Source: Marinilabiliales bacterium
GTDB taxonomy: Bacteria > Bacteroidota > Bacteroidia > Bacteroidales > PUMT01
DNA: 42,638 nt
Reading direction: 5' to 3'
NCBI GenBank assembly: GCA_007695015.1
Contig: REEN01000043.1
Span: 1-42,638 of the forward strand
Below the pieces are notes generated by a model, which saw only the letters and a program-made list of their open reading frames with translations, searched no databases and was not told the DNA's origin. This document shows positions 1-42,638 of the stretch, piece by piece. A program made the translations under genes and the position numbers. The first letter of the stretch is position 1; every line of letters starts with the position of its first letter.

Positions 1-723
1 GTTCCTGAGGCCGAAGAGGACCCGCTTCCTGAAACGGTTGTTGACATTATTGTCGGCAGCGACGATCATGAGACTTTGGCCGCAGCAGTGACTGCAGCAG
101 ATCTTGTTGAGACGTTGCAGGGTGAGGGGCCGTTCACGGTATTTGCACCCACCGATGCAGCCTTTGCTGCGCTGCCTGATGGCTTACTGGATGATTTACT
201 GGCTGATCCCAGTGGTGATCTTACCGACATTCTTCTTTACCATGTTGTTGGGGCTAAGGCTATGTCAACTGATCTTAGCGATGGCCAGGAGATTACGACA
301 GTCTTCGGAGCCGACATCGTTGTTACGATCAACCAGGACGGTGTCTTTATCAACGATGCCCAGGTGACGGTAGCTGACCTTGAGGCTCAGAACGGTGTTG
401 TACATGTTATTGATGCAGTACTTGTTCCTGAAGTAACCAGTGCTGAGCGTATTATTGAGTTCAGGCAAATGGATGCAACGATCTATCCGAATCCTGCCAG
501 GGAATATGTAAATATTAGTTTCCAGCTGAATGATATGCAGAATGTTACAATGGAAATTTACTCCATTACCGGAGAAAAGATTTCCGATACAAACCTGGGT
601 ATGCTGCCTGCCGGTGACAATACCATCAGCAAATCAGTTTCCGACTTCCGTACCGGGTCTTATATTGTAAGGCTCAGAGCTAATACAGAGAGTGTGGTGC
701 TGAGGCTGCAGGTTGTTAACTAA
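1..723 (+). CDS. Fasciclin (FAS1) domain protein with T9SS sorting tail, 5' partial
   Basis: The frame is open from base 1, so the gene starts upstream of the window; the TTG at 76 is internal. About 150 residues form a FAS1 domain, an adhesion-type fold, with the typical FTVFAPTDAAF (H1 box), a LLYHVV segment and a VHVIDAVLVP end (H2 box). The last 75-80 residues are a type IX secretion type A sorting domain: a YPNPA start, a beta-sandwich body with a TGSYIVRL strand and a short basic/hydrophobic end. In Bacteroidota such tails direct export across the outer membrane and surface attachment. The acidic run before the FAS1 domain (EEDPLPE) looks like an interdomain linker, so more FAS1 or other domains may lie upstream. 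A terminator follows, so this gene ends its transcript. Confidence 0.93.
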   Translation, partial: VPEAEEDPLPETVVDIIVGSDDHETLAAAVTAADLVETLQGEGPFTVFAPTDAAFAALPDGLLDDLLADPSGDLTDILLYHVVGAKAMSTDLSDGQEITTVFGADIVVTINQDGVFINDAQVTVADLEAQNGVVHVIDAVLVPEVTSAERIIEFRQMDATIYPNPAREYVNISFQLNDMQNVTMEIYSITGEKISDTNLGMLPAGDNTISKSVSDFRTGSYIVRLRANTESVVLRLQVVN

Positions 724-746
724 GTAACTGGAATGTCCTAACTTTT

Positions 747-783
747 AAAGGGAGGCTGCCTGTGAGGGGCAACCTCCCTTTTT
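747..783 (+). terminator. Rho-independent terminator after the FAS1 gene
   Basis: AAAGGGAGG pairs with CCTCCCTTT around a loop that also has a TGCC/GGCA inner stem, and a T run follows. It lies 24 bases after the FAS1 stop codon. Confidence 0.8.
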
Positions 784-856
784 ATCTGATAAGCATGATC
801 GATTACTTCGAGGGCAAGTCTAAACGGACACCGCAGTGTAAATAACAAAGTTTTTT

Positions 857-864
857 TACCTTTG
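857..864 (+). promoter_or_regulatory. Candidate -7 box (TACCTTTG) for the GroES-like gene
   Basis: The sequence matches the Bacteroidota TAnnTTTG -7 consensus and lies about 40 bases before the ATG at 907, after the FAS1 terminator. No clear TTTG -33 element sits at the expected spacing, so this is tentative. Confidence 0.35.
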
Positions 865-906
865 ACCTGATTACAGGATTTTATGAACAAATAACCGAAC
901 AGGGTA

Positions 907-1290
907 ATGTCTTTTTTTCTCGATAACCAGGATTCTGATAAGTTTATTGTGATTGGTGACCGGGTGCTGCTTAAACCAAAGAGTCCTCAGCAGAAAACCA
1001 GGTCAGGGCTTTTTCTTCCCCCGGGGTTTGAAGATAAGCAGAAGGTCGGATGCGGCTATGTGATCAAGTCCGGTCCGGGTTACCCTATCCCATCCTTACC
1101 GGAGATACAGGAGCCCTGGAAGAAAAGTGAAGAAAAGCAGAACTATTTTCCGCTCCAGGTAAAACCTGGTGATCTTGCGGTTTTCCTGCAGGAGAGTTCA
1201 TATCTGATTGAGTTCAATAAGGAAAAGTATGTTATAGTACCTCATTCTGGTATTCTCATGCTGATAAGAGACGAGGATCTCCTTGAATAA
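907..1290 (+). CDS. GroES-like co-chaperonin family protein
   Basis: This 127-residue protein has the start of a GroES fold: IGDRVLLKPKSPQQKTRSG resembles the GroES 'DRVLVKP...ETKTASGI' strand and mobile loop. A VKPGDLAVF strand and a terminal 'VPHSGILMLIRDEDLL' segment correspond to the GroES barrel end. It is longer than classical GroES (about 95 residues) because of a charged insertion around residues 60-85 (EIQEPWKKSEEKQNYF). It therefore fits the GroES-like paralogues found in Bacteroidota rather than the main groS, which would sit beside groL; no groL is here. Whether it binds a chaperonin is unknown. The FAH gene follows in the same direction within about 50 bases and is probably co-transcribed. 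Confidence 0.75.
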   Translation: MSFFLDNQDSDKFIVIGDRVLLKPKSPQQKTRSGLFLPPGFEDKQKVGCGYVIKSGPGYPIPSLPEIQEPWKKSEEKQNYFPLQVKPGDLAVFLQESSYLIEFNKEKYVIVPHSGILMLIRDEDLLE

Positions 1291-1341
1291 TAAATGGATT
1301 TGCCGGCAGTAATATGCCCGGATGACAATATTTGGTCTTTT

Positions 1342-2220
1342 ATGAAGATAGCTTCAGTGCATACAGGCGGTAAGGGACAGGCCGCCATTATTTATCCGGA
1401 AGGCGCATTGACTGTATCGGCAATAACAGCCCATACCGGGTCAAGCTGGAAAACTAATCTTTTGCAGATTATTAAAAGTGGCCAGCTTGATGATATTGTT
1501 AGCTGGTTTATAAAGGATAAGGGTAAAACGGCTGCCAGGCTGCACGATAAGATCATTCCTTTTGCAGATATCAGGTACCTTCCATTATACAGGAAACCAT
1601 CAAAGATCATAGGAGTAGGACTGAATTACCCTGACCATATTGTTAACCTTTCAGAGAAGCAGCCGGAGCATTTTCCCGGGACCTTCATGAAGCCGGATAC
1701 GTCAGTAATTGGTTACGGAGATACTATCAGCATCCCGGGGATGTCGGACCGGACAACTGCCGAAGCCGAACTTGGGATTATTATTGGCAGGAAGGCCAAA
1801 AATGTTCCCAGGGAAAACTGGTCTGATGTGGTTGCCGGCTTTACATGTATTGTTGATGTGACAGCAGAGGATATCCTGGTGCTGAATCCCAGGTTTCTCA
1901 CACTTGCCAAAGGCTTCGACAGTTTCTTCAGCTTCGGCCCCTTCCTGGTTACACCCGATGAGGTTCTTCCATTGGGCAGTCAGCGTATATCAACTGTTTT
2001 GAATGGAAATGTTGTAGCGGAAAACATAGTTTCAAATATGGTTTTTCCCCCTGATCAGCTTGTTTCTGTTTATTCCTCGGTGTTCACATTAATGCCGGGT
2101 GATATTATATCCACAGGAACACCAGGTGCCGCGGTTATTAATGATGGCGATGCGGTGGAGGCCAAGATAGATGGTTTCAGTGCATTGAAGAATTATGTAG
2201 TTGACGAAAAAAAGAGATAA
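1342..2220 (+). CDS. Fumarylacetoacetate hydrolase (FAH) family protein
   Basis: It belongs to the FAH superfamily, metal-dependent enzymes that hydrolyse, decarboxylate or hydrate beta-diketo or oxo acids. The start at 1342 gives MKIASVHTGG, the usual family N-terminus; an ATG at 1294 would add 16 residues without family character. The core IIGVGLNYPDH is followed by the metal-binding AEAELGIIIG (the two Glu at about 141 and 143 from this start), then Asp172 in FTCIVDVTAEDI, then KGFDSFFSFGPF. All three metal ligands are present, so it should be active. The substrate cannot be told from sequence. The SDR 65 bases downstream suggests a shared oxo-acid or sugar-acid pathway, which is inference. 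Confidence 0.85.
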   Translation: MKIASVHTGGKGQAAIIYPEGALTVSAITAHTGSSWKTNLLQIIKSGQLDDIVSWFIKDKGKTAARLHDKIIPFADIRYLPLYRKPSKIIGVGLNYPDHIVNLSEKQPEHFPGTFMKPDTSVIGYGDTISIPGMSDRTTAEAELGIIIGRKAKNVPRENWSDVVAGFTCIVDVTAEDILVLNPRFLTLAKGFDSFFSFGPFLVTPDEVLPLGSQRISTVLNGNVVAENIVSNMVFPPDQLVSVYSSVFTLMPGDIISTGTPGAAVINDGDAVEAKIDGFSALKNYVVDEKKR

Positions 2221-2285
2221 TATTCATAACTCGGCAGGTTTGGGATTGTACGTTCCGATGAAGTTCTGAAAAAAAACAATTAGAA

Positions 2286-3074
2286 ATGGACCTTAGGCTG
2301 AATAAAAAGAGGATCCTGGTTACTGGTGCCAGCAAGGGAATAGGCCTTGCATGTACCTCGGTGCTTGCTGCAGAGGGGGCTGATCTGATAATTTCATCCC
2401 GCTCAGAGGACAATCTGCTATCAGCTGTTGGCAGCATTGATAAAAACGGGGGAGAATTACTGACTTTTGCTGCCGATGTATCATGCACGGAGGATATTGA
2501 TGCTCTTGTGGAGTTTGTAACAGCCCGTTTCGGGTATATTGACGGACTGTTGATAAATGCCGGCGGTCCTCCGCTTGGTTCAGCTCTCGGGCACAGCGAT
2601 GAAACCTGGATGGAGGCTGTCAATACACTTCTTATGTCAGTTGTCAGGCTGACCAGGATATTCATTCCGATAATGAGGGAGCGGAGGTTCGGGCGGATCA
2701 TAAATATATCTTCAACTGGCGTCAAGCAGCCCATCCAGGGGCTTGTGCTGAGCAATTCCATACGCCAGGCGGCAGGTGCCTATCTTAAGACACTATCTGC
2801 TGAAGTGGCGGCCGATAATGTCTTAATCAATACGCTCCTCCCAGGGGCTACCGAAACTGAGCGGCTTGCTTCGCTGCACAGCAGGATTGCAGAGAATTCA
2901 GGAAAAAGCATTGATGAGGTTATAGCCGGGCGGAAGGCAACCATCCCTGCCGGCAGATTTGGCGACCCTGTTAATATTGCTTCACTTGCAGCCTTCCTTT
3001 TGTCCGACAGAAATGGCTATATCACAGGTCAAAGCATTGCAGTTGACGGCGGGCTGGTCAACTTCCCACTATGA
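2286..3074 (+). CDS. SDR-family oxidoreductase with atypical active site
   Basis: This is a classical short-chain dehydrogenase fold of 262 residues. The nucleotide loop TGASKGIG is intact (about residues 13-20), INAGG replaces NNAG (about 90-94) and INISS supplies the catalytic Ser (142/143). Where YxxxK is expected the sequence reads SNSIR, with Ser156 for Tyr and Arg160 for Lys. The C-terminal half (LLPGATETER, GRFGDPVNIASLAAFLLSD, GYITGQSIAVDGG) is typical of 3-oxoacyl-ACP-reductase-like SDRs. A conserved subgroup of BKR-like SDRs is known to lack the standard tetrad, and this gene fits it. It may therefore be a real enzyme with different chemistry or a binding protein. It likely forms a unit with the preceding FAH gene. 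Confidence 0.85.
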   Translation: MDLRLNKKRILVTGASKGIGLACTSVLAAEGADLIISSRSEDNLLSAVGSIDKNGGELLTFAADVSCTEDIDALVEFVTARFGYIDGLLINAGGPPLGSALGHSDETWMEAVNTLLMSVVRLTRIFIPIMRERRFGRIINISSTGVKQPIQGLVLSNSIRQAAGAYLKTLSAEVAADNVLINTLLPGATETERLASLHSRIAENSGKSIDEVIAGRKATIPAGRFGDPVNIASLAAFLLSDRNGYITGQSIAVDGGLVNFPL

Positions 3075-3135
3075 CATGCCTTGCCGGTAATGCATAAACA
3101 AAAAAATATTATTTTAGCGGCAAAATAATTCCGAC

Positions 3136-4860
3136 ATGCAAAAGATTAATGACTTTCTTCTGGTTATCGACAGTTATATAGGCGGCGGTCCCTGGTTTGT
3201 CTATCTTCTCCTTTTTACGGGTATTTTTTTCACACTCTACCTGTGGTTCCCGCAAGTAAGGTATTTCAGGCACTCGATAAGGGTGGTTACCGGAAGATAT
3301 GACAGGTCGACTGATGTGGGCGATACTTCCCATTTCCAGGCATTGACGACAGCCCTTTCGGGGACTGTGGGGACAGGGAATATTGCCGGTGTTGCGCTGG
3401 CTATCCATCTTGGAGGTCCTGCAGCGCTATTCTGGATGCTGGTAACCGGGATGTTCGGGATGACCCTTAAGCTGGTTGAGGTTACCATTTCCCACAAGTA
3501 CCGGGAACTTGACAGTGAAGGCCGTATTGCTGGCGGCCCGATGTACTATATGAAAAAGAGGCTAAACATTACATTGCCAAATAAAAAGGTACTGAACATT
3601 GGGGCATGGATGGGAGCCTTTTTTGCCGGCGCCACAATCCTTTCTTCGATCGGGACAGGAAACATGCCCCAGATAAACAGCATTTCCAATGCCATGTATG
3701 CCACTTTTGGCATTCCGCATATAGTAGTTGGAGGTGTGCTTGCAGTTTTACTTGCATTTGTGATACTCGGAGGGATAAAGCGGATAGCACAGGTCACTTC
3801 GAGACTTGTGCCCGCAATGGCTTTTGTATATATACTGGGAGCGCTTGCAGTGCTTCTTTACAACTACGACAATATTATACCATCGGTAGTTTCAATATTC
3901 TCTGATGTGTTTACCGGCAGCGCTGCAACCGGAGGATTCCTGGGGGCATCAATTGCCTACGCCTTCAACAGGGGGGTGAACAGGGGACTTTTCTCAAATG
4001 AGGCAGGCCAGGGATCGGCTCCTATTGCCCATTCAGCCGCACGTGCACACGAACCTGTTTCAGAAGGGATAGTAGCGCTCCTTGAACCTTTTATTGACAC
4101 GATTTGTATCTGTACGCTGACGGGCCTTGTTCTGTTGTCGTCGGGTGTATGGCATGACAAGGTACATAATGACTTCCAGCGCGCCGACATGCGTATATTG
4201 GCTGAGTACTTCGATGAATCTGATGAGGGTGATGTGGAAAATCTGTTCAGGGTTCTGGATGGCCGCCAGCCTGTGCCGGCCTTCTCCGGCAGCCTTGAAA
4301 TAGTAGACGGCAGGATTGTGCAGAAGCAGGAGAGGGAAATTACTTTGGTTCATTCACGCTCTATAGCTGAAGATGTTACAGTAACTGTAGACGGAGTTCC
4401 CTACTCGGGAAGCCTGCCTGTCATCAACGGAAATATCCAGGAGATCGGTCCCACGGTAAGACTTAGCGGACGGTCGCTGATACACAGTGCCCCGCTTACA
4501 GCTGAGGCATATACCAGGAGTTTTTTCGGAGGATTCGGGCAGTACATTGTTTCGATCGGGCTGCTGTTGTTTGCTTTCAGCACGGCCATATCATGGTCAT
4601 ATTACGGCGACAGGGCGGTTACCTATCTGGCAGGTTCGAAATATGTTATATATTACAGGATAGTATATGTGCTGCTCTTTTTTGTTGCGGCATTTACCGA
4701 TACAACTATCATTTGGACGCTCTCTTATATCACCATTGCATTTATGACCATTCCCAACCTGATTGGGTTGCTGTTGTTGCACAAGGAGATAAAAGCTACC
4801 ATAAAAGAGTACTGGGTAACCTTCAAGGAGGAACACCCGGGTGAAAAGGCCCCCGAATAG
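3136..4860 (+). CDS. Alanine/glycine:sodium symporter (AGCS) family transporter
   Basis: It is a sodium-coupled small amino acid importer of the inner membrane. AGCS signatures are present: TALSGTVGTGNIAGVA with a hydrophobic helix after it, GGPMYYMKKRL, FNRGVNRGLFSNEAGQGSAPIAHSAA, and near the end FAFSTAISWSYYGDRA. At 574 residues it is over 100 longer than usual family members. The extra length is one insertion at about residues 339-452, between two membrane helices, predicted to be soluble and beta-rich (for example VTVTVDGVPYSG) and to join helices that are adjacent in ordinary AGCS proteins. The C-terminus is charged and cytoplasmic-like. The substrate is assigned from the family only. 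Confidence 0.9.
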   Translation: MQKINDFLLVIDSYIGGGPWFVYLLLFTGIFFTLYLWFPQVRYFRHSIRVVTGRYDRSTDVGDTSHFQALTTALSGTVGTGNIAGVALAIHLGGPAALFWMLVTGMFGMTLKLVEVTISHKYRELDSEGRIAGGPMYYMKKRLNITLPNKKVLNIGAWMGAFFAGATILSSIGTGNMPQINSISNAMYATFGIPHIVVGGVLAVLLAFVILGGIKRIAQVTSRLVPAMAFVYILGALAVLLYNYDNIIPSVVSIFSDVFTGSAATGGFLGASIAYAFNRGVNRGLFSNEAGQGSAPIAHSAARAHEPVSEGIVALLEPFIDTICICTLTGLVLLSSGVWHDKVHNDFQRADMRILAEYFDESDEGDVENLFRVLDGRQPVPAFSGSLEIVDGRIVQKQEREITLVHSRSIAEDVTVTVDGVPYSGSLPVINGNIQEIGPTVRLSGRSLIHSAPLTAEAYTRSFFGGFGQYIVSIGLLLFAFSTAISWSYYGDRAVTYLAGSKYVIYYRIVYVLLFFVAAFTDTTIIWTLSYITIAFMTIPNLIGLLLLHKEIKATIKEYWVTFKEEHPGEKAPE

Positions 4861-4928
4861 CCAGTAATCATTCCTGGTACGAAAAAATAATCAGCGACTG
4901 TAAAACTGGGGGGAGATAATTTCCGGAT

Positions 4929-5081
4929 ATGGCCTTGAAAGCATGTGAAAAGAAGAAAGGCAGGAGGAAAGGTGATAATCATAAGGAGGATAAAAAGTCT
5001 CCTGTGAAACATGTTTGTTCCAAATGCGGACTGATGGCTGCCAAAAAGAAACATCTCTGCAAACCATCAAAACTGAAGTAG
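4929..5081 (+). CDS. Small Lys/Cys-rich protein, putative zinc-binding
   Basis: This is a 50-residue ORF preceded by a purine-rich GGGGGAG segment. The first half is Lys/Arg-rich (KKKGRRKGDNHKEDKK). The second half carries a compact HVCSKCGLMAAKKKHLC motif: a CxxC pair followed by HxxC 9-12 residues later, which resembles a minimal zinc knuckle or ribbon. The ORF has a sensible codon pattern, ends in a basic KPSKLK tail and sits in an otherwise empty gap between two genes on the same strand. Its function is not known to me; nucleic-acid or ribosome association would fit the charge and the Cys/His set, but that is inference. Confidence 0.6.
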   Translation: MALKACEKKKGRRKGDNHKEDKKSPVKHVCSKCGLMAAKKKHLCKPSKLK

Positions 5082-5161
5082 GACTTCCGGCTGGCCATGC
5101 CATTCCGGACCTGTACTCTGCGGTCATCTGCTAAGGTTGCATCATATTAAAGGGCTTGTTT

Positions 5162-5169
5162 TATATTTG
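5162..5169 (+). promoter_or_regulatory. Candidate -7 box (TATATTTG) next to the nucleotidyltransferase-like start
   Basis: It matches TAnnTTTG exactly. A TTG at 5137-5139 lies 22 bases upstream, slightly further than the usual 19-21. The box ends four bases before the ATG at 5174, so the transcript would have almost no leader or would start translation at the ATG at 5183. Confidence 0.35.
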
Positions 5170-5173
5170 CTTT

Positions 5174-5899
5174 ATGAAGGCGATGATCTATACGGGCGGG
5201 CTTGAAAGCAGTATGAAGCCGCAAAGCTCCGGCAGACCCAGGGCTCTAATCGAGATAAACAGGGAGCCGCTCCTTGGCATGCTTCTCAGGAGGTTGGCAG
5301 ATAAGGGATTCGACGAGATCATTGTTAATGTACATCATTTTGCCAGGCAAATTTATGAATTTATAAGCCTGAAGGATTTCGGGGATATCCGGATAGAATT
5401 GTCCGATGAGACTGACCTGGTGCTGGATTCCGGAGGGGGCCTCAAAAAGGTGGCGAGGTTCTTTGATGATGCCCGGCCTTTCCTGCTATATTACCTTGAG
5501 GTACTGAGCGAAACCGACCCGGCCCTGATGTATGAGAATCATTTGCGGTCAGGAGCTCTTGTAACCCTGCTGGTAAGGGAGCGTGAAAGCTCCAGGTACA
5601 TGCTGTTTGATGATAATATGAGGCTCTGCGGGTGGCAGAACACCGAAACGGGGGAAGAGGTAATATTCGCTGACCACAGGGGAAACCTGAAAAAGTATGC
5701 ATTCAGCAGGATACAGGTATTAAGTCCGGCAATATTCAACCTGATGCCCTGTAAAGATGTCTTCTCACTGGTCGATATTTACCTGCAACTTGCACGCAGG
5801 CACCTTATCAGGGGGTATATCGACAACGAATCGATATGGATGGACCTTGCACGTGCAGAAGGGGTTATCGAGGCAGAGAAGCTGTTCAGGAAGAACTGA
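5174..5899 (+). CDS. Sugar nucleotidyltransferase-like protein with degenerate active site
   Basis: The overall sequence follows the MurU/GlmU-N-like NTP transferase family (GT-A fold): MKAMIYTGG start, RRLADKGFDEIIVNVHHFARQI, LSDETDLVLDSGGGLKKVARFFDD, RYMLFDDNMRLCGWQN and a C-terminal VDIYLQLARRHLIRGY. The key motifs are altered. The nucleotide loop normally read as GxGTRLxPLT...PKPL is GGLESSMKPQ...RPRAL (residues 8-25). The metal-binding Asp of the family 'NVDIL' is Glu109 in YYLEVLSE, and the late 'WxDVG' is WMDLAR. The length (241 residues) and the reading frame are intact. Known members make NDP-sugars such as UDP-MurNAc or heptose precursors. This copy may be a non-catalytic relative. 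The alternative TTG start at 5156 adds six unconvincing residues. Confidence 0.7.
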   Translation: MKAMIYTGGLESSMKPQSSGRPRALIEINREPLLGMLLRRLADKGFDEIIVNVHHFARQIYEFISLKDFGDIRIELSDETDLVLDSGGGLKKVARFFDDARPFLLYYLEVLSETDPALMYENHLRSGALVTLLVRERESSRYMLFDDNMRLCGWQNTETGEEVIFADHRGNLKKYAFSRIQVLSPAIFNLMPCKDVFSLVDIYLQLARRHLIRGYIDNESIWMDLARAEGVIEAEKLFRKN

Positions 5900-5993
5900 C
5901 CGGGATGATCTCCGTTTTGATAGTTCTGCCGGGGTGACGGTGCAGAGGCATGTCTTCTGCCGGTGTTCGGGACCCGATCTTTCCGGGACTGCA

Positions 5994-6503
5994 CTATGGA
6001 ATACCCGTGTAGCCGTTATTGATCAACTTTTCAAAAAGTCTGGCTGTTGCCAGGGCGTCACCCATTGCCCTGTGCCGGTTTTCTAGACTGATATCAAGTG
6101 CCCGGCAAAGCTTCCCCAGGCTGTAGGATCTGTGTCCGGGTATTATCCTGCGGCTAAGCCTCACGGTACAAAGCTTTTCACGCTGGTAGCTGTAGCCCAG
6201 TTGCCGGAATTCCTCCTTTACAAAGCCAAAGTCGAACGATACATTATGTGCAACAAATATCCTGCCCTCAGTGAGTTCAACAATTTTACGGGCCACCTCA
6301 AAGAACCTTGGGGCGCCTGCAACCATCCCGTTGCTGATGCCGGTCATTCGGGTTATGAATGCCGGAATCTCCCGTTCGGGATTGATCAGGGTTGAAAACT
6401 GTCCGGTTACTCCTGTACCATCATGGTTTATAACGGCGATCTCGGTTATTTTGTCCCTTAAAGGGCTTCCTCCTGTTGTCTCGATATCAATAATGCTGTA
6501 CAT
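5994..6503 (-). CDS. DEDDh-family 3'-5' exonuclease (DnaQ/epsilon-like)
   Basis: It is a stand-alone exonuclease domain of 169 residues. The DEDDh residues are all visible: Asp6 and Glu8 in IIDIETTGG, Asp91 in AHNVSFDFGF, then His144 and Asp149 in HRAMGDALAT. The fold removes nucleotides from DNA or RNA 3' ends using two metal ions. Many Bacteroidota relatives carry a C-terminal GIY-YIG nuclease domain after the exonuclease domain. Here the protein ends directly after it, and the 94 bases downstream show no leftover GIY-YIG coding sequence. It could serve as a polymerase proofreading subunit or a repair/RNA exonuclease. It converges with the nucleotidyltransferase-like gene. Confidence 0.88.
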   Translation of the reverse strand: MYSIIDIETTGGSPLRDKITEIAVINHDGTGVTGQFSTLINPEREIPAFITRMTGISNGMVAGAPRFFEVARKIVELTEGRIFVAHNVSFDFGFVKEEFRQLGYSYQREKLCTVRLSRRIIPGHRSYSLGKLCRALDISLENRHRAMGDALATARLFEKLINNGYTGIP

Positions 6504-6601
6504 AGTGCTACAGTCTCCCGGTTGTTTGATATTCTATGCCCGCAGCACAGGCACAAGCCCGGATAGTGTCAAACGTTTGTCATGGTGCTGCCGGTACCGC
6601 C

Positions 6602-7483
6602 TCAGCCTGGCGCCTCCACTTTTTTTAATCCAAGGTTAGCCCATGCAATTATAAATCCGGCCGTCATGAACATGATAAGGCTGTAAAGGGCGGGCGAGAT
6701 GGCCATTACATCATTGCCGATAAGTATGCTGGCAATGGTAATGCCGAGTGTGCCGTTCTGTATCCCCGACTCGACCGATATGGTTATGCTCTGGGAAGTG
6801 TTGAGCTTAAGTATCCTGGCAGACATAAAGCCTATCAGAAGCATGACTACGTTCAGTGAAAGAGCGACCGGCCCAAGATCCCTGAATGAACTGATTATGA
6901 TAGCCCTGTTTTCCAGTATCACTCCAAAAATTATAATAAACAGGAGCAGACCTGAAATGATCTTGACAGGTTTGTTCATCTTTTCGGAAAACCTGACGGC
7001 TTTGGATCTGATGATCATGCCAATGCTTACAGGTACCAGGGTTATCAGGGTGAGACTGATAATGGTCCGGAATACAGGCAGCGGTATATACTCACCCTGT
7101 TGCATGAAGTATGCCAGTGCCAGGTTTACAATAAGCGGGATAGTAATGACAGCCACAAGGCTTGATATAGCCGTTAATGTTATTGACAGGGCGGTATCTC
7201 CCCTGGAAATATGGCTTATGAGGTTGGAGGTGGGACCTCCCGGACAGGCGGCGAGTATCATTATACCGACGGCAAGTTCAGGGCTCTCCAGATTGAAAAT
7301 AAGCAACAGCAGGAACCCCACAACCGGTAGAACAACAAGCTGGTTAATTAAGCCGATTGTCGCTGCCTTTGGATACAAGGCAACCCTTTTAAAGTCAAAA
7401 GGTACCAGGGAGAGTCCCATTCCCAGCATAATGACTGCCAGTGAGAGGGGGAGCATAATGTCTGTCAGGTAGTTGGTTTCCAT
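6602..7483 (-). CDS. Bile acid:sodium symporter (BASS) family transporter
   Basis: This 293-residue inner-membrane protein has about nine to ten hydrophobic helices. The BASS signatures are visible: AACPGGPTSNLISHISRGDTALS in the first helical repeat (GGxxSN sodium-site region) and SVESGIQNGTLGITIA in the second (E-x-G-x-QN motif). Family members take up bile acids, pantothenate, pyruvate or other organic anions with sodium. In free-living Bacteroidota the substrate is usually unknown and cannot be fixed here. Neighbouring genes give no pathway clue. Confidence 0.88.
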   Translation of the reverse strand: METNYLTDIMLPLSLAVIMLGMGLSLVPFDFKRVALYPKAATIGLINQLVVLPVVGFLLLLIFNLESPELAVGIMILAACPGGPTSNLISHISRGDTALSITLTAISSLVAVITIPLIVNLALAYFMQQGEYIPLPVFRTIISLTLITLVPVSIGMIIRSKAVRFSEKMNKPVKIISGLLLFIIIFGVILENRAIIISSFRDLGPVALSLNVVMLLIGFMSARILKLNTSQSITISVESGIQNGTLGITIASILIGNDVMAISPALYSLIMFMTAGFIIAWANLGLKKVEAPG

Positions 7484-7611
7484 ATGCTAACGGTTTTGGT
7501 TCCGGATTGCGGACTTTTCACCGCAGTTCCTTTATGTTACAAAACGTGCAATATAGCAAGTTCAACCCAACTACGGTTGCTCAGGTTGACATTTTTGACA
7601 GGTTTGTTGAT

Positions 7612-7636
7612 AAAAAAAGCGGGCCCTTCGGCCCGC
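7612..7636 (-). terminator. Rho-independent terminator of the DUF4382/sigma operon
   Basis: Read on the minus strand, GCGGGCC and GGCCCGC pair around a four-base loop and a run of seven T follows. It sits 30 bases after the stop codon of the DUF4382 lipoprotein gene at 7666 and marks the end of that transcript. Confidence 0.85.
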
Positions 7637-7665
7637 CTCCTCTAAATTAATTGTTTGACGCTGTT

Positions 7666-8559
7666 TTAAAGCTCTTCAATATCGATCTGTACACTGGTTG
7701 TTTTATTGCTTTCAACCAGGATATCCTCAACGATACCCAGTACCTCATCGAACTCTCCTTCTGTTGTTGCAACAACCACCAGGTCATATGTACCCGGTGC
7801 AAGATAGGCCAGGTGATAAGCTCCCTCGCCATCAACCATGTCGCTTGTAACTGCATTGGGGAACCTGGGCTCTTCTGCTGCCGGCTCGTCAGCTTCTGAG
7901 GCTTCATATGTGCCTTCCTCATAGGCGTAGATAACAATTCCCTTTTCATCAGGTATATGCGAAACGCCACCAGCGATCTGACCTGCCTGGTTATCCACAA
8001 TAAGCCTGATTGTTGGTTTCAGCAGGTACATTCCGCTGGCTCCAGCCTTCACAACAGATTTTCTTACATCAAAATCAGCCGTGACATCCACTTCGCCGTT
8101 TGAAGGTACAGTAAACTGCCCCACAGCTTTGTAGCCAGTCTGTGAACCACTGGGCACAAACAGATTTTCTGTTGAACCGTCTTCAAATTCAAGGTAGCAG
8201 CCCGGGGTGGATTGCGGCCCCATTCCAAAAACGGGGGCATCGAGCATAAACCTTAATTGTGTATAGGTTCCGGCTTCAAGCTCAAAACTACCCAGTAGTT
8301 CGGAATTTCCTCTTTGCAGGTCGAGCAGGTTAAAGTTCATTGGCCCTTCGAAGTCTTCAAAGACCTGCCAGTCGTTTTCTGATGTGTGATAATGCACCCC
8401 GGATACAGTAATGAAAACTCCCGAGATGCCGTCAGTGTCTATAGGAGCATCGGTTATTGACAGGTTAATAGTTCCCTTTGTCCCTCCCTCTTTTTCACAC
8501 GCAGTGAAAATAAACAGCGGTAATATCGCTGCAGTCATAAATAATACTAGTCGTTTCAT
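7666..8559 (-). CDS. DUF4382 domain lipoprotein with C-terminal carboxypeptidase-regulatory-like domain
   Basis: The signal peptide ends in LFIFTAC with Cys21 as the lipid anchor, giving a surface or periplasmic lipoprotein. Residues about 29-190 match the DUF4382 pattern: GTINLSITDAPIDTDGISGVFITVSGVHYH, NLLDLQRGN, FELEAGTYTQLRFMLD. Residues about 195-297 look like a small beta-sandwich of the carboxypeptidase-regulatory type (GEGAYHLAYLAPGTYDLVVV). No enzymatic motif is seen, and the biochemical role of DUF4382 is unknown. It is the last gene of the minus-strand run containing the ECF sigma factor and has its own terminator, so it is plausibly a target or partner of that sigma system. Confidence 0.85.
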   Translation of the reverse strand: MKRLVLFMTAAILPLFIFTACEKEGGTKGTINLSITDAPIDTDGISGVFITVSGVHYHTSENDWQVFEDFEGPMNFNLLDLQRGNSELLGSFELEAGTYTQLRFMLDAPVFGMGPQSTPGCYLEFEDGSTENLFVPSGSQTGYKAVGQFTVPSNGEVDVTADFDVRKSVVKAGASGMYLLKPTIRLIVDNQAGQIAGGVSHIPDEKGIVIYAYEEGTYEASEADEPAAEEPRFPNAVTSDMVDGEGAYHLAYLAPGTYDLVVVATTEGEFDEVLGIVEDILVESNKTTSVQIDIEEL

Positions 8560-8640
8560 GGTATATTGGTTTATGTTAATAAATATGTTTCTGTCTGTAA
8601 GACGGGGCCGGGAAGCAAAAGGTTGGAAACTGCGAAAAAA

Positions 8641-9786
8641 CTATCTGGAGTTATATCGTAATGACATGGTCAGATTTACTGACATATTGCGGGTACTGTT
8701 GAGGTAATATGGTACTATTTCATTTCCGGCGAATATGTTTCTGATGCCGATTTTTGAATTTATTCCCAGGGTGGCGGACAGTCTCCCGCTCACCGGGTGT
8801 TCATATTCATAACCCGTTAAAATTCCGTAGTCGATATTATTGTAATCCTCTTTCAGGGACAATAGTTCCCCGCCAAGATCCTGTCTTGCATCACGGAGCA
8901 GACCACTATAACCTCCGAGTATGATCCAGTGCTTTCCATTGGTGCCATTTCCGGCAAAGGTCCATTTTCCCGAAAGGGAGAGCCTGCTGTAATCGAATTG
9001 CATACTGTTCGTAATATATTTCCCGTACAGGTATTCATTGTAATCCTGCCTGGCAAGTGAGATGAAGCTAAATTCTGCCTGGAGGGCGAACCTGCCGGTT
9101 ATCTCAACACCTGTGACAATACCCAGATTGTACCCGAATGATGGCAGAGAGGCTGTAAACTCATCCGGTCTCAGGCCCATCACTGTTTTGTTGTTCAGCA
9201 ACCAGGTATTGGCCAGGTGTCCGGAGAAACCGCCCCAGAAACGAATGGCTTCAATGCCCGGTTCCGTGACAGCGTACATTTCCCCGGAAGGGAAAACATT
9301 AACTTCAGCAAGCAGAAAATCTGTTTCAGATCTGGGTATATAACCTGGTAAAGGCCCTGCCGGAAATAATCTGACCTCCTCCCGGTCCGGTCGGAGCTCT
9401 TGCGTTGCAGTCACCACCATTGTTTCAGGATGTATGACCTGCCTGGCAGCAGGAAATGGCAGGGGTGTCATGAACGGGACCCTTATTGCCGGATCTCCTG
9501 TTGAATATTCGGGTGCGGTATGCCAGGTGTGCAGCCGGCCCCGGACAGCGGCCGGATCGTTTGAGAGAAAAAACAGGAACGCACCTATCCCTATAAGGGC
9601 GACCAGTGATGCAGCAGCAGCCATCGCATAAATATACCTGGTCCTGCCACGGGAGGAGAGTTCATTTTCTACTGATGACCACACCGTGTCAATATCAAGC
9701 TCGTCCTGAATCGCCTCCCATACCTCCCCGGGTGGCTCCTCGCCGGCTGATTCAAATATGTTTTTATACCAGTTCAGGAAGTCCAT
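8641..9786 (-). CDS. Single-helix membrane protein with C-terminal beta-barrel-like domain; anti-sigma-like position
   Basis: This 381-residue protein starts two bases after the ECF sigma gene. Residues 1-50 are acidic with two W-containing amphipathic segments (EVWEAIQDEL, VWSSVENEL), which suits a cytoplasmic sigma-binding segment. Residues about 51-74 are one hydrophobic helix (YIYAMAAAASLVALIGIGAFLFF). A Pro-rich spacer follows. Residues about 190-381 show alternating strands ending in aromatics (RFALQAEFSFISLARQDY, RLSLSGKWTFAG, YGILTGYEYEHPVSGRLSATLGI, NLTMSLRY), as in PorT/OMP_b-brl type outer-membrane barrels. No recognised zinc anti-sigma motif is present. I infer a membrane regulator of the neighbouring sigma factor; another reading is an envelope-spanning structural protein. 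Confidence 0.65.
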   Translation of the reverse strand: MDFLNWYKNIFESAGEEPPGEVWEAIQDELDIDTVWSSVENELSSRGRTRYIYAMAAAASLVALIGIGAFLFFLSNDPAAVRGRLHTWHTAPEYSTGDPAIRVPFMTPLPFPAARQVIHPETMVVTATQELRPDREEVRLFPAGPLPGYIPRSETDFLLAEVNVFPSGEMYAVTEPGIEAIRFWGGFSGHLANTWLLNNKTVMGLRPDEFTASLPSFGYNLGIVTGVEITGRFALQAEFSFISLARQDYNEYLYGKYITNSMQFDYSRLSLSGKWTFAGNGTNGKHWIILGGYSGLLRDARQDLGGELLSLKEDYNNIDYGILTGYEYEHPVSGRLSATLGINSKIGIRNIFAGNEIVPYYLNSTRNMSVNLTMSLRYNSR

Positions 9787-9788
9787 GG

Positions 9789-10334
9789 CTATAAGTTCAT
9801 GTTCCCTAAAAATCCCATAAGCAGCTTCCTTGCCCTGTTAAACTGTGACTTGGAAGTGCCTTCGGTTATTTCAAGCTTTTCTGCGATCTCTTTGTGTGTA
9901 TATCCGTCAACTGCATAGAGGCTGAAGATTAGTCTGGCTCCCTCCGGCAGACGTTGTACCTGTTGCATTATCTCTTTGTACCCCATCATTTTAAGCGCAT
10001 GGTTCTGTATGTGGAGACTGTTGTCTGCCGGCTCTGAATCGATATATTCATAGGACCTCTTTCTTTTTCTGATATGATCGATGGCTGTGTTTACCACTAT
10101 TCTTCTGATCCAGCCCTCAAGGGATCCGTCTTGTTTATACTGTGCGATGTTTCTGAATACCTTGATGAAAGATTCCTGCAGTATGTCCTGCGCCATGGGT
10201 CGTTCTCCGGCGTACCCCAGGCATATACCGTACATTTTTTTGGCAAAATGTCTGTAAAGCACCTCCTGAGCCCGCCTGTCGTTCCTGCGGCAGGAGGCTA
10301 TAACCTCGTCTTCTACAAATGGCAATTCTGTCAT
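9789..10334 (-). CDS. ECF-type RNA polymerase sigma factor
   Basis: This is a sigma-70 family ECF factor of 181 residues. Region 2 reads LYRHFAKKMYGICLGYAGE...AQDILQESFIKVFRNI, with the GWIRRIVVNTAIDHIRKRKR helix that contacts the -10 element. Region 4 reads LPEGARLIFSLYAVDGYTHKEIAEKLEITEGTSKSQFNRARKLL, a helix-turn-helix for the -35 element. The ATG at 10334 is preferred; a TTG four codons earlier would overlap the upstream gene. The upstream lipoprotein stop and this ATG are four bases apart, and the membrane/barrel gene begins two bases after this stop, so the three are translationally linked. ECF factors of this kind in Bacteroidota usually act with a membrane-bound anti-sigma protein. 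Confidence 0.92.
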   Translation of the reverse strand: MTELPFVEDEVIASCRRNDRRAQEVLYRHFAKKMYGICLGYAGERPMAQDILQESFIKVFRNIAQYKQDGSLEGWIRRIVVNTAIDHIRKRKRSYEYIDSEPADNSLHIQNHALKMMGYKEIMQQVQRLPEGARLIFSLYAVDGYTHKEIAEKLEITEGTSKSQFNRARKLLMGFLGNMNL

Positions 10335-10338
10335 ACGA

Positions 10339-11058
10339 TCAGTCAAATATCACCCTGAAAGATCTTTCAAGCCTGCTGGCCATATTGTTGAAAAGGCCGG
10401 TGTTCAGCTGTGATGATATCAGCACCGTCCCTTCTGTGATCTGAAGCGAATCAAGTCCGCCCGGAGGTGACTGGAAACTGATGAACCGAAACACCTCCCC
10501 TGCATCCACACTTATCGTGGCAACGCTCATTTTATCTTTTCTCAGCACGATACTGTTATGCTGCTCCCCCGGCTCTGCCCTGATCCTTATGCGGTCTCTG
10601 AGATTATATTCAAACCTGAGCGGTATATTGTCGGTCTGACCTTTTACGATCTCACCTTCAAGGACCATGGGGATGCCGTTATCTCCGCCTATTTCAAGGA
10701 TTATTTCAATCCGGTTGTATACCCCCTGGGGGATATCGAATGTCAGTTCATGGCTGGTCTCGCCCGTATCAAGGTTTATCGTGACAGGTTCCGGGAAGTT
10801 GGTCCCGAAAAAGACATCTTTCCCTTCATCTCTGCGTCCTTCAAATTCGATTGATGAAATTACAAGTAATCCCCTGTCAATTTGTAATCTGCCGGCAGGT
10901 ATGACAGGGGGCCGAACGCTTTTCAGGTTATTTCCCTCTTCGTGAGGCACCATTTCAAAAGTGAACTGCACGGGAGCAGGCAAGGTGAGTTCATCCTTGG
11001 TGCAGGATTGTAACACCAGTAAAAAGATGACCGGAAGCAAGGTTATACTCCTTCGCAT
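10339..11058 (-). CDS. Lipoprotein of unknown function, DUF4382-like in character
   Basis: This 239-residue protein has a signal peptide ending in LLVLQSC, with Cys19 as lipid anchor. The mature part is beta-rich. Segments such as RLQIDRGLLVISSIEFEG and ELTFDIPQGVYNRIEIILEIGG resemble the strand pattern of DUF4382 proteins ('...LEAGTYTQLRFML'). I do not recognise a named family with certainty. It immediately precedes the sigma gene and lies in the same run as the clear DUF4382 lipoprotein at 7666, so two related lipoproteins may flank one sigma/membrane-protein pair. No catalytic motif is visible. Confidence 0.7.
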   Translation of the reverse strand: MRRSITLLPVIFLLVLQSCTKDELTLPAPVQFTFEMVPHEEGNNLKSVRPPVIPAGRLQIDRGLLVISSIEFEGRRDEGKDVFFGTNFPEPVTINLDTGETSHELTFDIPQGVYNRIEIILEIGGDNGIPMVLEGEIVKGQTDNIPLRFEYNLRDRIRIRAEPGEQHNSIVLRKDKMSVATISVDAGEVFRFISFQSPPGGLDSLQITEGTVLISSQLNTGLFNNMASRLERSFRVIFD

Positions 11059-11110
11059 TTATCGGCGGTTTTTATATTGATATGCATTGTTACTGTTTGT
11101 ATAACGTAAA

Positions 11111-12097
11111 TTATTCAACAAAGGTTGGAATTTGGTCAAACCAATTGATAGCTTCTTTGATGGCTGTCTTTACCGGGGTTTGCGGTAACCCCAGCTGATC
11201 GATCGCTTTTATTCCTGAATAGAAATTGCAGGTGCAGAGTATTCTCATGTTTGTAAGGCTTAACTCTGTATTTATCCCTGCAAGCCGTGCCATGCTGCCT
11301 GCAAGGCCTGCAAGGTAAAGGAGAGGCCGGGGTATGGTAACAAGCACCTGGCGTCTCTTTGAAACTTCCTCCATGGTCTTGTAGAACTCCCTGTAGGTCA
11401 TGTTCTCATTTGCCAGGATGTAGCTCTCACCGTCTTTCCCCCGGCTTATAGCATTGCAGATACCGGTTGCCGCATCTTTCACATGTATGAAATTTTTCCC
11501 TCCGGGGGGAATTAGCAGGACCTTCCTTCCGAGCGCCCTGAGTATTATCCGGTTGGAGCTGATCTTATTGTCGTTGGGGCCGATCATGAATGTAGGGCAG
11601 ACCACAGTAATGGAGACACCTGTCCCTTTCAGACTTTCAATTGCAGTGTCCCGGGCCTCTGCTTTGCTCAGGGCGTATGGAGAGGATGTGAAGGGAGGTT
11701 TCATCGGTTTTTCCTCGTTACCGGGCCGCTCCCTGGATCCGTGACCGAACACGTTGGCAGTACTCACAAGTACCACTTTTTTAACCTTGTGCTGCAGCGA
11801 TGCCTGCACAATATTGGTGGTGCCGCCGGTATTAACTTTGCGGTATATGCTTTTGCGGGCTATCGACTGATCTGTTACCGCCGCAATATGGATAACCGTT
11901 TCGCATCCACTGACCGCTTCGAAAACATCTTCCGGAGATGTTAGATTGCCGTAGAACGGGGTGAACCTGTCGTGATCTGGTACTGGTGATGCCGTTTTCC
12001 TCAGCATGCCCCTCACATTTGCACCCCGCTCAAGAAGCTCTGCAATTGTGTTGGCAGCAAGGAAACCATTTGCACCGGTTACAAGTACTGTTGACAT
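11111..12097 (-). CDS. NAD(P)-dependent epimerase/dehydratase family protein (extended SDR)
   Basis: The N-terminal Rossmann loop VTGANGFLA (GxxGxxA, residues 8-14) and the catalytic set are intact: Ser/Thr near 112-113 in LVSTANVFG, and Tyr141/Lys145 in SSPYALSKAEA. The pattern resembles dihydroflavonol-4-reductase-like and 3-beta-HSD-like extended SDRs: GxLTSPEDVFEAVSGCETVIHIAA, then CPTFMIGPND, then the FIHVKDAATGICNA segment. The likely reaction is NAD(P)H-linked reduction or epimerisation of a sugar nucleotide, sterol-like or polyketide-like substrate; the sequence does not decide. It ends 52 bases before the lipoprotein/sigma genes and may be transcribed with them. Confidence 0.87.
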   Translation of the reverse strand: MSTVLVTGANGFLAANTIAELLERGANVRGMLRKTASPVPDHDRFTPFYGNLTSPEDVFEAVSGCETVIHIAAVTDQSIARKSIYRKVNTGGTTNIVQASLQHKVKKVVLVSTANVFGHGSRERPGNEEKPMKPPFTSSPYALSKAEARDTAIESLKGTGVSITVVCPTFMIGPNDNKISSNRIILRALGRKVLLIPPGGKNFIHVKDAATGICNAISRGKDGESYILANENMTYREFYKTMEEVSKRRQVLVTIPRPLLYLAGLAGSMARLAGINTELSLTNMRILCTCNFYSGIKAIDQLGLPQTPVKTAIKEAINWFDQIPTFVE

Positions 12098-12296
12098 TCC
12101 GGTTTTTTTGTTGTTTGGTCAGCTTCTTCCTGACCCTGGTTTTTTTCTGTGAGGATATGTGTTGGCGTAAAATTAAAAAACTTATGCCATAATATGACTG
12201 TTACTATTATTGTTGAGCTATCTAATTGATAGTTAGGATTGTCATGGTCCGGTCAACGGTGCTTTAAGCTGGATCGGAAATGAAAAACCAGTAAAA

Positions 12297-12329
12297 TTTA
12301 TGGTATATTGATAATAAAACCTAAATTTG
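12297..12329 (+). promoter_or_regulatory. Candidate promoter for the isomerase/GH109 pair
   Basis: A TAAATTTG box (12322-12329) matches TAnnTTTG, with TTTA 21 bases upstream as a weak -33 element. It would give a leader of about 40 bases before the ATG at 12377. The rest of the gap from 12098 shows no other gene or RNA that I can support. Confidence 0.4.
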
Positions 12330-12376
12330 AGAGCAGCACCAACAAATAAACCAAAAACCAAAAAAATAGAATTATT

Positions 12377-13372
12377 ATGGCCAGACCAGTAACTTTATTC
12401 AGCGGACAGTGGGCCGACCTGCCCATTGAGACAATGTGTCAGAAAACAAAAGAGTTCGGTTATGATGGTATTGAGCTGGGATGCTGGGGAGATCACATGG
12501 AGATCGACAAGGCTGACCAGGCATACTGTGACAATCGCCTGAAGATCCTTAAAAAGTATGACCTGCAGTTGTATACTATTTCAACACACCTTGCAAGTCA
12601 GGCTGTGTGCGATATACCTGATCAGAGGCATAAGGCGATACTGCCATCATATATCTGGGGTGACGGTGATCCTGAGGGGATAAGGCAGAGGGCTGCAAAG
12701 GAGATGGTGAAAACGGCTGAAGCGGCCAAAAGGCTTGGTATTGAGAATGTCGTCGGTTTTACCGGCAGTTCGATATGGCATCTTCTGTATTCTTTCCCGG
12801 CCGTGCCAAAAGAGATGATCGATGCAGGCTACAAGGATTTTGCCGACCGTTGGGGACCCATCTTTGACGAGTATAAACGGCTTGGCATAAAATACTGTCT
12901 CGAGGTCCATCCGACTGAGATTGCGTTTGACATTGAAACATCAAGGAGGGCACTTGAGGCAGTGGATAATCACCCTGCTTTCGGATTCAATTATGATCCC
13001 AGCCATCTTGGATACCAGGGAGTAGACTATGTTAAGTTTATTTATGAGTTTGCCGACAAGATATTCCATGTTCATATGAAGGATGTTCACTGGAATGATT
13101 TTCCGGGTGACATCGGTGTTTTTGGAGGTCATACGGAGTTTGGCGATAACCGGCGTTTCTGGAATTTCCGCAGTATCGGCCGCGGGAGGATCGATTTTGA
13201 AAGTGTTATCCGGGCACTGAACGATATCGGTTATGATGGCCCTCTTTCTGTTGAATGGGAAGACAGCGGGATGGACAGGGAGCATGGGGCAGAAGAGTCC
13301 TGCGAATTTGTAAAGGCTGTGGATTTCAAACCTTCAGCCCAGGCGTTTGATGATGTGATGAAAAGTGAGTAG
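12377..13372 (+). CDS. Sugar phosphate isomerase/epimerase (xylose-isomerase-like TIM barrel)
   Basis: This 331-residue protein has the AP-endonuclease-2/xylose isomerase-like barrel. Strand-end metal ligands appear in order: Glu in [10 protein letters not shown] (about residue 175), Asp in [11 protein letters not shown] (about 205), His in [10 protein letters not shown] (about 231) and Glu in [10 protein letters not shown] (about 293). The N-terminal [17 protein letters not shown] is also typical. It has no signal peptide, so it is cytoplasmic. Family members interconvert ketoses and aldoses or keto-sugars, including inositol and 3-keto-sugar derivatives. The next gene starts at the base after this stop codon (TAGATG), so the two are co-translated, and the GH109-like partner suggests processing of an oxidised or amino sugar. 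Confidence 0.88.
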
Positions 13373-14782
13373 ATGAAGACCAGCCGCAGAGATTTTATCA
13401 GGCTGACCGGACTTGCAGGGGCCGGCCTTGCAGGTGCCGGTTTTGCCGGTTGTACTGACCGTCAGGTTCAGGAGGCTCCTTTCAGGATGACCCATAACCA
13501 GGTTTTCAATATGTCGGGATATGCAGCACCCCGGCTTGAGACCGTACGAGTGGGGCTTATAGGTGTGGGCAGCCGGGGATTTGGCGCGTTGAGACGACAT
13601 GTAAGGATAGAGGGTTTGCAGATTACTGCACTGGCTGATCTTGACCCGGCCAGGGTTAACCGCGGACGTGAGTTTGTAAGGGACCACGGCCATGATCCGG
13701 CGGTTTATTCCGGGAGCGAGGATGCCTGGAAAGGGCTTTGCGAGCGTGATGATGTTGACCTGGTCTATATCTGCACTCCCTGGCACCTACATACTCCCAA
13801 TTCTGTCTATGCCATGGAGAACGGCAAGCACGCGGCAACAGAGATTCCTGCAGCTCAGACCATGGATGAGTGCTGGCAGCTTGTTGAGACATCAGAGAGG
13901 ACCCGCAGGCACTGCATAATGCTTGAGAACGTTTGCTACGATTTCTTTGAGATGATGACACTTAATATGGCCAGGCAGGGTTTCTTTGGTGAGATTATTC
14001 ATGGCGAAGGTGCTTACATTCATGATCTTATGGATATGAACTTCTCAAAAACCGCCTATGCCAACATGTGGCGCCTGGAGGAGAACTCCCGCCGCAACGG
14101 CAGCCTTTACCCGATGCACGGACTTGGTTCGGTAGCCCAGATAATGGATGTCAACTACGGCGACAGGATGGATTATCTTGTCTCTCTCTCAAGTAATGAT
14201 TTTATGATGGGCAGGCGTGCAGAGGAGCTTGCTACAGAGGATGAGTTCTGGCAGGATTATGCAGGCAGGGATTACCGGGGTAACATTAACACCACGCTTA
14301 TCAAGACCAGCAATGGCCGGTCAATTATGATCCAGCATGATGTTTCTTCGCCACGTCCTTATACACGTATTCACCTGATAAGCGGCACAAAAGGGATTGC
14401 CCGCAAATGGCCCTCCCCGGCGAGGATTGCGACAAGCCATCACGGCTGGTTGCCAGATGAGGAGTTCAGGAAACTGGAGGAGCAGTACACCCCTGAAATC
14501 ACGAAAAGGGTAGGGGAGATGGCCCGCCAGGTTGGCGGCCATGGCGGTATGGATACGCTGATGGACTGGCGCCTGATCGACTGCCTGCGCAACGGGTTGC
14601 CGCTCGATATGGATGTGTATGATGCCGCTGCATGGAGCAGTATAATACCTCTGAGTGAATGGTCGGTTGCCAACCGCTCAATGCCGGTTGACATACCCGA
14701 TTTCACAGCCGGTGCCTGGAAGACCAACAAGCCGCTGATGGATATAAACCTTGAAAAGGGCGGGAATACCCTGCTTATATAG
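13373..14782 (+). CDS. Gfo/Idh/MocA family protein, GH109-like (NAD-dependent glycosidase)
   Basis: The N-terminus has a twin-arginine motif (SRRDFIRLTG) and a lipobox (GFAGC, Cys27), so it is probably exported folded with cofactor as a Tat lipoprotein. VRVGLIGVGSRGFG is the dinucleotide-binding loop. Diagnostic GH109 blocks follow: NQVFNMSGYAAPRLE at the mature N-terminus, CYDFFEMMTLNMARQGFFGE, EGAYIHDL, YPMHGLGSVAQIMD (around residues 245-258), IMIQHDVSSPRPY, and GGMDTLMDWRLIDCL near the end. GH109 enzymes such as alpha-N-acetylgalactosaminidase use tightly bound NAD to oxidise C3 transiently. The substrate here is inferred from the family, and other linkages are possible. It forms a unit with the preceding TIM-barrel gene. 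Confidence 0.88.
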   Translation: MKTSRRDFIRLTGLAGAGLAGAGFAGCTDRQVQEAPFRMTHNQVFNMSGYAAPRLETVRVGLIGVGSRGFGALRRHVRIEGLQITALADLDPARVNRGREFVRDHGHDPAVYSGSEDAWKGLCERDDVDLVYICTPWHLHTPNSVYAMENGKHAATEIPAAQTMDECWQLVETSERTRRHCIMLENVCYDFFEMMTLNMARQGFFGEIIHGEGAYIHDLMDMNFSKTAYANMWRLEENSRRNGSLYPMHGLGSVAQIMDVNYGDRMDYLVSLSSNDFMMGRRAEELATEDEFWQDYAGRDYRGNINTTLIKTSNGRSIMIQHDVSSPRPYTRIHLISGTKGIARKWPSPARIATSHHGWLPDEEFRKLEEQYTPEITKRVGEMARQVGGHGGMDTLMDWRLIDCLRNGLPLDMDVYDAAAWSSIIPLSEWSVANRSMPVDIPDFTAGAWKTNKPLMDINLEKGGNTLLI

Positions 14783-14896
14783 ATCTTTTCTGTGACCTGG
14801 CATTAGGGCAGGTGACCCTGCATCAGGGCAGATCCCTGCTGAAGGCACGTGCCAATTTGGAAAATGCCCGGGGTCCTGAAAGTGCATCGACGGTGT

Positions 14897-16489
14897 TTAA
14901 TGGAGGTCGCTCCATGGTGTTATCAGTTCGTTGCCAATTATCAGCTCCAGGATAGCTGAGTGAAGCAATGGCCCGGTTTCGGGCCCGAGTGAGTTTATCT
15001 CTCCGTAAGGGCGGCTCTCATATCCGTATGTATAGGGAGGTTCTGTATCCCACTGGCTTTTTGGGATTATATATCCTATCATGTCATTCGACAGTCCCGT
15101 TATGAACTTGTAGCGGCCTGGCATCACCTGCCTTAGCGGAGGCACCTCGACCGGGCCGGTATCAAAGTCACTGTTCTCAGGCGCCTCGATGCCCCCGTCG
15201 GCTATCTCGGGGTACAATTCACCCGGGTGATGCAGGAAATCTGCCGGCCCCAGTTGCCAGAACGCGATCTCGGAACGGAACTGCATCCACCCTGTAAGCC
15301 CCCTGTTGAATAATCCGATGGCGGCTCCAAGCCTGAACAGCCTGTTGTCGAGCGGCAGGTTTATAGACCTTGCCCTCAGGGATATTCCGCCCCGGTCGAT
15401 TTCGGTTGCATCGGGCCCGCTGAGCGCCGATATGGTCATCTGTGCCAGTGACAGTCCCTGCGCACGCACCTTTTCGAACGAAGGCTCATAATAGACAGTG
15501 TCTGTAAAGGGGCATTCAATTCCCACTGAAGGTGAAGTGGTCATCAGTCCCCCGATATTCCCGGTAACAAACATGGCAACACCACCCAGTCCGCTTGTCA
15601 CGAGGGAATCGCCATGCCATACCCCTCTCTCGATACCCTCCCTCAGATAGTGCGGAAAGTCGGAGGTGATCATCAGGTTCCGGCTCCATATCGTCTCAGG
15701 GTGGTTGTCCCATTGCACCAGCGTGCCCAGGGTTTCGCCCGTTTCAGCATCGAGCGACTGCATGATACGCAGTTCGGGGTTAATCACCCAGGGCTTTCGC
15801 GTATCGGTTATCTGTGAAGCCGCACTTTCGCTGTCGGTGGCAAACCTGAACCTTGAGGGCCTGAGGTTTGATACGGCTTCGGCTATTGCCTCAGCGCTGC
15901 GGCTTTTGACATACTCCATGTAGCCGGGGTCAACCCCCGATTTAAAGGTCCCGGGTCCCCACAGTCCCATCAGGTCGGGGGCCGAGTGGGTATGGCTGCT
16001 TGAGACTATGGCATAGTCAATGCCCAGCTCTGCGGGCAGGCTTTTCCTGATATCGATCACATCGCATCCGAACATCCCGATCGCATCGAGCGCCACCCAT
16101 GCAAGCCTTGTATGTCCGTCATCCAGTACCATTACCCGTGCCCACAGGTCATCGTAAACTCCCTTTGCCGGTTTGCTGTTGCTGAATCCGGCCATCCACA
16201 CCGCGTCAAAACGGCCTGTACCGGTAACATCCACGAAAGTGTCGCCCTCATCAGGGTTATACCTTGCATTACCCTTTACGTCGGTCCAGGTATCAACAAC
16301 CTCCGGGGTTATGGTACGGGCAGCGAACCCGGCCATGAGGGTTCCCGGCGGAGGGGCTTCCACATCGATGTCAATCGAATAACCGCGGTGCCGGTCTCTC
16401 ATGTTGTAAAAGGCGATCAGGAGAAGCACGATGATCAGCGCAAGCAGGATAAGTGCCGCGTATTTGAGTATTTTAAGAAACAGCTTCAT
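14897..16489 (-). CDS. Neutral/alkaline ceramidase-like N-terminal domain hydrolase, membrane-anchored
   Basis: Residues about 5-28 form one strong hydrophobic anchor (LKYAALILLALIIVLLLIAFY), with the rest outside the cytoplasm. The body resembles the N-terminal catalytic domain of neutral ceramidases, zinc amidases: AGFAARTITPE near the start, WVALDAIGMFGCDVIDIRKSL, then SSSHTHSAPDLMGLWG carrying the zinc-binding histidines, and WDNHPETIWSRN further on. At 530 residues it is shorter than full neutral ceramidases, lacking the C-terminal immunoglobulin-like domain. Proteins of this group in Bacteroidota are largely uncharacterised. Its placement downstream of a sulfatase suggests breakdown of a decorated lipid or glycan, which is inference. 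Confidence 0.78.
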   Translation of the reverse strand: MKLFLKILKYAALILLALIIVLLLIAFYNMRDRHRGYSIDIDVEAPPPGTLMAGFAARTITPEVVDTWTDVKGNARYNPDEGDTFVDVTGTGRFDAVWMAGFSNSKPAKGVYDDLWARVMVLDDGHTRLAWVALDAIGMFGCDVIDIRKSLPAELGIDYAIVSSSHTHSAPDLMGLWGPGTFKSGVDPGYMEYVKSRSAEAIAEAVSNLRPSRFRFATDSESAASQITDTRKPWVINPELRIMQSLDAETGETLGTLVQWDNHPETIWSRNLMITSDFPHYLREGIERGVWHGDSLVTSGLGGVAMFVTGNIGGLMTTSPSVGIECPFTDTVYYEPSFEKVRAQGLSLAQMTISALSGPDATEIDRGGISLRARSINLPLDNRLFRLGAAIGLFNRGLTGWMQFRSEIAFWQLGPADFLHHPGELYPEIADGGIEAPENSDFDTGPVEVPPLRQVMPGRYKFITGLSNDMIGYIIPKSQWDTEPPYTYGYESRPYGEINSLGPETGPLLHSAILELIIGNELITPWSDLH

Positions 16490-16641
16490 AATTTGCTTTT
16501 AGGCTCATTTACAGTCGTATTGTGGTATATATCGCCACGCCGGCGAAATCATCAAACAGTACTAACAGGCACCAACCGGTACCCAAAAACAGCAACAGAC
16601 TTTTAACCAGTACTGACCGGAAAGTGACCGGACTGTTACTG

Positions 16642-18192
16642 CTACCTGTAATGCCTTGACGGGGCGCTCATCTCGACCGTGTCGCCTTCCGCCACGCGGG
16701 TCTTTTCCAGCTCCTTCTTCAGAAAGCTTACCAGGTCTGAGTATTCCGGGTCGGGGTAGACGCTGTGCATCTCATCCGGATCCCTCTCCAGGTCGAACAG
16801 TTCCCATTCATCAAGAGTATAATAATGTATCAGCTTGTAGCGGTCGCAGCGGATCCCGTAATGGGGTTTCACCATATGCCAGTCGGGGTAAGCATAATAA
16901 TGATAGTAGGCATACTCCCTCCACTCTTCAGGATCATCCCCCTTCAGAAGCGGCAGCATGCTGAGGCCCTGTATGTCGCCCGGTATGGGCAGCCCGGCCA
17001 TATCGAGGAAGGTGGCTGCAAAGTCGATGTTCTGCACAATATGTGAATTGCGGGAACCGGGTCCGGTAACTCCCGGCCATCTTGCTATAAAGGGCATCCT
17101 GAGTGACTCCTCGTACATCCACCTCTTGTCGTACCAGCCATGGTCGCCAAGGAAAAAGCCCTGATCTGAGCTGTATATAACAATGGTATTCTCTGCCAGT
17201 CCGCTCTCCTCCAGGTAGTCCAGCAGACGACCTATCTCCTTGTCCATCGATGTAACCGACCGTAGAAAATCCTTTACGTACCTCTGGTATTTCCACAGTG
17301 CAAGTTCATCGCCCTGCAGGTTTGCCTTTTCGAAGGCTTCATTTTCCGGGCCGTAGGCCTCCATAAACCTGGCAAGCTGCTCATCGTTCAGATAATCGGG
17401 CGGTATCAGTTTCAGATCCCTTTCGTTCATGTGCCGTGCTATCTCCATCTCCTGCATGGTCGCTGCGGTGGATCTGTTAGAATAATCATCGAAGAAATTG
17501 GTGGGCACCGGCAGGTCAATATCCTTGTAAAGCTCATATTCATCAGGTCCCGGCACCCATTCTCGGTGGGGTGTCTTATGGGAGTAGGCCATGAAGAAAG
17601 GCTGTGAGCCGTTGCGGTTCGCATCCAGCCATTCGATGGCCCTGTCGGTTATCAGCGTGGCGGTGTATCCTGTTTCAGGCTCCATGGTACCTTCGCTTGT
17701 GCCGAAAATGGGATTGTAATAGGTGCCCTGCTGACCCCACTGGGTCAGTATTGCCCAATCGTCAAAGCCGGTCGGATCTGAGAACAGGTGCCACTTGCCT
17801 ATCCAGGCAGTTTTATAACCGCCCTCCTGCAACAGTTTGGGGAAGGTCTGCTGGGATCCGTCAAAGATGGTATCGTTGCGCAGCATGCCGTTGAAATGGC
17901 TGTGCTTGCCCGTTAGTATGGCAGCCCGGCTGGGCCCGCAGATGGAGTTGGTGCAAAAGACGTTCTCGAAAAGCATTCCCTCAGCGGCCAGCCTGTCGAG
18001 CGCCGGGGTTATTACATGCTTGTGAAGCTCAGGGTTATTGTTTTTGGGTCCGTAGGCGCCGATTGCATGTGTTGCATGGTCATCGCTGAAGATAAAGATG
18101 ATATTTGGCCTCTCTTCAGGTTGCTCGCCTCCCGGCTGGCACGCGGCAAACATTGCCGGCAGCGTAATGATTAAATGTCTGGAGTACTTCAT
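16642..18192 (-). CDS. Type I sulfatase (formylglycine-dependent), lipoprotein
   Basis: This is a 516-residue family S1 sulfatase. The signal peptide ends in PAMFAAC (Cys18), suggesting a lipid anchor. Metal ligands appear in IIFIFSDDHA (Asp37, Asp38), the active-site Cys85 lies in ICGPSRAAILTGKH (CxPSR type, converted to formylglycine), GKWHL follows near residue 134, and SSDQGFFLGDHGWYDKR carries the later metal site. The C-terminal domain (YYHYYAYPDWHMVKPHYGIRCDRYKLIHYY...ELFDLERDPDEMHSV) is typical of N-acetylglucosamine-6-sulfatase-like and heparan/mucin sulfatases. The maturation enzyme is not in the window. It may be transcribed with the D-LDH-like gene upstream and the ceramidase-like gene downstream. 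Confidence 0.92.
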   Translation of the reverse strand: MKYSRHLIITLPAMFAACQPGGEQPEERPNIIFIFSDDHATHAIGAYGPKNNNPELHKHVITPALDRLAAEGMLFENVFCTNSICGPSRAAILTGKHSHFNGMLRNDTIFDGSQQTFPKLLQEGGYKTAWIGKWHLFSDPTGFDDWAILTQWGQQGTYYNPIFGTSEGTMEPETGYTATLITDRAIEWLDANRNGSQPFFMAYSHKTPHREWVPGPDEYELYKDIDLPVPTNFFDDYSNRSTAATMQEMEIARHMNERDLKLIPPDYLNDEQLARFMEAYGPENEAFEKANLQGDELALWKYQRYVKDFLRSVTSMDKEIGRLLDYLEESGLAENTIVIYSSDQGFFLGDHGWYDKRWMYEESLRMPFIARWPGVTGPGSRNSHIVQNIDFAATFLDMAGLPIPGDIQGLSMLPLLKGDDPEEWREYAYYHYYAYPDWHMVKPHYGIRCDRYKLIHYYTLDEWELFDLERDPDEMHSVYPDPEYSDLVSFLKKELEKTRVAEGDTVEMSAPSRHYR

Positions 18193-18278
18193 GGTCTAAA
18201 GGTTAGTTGGTTTTTATGATAATGCATGTTGTTTGCCGGATACCGGCGGGATCCATGCCGGCCGGCTGTGCAGTCATC

Positions 18279-19331
18279 TCAGAAACATTGCTCCCCCTTG
18301 TTTTTCAGACACTCCGCCGGCGATTTAAGGCATCTGTAGCACAGCTCATTATCCTGAACTTTCCCTTCTGTGAAATCCTTGATATTGTTCATGGTTGTTT
18401 CGGCAATATTGTGCATTGCCTCCCTTGTGAAGAAGCCCTGGTGCGAAGTTATGATTACATTGTTGAAGGTAAGCAGCCTTGCGAGTATATCGTCGGTCAG
18501 GACCCTGTTGGAAAGATCCTCAAAGAAATACTCAGCTTCCTCTTCATAAACATCAAGCCCGGCGCTCCCCACCTTTCCGTTTTTCAGCCCCCATATCAGG
18601 TCGGCCGTGCGTATCAGCTTGCCCCTCCCGGTATTGATTATCATGACACCATCTTTCATGATCTCGATTGTGTTCCTGTTGATCATGTATTCGGTCTCTT
18701 TTGTAAGCGGGCAGTTGAGCGAGATTATATCGGAGCTCCTGTACAGTTCGTCAAGCGGAACATACCTGAAGTTATTCTCCTTTGCAGCCTTCCTGTCAGG
18801 GTAAGGGTCGTAAGCCAGCACGTCCATGCCGAACCCAAGCAATATTCTGATCAGCGCCCTCCCTATCTTGCCAGTTCCGACGACGCCCGCTTTTTTACGG
18901 TACATGTCAAAGCCCATTAGTCCCCCAAGTGAGAAGTTGGCATCCCTTGTCCTCCAGTAAGCCCTGTGGATTTTACGGTTGAGTGACAGCATAAGCGCCA
19001 CGGTATGCTCGGCAATTGCATTGGGTGAATAGGCCGGTACCCTTACCACATGTATCTTTTTGTATGCAGCCTTGAAATCGACGTTGTTGTATCCCGCACA
19101 TCTCAGTGCTATCAGCTTTATACCGCATGAATGAAGCCTCTCAATTACTTCAGCAGATACAACATCGTTTACGAAAACGCATACCACATCATAACCTTCG
19201 GCCAGCATGGCATTGTCGGCAGTAATATTGAACTTGTGATACTTGATCTCGTAACCGAAATCCCTGTTCAGCTCATCAAACATGTCCCTGTCATAGGGTT
19301 TTGTATCGAAAAAGGCGATCTTTGTACTCAT
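18279..19331 (-). CDS. D-lactate dehydrogenase-like 2-hydroxyacid dehydrogenase with Cys-rich tail
   Basis: NAD-dependent interconversion of a 2-oxoacid and a D-2-hydroxyacid is the likely reaction. The Rossmann loop GVVGTGKIGRAL (about 149-160) with YDPYPD after strand 2 indicates NAD preference. The catalytic residues are Arg236 (INTGRGKLI), Glu265 (VYEEEAEYFF) and His297 (TSHQGFF), and the AEHTVALML and YEEEAEYFFEDLSN patterns fit D-lactate dehydrogenase. The protein runs to 350 residues because of a terminal stretch with four cysteines (Cys331, 334, 341, 349; CX2CX6CX7C), which could bind a metal or act as a redox switch. It is divergent from the aldehyde dehydrogenase gene with only 58 bases between starts. 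Confidence 0.9.
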   Translation of the reverse strand: MSTKIAFFDTKPYDRDMFDELNRDFGYEIKYHKFNITADNAMLAEGYDVVCVFVNDVVSAEVIERLHSCGIKLIALRCAGYNNVDFKAAYKKIHVVRVPAYSPNAIAEHTVALMLSLNRKIHRAYWRTRDANFSLGGLMGFDMYRKKAGVVGTGKIGRALIRILLGFGMDVLAYDPYPDRKAAKENNFRYVPLDELYRSSDIISLNCPLTKETEYMINRNTIEIMKDGVMIINTGRGKLIRTADLIWGLKNGKVGSAGLDVYEEEAEYFFEDLSNRVLTDDILARLLTFNNVIITSHQGFFTREAMHNIAETTMNNIKDFTEGKVQDNELCYRCLKSPAECLKNKGEQCF

Positions 19332-19389
19332 ATTGAATGGTTATTTATCAATGTTAAAAATAGTAATAAACTGACAAAAACCGGCAGAT

Positions 19390-20757
19390 ATGCAGTTGAG
19401 AACAGTTAATCCGGCAACGGGAGAGCAGGTTGCCACCTATGAGCGGCATACACCCGGCGAGGCTGCCCGTATCATATCCCTTGTAACCAATGAACAGCAT
19501 GATTGGGGGCTCACAGATTTCAGCCACAGGGCTGACCTGATGCTGAAGGTTGCAGAAAATCTCAGGCAAAATTCAGAAGAGTATGCCCGGTTGATCACCC
19601 TTGAGATGGGAAAGCCAATAGCTCAGTCGCTTGCAGAGGTTGAAAAATGCGCCGGTGTATGCGATCATTACGCAGAAAATAGCGGCAGGTACCTTGAACG
19701 CGAGTATGTTGAAGCCGGCGGAGCCGAAAGCTTTGTTGCCTTCAGTCCCCTTGGCGTGGTGCTTGCCGTCATGCCCTGGAACTTTCCTTTCTGGCAGGTG
19801 TTCAGGTTTGCAGCACCGGCATTAATGGCAGGAAACGGAGCGCTGCTCAAACATGCTTCAAATGTTACCGGGTCGGCACTGGCAATTGAAAACATCTTCA
19901 GGGAATCAGGATTGCCCCCCAACCTGTTCAGAACACTTAAGATCGGCAGCGACGCTGTAGGCCAGGTCATAGAAAACCCGCTTGTAAGCGCGGTAACTCT
20001 TACCGGCAGCGTCGGGGCAGGACGCGCGGTGGCTGCAAAGGCCGGGGCGGAACTGAAAAAGACCGTTCTTGAGCTTGGCGGGAGTGACCCGTATGTTATT
20101 CTTGAAGATGCCGATCTTGATAAAGCTGTTGAGGTGTGTGTCAACAGCAGGCTGATAAATGGAGGACAAAGCTGCATTGCTGCCAAGCGCTTTATTGTTG
20201 TCAGGCAGATGCTGGAGGAGTTCACGGAGCGTTTTACCGCGCTGATGGCTGCCAAAATGATGGGCGATCCCATGGATAAGAAGAAAGATATCGGCCCCAT
20301 GGCATCAGTTGCGCTGAGGGATGAGCTTCACGGGCAGGTTGCCGCAAGCATTGACAAGGGTGCAAAATGCATTCTTGGAGGTACGGTGCCGGAGAAACCC
20401 GGGGCCTGGTACCCTCCAACTGTGTTAACGGGCGTCAAACCCGGTATGCCCGCGTATGACGAAGAGATATTCGGGCCGGTAGCGGCGATCATAGGCGCTG
20501 AAGATAAGCCCGGGGCCATCAGGATCGCCAATGATACGCAATTCGGACTCGGAGCCGCGGTATTTACGCGCGATACGGAAAAGGGCACATCCATTGCTGA
20601 AAAGGAGTTGAATGCCGGCTGCTGTTTTGTGAACGACATGGTAAGGTCGGATCCCCGCCTGCCTTTCGGCGGAATAAAACAGAGCGGTTACGGCAGGGAG
20701 CTTTCATATTTCGGCATCCGGGAGTTTGTCAATATCAAGGCGGTTTTTTCCGGCTGA
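19390..20757 (+). CDS. NAD(P)-dependent aldehyde dehydrogenase, succinate-semialdehyde type
   Basis: This 455-residue ALDH superfamily enzyme oxidises an aldehyde to the acid. Active-site residues are present: PWNFPFW with Asn131, Lys154 in ALLKHASN, Glu228 in VLELGGSDPYV and the nucleophile Cys262 in NGGQSCIAAKRF. The lack of an N-terminal extension and the MQLRTVNPATGEQVATYERHT start resemble the Sad/YneI-type succinate-semialdehyde dehydrogenases, so succinate semialdehyde is the best guess. Other small semialdehydes are possible. It has its own short upstream region, shared with the divergent D-LDH-like gene. Confidence 0.88.
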   Translation: MQLRTVNPATGEQVATYERHTPGEAARIISLVTNEQHDWGLTDFSHRADLMLKVAENLRQNSEEYARLITLEMGKPIAQSLAEVEKCAGVCDHYAENSGRYLEREYVEAGGAESFVAFSPLGVVLAVMPWNFPFWQVFRFAAPALMAGNGALLKHASNVTGSALAIENIFRESGLPPNLFRTLKIGSDAVGQVIENPLVSAVTLTGSVGAGRAVAAKAGAELKKTVLELGGSDPYVILEDADLDKAVEVCVNSRLINGGQSCIAAKRFIVVRQMLEEFTERFTALMAAKMMGDPMDKKKDIGPMASVALRDELHGQVAASIDKGAKCILGGTVPEKPGAWYPPTVLTGVKPGMPAYDEEIFGPVAAIIGAEDKPGAIRIANDTQFGLGAAVFTRDTEKGTSIAEKELNAGCCFVNDMVRSDPRLPFGGIKQSGYGRELSYFGIREFVNIKAVFSG

Positions 20758-20825
20758 CCAACAACCATTTACAGATTATTTGAAGCAGATTTTTAGCCTT
20801 GCATCAGCAATACCTATGAAATTAG

Positions 20826-20856
20826 TTTGCGAACTATAAAAATAGTTGTATCTTTG
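20826..20856 (+). promoter_or_regulatory. Strong Bacteroidota-type promoter for the TonB-domain gene
   Basis: TTTG (20826-20829), exactly 19 bases, then TATCTTTG (20849-20856) is a full match to the consensus. It gives a leader of about 30 bases before the ATG at 20893. Confidence 0.8.
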
Positions 20857-20892
20857 ACAAGGATCTGATTTGTCAAACTAAAATATCTTAAG

Positions 20893-21444
20893 ATGCAACT
20901 ATTCAAAAACAATGGAGTACGAAGGGCACTGATACTGTCACTGCTCGCTGCAACCGCAGTTTTTGCGGCCACCTGTACCAAGGAGATCCTGATGCAGCAG
21001 GATCCGCCCGGGCAACTGCAGGTTCCCCAGCTTGCACCCGGAAGTGACAATCTCTATTTTGTTGTTGAGCAGATGCCCTACTTCAAAGAAGAGGGTAAGG
21101 GTTATGACGGATTTCGAAAATTCATTGCTGAAAACATCCGTTACCCTGAGGAGGCCCGGGAACAGGGCATAGAGGGCAGGGTTTTCGTGCAGCTTACCGT
21201 AAAGGATGACGGAAGTGTAGGCAACGTAAATGTTGTAAGGGGAGCCGATCCTCTGCTTGACCGGGAAGCCGTGAGGGTGGTTGAGGCATCGCCGCGCTGG
21301 GTCCCCGGTATGCAGAATGGCAAACCGGTCAATGTCGTGTTCACCATGCCTGTAACCTTTTTGCTTCCCGGCGGGGAGCCTGATGAGGAAGTCTTAACTA
21401 TGACTGTAACCTCCAGTCCGCCAAAAGGGGAGCCTGAGGAGTAA
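20893..21444 (+). CDS. Energy transducer TonB C-terminal domain protein
   Basis: This 183-residue protein has an N-terminal hydrophobic segment (ALILSLLAATAVFAATC), which may be an uncleaved anchor or a weak lipobox. A TonB C-terminal domain occupies about residues 70-155: FRKFIAENIRYPEEAREQGIEGRVFVQLTVKDDGSVGNVNVVRGADPLLDREAVRVVEASPRWVPG. The long Pro-rich spacer of true TonB is absent, so it reaches only a short way into the periplasm, and the Pro/Glu-rich tail follows the domain rather than preceding it. It sits directly before the sensor and SusC genes and may serve that transporter. A role in signalling to the outer membrane is also possible. Confidence 0.82.
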   Translation: MQLFKNNGVRRALILSLLAATAVFAATCTKEILMQQDPPGQLQVPQLAPGSDNLYFVVEQMPYFKEEGKGYDGFRKFIAENIRYPEEAREQGIEGRVFVQLTVKDDGSVGNVNVVRGADPLLDREAVRVVEASPRWVPGMQNGKPVNVVFTMPVTFLLPGGEPDEEVLTMTVTSSPPKGEPEE

Positions 21445-21510
21445 TTCCCGGCCTGGCCAGGAGGCTGGCTTCCGTAAGTTGACAATGGCAGTTGATTAAT
21501 CAAATTGCAT

Positions 21511-21518
21511 TAACTTTG
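21511..21518 (+). promoter_or_regulatory. Candidate -7 box (TAACTTTG) for the sensor gene
   Basis: It matches TAnnTTTG and lies 12 bases before the ATG at 21531. A TTG 16 bases upstream is closer than the usual 19-21, so the -33 element is doubtful. The box favours the ATG at 21531 or 21540 over a TTG start at 21492. Confidence 0.4.
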
Positions 21519-21530
21519 CTGTTAAAGTCA

Positions 21531-24326
21531 ATGGGAGCCATGAATTTCCTTCAACATATCCTGCCGGCGTTGATCCTTTCCTGGTATTCGGTTATTCCTG
21601 CCGTGGCTGATGATTTTGAAACACCCAGACTGATACCCTTTCTTGTAAGCGAGTTTGACCTGCACAACCAGAACTGGAGCATTGACCAGGATCCCTCCAG
21701 TTATTTTATCTACCTGGCCAATTCAGGCGGGCTTATTGAATACAACGGTATCAGGTTCAGAGAATATATTCTCGAGGACAACCTTCCTGTCAGATCGGTG
21801 GCGGTTGATTCTTCAGGCAGGATCTTTACAGGCTCTTTCGAGGAATTCGGTTTCTGGCAATATGACGGGAGCGGGCAGTTGACATACAACTCACTGACAC
21901 ATCTTACCGAAGTCGAAAGAAATGATGAGATATGGAAAATTTACATCCTTGGCGGGAAGGTATATTTCCAGTCGTTCACATCAGTTTACATATATGATAG
22001 CGGGAAGGTGGAAAAGATCCTTGCTCCCTATACAATGCTTTTCATGCACCTTCCGGGTGACCGGTTCATTGCCCAGATAATTGATGGCGGGCTCTACATG
22101 TTTGATGGTGAGGAATTTGAGTTTATTGAAAACAGCGGGATATTTGCCGGCAAGAAGGTGCATGCAATAATAGGCTATGATGATGAAAGATGGCTCGTAT
22201 GCACCGGCAATGACGGCATCTACATTTATGACGGCAGTGATTTCAGTTATTTCAGATCTGAGGCCTCTGCTTTTCTGGAGAGGTATACATTCAATGCTGC
22301 CAGCCGGCTCAACGATTCGACATTTGCTTTTGGCAGTATCCTCAATGGGGTGATCATAACAGACAGGGATGGTAATATCCTGAGTGTCCATAACACCGAT
22401 AACGGACTCGAAAACAATACGGTGCTTTCACTTTTTGCGGATGCTGACAATGGACTGTGGGTCGGTCTGGACCATGGGGTTAACTATATTGACCTCTGTT
22501 CGCCGTTCACTCATTACCAGAGCAGAAACGGCACGATGGGTACGATATATGCAATGCTGAAGCACGATAATTTCCTTTATATCGGCACCAATCACGGCCT
22601 TTTCAGGGCAGATATTCAGAGAAAGGGCCAGTTATGGAATTTTGACAATATTACATTTGTTCCGGGGAGTCACGGACAGGTATGGACGCTTGAAATATTT
22701 GACGGACAGATCCTGTGCGGCCATAATGACGGCACCTTCCTGGTGGATGACGGCCGCCTGCAAACTCTCTCGACAATAACAGGCGGGTGGTCACTAAAGC
22801 CATTCGGCGGTCATATCATCGCAGGCACCTATACAGGTATTATTTTCCTCGAAAGAGATCATATCGGAACCTGGCAGTACATGCACAAGGTTGAAAATTT
22901 CAATGAACCGACCAGGTATATTGAAACCGACTACCTTGGTTATGTCTGGGCATCACACCATCAAAGGGGCATATACAAGATAGAATTGTCGGGCGACCTT
23001 ACTGAGGCTGTAAAGGTTGAGTATTTTCCGAGTATTTACGGTAAGGGTTTCAATATCAAGACATTTAAGATTAACAACAGGGTTGTGTTTGTCACTCCTG
23101 AGGATATATATACCTTTGACTTCGTAAGAAATCAGATCGTTCCCTTTGAAGCTCTGACGGAGCATCTGGGCGATTTCCGTTATGTTGCACAGATCAGTCA
23201 GCATAAGCCGAACCAATACTGGTTCATCAGGGACGACAAGCTTGCTCTTTTTGAAATCGGACTTGACTTTTCGACCCGCAAGCTGTTTGAGATACAGCAT
23301 GAAAATATCAACCTCCCTCAGAGAGAAATCAGATTGTTACCTCTTGACGATAATTCTATAATTATTTCCAACCCTCACAGCTTTGATGTTTTTGATATAT
23401 CGAAGCATGAAATGAAGACTGATGTTTCAAGGCTGGGTATTGATAAGCTGCTTTTCTACGGAAAGCGCGATACTGTTACTTTTTTCGAATTCTTCAGGGA
23501 TGTTGCCGTGCCATGGAATGTTAACAATTTGGCGGTTCAATTTTCCGACCCTTCGCTGTTCGGGCGTACCTCAAAACCTTTCCGGTACCGGATCGCCGAA
23601 CTTGACCCTACATGGCAGAATACAATTTCAGACCGGGTTGTTTTACCCGGTCTGAAACCCGGGAAATATACCCTTGAGCTGAAAGGCATTGGTGAGAATA
23701 TTGTCGCCGTTCCTTTTACGGTAGGTAAACCATGGTACCATTCACACTTTGCGCTGATGGTTTATGCGATCATAGTGGCATTATTAGCCTGGTCGCTCAG
23801 GAAATTCTTCAGCTATGAAATAAGCCGGCATAAAGAACTTACAGCCATGGAGATGAGGCAGAGGTCACTGGAGAAGGAGCTCAATTACAAGAGTTATGAA
23901 CTGATGCTTACAATGAGGCATCTGCTGCTGAAAGACAGCATCCTGAAGGACTTGCAGGAGCAGATACTGGCCATCAAAGAGGAGTCTTCAAAATATCCTG
24001 TCAAATCTATTAACAAGATGGAACAGGTTATCAATAAAGGTTTGGGGGTTCAGAGTTCAGAGTGGGAAAATGCAATGAATACACTGAAACTCACCCAGCA
24101 GGGATTCTTTAAGTCGCTCAAGAAGAGGTATCCCCAGCTTACACCCAATGACCTGAGGTTGTGTTCATACCTGAGGATGAACTTCAATACAAAAGAGATT
24201 GCCCAGCTTCTCAATATTTCAACAAGAAGCGTTGAGATAAGCAGGCACAGGTTGCGGAAAAAGCTTAAACTCAGTCAGGATGAGAATCTGTTCGAGTTTC
24301 TGATGAAAGCGGAACCCGAAAAGTGA
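21531..24326 (+). CDS. Membrane one-component sensor/regulator: beta-propeller, Y_Y_Y domain, LuxR-type HTH
   Basis: This is a 931-residue transmembrane regulator. After a signal sequence the periplasmic part contains repeated propeller blades (for example GLIEYNGIRF, DNGLENNTVLSLFADADNGLWVGLDHGVNYI, NFLYIGTNHGLF), then a Y_Y_Y-type beta-sandwich (about residues 680-735: KPFRYRIAELDPTWQ...LPGLKPGKYTLELKG). One helix (about 740-760: ALMVYAIIVALLAWSL) crosses the membrane. A long coiled coil (about 770-850) leads to a LuxR-like helix-turn-helix (LTPNDLRLCSYLRMNFNTKEIAQLLNISTRSVEISRHRLRKKL). There is no histidine kinase domain, so this is not a hybrid two-component protein. It lies just before susC and probably senses an oligosaccharide and activates the locus. 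Confidence 0.9.
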   Translation: MGAMNFLQHILPALILSWYSVIPAVADDFETPRLIPFLVSEFDLHNQNWSIDQDPSSYFIYLANSGGLIEYNGIRFREYILEDNLPVRSVAVDSSGRIFTGSFEEFGFWQYDGSGQLTYNSLTHLTEVERNDEIWKIYILGGKVYFQSFTSVYIYDSGKVEKILAPYTMLFMHLPGDRFIAQIIDGGLYMFDGEEFEFIENSGIFAGKKVHAIIGYDDERWLVCTGNDGIYIYDGSDFSYFRSEASAFLERYTFNAASRLNDSTFAFGSILNGVIITDRDGNILSVHNTDNGLENNTVLSLFADADNGLWVGLDHGVNYIDLCSPFTHYQSRNGTMGTIYAMLKHDNFLYIGTNHGLFRADIQRKGQLWNFDNITFVPGSHGQVWTLEIFDGQILCGHNDGTFLVDDGRLQTLSTITGGWSLKPFGGHIIAGTYTGIIFLERDHIGTWQYMHKVENFNEPTRYIETDYLGYVWASHHQRGIYKIELSGDLTEAVKVEYFPSIYGKGFNIKTFKINNRVVFVTPEDIYTFDFVRNQIVPFEALTEHLGDFRYVAQISQHKPNQYWFIRDDKLALFEIGLDFSTRKLFEIQHENINLPQREIRLLPLDDNSIIISNPHSFDVFDISKHEMKTDVSRLGIDKLLFYGKRDTVTFFEFFRDVAVPWNVNNLAVQFSDPSLFGRTSKPFRYRIAELDPTWQNTISDRVVLPGLKPGKYTLELKGIGENIVAVPFTVGKPWYHSHFALMVYAIIVALLAWSLRKFFSYEISRHKELTAMEMRQRSLEKELNYKSYELMLTMRHLLLKDSILKDLQEQILAIKEESSKYPVKSINKMEQVINKGLGVQSSEWENAMNTLKLTQQGFFKSLKKRYPQLTPNDLRLCSYLRMNFNTKEIAQLLNISTRSVEISRHRLRKKLKLSQDENLFEFLMKAEPEK

Positions 24327-24572
24327 AAAGTAACTTATTTCCGGTTTAAGGTGCAGCAACACAGCTTTTTGATATCGTCGGTGAAAGTAATGATGAGGTT
24401 CACTCAGTTGCTGAATTGCGGACTGTGAAAACTAAATGACTCGCATAATTTGACATTCGGCCCAATTTGACCGAAATTTCCTTTCAAAACAGGCATATGC
24501 AATTCGAATTTCCGGCATGAGCCTTAGCCATTAGAAAATAATTATCTCTTTTATTCTCAAAAGCCCTGCATT

Positions 24573-27500
24573 ATGAAGTATAAGATCCTTTTTCTTCTCT
24601 TTCTTTTTTGCACGGCGATATCTGGAATTTCCCAGGTAACAGTCCGGGGTACGGTTACAGATGCTGCTGACGGAACAACATTGCCGGGTGCCACGGTACT
24701 GGTCAGGGATACAGCAGAGGGAACACAAACCGGTATGGACGGAACGTACCAGATCACAGTTTCAGAAGATGCGGTCCTGGTTTTTTCATTTATCGGGATG
24801 GCATCTGCGGAGATACCCGTGGATGGCCAGACTGTTATTGATGTAGCTCTTGAACAGGAGATTGCATCTTTGCAGGAGGTTGTCTTTATAGGTTACGGCA
24901 CAGGCACAAAGCAGGATCTCACCGCACCTGTAACCACTATCAGGTCTGAAGAGATATCCCGCCAGACAACCGTCAATCCGGCACAGGCACTTCAGGGCAA
25001 GGTTGCGGGGATGATGGTTACCAACTTCGGCGAACCCGGAAGTCAGCCCACAATCAGGATACGTGGGGTGAGTACCGTTTTTGCGGGAGGAGGGGGGCCC
25101 CTGTATGTTGTAGACGGGATAATTGTTAATAATATTAATTTCTTGAATAACAACGACATTGAGTCAATCACAGTCCTGAAGGATGCATCAGCAGGTGCAA
25201 TTTATGGTGTACAGGCAGCCAACGGCGTGATACTGGTCACAACAAAGGAGGGTAGAGAGGGGCCAACGCGTGTTGATTTTTCAACATACACAGGCTTTCA
25301 GCAGGTTACCAACATTCTTGAGATGGCAGGTACAGAAGAGTATATTCAACTCCTGAACCAGAGGACAGGGCTGACCGGTGTGGGGAATTTCTTTGATCCC
25401 GGGGACTTCAGCGAGAGCACCGATTGGTACAATGAACTGACGCGGAACGCTTTGGTTTCAAGTCACGAATTAAGCATATCAGGCGGATCTGAGAATTCAT
25501 CGTACAGCTACGGAATAGGCTACTTTTACCAGGACGGTATTCTTCATACTCATAATCCGGGGAATGCAAATAACTTCAACCGGTTAAATTTCCGGGCTAA
25601 AAATGAGTATCTCTTCAACAGGATCAAGATCGGGTATAACCTGATCTTCTCAAAGAACAACAGCACCCATGCATACAATTATTCGCTTTTCCAGGCATAT
25701 GTTGCTCCCCCGGCTTTCCGGGCAAGAGATGACAGCTTTGACTGGACGGATCCGACGGCACTCGGGTTTTCGGGCCCTTTTGCGAACCCTCTCGCAAGTG
25801 CATATTATTATAATTCGGGAACTGATCTGTATAATATCATCCCCAGCACATGGCTGACTGTTGATATCCGGGAGAACCTCAAGCTTAGAAGCAATTTCAA
25901 TGCAACTCTCGAATTTGGACAGCGCAAAAATTTCAATCCTACATATTATGTGTCGGGCTTGCAGAACAATAACACATCATCATTGAACAGGAACAACGAT
26001 TTTAACAGGAATATCCAGTTTGACAATACCCTGGAATATACAAGGTTAATCAATAATCACAATATCAAACTGATGGCCGGATCATCGGTGCAGGAGTTCT
26101 TTTCCACATACCTGAGCGGCAATGCATTCAATGTGCCCGAGCTGTCAGATGAGACCCGGTATATATCGCTGGGTGATGATACCAACCGCAATGCCTCTGA
26201 CGGTGGATTCAAAAGCAGGGTTTTGTCATTTTTTTCGCGCACCAGTTATAACTATGATTCCAGGTACCTGGTTACAGCTACTGTCCGGGCCGACGGATCT
26301 TCCAAGTATAATGAGAAATGGGGGGTGTTCCCTTCGATCGGGCTTGGATGGGTCATAAGCCAGGAAGATTTTATGGCCGGACAGGATTATTTTGATCACC
26401 TGAAGATACGTGCCAGCTGGGGCCAGTTGGGAAACAACAATGTGCCCGCCAATTCATCGGTTATTGTCGGCAGACCGGGACCTGGGACAACAGGAATTTT
26501 CGGTGGAGACAACCCTGTGCCCGGACTTACCTTTCAGACCGTTTTCAATAATTTCCTGGTCTGGGAAACGGTGGAAGAGCTGAATGCCGGTATTGAAGTT
26601 TTCTCATTTGGCGGAAGACTGAGCCTGGAAGCGGACTTTTACAACCGCATTACCAATAATGCCGTATTCTACGCACCCATACCCGGGGTTGCGGGTACCA
26701 GCAACCTGTTGGGCAACAACGGGAAGATCCGTAACCGCGGCATCGATTTTTCTCTCGGATGGAGCGATCATAACCGTTCGGGTGAACTGAGCTATTCATT
26801 CTCCGGGAATTTTTCAACTGTTGACAATGAGGTGCTGGAGATAGACAATGAATCGGGTGTCATTTTCGGGGCACTTACAAATGGTCAGTTCCTTACAAGG
26901 ACGGTGGTTGGGCAGCCCGTCGGCGCATTTTACGGCTATAGGGTTGCCGGCGTGTTTCAGAGCCTGACGGAGATAGACAATTATACAAGCCCCAACGGAG
27001 TTATTCTGCAACCAGATGCCATACCCGGCGATTTCAGGTTTGAGAACGTTAACGGCGATGACCGGATCGATGATGCCGACCGTGTGATGCTGGGAAGTCC
27101 TATCCCAAAATTCCTTTTCGGGTTCACTGCCAACGCCGGGTTCCGGCAGTGGGACGCCTCTCTTGTTATCCAGGGAGTATCCGGGAACAAGCTTTATAAT
27201 GCAAAAAGAGCCAACAGGAATATTTTTCCCGATGCCAACTATGACATGGACTTTTACAAAAACCACTGGTCGGGCTCCGGCTCTTCCGACACATACCCTT
27301 CAGCAGCACTTACGAGGAGAAATATCTTCCCAAATTCATTTTTTGTGGAGCCGGGAAGTTATATAAGGGTGAGAAGCATCCAGATAGGATATGCTTTGCC
27401 GGCGGATGTTATGTCAAATCTCAGGATCAATGATATGAGGGTGTACCTGAGCGCACAGAACCCGGTTACCTTTTTCAGGTATAACGGTTATACACCCGAG

Positions 27501-27590
27501 ATAGGAGGATCACCCATTGCGACAGGTATTGACAATGATACTTATCCTCTGAGCGCTACCTACACACTGGGTCTTAATGTGAATTTTTAA
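24573..27590 (+). CDS. SusC/RagA-family TonB-dependent outer-membrane transporter
   Basis: This 1005-residue outer-membrane protein has a signal peptide to about residue 20, then a carboxypeptidase-regulatory-like domain (VRGTVTDAADGTTLPGATVLV...DGTYQITV). A plug domain follows with the SusC marks LQEVVFIGYGTGTKQDLTAPVTTI, PAQALQGKVAGMMVTN, PTIRIRGVST, PLYVVDGI and ESITVLKDASAGAIYGVQAANGVILVTTK. A C-terminal barrel ends in LGLNVNF. It imports oligosaccharides with SusD and TonB. The 246 bases before it hold no gene and no clean -33/-7 promoter that I can support. susD starts four bases after the stop. Confidence 0.96.
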   Translation: MKYKILFLLFLFCTAISGISQVTVRGTVTDAADGTTLPGATVLVRDTAEGTQTGMDGTYQITVSEDAVLVFSFIGMASAEIPVDGQTVIDVALEQEIASLQEVVFIGYGTGTKQDLTAPVTTIRSEEISRQTTVNPAQALQGKVAGMMVTNFGEPGSQPTIRIRGVSTVFAGGGGPLYVVDGIIVNNINFLNNNDIESITVLKDASAGAIYGVQAANGVILVTTKEGREGPTRVDFSTYTGFQQVTNILEMAGTEEYIQLLNQRTGLTGVGNFFDPGDFSESTDWYNELTRNALVSSHELSISGGSENSSYSYGIGYFYQDGILHTHNPGNANNFNRLNFRAKNEYLFNRIKIGYNLIFSKNNSTHAYNYSLFQAYVAPPAFRARDDSFDWTDPTALGFSGPFANPLASAYYYNSGTDLYNIIPSTWLTVDIRENLKLRSNFNATLEFGQRKNFNPTYYVSGLQNNNTSSLNRNNDFNRNIQFDNTLEYTRLINNHNIKLMAGSSVQEFFSTYLSGNAFNVPELSDETRYISLGDDTNRNASDGGFKSRVLSFFSRTSYNYDSRYLVTATVRADGSSKYNEKWGVFPSIGLGWVISQEDFMAGQDYFDHLKIRASWGQLGNNNVPANSSVIVGRPGPGTTGIFGGDNPVPGLTFQTVFNNFLVWETVEELNAGIEVFSFGGRLSLEADFYNRITNNAVFYAPIPGVAGTSNLLGNNGKIRNRGIDFSLGWSDHNRSGELSYSFSGNFSTVDNEVLEIDNESGVIFGALTNGQFLTRTVVGQPVGAFYGYRVAGVFQSLTEIDNYTSPNGVILQPDAIPGDFRFENVNGDDRIDDADRVMLGSPIPKFLFGFTANAGFRQWDASLVIQGVSGNKLYNAKRANRNIFPDANYDMDFYKNHWSGSGSSDTYPSAALTRRNIFPNSFFVEPGSYIRVRSIQIGYALPADVMSNLRINDMRVYLSAQNPVTFFRYNGYTPEIGGSPIATGIDNDTYPLSATYTLGLNVNF

Positions 27591-27594
27591 AAAC

Positions 27595-29052
27595 ATGGCC
27601 ATGCAAAAACTTCATATAAGAATAAAGGCGGCAGTTATATTATTGCTGATGATCTCAGTACCTCTTTTTACGGCCTGCGAAGATTTTCTGGATATACCCC
27701 TTGAGGCCCAGCTTCCCGTCGACTATGAAAAAGAGCCGACTGCAGAGGAAGGCTTCAGGTATGTAAGTGCCGTTTATGCCGGTTTAAGGAGCTGGGGAAT
27801 AAGTGTATTCCCGTATATAGGGATGTTCGAAATTACCAGTGATGATGCAGACAAGGGCAGTACTCCCGATGATGCTCCTTCAATGATTGAGATGAACTCA
27901 TTTACCTATGATCCTGCGAACGACCTGTTGCTTGGTTTCTGGAACGACCATTACAGGGTGATAGGCAATGCGAACTTTGCTGTCAATACGTTGAATGATC
28001 TTAATTTTGAAAATGATGACATAAGGGATGCCCTTGTAGCCGAGGCAAAATTCCTTCGGGCTTTTCTTTATCTGAGGCTGAACCTTGCCTTCGGTGGGGT
28101 TCCTCTTGTCGAAACCACCCTTACGGCCGAAGAGTTTGCACAGATACCGCGATCTCCGGTAAATGCGGTGTATGATTTCATTGAAGGCGACCTGCTTTTT
28201 GCCATTGACCACCTCCCTTCTGCCTATTCATTAAATGAAGCAGGCAGGGCTACCAGCGGAGCTGCCAGGGCATTGCTGGCGCGGGCATACATGTACCAGG
28301 AGCGTTGGCCGGAAGTAAGGGGGCAGACTGATGAGATCATATTATCAAACAGTTATGCTCTTTACAGGGATTTCTACCAGTTATTCAGGGTAGTAGGACA
28401 GAACTCTTCTGAATCGGTTTTTGAATTGCAGCTTACGTCAAGGGACCAGGGCAGGTACAGGTGCGAATACGGTTTTGTGCAGGGTCCTAGAAACAACTTC
28501 TCCAGGTTGCAGGGCTGGGGTTTCAACGTGCCTTCGGCAAGGCTGATAGATTTCTTTGACAGCAGGGGTGATGAAATCCGCAAGTTTGCCACTGTCCTGC
28601 CCAGAGGTTCACGAACGCCTGCCGGCGATTCCATAAGTGCAAACTGCCCCAACCCATATTACAACAATAAGGTCTATACCGAACTTAAATATAATACGAT
28701 TGATTATGCTCTCGATCACAATATAAGGTATATCCGTTATGCTGAGGTGCTTCTTATGAATTCTGAAGCAGCCCTGCATACCGGGGAAGATGCAGCCACA
28801 CCCCTGAACCTTGTAAGGGAGAGGGCAGGCCTTGAGCCAATAGATGCTCCCACCCCGGAGGATGTGTGGGATGAGAGGAGGGCTGAATTTGCACTGGAAA
28901 AACATCGCTTTTTTGACCTGGTTAGGACAGGAAGGGCACCGGAGGTTCTCGGTCCCCGCGGATTCCAGTCCGGCAGAAATGAGGTGTTCCCCATACCCCA
29001 GTCACAGATCGACCTGAGTGACGGTGTGCTGGTTCAGAATCCGGGGTACTAG
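27595..29052 (+). CDS. SusD/RagB-family glycan-binding lipoprotein
   Basis: This 485-residue lipoprotein (lipobox LFTAC, Cys28) begins EDFLDIPLEAQLP as SusD proteins do. The TPR-like SusD core follows: AEAKFLRAFLYLRLNLAFGGVPLVET, SGAARALLARAYMYQERW, then a C-terminal RYIRYAEVLLMNSEAALHTG...ALNLVRERAG-type segment and DERRAEFALEKHRFFDLVRTG. It forms the lid over the SusC barrel on the cell surface and binds the oligosaccharide. A second ATG two codons in (27601) is an equally good start. The GH144 gene follows 30 bases later. Confidence 0.95.
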   Translation: MAMQKLHIRIKAAVILLLMISVPLFTACEDFLDIPLEAQLPVDYEKEPTAEEGFRYVSAVYAGLRSWGISVFPYIGMFEITSDDADKGSTPDDAPSMIEMNSFTYDPANDLLLGFWNDHYRVIGNANFAVNTLNDLNFENDDIRDALVAEAKFLRAFLYLRLNLAFGGVPLVETTLTAEEFAQIPRSPVNAVYDFIEGDLLFAIDHLPSAYSLNEAGRATSGAARALLARAYMYQERWPEVRGQTDEIILSNSYALYRDFYQLFRVVGQNSSESVFELQLTSRDQGRYRCEYGFVQGPRNNFSRLQGWGFNVPSARLIDFFDSRGDEIRKFATVLPRGSRTPAGDSISANCPNPYYNNKVYTELKYNTIDYALDHNIRYIRYAEVLLMNSEAALHTGEDAATPLNLVRERAGLEPIDAPTPEDVWDERRAEFALEKHRFFDLVRTGRAPEVLGPRGFQSGRNEVFPIPQSQIDLSDGVLVQNPGY

Positions 29053-29082
29053 CGTATTGTAAGGTTATTATAAAATAACATA

Positions 29083-30459
29083 ATGATCATCAGATCTGAT
29101 ATTTACGCGTTTATTCTTCTTTTCTTCCTTGTTTCCTGCGGAAGAGAGCATGATGATGATATCCCGGGTGAAAACGGCAATAACGATAACGACGTATCAG
29201 AGGTTTGTCCGCCGCTTTCCAGGGTCATCGCGGAGGAGATGCCCCTGGATGAACTGCTTGATAAGGTGCAGATGCAAACACTGAAATATTTCTGGGATTT
29301 TGCCGAGCCGGTATCCGGTATGGCGCGCGAACGAAACACGTCGGGGAACCTTGTTACAACCGGAGGAACCGGTTTTGGCATAATGGCCATGATAGCGGGT
29401 GCCGAACGGGAATTCATAGGGAGGGAAGATGTGCTTGAAAGGGTGCTGAAAATCGGCAATTTCCTTTTTAATGCGGAGCGTTACCATGGCGCCTGGGCAC
29501 ACTGGATAGACGGAACAACCGGCAAAACGATCCCCTTCAGCGAGAAAGACAACGGTGGCGACCTGGTTGAAACAGCCTTTCTTGTGCAGGGGCTTTTATC
29601 GGCCAGGGAGTATTTTGACGGTGAAACGCCTTTGGAAGATTCTCTCAGGGCCCTTATTGATACCTTATGGCATGGTGTTGACTGGCAGTGGTACACCCGC
29701 GGGGAGAATGTTCTCTACTGGCACTGGTCGCCCGAATACGAATTTGAGATCAACCTGCCGGTGCGCGGCTGGAATGAGGCGCTGATCGTCTATATACTGG
29801 CTGCCGCCTCGCCCACTTATCCTGTATCACCGGAGGTTTACCATCATGGATGGGCGCGTAACGGCGATATTGTCAACGGAAGGAACTTTTACAACATCCG
29901 GCTTCCGCTGGGAGTTGATTTTGGAGGCCCGCTCTTTTTCGCCCATTACTCTTTTATGGGGCTTGATCCGCGCGGGTTAAATGACAGTTATGCGGACTAC
30001 TGGGAGCAGAACCGCAGCCACAGCCTTATCAACCACAGGTATTGTATTGCAAATCCAAAAAATTTCTGCCACTACAGCGACTCATTATGGGGCATTACCG
30101 CCAGTGATGATCCTGAGGTTGGTTACCAGGCCCATGCCCCCTTTGGTAACCATGGCACAGACAATGGTACGATTGCTCCCACTGCGGCTCTTTCATCAAT
30201 GCCATATACACCTGAGGAGAGCAGGAAGGCGCTGAACACTTTCTATTACTATCTGTACGATGATCTGTGGGGCAATTACGGGTTCAGGGATGCCTTCAAT
30301 TTTGAGCATGAATGGTTTGCCGGCAGTTACCTGGCAATTGACCAGGGCCCCATTGTTGTAATGATCGAGAATTACCGGAGCGGCCTCCTTTGGGATGTGT
30401 TCATGAGAAATGAACATATTCATAGGGGACTTGATGCTCTCGGCTTTTACTATGACTGA
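29083..30459 (+). CDS. GH144-family (glycoamylase-fold) beta-1,2-glucanase-like lipoprotein, copy 1
   Basis: This 458-residue protein has lipobox FLVSC (Cys19) and an acidic spacer that suggests export to the cell surface. The catalytic region is an (alpha/alpha)6-type barrel with GH144 blocks: VTTGGTGFGIMAMIAGAE, PFSEKDNGGDLVETAFLVQGLL, WYTRGENVLYWHWSPEYEF, ASPTYPVSPEVYHHGW, GGPLFFAHYSFMGLDPRG, and near the end LAIDQGPIVVMIENYRSGLLW. Characterised GH144 enzymes cleave beta-1,2-glucan (sophoran), either as endo-glucanases or by releasing sophorose. By family this is the main degrading enzyme of the locus; activity and chain-end preference are not visible in sequence. Confidence 0.88.
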   Translation: MIIRSDIYAFILLFFLVSCGREHDDDIPGENGNNDNDVSEVCPPLSRVIAEEMPLDELLDKVQMQTLKYFWDFAEPVSGMARERNTSGNLVTTGGTGFGIMAMIAGAEREFIGREDVLERVLKIGNFLFNAERYHGAWAHWIDGTTGKTIPFSEKDNGGDLVETAFLVQGLLSAREYFDGETPLEDSLRALIDTLWHGVDWQWYTRGENVLYWHWSPEYEFEINLPVRGWNEALIVYILAAASPTYPVSPEVYHHGWARNGDIVNGRNFYNIRLPLGVDFGGPLFFAHYSFMGLDPRGLNDSYADYWEQNRSHSLINHRYCIANPKNFCHYSDSLWGITASDDPEVGYQAHAPFGNHGTDNGTIAPTAALSSMPYTPEESRKALNTFYYYLYDDLWGNYGFRDAFNFEHEWFAGSYLAIDQGPIVVMIENYRSGLLWDVFMRNEHIHRGLDALGFYYD

Positions 30460-30511
30460 AGTTTTTGACAATTATATTATTAACTAAATCTATCAACTAA
30501 AACCTGCTATT

Positions 30512-31363
30512 ATGAAAAACCTGAGATTATTATTGTGGATTTTTCTGGCAGTAGCTGTTTCATTTGCAGCCTGCTCAAAAGAAGACGATGACGTTGATCC
30601 TGAAAATGGTGATAACGGTAATGGAAACGGGGAGATGCCTACTTCTGCCGATACGGTAGCTGTTGACAACCGGGTTGCTTTTTTCCGGTTTAACGGGAAT
30701 GAAGATGATGAAGACGGTAATACAACAATCGGGGCAAATGTTCAATATACATTTGACCGTCACGGCAGGGAAAACTCAGCTTACAAGGGAACAGCAACAT
30801 CAGGCATCATGATTACAGACCCTGATGAACTGAGAGTAAGCAGTATTACAGTAAGCATGTGGCTCCGTGCCCAGCAGATGGCCGGCGGAACCAACTTTAT
30901 CCTCTCATTCATCGACCCGGAAATGGACTGGAACGCCGGTTATGCCATATGGCAGGAAGGAAGCGAGAGAGGCGACACCCTTCGTTACAAGGCTGTTACC
31001 CGTCATCATGATTCAGATGTTTTTGCGTGGACCGACACCGACCATGGAGTTCTCAGGGATGTTCTGTTTCCCAGTTCGAGATGGTATCATTTCGTGTATG
31101 CATATAACGGAGAAAACAGTATTAGGGAAATGTATATAAACGGTCAACAGATATCCAGGGATACACTGATTGCCGGCGACACCCCGATGGGGCCTATAAC
31201 GGTACCTGAAAGTGCTTCAATATTTTATATCGGAAGGAATCCCAATACGGCACACGAATGGATCGGTAATTATACAGGAGACCTGGATGATCTGAGGATA
31301 TTCAACGTGGCACTGACGGAAGAGCAGGTCGGACGTATATATGAAGCTGAAAAGCCTGAATAG
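30512..31363 (+). CDS. LamG/concanavalin-A-like lipoprotein, probable surface glycan-binding protein
   Basis: This 283-residue lipoprotein has lipobox SFAAC (Cys21) followed by an Asp/Asn/Gly-rich spacer (DDDVDPENGDNGNGNG). The rest is a LamG-like jelly roll: RVAFFRFNGNEDDEDGN at the start, ITVSMWLRAQQM in the middle, RWYHFVYAYNG then MYINGQQISRDT, IFYIGRNPN, and the closing YTGDLDDLRIFNVALTEEQVGRIYE. No catalytic pair of a glycoside hydrolase is evident, so glycan binding is likelier than cleavage. It lies between the two GH144 genes, as surface glycan-binding proteins often do in such loci, and a terminator follows it. Confidence 0.83.
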   Translation: MKNLRLLLWIFLAVAVSFAACSKEDDDVDPENGDNGNGNGEMPTSADTVAVDNRVAFFRFNGNEDDEDGNTTIGANVQYTFDRHGRENSAYKGTATSGIMITDPDELRVSSITVSMWLRAQQMAGGTNFILSFIDPEMDWNAGYAIWQEGSERGDTLRYKAVTRHHDSDVFAWTDTDHGVLRDVLFPSSRWYHFVYAYNGENSIREMYINGQQISRDTLIAGDTPMGPITVPESASIFYIGRNPNTAHEWIGNYTGDLDDLRIFNVALTEEQVGRIYEAEKPE

Positions 31364-31375
31364 TTAAGTTATGCA

Positions 31376-31417
31376 GTCCGGGTCCCCTTCAGGGAAAGAC
31401 CCGGGCTTGCTCTTTTT
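31376..31417 (+). terminator. Rho-independent terminator after the LamG gene
   Basis: GTCCGGGTC pairs with GACCCGGGC (one wobble) with an inner CCC/GGG stem, and a T-rich run follows. It lies 13 bases after the LamG stop codon and separates the second GH144 gene from the rest. Confidence 0.75.
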
Positions 31418-31452
31418 AATGTACTTATAAACAATGACATAATAATACTTTT

Positions 31453-32772
31453 ATGTTCAAGCCAGGAGTAAATGACATCATTATTAAGGCTGCTTTCTTA
31501 TTCGCGTTGATATTAACCGGGTGCGGTGATACGTTAAGGACCGGAGCCCTGACAGATGAAGCACTGCTTGATAAGGTCCAGGAGCAGACCCTGAGATACT
31601 TCACCGATTTTGCTCATCCCGAAAGTGGCATGGCTGTTGAAAGAAGTGATGAAAGGCACTATTCCAACGATGTTGTCACGACCGGGGGAACCGGTTTCGG
31701 CATTATGGCTGTTATCGCTGGAGTTGAGCGCGGATTCGTCAGCCGGGAGGATGCCCTGGAACAACTGACCAGGATCGTCGGCTTCCTGGAGCGGAGTGAA
31801 CGCTATCATGGAGCCTGGTCACACTGGTACTACGGATCTACCGGCAAAACCCGTCCCTTCAGTGAAAAGGACAACGGTGGCGACATTGTTGAAACGGCTT
31901 TCCTTTTGCAGGGACTGCTGACGGCACGGGAGTATTTCGACGGAAACAGTCCCGGTGAAATAACCCTGCGCGAGACAATCACCCGGTTGTGGCACGATGT
32001 GAACTGGCAATGGTACACAAACGGACAGAACCGGCTATACTGGCACTGGTCGCCCGATTACCACTGGGAAATGGATCATCCTGTCAGAGGGTATGACGAA
32101 TGTCTGATAGTTTACATATTGGCTGCATCATCTCCCACCTACCCTGTATCTCCGGAGGTGTATCACCGGGGATGGAAAGAGGGTGAGCATTATCTTAACG
32201 GCAATACCTATTACGGGATCACCCTCCCCCTGGGATTTCCTTACGGGGGCCCGTTGTTTTTCAGCCACTACTCATTTCTCGGTCTTGACCCGCGTGGATT
32301 GCATGATTCGCATACAAGCTACTGGGAACAGAACCGGAACCATACACTGATAAATTACCGGCATTGTGTCGAAAACCCCAACGGCTTTAAGGGGTACTCG
32401 GACAGGTGCTGGGGTCTCACGGCCAGCGATAACCACCTGGGTTATTCTGCGCACAGTCCCACCAACGACCTGGGAGTGATTACACCCACTGCCGCCCTTT
32501 CATCATTCCCTTATACCCCCGAAGAGTCGATGAAGGCGCTTCGTTTTTTTTACGATGAGCTGGGAGAGAGGCTTTTCGGCGAATATGGTTTTTATGATGC
32601 CTTTTCGATCCATCATGACTGGTACGCCGATAATTACCTGGCAATAGACCAGGGACCGATAGTGGTGATGATTGAAAATTACCGTTCAGGCCTGTTGTGG
32701 GAACTCTTTATGAGAAACCCGGAAATACATAGCGGACTTAGGTCCCTGGGTTTTTTTTACAACCACGATTGA
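31453..32772 (+). CDS. GH144-family beta-1,2-glucanase-like lipoprotein, copy 2
   Basis: This 439-residue paralogue of copy 1 shares more than half of its positions by eye and has lipobox LILTGC (Cys24). The same blocks occur: VTTGGTGFGIMAVIAGVE, FSEKDNGGDIVETAFLLQGLL, LYWHWSPDYHWEMDHP, SPTYPVSPEVYHRGW, GGPLFFSHYSFLGLDPRG and LAIDQGPIVVMIENYRSGLLW. The acidic spacer of copy 1 is missing, so the domain sits closer to the membrane. The closeness of the two suggests a tandem duplication, with different substrate-chain preference or location as likely reasons to keep both. It follows a terminator, so it needs its own promoter; I see no clear -33/-7 pair in the short gap. Confidence 0.88.
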   Translation: MFKPGVNDIIIKAAFLFALILTGCGDTLRTGALTDEALLDKVQEQTLRYFTDFAHPESGMAVERSDERHYSNDVVTTGGTGFGIMAVIAGVERGFVSREDALEQLTRIVGFLERSERYHGAWSHWYYGSTGKTRPFSEKDNGGDIVETAFLLQGLLTAREYFDGNSPGEITLRETITRLWHDVNWQWYTNGQNRLYWHWSPDYHWEMDHPVRGYDECLIVYILAASSPTYPVSPEVYHRGWKEGEHYLNGNTYYGITLPLGFPYGGPLFFSHYSFLGLDPRGLHDSHTSYWEQNRNHTLINYRHCVENPNGFKGYSDRCWGLTASDNHLGYSAHSPTNDLGVITPTAALSSFPYTPEESMKALRFFYDELGERLFGEYGFYDAFSIHHDWYADNYLAIDQGPIVVMIENYRSGLLWELFMRNPEIHSGLRSLGFFYNHD

Positions 32773-32944
32773 AAGCCTCTGTTCCTCTTCGGCATTAACA
32801 CCAGGCCTGGTAAAAAAGATATTAACCAAAGTTGGAATGCATCAGGCAAAAAAGCGGTAAAGCCGGTTTGCTGTAAATGTATTTTTTTGCAGGAAACTAT
32901 TAAAATGGTTTTACCATGGTTGAAATCAGTTCATAATTAAATTG

Positions 32945-32952
32945 TATATTTG
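32945..32952 (+). promoter_or_regulatory. Candidate -7 box (TATATTTG) before the SDR gene
   Basis: It matches TAnnTTTG, with TTG at 32920-32922 lying 22 bases upstream. An ATGGT-TTT-ACCAT palindrome (32905-32917) lies just before the TTG. The box ends seven bases before the ATG at 32959, implying a very short leader. Confidence 0.4.
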
Positions 32953-32958
32953 ATACTG

Positions 32959-33753
32959 ATGACCAGTCAGACTTTCACTCTGATAACCGGGGGGAGCGCC
33001 GGCATTGGAAAGGCGTTTGCAATTGAATGTGCCAGACGCGGTCATAATCTTTTGCTGGTGGCGCTGCCCGGTCCCGAACTCGAGGAAACGGCAGATTATA
33101 TCAGAAGTTCATACCCCGTAAAAGTGCATTCACTGGGCATTGACCTGACGCATTCCCAGTCACCACTAAATACATATAACTGGTGTATTGAGAACGGGTA
33201 TAAAGTAAATATTTTGATAAACAACGCTGGTGTCGGCGGTACATCTGAGTTCGAATCTTCAAATGAAGAATATATTGATCAAACAATTCAACTGAATATC
33301 AGAGCGCTTGTATTGCTCTCCAGATACTTCATTCCTCTTTTAAAGGAAAATGAAGAATCATTTATTCTGAATGTCAGTAGTTTGTCAGCTTTTTTCACCA
33401 TACCTTATAAAAGCGTATATGCTGCCTCAAAATCTTTCGTGCTGGCATTTTCCGATGCTCTGCAAATAGAGCTTGACAATACGACAGTGAAGGTTTGTGT
33501 GGTTTGCCCGGCTGGCGTCGATACCACTCCGGAAACTAATGAGCGTATTAAGGCCCATGGATTTTTCGGAAAGATTACGCAAATCAATTCTGAAAGGCTT
33601 GCCTGGTTCACCCTGAATAAAATGTTTAAGGGGAAAACGGTAATAATACCCAACAGGTTTAATATGTTTATCTGGTTTTTGAGCAAAATAGTTCCTGAAC
33701 GGATAAAACGGTTGATTGTGCACCGTGAATTCAGGAAAGAATTTTGCTTTTAA
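32959..33753 (+). CDS. SDR-family oxidoreductase (DltE-like)
   Basis: This 264-residue classical SDR has all catalytic parts: nucleotide loop TGGSAGIG, NNAGVGG, Ser in NVSSLSAF, and YAASK. The ATG at 32959 is preferred to the TTG at 32950, which lies inside the predicted -7 box. Conserved stretches (AVCPAGVDT-type VVCPAGVDTTPET, then a RFNMFIWFLSKIVPERI C-terminus) resemble DltE-like and '17-beta-HSD-like' SDRs acting on lipid or acyl substrates. The hydrophobic C-terminal helix may lean on the membrane. It has no obvious relation to the locus upstream or the remnants downstream. Confidence 0.88.
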   Translation: MTSQTFTLITGGSAGIGKAFAIECARRGHNLLLVALPGPELEETADYIRSSYPVKVHSLGIDLTHSQSPLNTYNWCIENGYKVNILINNAGVGGTSEFESSNEEYIDQTIQLNIRALVLLSRYFIPLLKENEESFILNVSSLSAFFTIPYKSVYAASKSFVLAFSDALQIELDNTTVKVCVVCPAGVDTTPETNERIKAHGFFGKITQINSERLAWFTLNKMFKGKTVIIPNRFNMFIWFLSKIVPERIKRLIVHREFRKEFCF

Positions 33754-33831
33754 CAATAAAATTGCAGTGTTCAAAAACCGGAAAATGGTCCGTGTCAAGC
33801 CTTGATGGAGACAAAATACAGCCATACGTGA

Positions 33832-34930
33832 TCAGAGTATTCTCTGTTCTTAGCCATTCCCATTCAGAACCGGGGATATTATAAACGATCTTCCCTTCTG
33901 TATTTTGCGGGCCGGCTGGGAAGTGAATTTCTCCCAAGCGTTGATGACGGCCGCATCATGATAAAAACCATACAGCCGACAGGGGTTTCCATTGCCAAAA
34001 CCGATAGTCTTCTCGCAAGGATTGAGTCGGTTGTAAGAGATGATCCTTACGTGGATAAATATTTCACCCTTTCCGGGGGAAGGGTTTGGGGACTTATAAC
34101 TTATGAGATTGCCGATGAGGGACAAATAGATATCGAGCTGGTTCCGCGTTCTGATCGCCCGTACAGCACCCGTGAGTATGTGGCCCAGCTTCGGCCGAAG
34201 GTAATGGAGTTTGCTCAGCCCGGTGTTCGTATTGTTGTTGCACAACAACGGATGAGGGGAATACGGCGGATGGGTGATTCAGAGGTTGAAGTGAAGGTGC
34301 GCGGTCTTGACATGGAGCGTCTCAATGAACTGGCAACCACCGTTACACAGCGGATGGGTGATATTGACGGACTGACCAATATCAGAATTGGCACTCAGAT
34401 CAACAAACCTGAATACCAGATCCATCTTAACAGAGAAAGGATGGCAGACTTTGGTTTATCTGCCAGCAGGGTAGCCACTTCCGTACGAAGCCTGGTTGAT
34501 GGCACAGTTGCCACCCATTTACGGGAATCGGGCGATATTAATTGGAGTCCCTTTTGCATTTGTAGGTGTTGTGGCAGCTTTGCTTATAACAGGATATCCC
34601 ACCGGTGCCACAGTTTTGATCGGAGTGCTTATAATGATAGGAGGCATTGCCACACAGGGCGTGGTACTTATTTCGTTTATCAATCAATACCGTGCCGGAG
34701 GAATGAGTACCCGTGAAGCAATACTCACCGGTGCGCCCCTGCGTCTCAGGCCGATCCTGATGACCCAGGCAACTACCGTACTCGGACTCTTACCGCTTGC
34801 CCTGAATATAGGTGAAGGAGGCGATATGCTTCAACCGATGGCTATTGCTGTCATTGGCGGACTATTGTTTTCACTTTTTGTTACCCTGTTACTACTGCCC
34901 TGTCTATATTACATTTTTGAACGAAAATAA
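33832..34930 (+). pseudogene. RND efflux transporter remnant, deleted and frame-shifted
   Basis: The first part (33832 to about 34540) encodes AGRLGSEFLPSVDDGRIMIK, then the periplasmic porter region of an RND pump (AREYVAQLRPKV-like REYVAQLRPKVMEFAQPG, RMGDIDGLTNIRIGTQINKPEYQI). Near 34534-34543 the frame changes and the sequence jumps to the last membrane helices: IGVPFAFVGVVAALLITG, LIGVLIMIGGIATQGVVLISFINQYR, RLRPILMTQATTVLGLLPLAL. The N-terminal half of a normal 1000-residue protein and the piece between porter and late helices are missing. The upstream frame is closed by a stop at 33829, so no intact protein can be made. It looks like a decayed heavy-metal/drug pump of the CusA/AcrB type. 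Confidence 0.88.
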
Positions 34931-34962
34931 GTTTGTAATAATAGAAAATAATTGCTAAGAAG

Positions 34963-34998
34963 TTTGGATGTTACTATAAGAGTACTTAATTTTGTACT
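34963..34998 (+). promoter_or_regulatory. yefM-yoeB promoter with overlapping palindromic operator
   Basis: TTTG (34963-34966), 20 bases, then TAATTTTG (34987-34994) fits the Bacteroidota promoter. The perfect inverted repeat AGTAC-N8-GTACT (34981-34998) straddles the -7 box, and a TACTTA direct repeat lies within it. YefM-family antitoxins repress their own operon at such sites. Confidence 0.65.
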
Positions 34999-35017
34999 TA
35001 TAAAAATACCTGTAGTT

Positions 35018-35272
35018 ATGATAGCAGCTAATTTTACAGAATTTAGAACACATCTAAAGGATTATCTCGATAGTGTGGAGAATGACAAGGAGACTCTCAT
35101 TATTAAGAGGAAAACAGGCAAGGGAGCAGTAATGATTTCACTTGAAGAGTATAACTCAATAATGGAGACATTACATCTTCTTAGTTCTCAAAAGAATGCT
35201 ACCAGGTTATTTGAATCAATTGAACAAATAAAAAGTGGGAAGACATTCCAGAAGGAACTGATTGAAGAATGA
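35018..35272 (+). CDS. yefM: YefM/Phd-family antitoxin
   Basis: This 84-residue antitoxin starts at the ATG at 35018 (MIAANFTEFRTHLKDYLDSV), the usual family start; the longer frame from 34952 would include the promoter. The N-terminal Phd/YefM fold (DNA-binding dimer) reads EFRTHLKDYLDSVEND, ETLIIKRKTGKGAVMISLEEYNSIMETLHLL, followed by a C-terminal toxin-binding tail rich in Lys/Glu. It overlaps the toxin gene by four bases, so production is coupled. It neutralises YoeB and together with it should repress the promoter at 34963-34998. Confidence 0.9.
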   Translation: MIAANFTEFRTHLKDYLDSVENDKETLIIKRKTGKGAVMISLEEYNSIMETLHLLSSQKNATRLFESIEQIKSGKTFQKELIEE

Positions 35273-35535
35273 AAAGAATCATTTTCTCAAAAAATGCATG
35301 GGAAGATTACACATCCTGGCAGACTCACGAAAAGAAGACATTAAAGAAGATTAATTCTCTAATTAAGGATATCCAGTCCTCACCATATGAAGGTATCGGG
35401 AAACCCGAACCCCTAAAGTACGACCTCGCCGGTCTATGGTCCAGACGAATTGACAGAGAGCACAGAATTGTATATAGTGTAGAAGAAGAAGATCTGTTTA
35501 TCTATAGTTGCAGATACCACTATGACAATAAATAA
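35269..35535 (+). CDS. yoeB: YoeB-family mRNA interferase toxin (Txe/YoeB)
   Basis: This 88-residue RelE-superfamily toxin cuts mRNA on the ribosome. It aligns almost along its whole length with E. coli YoeB: EDYTSWQ, INSLIKDI, GIGKPEPLKYDLAGLWSRRIDREHRIVY, SCRYHY. The catalytic residues known from E. coli (Glu46, Arg65, His83) correspond to Glu47, Arg66 and His84 here, all present, so the toxin is probably active. The start overlaps the antitoxin end by four bases. The 234-base gap after it carries only the arsenic operator. Confidence 0.94.
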   Translation: MKRIIFSKNAWEDYTSWQTHEKKTLKKINSLIKDIQSSPYEGIGKPEPLKYDLAGLWSRRIDREHRIVYSVEEEDLFIYSCRYHYDNK

Positions 35536-35632
35536 AAAACATTGCATATATTCAATTTGTTATTTATATGCATCTTCCGCAAACCCTGAAACCAGATAAT
35601 TTACTCCCGGTAACTATTTATATAAAAATAAG

Positions 35633-35679
35633 TGACGTAAAATTACGTCGCTTAAATTAAATGACGTATATTTGCGTCA
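35633..35679 (+). promoter_or_regulatory. Twin palindromic operator and promoter of the arsenic operon
   Basis: Two 18-base near-palindromes share one consensus: TGACGTAAAATTACGTCG (35633-35650) and TGACGTATATTTGCGTCA (35662-35679), 29 bases apart start to start. TATATTTG, a -7 box, lies inside the second (35667-35674), so bound repressor would block the promoter. The likely binder is ArsR from 35770. The remaining bases of the gap 35536-35769 show no other gene. Confidence 0.75.
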
Positions 35680-35769
35680 CAATAAGCCGGATTTATATTA
35701 ATGTGGTTATCAGGAATATCTGTAAAACAAGTGAATTTAGATAAATTGGTTCTATAAAATAATGATAAT

Positions 35770-36120
35770 ATGGCAGCAACAAAGGTTTCATTGTTCGGAA
35801 AAGAACTTCAGGCCAGCGCCGCAATGTTCAAGGCACTCGGACACCCGGCCCGGCTGGCTATACTAAAATATCTTGCAGAGATAAAGACATGCATCAGCGG
35901 TGATATATCCGATGAGTTGCCTCTGAGCAGGACAACCGTGAACCAGCACCTGAAGGAGCTTAAAAAAGTTGGCCTGATCTCCGGTACAGTTGACGGGGTT
36001 AAAACAAATTATTGCCTTAATACGGCCACCGTGGACTTGCTGGAAAAAACACTCTCATCATTTATTGAGGAGATAAAAACTGATCCCGGAATTATAAAAA
36101 CTGAAAATGATTGTTGTTGA
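35770..36120 (+). CDS. arsR: ArsR-family arsenic-responsive repressor
   Basis: This 116-residue winged-helix regulator has the HTH segment AMFKALGHPARLAILKYLAE and LPLSRTTVNQHLKELKKVGLISGTVDG. The classical CxC metal motif of the alpha-3 helix is missing. Cysteines occur at 41 (KTCISGD), 82 (YCLN) and at the very end (Cys115, Cys116 in ENDCC), so the sensing site is probably built from a C-terminal pair plus one other Cys, as in some ArsR types with a terminal CC. It should release the twin operator upstream when arsenite binds. It is followed 14 bases later by arsC. Confidence 0.92.
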   Translation: MAATKVSLFGKELQASAAMFKALGHPARLAILKYLAEIKTCISGDISDELPLSRTTVNQHLKELKKVGLISGTVDGVKTNYCLNTATVDLLEKTLSSFIEEIKTDPGIIKTENDCC

Positions 36121-36134
36121 TAATTTAAAATAAG

Positions 36135-36560
36135 ATGAAGATACTTATCCTTTGCACCGGAAATTCATGCCGCAGCCAGATGGCACACGGATTTATGGAA
36201 TCATTTGATAACAGGTTGATTGTACGCTCTGCCGGAACGGAAGCTTCAGGACAGCTTAATAAGAAGGCTGTTGAAGTGATGAAAGATATTGGCATCGATA
36301 TAAGTCACCACACTTCCGACCCTGTGGATAAATACCTGGGAGATGAATGGGACTATGTCATAACAGTATGCGGAGGGGCTAATGAAAACTGCCCGGTATT
36401 TACGGGTAATGTAAAAAAACGTCTCCATATAGGCTTTGACGACCCCTCCCATGTTACCGGAACTGAAGAATATATTCACAGCGAATTTATCCGTGTCAGG
36501 AATGAGATAAAGGAAGGCTTTTTCAAACTGTATAAAGAAGAAATTAAACCTCAATTATAG
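36135..36560 (+). CDS. arsC: Arsenate reductase, low-molecular-weight phosphatase type (thioredoxin-linked)
   Basis: This 141-residue enzyme reduces arsenate to arsenite. The N-terminal P-loop LILCTGNSCRSQMAHG carries the CX5R signature (Cys7, Arg13), and the resolving Cys pair Cys79/Cys86 (VCGGANENCPVF) has the same seven-residue spacing as S. aureus ArsC. The FDDPSHVTG segment supplies the general acid Asp. It is therefore the thioredoxin-coupled type. Its arsenite product would be exported by the Acr3 gene 100 bases downstream. Confidence 0.94.
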   Translation: MKILILCTGNSCRSQMAHGFMESFDNRLIVRSAGTEASGQLNKKAVEVMKDIGIDISHHTSDPVDKYLGDEWDYVITVCGGANENCPVFTGNVKKRLHIGFDDPSHVTGTEEYIHSEFIRVRNEIKEGFFKLYKEEIKPQL

Positions 36561-36659
36561 GATGCACATGGAACCGGATAACAGTTTTTTTACTGGCCAT
36601 AAGCGTCGGTAAAACAGTGTGTTTATAATAGTAATGTTAATCTGAAAAATTGTATTGCC

Positions 36660-37721
36660 ATGACAAATAGTTACGAAAAGGTAACGATACCCGATAAACC
36701 AAAAAAAACCATCGGACTTTTTGAAAAGTACCTTACAATCTGGGTTGCTCTCGGAATTCTTGCAGGTATTCTGATAGGTCATATTGCCGGCGACAGCATT
36801 GAAATAATAAGCAGCATGGAGATAGCAAGGGTGAATATACCGGTTGCCATTCTTATCTGGCTGATGATTTACCCCATGATGCTCCAGATAGATTTTTCAA
36901 GTATCAGGAATATCAGAAAAAGGCCCAGGGGAATAGTGTGGACCGTAATAATTAACTGGCTGATAAAACCCTTTACCATGGCGTTTTTTGCGTGGATATT
37001 TTTCACCAAGGTTTATGCTGCGTGGATTGATCCGGCCTTAGCCGGGGAATATATTGCCGGCGCCATTATTCTGGGTGCAGCCCCCTGTACCGCCATGGTA
37101 TTTGTATGGTCCTACCTTTCCGATGGAGACCCGAATTACACTCTTGTACAGGTCTCCGTAAACAATTTGATCATCCTTGTGGCATTTATTCCCATCGTTG
37201 GCTTGTTACTTGGAATAACAGATGTGATCATTCCTTATGACACACTGGTCGCCAGTGTAGTGATCTTCGTGGTTGTTCCTCTTGTTGCCGGGGTTATCAC
37301 CCAGCGGATCCTTATGAAATCAAAGGGAGAAGAGTGGTTTAAGAAAGAATTCCTTCCCAGGTTAAAGCCGGTAAGCATTATAGCCCTTTTGATAACTCTT
37401 GTTCTGTTGTTTGCATTCCAGGGACAGAATATCCTGAACAATCCGCTGATAATTTTGCTTGCTGCCGTGCCGCTCGTGATACAGACCTACTTTATCTTTT
37501 TTATTGCCTGGTACGGCGGAAAAAAACTGAAGCTTCCACATGCCGTTTGTGCACCTGCAGCCATGATAGGCGCCAGTAATTTCTTTGAACTGGCAGTTGC
37601 CGTGGCTATTGCCCTGTTCGGACTGCAATCACCCGCTGCGCTGGTTACGGTTGTAGGGGTACTTGTTGAAGTGCCTGTCATGCTTTCACTTGTTGCCTTT
37701 GCCAACAGGAAGAAGTTTTGA
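36660..37721 (+). CDS. acr3: Acr3-family arsenite efflux permease
   Basis: This 353-residue inner-membrane protein has ten hydrophobic helices. Acr3 hallmarks include PVAILIWLMIYPMMLQIDFS, RGIVWTVIINWLIKPFTMAFFAWIFF, GAAPCTAMVFVWSYLSDGDPNYTLVQVSVNNL with the conserved Cys of helix 4 (about residue 143), and the QTYFIFFIAWYGGKKLKLPHAVCAPAAMIGASNFFELAVAVAI segment with a conserved Glu. It extrudes arsenite using the proton motive force. It has a 30-residue polar N-terminal cytoplasmic extension. It belongs to the arsR-arsC transcript, the 99-base gap showing no terminator. Confidence 0.94.
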   Translation: MTNSYEKVTIPDKPKKTIGLFEKYLTIWVALGILAGILIGHIAGDSIEIISSMEIARVNIPVAILIWLMIYPMMLQIDFSSIRNIRKRPRGIVWTVIINWLIKPFTMAFFAWIFFTKVYAAWIDPALAGEYIAGAIILGAAPCTAMVFVWSYLSDGDPNYTLVQVSVNNLIILVAFIPIVGLLLGITDVIIPYDTLVASVVIFVVVPLVAGVITQRILMKSKGEEWFKKEFLPRLKPVSIIALLITLVLLFAFQGQNILNNPLIILLAAVPLVIQTYFIFFIAWYGGKKLKLPHAVCAPAAMIGASNFFELAVAVAIALFGLQSPAALVTVVGVLVEVPVMLSLVAFANRKKF

Positions 37722-37842
37722 GCTAATTGATGATTTCCCGGACAATAAATTTATAAGCAATATTGGATCCCTGGACATTTCTGAAGTCATTTTCTGACCT
37801 TTCAAGGTCCTGAATATTATTTCAGTATTTATTTTGTAATTG

Positions 37843-37882
37843 TTGAAACTTTTTCAATACTTGTTCGTTATTTTGCGAACAA
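37843..37882 (+). promoter_or_regulatory. Nested palindromes before the ArsP-like gene
   Basis: TTGAAA-CTT-TTTCAA (37843-37857) is followed by TTGTTCG (37861-37867), an eight-base spacer containing TTATTTTG, and CGAACAA (37876-37882). The spacer resembles a -7 box with one base missing. The motif differs from the arsR operator, so this gene may answer to a different repressor. The rest of the gap 37722-37897 looks empty. Confidence 0.55.
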
Positions 37883-37897
37883 TTATAAGATTTTATT

Positions 37898-39220
37898 ATG
37901 GATTGGAAAGTTGAAGTTAAAAAGCTTTGGTGGATAGGCTTCTTTTTTCTGCTTGCATATTATATGCCACTTGAAAGTGCCCGTTTCCAGGAAGCTGTTG
38001 CTGCTACTCTCGACCTGGTTCGCTGGTACGCACAAGAGCATGTTATTCTATGCCTTATCCCGGCGTTTTTTATTGCCGGGGTTATAGCGGTTTTTGTAAG
38101 TCAGGGGTCAGTATTGAAATATTTCGGTGCCCGGGCAAATAAATACCTGGCCTATTCTGTTGCATCTGTATCGGGAACTATACTTGCAGTATGCTCCTGT
38201 ACAATTTTACCACTGTTTTCAAGCATTCACAAAAGAGGTGCCGGACTGGGCCCTGCGGTTGCGTTCCTTTATTCCGGACCAGCTATAAATATACTTGCGA
38301 TCATTCTTACAGCCCGTATACTGGGCTGGGAACTGGGAGTTGCCAGGGTGGTCGGAGCTGTTATATTTGCTATTGTTATCGGGCTATTGATGGCGTTTTT
38401 TTTCAGGAAAGAAGAGAAGGAAAAGGAGGAAGCTCAGATGAATATTGCTGCTCCCCCGGAAAAGCGTCCTCTCTGGCAGACTTCGCTCCATTTTTTCACC
38501 CTGGTGCTGATCCTCGTGTTCGCCAACTGGGGAGCGCCGGAGGGCGGAGTTGAGAGCGGAGGATGGTATTTCATCTGGTCGAATAAATGGTATATAACAG
38601 GGTTGCTCGGACTGGTTCTGGCATATTCACTTATAAGGGTTCTGAAAATAGCCTGGTGGAAAGTTGCTGCATCTGCTTTGGCCGTAGTGATTTCATCACT
38701 TGTTTTCCCGGGACCGATGGTGCCGTTTCTTGTAGCTATAGCTGCCCTGGCTGTCATTACATTAACCAGTGATGAAGAAAACCGGGAATGGACCCTTTCG
38801 TCATGGGACTTTGCCAAGCAGATCATGCCCCTTCTTGCGCTTGGTGTTATTATTGCCGGCTTCCTGCTTGGTTCGACTCATGGCGACACGGCAATTGCCG
38901 GTATTATTCCCGACCACTGGATAAGTACCCTTGTCGGCGGAAATTCATTGTGGAGTAATCTTTTTGCTTCAGTAGTCGGCGCTTTTATGTATTTTGCAAC
39001 CCTCACAGAGGTGCCTATCCTTCAGGGCCTGATCGGGTCAGGAATGGGACAGGGACCGGCTCTGGCGCTGCTACTTGCAGGACCGTCACTTTCATTACCC
39101 AATATGCTGGTAATCCATAGTGTGATGGGAACCAGAAAGACTTCGGTTTTCGTGGGACTGGTGATAGTAATGGCAACACTCAGCGGATTGATATATGGTT
39201 CTATAGTATCAACCGGATAA
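37898..39220 (+). CDS. arsP: ArsP-like permease (PF03773 family)
   Basis: This 440-residue inner-membrane permease has two related halves of membrane helices. The CSCTILPLF motif (about residues 98-106) and PAINILAIILTARILG match the permease family that includes the methylarsenite exporter ArsP and also other uncharacterised members. A charged cytoplasmic loop (RKEEKEKEEAQMNIAAPPEKRP, about 170-191) separates the halves. The second half has FATLTEVPILQGLIGSGMGQGPALALLLAGPSLSLPN. Clustering with arsR-arsC-acr3 supports organoarsenical export, but many relatives have unknown substrates. Own upstream palindromes suggest separate regulation from the arsR operon. Confidence 0.8.
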   Translation: MDWKVEVKKLWWIGFFFLLAYYMPLESARFQEAVAATLDLVRWYAQEHVILCLIPAFFIAGVIAVFVSQGSVLKYFGARANKYLAYSVASVSGTILAVCSCTILPLFSSIHKRGAGLGPAVAFLYSGPAINILAIILTARILGWELGVARVVGAVIFAIVIGLLMAFFFRKEEKEKEEAQMNIAAPPEKRPLWQTSLHFFTLVLILVFANWGAPEGGVESGGWYFIWSNKWYITGLLGLVLAYSLIRVLKIAWWKVAASALAVVISSLVFPGPMVPFLVAIAALAVITLTSDEENREWTLSSWDFAKQIMPLLALGVIIAGFLLGSTHGDTAIAGIIPDHWISTLVGGNSLWSNLFASVVGAFMYFATLTEVPILQGLIGSGMGQGPALALLLAGPSLSLPNMLVIHSVMGTRKTSVFVGLVIVMATLSGLIYGSIVSTG

Positions 39221-39247
39221 TACTCTCAAAAAAAGACAACCTGCCAA

Positions 39248-39404
39248 ATCAGCCGTCAGGATAAAGGGGAACCTCAGACCATCGGGCTATTTTTTCAACA
39301 AAACGGCGGACACGGTTGACACGGCGGACACCGCCGTCAATTTTTTCCCGCTTTCAGCGGGATTTTCGGGGGGAGCTTTTTTTACTTGCAGGAAAATAGT
39401 TTTT
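39248..39404 (+). repeat. Direct repeat copy A (about 157 bp) with two hairpins
   Basis: It is near-identical to 41646-41801. Inside are ACGGCGG-ACA-CCGCCGT (39321-39337) and CCCGCT-TTC-AGCGGG (39347-39361), plus two direct ACGGCGGACAC units (39303-39313, 39321-39331). It starts 28 bases after the ArsP stop and lies 205 bases downstream of the abiEii stop (minus strand). No protein frame is conserved with any known family. Bases 39405-39609 show nothing I can name. Confidence 0.85.
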
Positions 39405-39609
39405 TGGCGGAAAAGAAATATGACAAAAAACTATGTGTTGAGGGCATTTATATTTGAGCCAAATTTGAGCCCATTGTGAGCCAACTATGAGCCCACTCCT
39501 TATCCAGCAATATGCCGGGATTCCATAAGGATAATCTCTCGTTATAAACGCTGAGTTGGATAGAAGAGCCTTTGTAATACTTGTGAACAGTGGCATTCAG
39601 ACCGATTTA

Positions 39610-40437
39610 TTATTTACATTTTTCAAATTTTCTCAATTGCTTGTTGAAATCCCTCCACACATCTTTAAAGTTTCGCAGATCTTTAATCTGATGACTTAGA
39701 TTCTTTGTCCATGCTTTCTCAAAAATTTTCTCCTTAGCAATCACTTTTTGAACAAATTCTTTGGAATCATGACCTTTATGTTCTGCTTTCAGTTGAAATT
39801 CGATAAATACATCCTGTAATTCAATGCCTTGTATATTTATTAAGTACTCAAAATCATATAAATCACGTGGTATTGTCCTTCCCATCAGGGCAACCATTTT
39901 TTCAATGACTATTTCCTCCAGACTATAACTTGTAATGGTTACCTCATCCTCTTCCTCAAGATCTGAGTAATTATTCACCATTGGTTTTTTCACAACTTCA
40001 AATTCAAGTTTTTCACCTCTCCCAATATCAGTCTTGATATGATAGCTTTTGCCTCCGAGCGGGCCGATATATTCAATGTAGAATTTAATGGATCCGGATT
40101 CATGAACTTCCTTTGAATCTTCAGTTATAGTCAGATCAATATTGGCAGCCTCTCTGATGTTTCCAAATACTTCATTAAATGCTTTGTAAATTTCTTCATC
40201 CGAAAGTGTTTTTTCCAATGATGGTTCAATCGTGAAGTCAATATCCTCAGAGTATCGGTAGTCCACGATAAAGATCTTTTTTATACAAGTTCCACCTTTA
40301 AAGATTAAAGCATCCTTTAAAATACCATGGCTATAAACACCCCATAATACCCAGGATATAATATAATCCTTTTCAATTTGCTGAGGTCTGACGCCTTCGC
40401 TATTTGCTATTTTCAAAATCTCCTGAGATTTGATCAT
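39610..40437 (-). CDS. abiEii: AbiEii/AbiGii-family nucleotidyltransferase toxin
   Basis: This 275-residue toxin of a type IV system belongs to the DUF1814 nucleotidyltransferase group. Motif I is KGGTCIKKI (Gly48, Gly49, Thr50), followed by RYSEDIDFTI with Ser63, Asp65 and Asp67, the catalytic S-x-D-x-D pattern of the family. Later blocks are IKFYIEYIGPLGG, EEIVIEKMVALMGRTIPRDLYDFEYL, and a Lys-rich C-terminus. In characterised AbiE systems the toxin modifies tRNA or acts with a nucleotide and blocks phage growth; the exact action here is unknown. It overlaps the antitoxin gene by four bases (ATGA) and is read after it. Confidence 0.88.
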   Translation of the reverse strand: MIKSQEILKIANSEGVRPQQIEKDYIISWVLWGVYSHGILKDALIFKGGTCIKKIFIVDYRYSEDIDFTIEPSLEKTLSDEEIYKAFNEVFGNIREAANIDLTITEDSKEVHESGSIKFYIEYIGPLGGKSYHIKTDIGRGEKLEFEVVKKPMVNNYSDLEEEDEVTITSYSLEEIVIEKMVALMGRTIPRDLYDFEYLINIQGIELQDVFIEFQLKAEHKGHDSKEFVQKVIAKEKIFEKAWTKNLSHQIKDLRNFKDVWRDFNKQLRKFEKCK

Positions 40438-41246
40438 GTGAATATTGAGTTTATAATAGTACTTATATCAATATTGATCTTCAAGCCGAATTTTGAGTCT
40501 TTCCGGCCTTGATTTGGACCGGTGGTATCGAGAACTGGAAAACTTGGACCAATTTCTTTTAACATTTCATCATAATGGTTTGTCCAGGTAAGACCGAGCA
40601 ATTCCACAAGAAACAAGTATCTCTTCTTTGTGGCCTCGCTTGCATTACGGTTTAAGTACTCAAGTAATTTCCGATAATCGATTTTTTCCTTTGTTTCATA
40701 CAATGCTTTGCCAATTTCAACCAATCCACCACTTAAATGCGGGCGTGTCAAAGCATCAACAAATGTTTTCTCAAGATCACTGACCATTACTTTATTATGC
40801 TTGTCGATCCATATGTTTTTAAACCCAAAGAATCTTTTTTCTATGTGATATACAAATTGGAATTCAACTCCCCGGATTTTTTTTATGGAAGGTTTTATCT
40901 GTAGATCAGTTACGATAATCTCTTTCAGGCTTGGTTGGGTTATTAATCCATGTACCTGCATTGCTGAATAATATCCAATGTAATATTTTTTACCCCTCAT
41001 TAAATATTTGGCAACAAGGTGCCAATCCGGAACATACTTTTGGGGATCAGCACTTGGAGGGACAATGTAATAAAGATTCCGGCTAAGTTTTATCAACATG
41101 CCCTTTTCAACCATCCCTGAAAGAACTCTCGAAAGATAAATTTTATTAACATCGGGATACTTAAACAACACATCCTGAAAAGTAAAACAATCCTGATCAG
41201 CACCAGAAAACCTTTTAATAATGTCCCAACTAACTGTATTTCTCAT
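40434..41246 (-). CDS. abiEi: AbiEi-family antitoxin/regulator
   Basis: The ATG at 41246 (MRNTVSWDIIKRFSGAD) is preferred to a GTG at 41279, whose extra residues lie in the predicted leader. The 270-residue protein has a winged-helix N-terminal part (DVLFKYPDVNKIYLSRVLSGMVEKGMLIKLSRNLYYI) and an AbiEi-like central domain (YIGYYSAMQVHGLI, PSLKEIIVTDLQIKP, KVMVSDLEKTFVDALTRPHLSGGLVEIGKAL). AbiEi proteins neutralise the toxin and repress their own promoter by binding repeated sites. The four-base overlap with abiEii confirms a shared transcript. Confidence 0.86.
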   Translation of the reverse strand: MRNTVSWDIIKRFSGADQDCFTFQDVLFKYPDVNKIYLSRVLSGMVEKGMLIKLSRNLYYIVPPSADPQKYVPDWHLVAKYLMRGKKYYIGYYSAMQVHGLITQPSLKEIIVTDLQIKPSIKKIRGVEFQFVYHIEKRFFGFKNIWIDKHNKVMVSDLEKTFVDALTRPHLSGGLVEIGKALYETKEKIDYRKLLEYLNRNASEATKKRYLFLVELLGLTWTNHYDEMLKEIGPSFPVLDTTGPNQGRKDSKFGLKINIDISTIINSIFT

Positions 41247-41260
41247 CTTGCAGATATATA

Positions 41261-41341
41261 TTATCCCGTTATTATACACTATTCAGCAATACAAAGATAA
41301 TAAATGTTAAATAATTAACAATTATTATTCGGTTATTATAT
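41261..41341 (-). promoter_or_regulatory. abiE promoter flanked by a repeated site
   Basis: On the minus strand, TTG (41321-41319), 19 bases, then TATCTTTG (41299-41292) is a full promoter match. Two 17-base copies, TTATCCCGTTATTATAC (41261-41277) and TTATTCGGTTATTATAT (41325-41341), differ at three positions and lie on either side of it. They are candidate AbiEi binding sites, with the caution that the area is AT-rich. Confidence 0.6.
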
Positions 41342-41645
41342 ATAATATGATAATTCACAGATAGTAATTACCTGTAATAAATTCTGGTTTGATAAGTCAT
41401 GAATTATCTCTGTGGAGAACCGGGTGGGGGTAGGAAAGTAAAGGACACCGACCAAAAAATGGAAGATGTCCTGTCATGTCGCAAACTTCTGAACGAAGTT
41501 CGAACTTTTTTTCAACAAAAAATTCACAGAGACAATTAGATATCAACATATTACAGATATTTATCAGGGACCACCCCACCCGTCGGGATGCGTTGGCCAT
41601 CAATATTAACCGGGCGACGGGGCTGTTCGGCAGGTCGGCGGACAC
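41342..41645. other. Intergenic stretch with no gene seen
   Basis: Between the abiE promoter and repeat copy B. It holds a small hairpin (ACTTC-TGAAC-GAAGT, about 41487-41501) and a GAAC-GAA-GTTC overlap. A possible frame at 41476-41688 runs into the repeat and shows no family features. The bases GGCGGACAC before copy B echo the motif inside the repeats. Confidence 0.4.
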
Positions 41646-41801
41646 ATCAGCCGTCAGGATAAACGGGAACCTCAGACCATCGGGCTAATTTTTCAACAAA
41701 ACGGCAGACACAGTTGACACGGCGGATACCGTCGTCAATTTTTTCCCGCTTTCAGCGGGATTTTCGGGGGACGCTTTTTTCACTTGCAGGAAGATAGTTT
41801 T
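41646..41801 (+). repeat. Direct repeat copy B (about 156 bp) with two hairpins
   Basis: It shares roughly nine of ten bases with copy A at 39248. The hairpins are kept: ACGGCGG/CCGTCGT (41719-41735), where a C-to-T change leaves a G-T wobble pair, and CCCGCT/AGCGGG (41745-41759). It lies 60 bases after the vapC stop on the minus strand, the same side as copy A relative to abiEii. Similarity stops shortly after TAGTTTT. Confidence 0.85.
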
Positions 41802-41860
41802 AACCAGTCTGGCGAAAAAAACTCATCTAATATTTAAAAAATCAGGGTTTACACCAATAA

Positions 41861-42232
41861 CTAAAAATCCACAATGACCGAAATAATATCATCTATGGTT
41901 TTAAATCCTTTATCGGCCGTTATTAGCGGAATATTAAGATAATGAGCAGTGGCAGCAATAATGGCATCAGGTAATTTAAGGTTATTGGTTTTTCGAATGT
42001 TAATGGCAGTATCTTTTATACTTCTATTAATATCAATAATCTTACAATTACTTAAAAACCTCCTGATAGTCTGAATTTCTAATGTAGTATGGCCATCAAA
42101 AGAGAGTAATTCCATCTCTGTTATAAAGGAAACCCACAAATCCCTTTCGTAAAGTAGCTCATATACTCTTTCATTACCTTTAAAAAGGTAGATAAGGATA
42201 TTGGTATCGACTAAGAGACTATTCCCACTCAT
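41861..42232 (-). CDS. vapC: PIN-domain ribonuclease toxin (VapC family)
   Basis: This 123-residue PIN-fold RNase starts MSGNSLLVDTNILIYL. Acidic metal ligands are visible at Asp9, Glu41 (ITEMELLSF), Asp89 (LKLPDAIIAATAHYL) and Asp107 (LITADKGF), so it should be active. VapC toxins cut tRNA or rRNA when unbound. The vapB frame extends 14 bases into this gene. The repeat copy B begins 60 bases after its stop codon. Confidence 0.93.
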   Translation of the reverse strand: MSGNSLLVDTNILIYLFKGNERVYELLYERDLWVSFITEMELLSFDGHTTLEIQTIRRFLSNCKIIDINRSIKDTAINIRKTNNLKLPDAIIAATAHYLNIPLITADKGFKTIDDIISVIVDF

Positions 42233-42395
42233 CCCTTATTTCTTTCTGATATTGCAATGGATCAATATGCTGAAATTGAACTTTGCCCATGTACTTCCGC
42301 AGGTTGAATTTGCGTTTCTTTGCTGTAATTTTCTCAATCTCATTGTCAACCTGCGATCGGCTTACAGATTTTTTCACTTCTATTATTTTCCCCAT
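42219..42395 (-). CDS. vapB: VapB-like antitoxin
   Basis: This 58-residue ORF overlaps vapC by 14 bases. It reads MGKIIEVKKSVSRSQVDNEI, then a Lys-rich middle (EKITAKKRKFNLRKYMGKV), then a C-terminal DPLQYQKEIRDEWE. This last block matches the toxin-wrapping end of antitoxins that partner PIN proteins in Bacteroidota (pattern '...DPxxxQxxxRxEWE'). The N-terminal half should be the DNA-binding part, but no named fold is certain. Coupling and position make the antitoxin role likely. Confidence 0.78.
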   Translation of the reverse strand: MGKIIEVKKSVSRSQVDNEIEKITAKKRKFNLRKYMGKVQFQHIDPLQYQKEIRDEWE

Positions 42396-42404
42396 GACGC
42401 TGTT

Positions 42405-42425
42405 GTTTACACAAATATAGTAAAC
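42405..42425 (-). promoter_or_regulatory. vapBC promoter box inside a palindrome
   Basis: GTTTAC (42405-42410), nine bases, GTAAAC (42420-42425) is a perfect inverted repeat. Minus-strand TATATTTG (42419-42412), a -7 box, lies inside it, about 17 bases before the vapB ATG. No clear -33 element is seen. From 42426 to the window end nothing can be named. Confidence 0.6.
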
Positions 42426-42638
42426 ATAAGACTAAATGAATAAGCTTTTTATTGCTTATCAAATAAAATATAATTTGTTTTTCATTGTAAAATCCCGGGT
42501 TTATTAAAAAGTAACCATAAATAAGCAGACTATAACAGGGGCTTAATATGATTCAAATCACAATTATGCCGATTATTGCATGAATAAGGAGTTCCTGATG
42601 CTCCAGGCCTATCCTGTTTCTCTTTACGCGCCGGTTGT

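Follow-up and report, generated by a model that had tools for sequence, protein, structure and literature searches.

How bare toxin-antitoxin (TA) modules, which encode neither a transposase nor an integrase, move is, to our knowledge, a largely open question. The window analyzed here, a DNA stretch of 42,638 nt that makes up the whole of contig C43 in an assembly of 3.4 Mb and 118 contigs (G000), raises this question for an abiE operon near its right end. The operon is bracketed by two direct repeats, and the original prediction was that recombination between them would excise abiE as one unit, or that the unit had arrived that way. What, then, is the unit?

The abiE operon lies between two copies of a longer repeat

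A repeat search of the window confirmed that the repeat pair, first described as ~157 bp with about nine of ten bases alike, is real: direct repeats of 159 nt at 39245-39403 and 41643-41801 share 93% identity on the same strand (blastn E = 2e-63 against each other, far above chance). Both internal hairpins (CCCGCT/AGCGGG and ACGGCGG/CCGCCGT) are preserved as stated, the second being weakened in copy 2 by one or two G-T pairs. Also in agreement with the prediction, exactly one complete TA operon, abiEi-abiEii, lies intact between the repeats according to Pfam and PADLOC. It corresponds to a type IV AbiE module: AbiEii has a nucleotidyltransferase domain, abiEi is located upstream, and the genes overlap on the same strand. 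AbiEii retains GGTCIK and DID, which we take to be nucleotidyltransferase motifs. The abiEi gene starts with GTG, an ATG being located 11 codons further in, and its product scores under the cut-off of the NCBIfam AbiEi model.

The 159-nt repeat is merely the segment common to a truncated copy (R1) and a full copy (R2) of a longer sequence, designated R. A second constant sequence, P, follows R directly in the sense of the tRNA-Pro genes described below, which corresponds to the minus strand of the window. The features are as follows:

37898-39220, plus strand: arsP-type permease gene flanking the array, outside it (Pfam PF03773, E 7e-77)
39245-39448, minus strand: R1, the AbiE cassette's tail in truncated form (93% to R2 over 159 nt)
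39610-40437, minus strand: abiEii toxin gene, 275 aa (Pfam PF08843, E 1e-35; PADLOC AbiEii, E 3e-77)
40434-41279, minus strand: abiEi antitoxin gene, up to 281 aa (Pfam PF09407, E 1e-5; PADLOC AbiEi, E 4e-72)
41410-41477, minus strand: P, head of the AbiE cassette, comprising ATGACAGGACA, a terminator-like hairpin and a C-rich block (93% over 68 nt to the P directly after tRNA-Pro in relative G002)
41478-41801, minus strand: R2, complete tail belonging to the next cassette (VapBC), which terminates in ...AAGTTTGCGAC at 41478 and abuts P (sequence matches and junction)
41861-42232, minus strand: vapC toxin gene (PIN domain), 123 aa (Pfam PF01850, E 6e-19)
42219-42395, minus strand: vapB-like antitoxin gene, 58 aa (frame overlaps vapC and is kept in relatives; antitoxin by position only)
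42548-42638, minus strand: extended head of the VapBC cassette, recurring in contig C37 (91 nt at 95.6% to C37:986-1076)

When full, R comprises ~324 nt. Read from 41801 to 41478, R2 ends with ...GTTCGAACTTCGTTCAGAAGTTTGCGAC, the terminal bases of a full tail being ...TTTGCGAC, and it matches a copy in contig C49 (94% over 303 nt) and one in relative G008 (92% over 296 nt). R1 was extended to 39448 by a 205-nt match of 92% to the C49 copy; it lacks its last part and, as read from the junction, is connected to one half of a hairpin of the GACAACCTGC...GCAGGTTGTC type beside the arsP 3' end. The neighbors at this end of arsP differ in the relatives where that side was readable. P has ~70-150 nt, starts with ATGACAGGACA or a near variant and contains a terminator-like hairpin, in the window running from 41477 to 41410. 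Two hairpin variants with T-rich tails occur, GGACATCTTCCA...TGGTCGGTGTCC and GACAACTTGC...GCAGGTTGTC, and both fold when typed in as sequences (-15.6 and -18.2 kcal/mol). The window hairpin (-15.6 kcal/mol) was not flagged by a consensus terminator scan. A hidden gene in R was rejected given the lack of Pfam matches at E 0.01 for six open frames overlapping R copies, and a known RNA element was likewise rejected, as no Rfam family reached gathering scores in the window. A fold common to R was rejected as well, single-sequence folds of six copies disagreeing by eye beyond short hairpins.

Elsewhere in the window, two nearby open frames (29083-30459 and 31453-32772) contain segments with 70-78% DNA identity to each other, spaced 2.3 kb apart, probably reflecting a tandem gene duplication.

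The repeat pair is part of a longer array that very probably extends beyond the window

A search of the host genome, as suggested with the original prediction, returned four copies of the repeat, i.e. the window pair and a second pair in C49. The latter likewise brackets a TA pair, composed of a ParE-family toxin (Pfam E 1e-7) and a small upstream gene that matches no Pfam family; a HigB/HigA-type pair (Gp49 and HTH_3) adjoins it. With a longer repeat query, C37 was additionally found to begin with a partial copy, and smaller pieces were detected in C25, in C64 and farther along C37. The window's final 55 nt match C37:1-55 without a difference, and because of this exact end overlap C37 very probably succeeds C43. 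C37 contains a partial R, a ParE-type toxin gene (E 3e-11) with an upstream small gene lacking a Pfam match, and tRNA-Pro(GGG). In tRNA sense, the order reads tRNA-Pro(GGG), P, ParE pair, R3 (partial), P, contig link, VapBC, R2, P, AbiE, R1 (truncated), arsP. The repeat pair belongs to this longer array, which very probably continues beyond the right end of the window; its VapBC unit spans the C43-C37 link, which rests on the 55-nt end overlap.

Each of the five P-to-R units in G000 holds a TA pair, namely AbiE, VapBC, two ParE-type pairs and HigBA, the HigBA unit also containing a VapBC remnant. R is truncated or partial in three of the five (R1, R3 and the second C49 copy), while the longer copies are 91-95% alike within the genome. 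On C49, a second HigA 3' fragment (L005 8550-8656) is found past an aldo/keto-reductase-like gene, which sits between R and this remnant and possibly represents non-TA cargo or a rearrangement.

ARAGORN located three intact tRNA-Pro genes in G000 (GGG on C37, TGG on C49, CGG on C25), and P is found behind all three isoacceptors. At the TGG site it is displaced: a second, imperfect tRNA 3' end is located ~170 nt beyond the tRNA, followed by a P-like start, found by motif rather than by blastn, and a hairpin. The same displaced end precedes other sequence in relative G005. Behind tRNA-Pro(CGG), P is accompanied by remnants of VapB, VapC and HigBA, but R is absent. On C64 (24668-24735; L043 5669-5736), an isolated R end is found together with an inverted P piece between two genes, with no tRNA detected by ARAGORN in the 11 kb examined.

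P adjoins tRNA-Pro 3' ends at a constant junction

At the insertion point the tRNA-Pro gene ends with ...CACCCCGAC, and this ...CCCGAC end directly abuts the same P that follows R. The boundary between units reads GCGAC followed by ATGACAGG or close variants, and similar R-GCGAC/P junctions are present in the window, C37 (TTGAGAGGACA), C49 and G008. These four are among six R ends compared; at the C64 locus ATGAC and the inverted P piece come next, and at the sixth, in relative G013, chromosomal sequence. The tRNA end and the R end have CGAC in common, plus GTTCGA upstream, so that the identical core at the junctions is short (CGAC).

To survey the family, we used a tRNA-Pro 3' end pattern allowing up to 3 mismatches, which found 29 places in 15 of 16 genomes. 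P follows at 13 of these, while the other 16 diverge right after GAC. Eleven P sites were recognized directly by motif and one at the displaced TGG end in G000; in G007, the first bases of P differ and the site was assigned through the C-rich block and VapBC. Two of the 13 are weak, one in G006 showing 13 nt before the contig end and one on G012 C120 following an incomplete tRNA. All P sites fall within the genus of the window (13 of 21 places), compared to none of eight places in the sister genus. In five of the 13 cases the contig breaks off no more than 122 nt from the tRNA, as would be expected where a repeat interrupts assembly.

If R were a duplicated target, an empty site should hold a single repeat copy, as had been predicted. 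This was not borne out: 13 of the 16 tRNA ends without P lack any R or P match in the 0.9-10 kb examined, two show merely 15 and 18 nt, and at one (TGG, G005 C125) a 76-nt R fragment lies 2.6 kb away. R therefore looks like the tail of a cassette rather than a duplicated target.

The sister genus provides a view of the other side. On G013 contig C65, one contig end lies inside R, and after ...GCGAC comes CACAATAAAACGC with a different hairpin. The stretch read does not include the tRNA itself; the next three genes have 78, 82 and 67% aa identity to three genes behind tRNA-Pro(CGG) in G014, a genome region with neither R nor P and with two additional small genes in between. This join is what insertion at GAC predicts for the distal side. 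Two traits of a tRNA-targeted element were found, namely exact insertion at the 3' end of an intact tRNA (for TGG at the displaced copy) and sites that are occupied in some relatives (13 of 29) and unoccupied in others (16 of 29).

Cassette DNA is more alike between species than trxB

As a housekeeping comparator we used trxB, the neighbor of tRNA-Pro(GGG). VapBC with its upstream region in G000 is 94.5, 93.4, 93.4 and 93.4% identical to that in G005, G007, G008 and G010 (over 254, 438, 580 and 241 nt; vapB plus upstream region only in G005 and G010), as opposed to 73.5, 73.1, 73.2 and 83.7% for trxB. G002 aligns over 37 nt only and was left out of this comparison. Some pairs that do not involve G000 score lower (G005-G007 83.9%, G005-G010 86.4%, G002-G008 87.0%, G002-G005 76.1%), these alignments including P with its two variants. 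An AbiEii fragment in G012, which is fused to an R piece on C34, likewise reaches 93.6% (514 nt) versus 72.7% for trxB. Furthermore, VapBC resides behind tRNA-Pro(GGG) in G000 (second place, via the contig link) and in G007 (first place), but behind tRNA-Pro(CGG) in G005 and G010 (first place). Since cassette DNA is more alike than trxB and VapBC occurs behind different isoacceptors, we read the sequences as pointing to transfer between species and between tRNA-Pro loci, although the contrast with trxB could partly result from different constraint.

These data also bear on an explanation that needs no current site-specific enzyme. R and P could merely be homologous repeats in an ancestral tRNA-Pro island that grew by duplication and RecA-dependent recombination, with TA genes being swapped between fixed repeats. 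The similarity of the longer R copies within the genome would suffice for RecA, R1 and several copies in relatives are truncated or chimeric, and no recombinase is linked to the cassettes. However, RecA would not choose the identical GAC junction seen behind three isoacceptors and in a second genus, 13 of 14 readable tRNA ends without P offer no R for homologous capture, and the between-species identity exceeds that of trxB. We consider this explanation unlikely.

A candidate recombinase and the comparison with integrons

At the loci examined, no integrase gene is located in or next to the cassettes, many contigs ending nearby. A genome search with PF00589 identified three tyrosine recombinases in G000: on C52 a XerD barely above the cut-off, on C65 a protein nearest to XerC but below the cut-off, and on C103 (8678-10006; L124 2679-4007) a 442-aa protein with Phage_int_SAM_4 (PF13495), a domain of integron integrases. 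The latter passes NF040815 ('site-specific tyrosine recombinase/integron integrase') and has an N-terminal extension of ~165 aa. C103 ends ~296 nt past the gene; neither R nor P was found in the 4.3 kb examined around it, and its last 300 nt do not recur in G000 (next best E 0.07). With the 442-aa protein as query, a tblastn search of the collected loci gave no match outside its own contig, and no relative was confirmed in viral contigs. This recombinase is a candidate for acting on the cassettes, no more.

Its presence invites the interpretation as a lineage-specific chromosomal integron, in which R-end/P would be the attC-like site and the tRNA-Pro end attI. The TA cassette arrays, the single orientation of R relative to the tRNA in both G000 arrays, the similarity of sites within the genome and the short hairpin at the R end are in line with this. 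Yet the integron integrase model TIGR02249 was not reached in a whole-genome search and a protein scan (197.6 versus 265 bits for the C103 protein), no IntI-type insert is visible by eye, and the boundary GCGAC/ATGACAGG differs from the attC core GTTRRRY. Moreover, the recombinase is encoded on another contig with neither R nor P in the stretch examined, and one R fragment is inverted relative to its tRNA (G012 C120). An integron was rejected on the basis of the IntI model and the attC core, and we regard it as quite improbable.

The units carry TA operons

All six P-to-R units, five in G000 and one in G008, contain a TA pair, five different pairs being represented. Another P in G008 precedes a sixth kind, HicAB, without R. 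The expectation that the content beside the repeats varies was thus correct, with AbiE, VapBC, HigBA, HicAB and ParE pairs being found. Counting P sites with at least 388 nt and P-free sites with at least 928 nt of sequence, TA genes from these units were detected at 6 of 8 and 1 of 14 tRNA-Pro sites, respectively, a comparison that is biased because the TA queries come from cassettes. Among all 13 P sites, TA genes or remnants occur at six: three in G000 (one with remnants only), G005 C113 and G010 C26, where vapB alone precedes the contig end and no vapC is present on the contig, and G007 with vapB and a truncated vapC. Five sites show at most 122 nt, and two have no TA genes (G005 C380, 566 nt; G012 C120, 6.9 kb). 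The sole TA-positive site among the 16 without P is in G015, where AbiE is found at a distance of 3.6 kb from tRNA-Pro(GGG), with neither P nor R present. This operon (C38; L097 293-1957) is 82-84% identical to that of the window at the nucleotide level.

Repeats without cargo had been named as a sign against the original prediction, and in part they exist: tblastn with 12 TA proteins detected no TA fragment at six loci with R or P pieces (G010 C5, G004 C21, G005 C125, G008 C256, G012 C120, G000 C64). Most of these pieces are short or truncated, and we read them as decay. TA modules are common in islands. That the loci merely combine a hot spot beside tRNA genes with a generic intergenic repeat dispersed in the genome, the TA link being coincidental, gains some support from these six loci but is very improbable in view of the TA pair in every P-to-R unit and of P at the exact tRNA end by motif in 11 places, at a displaced end in one and by the C-rich block in one.

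Discussion

We propose, with a probability of about two in three, that small, non-autonomous TA cassettes of the structure P-TA-R, site-specifically integrated at tRNA-Pro, form an array at the end of the window. This proposal builds on what is demonstrated here: how the units are structured, that their exact junctions recur, that P lies behind all three isoacceptors, that tRNA ends occur with and without P, and that cassette DNA is more alike between species than trxB. In tRNA sense, a unit would consist of P, one TA operon and R, and would integrate right after the last bases of tRNA-Pro or a displaced copy of that end, units stacking head to tail. The tRNA would stay intact, its own terminator being displaced to the far end while P provides a new hairpin. 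A tyrosine recombinase would act in trans, with R-end/P serving as attP and the tRNA-Pro end as attB, the two being identical only over CGAC; cassettes would be transferred horizontally, and the TA pair may contribute to cassette retention.

In this array abiE probably arrived as a unit. The original prediction thus holds insofar as abiE behaves as a discrete, acquired unit with conserved ends, but this unit is P-TA-R aimed at tRNA-Pro and not the segment between two repeats. Excision through the repeats is possible, as adjacent R copies could recombine homologously to delete or duplicate one unit such as abiE; the loci examined contain no example.

Several known systems share traits with these cassettes. 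Arrays of integron cassettes in Vibrio are rich in TA modules. In chromosomal integrons, small cassettes are described as forming arrays, each ending in a near-identical repeat specific to the lineage (PMC8876359), as is the case here; unlike them, the present units start at tRNA-Pro 3' ends, have a constant head with a hairpin and a boundary other than GTTRRRY, and no linked intI/attI was found. Tycheposons, as portrayed in PMC11389934 and PMC10872708, are elements of 4-200 kb with xerD, and hitchhiking tRNA-associated elements or satellites may rely on others for mobility. The tRNA border and a presumed tyrosine recombinase are common to both, whereas the units described here have only ~1-2.4 kb, carry just a TA operon and are stacked. 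Arrays of integron cassettes in Vibrio are rich in TA modules. Head-to-tail stacking at an att site and second-site use, as seen here, are reported for SGI1, which measures 42 kb, encodes its own integrase and resides at the thdF 3' end, but its arrays consist of copies of one element (PMC2297512) rather than differing cargo. The A. boonei casposase targets the tRNA-Pro 3' end, often in tandem, and casposons are described with terminal inverted repeats and 15-bp target duplications (PMC9939771). By contrast, no terminal inverted repeats were found here, the cassette ends matching inverted in only 4 of 20 bases with CGAC as shared core, and a casposon or another transposon with inverted ends and ~15-bp target duplication was rejected. 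Among the literature matches listed (titles and abstract beginnings, mainly open access), no description of TA cassettes stacked at tRNA-Pro was seen, which is weak evidence of absence.

A wider spread of the cassettes found no support. Of 393 genomes of the order, two contain the R end when up to 3 mismatches are allowed, and both belong to the family of the window. The exact pattern had eight matches in a genome collection, with ~7.5 expected by chance as estimated from pattern length and collection size, and only one of them belongs (L091, the G013 contig; record PUMT01000209, MAG Bacteroidetes bacterium isolate B1Sed10_220R1). Plasmid and phage records contain no match to R or P, and a plasmid or phage origin was rejected on this ground; viral contigs likewise lack the exact R end. 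The host group is a little-known group of Bacteroidetes.

Tentatively, and with less confidence than the array itself, one may imagine a TA-dedicated gene-capture system that is integron-like in logic but built on tRNA: any tRNA-Pro 3' end would serve as entry, head and tail would be common to all cassettes with only the TA operon being swapped, and an enzyme encoded elsewhere, the 442-aa C103 protein being a candidate, would insert new units beside the tRNA. The constant head and tail together with the exact address make the mobility of TA modules testable, and P-R cassettes may also explain the frequent contig ends at tRNA-Pro in these genomes.
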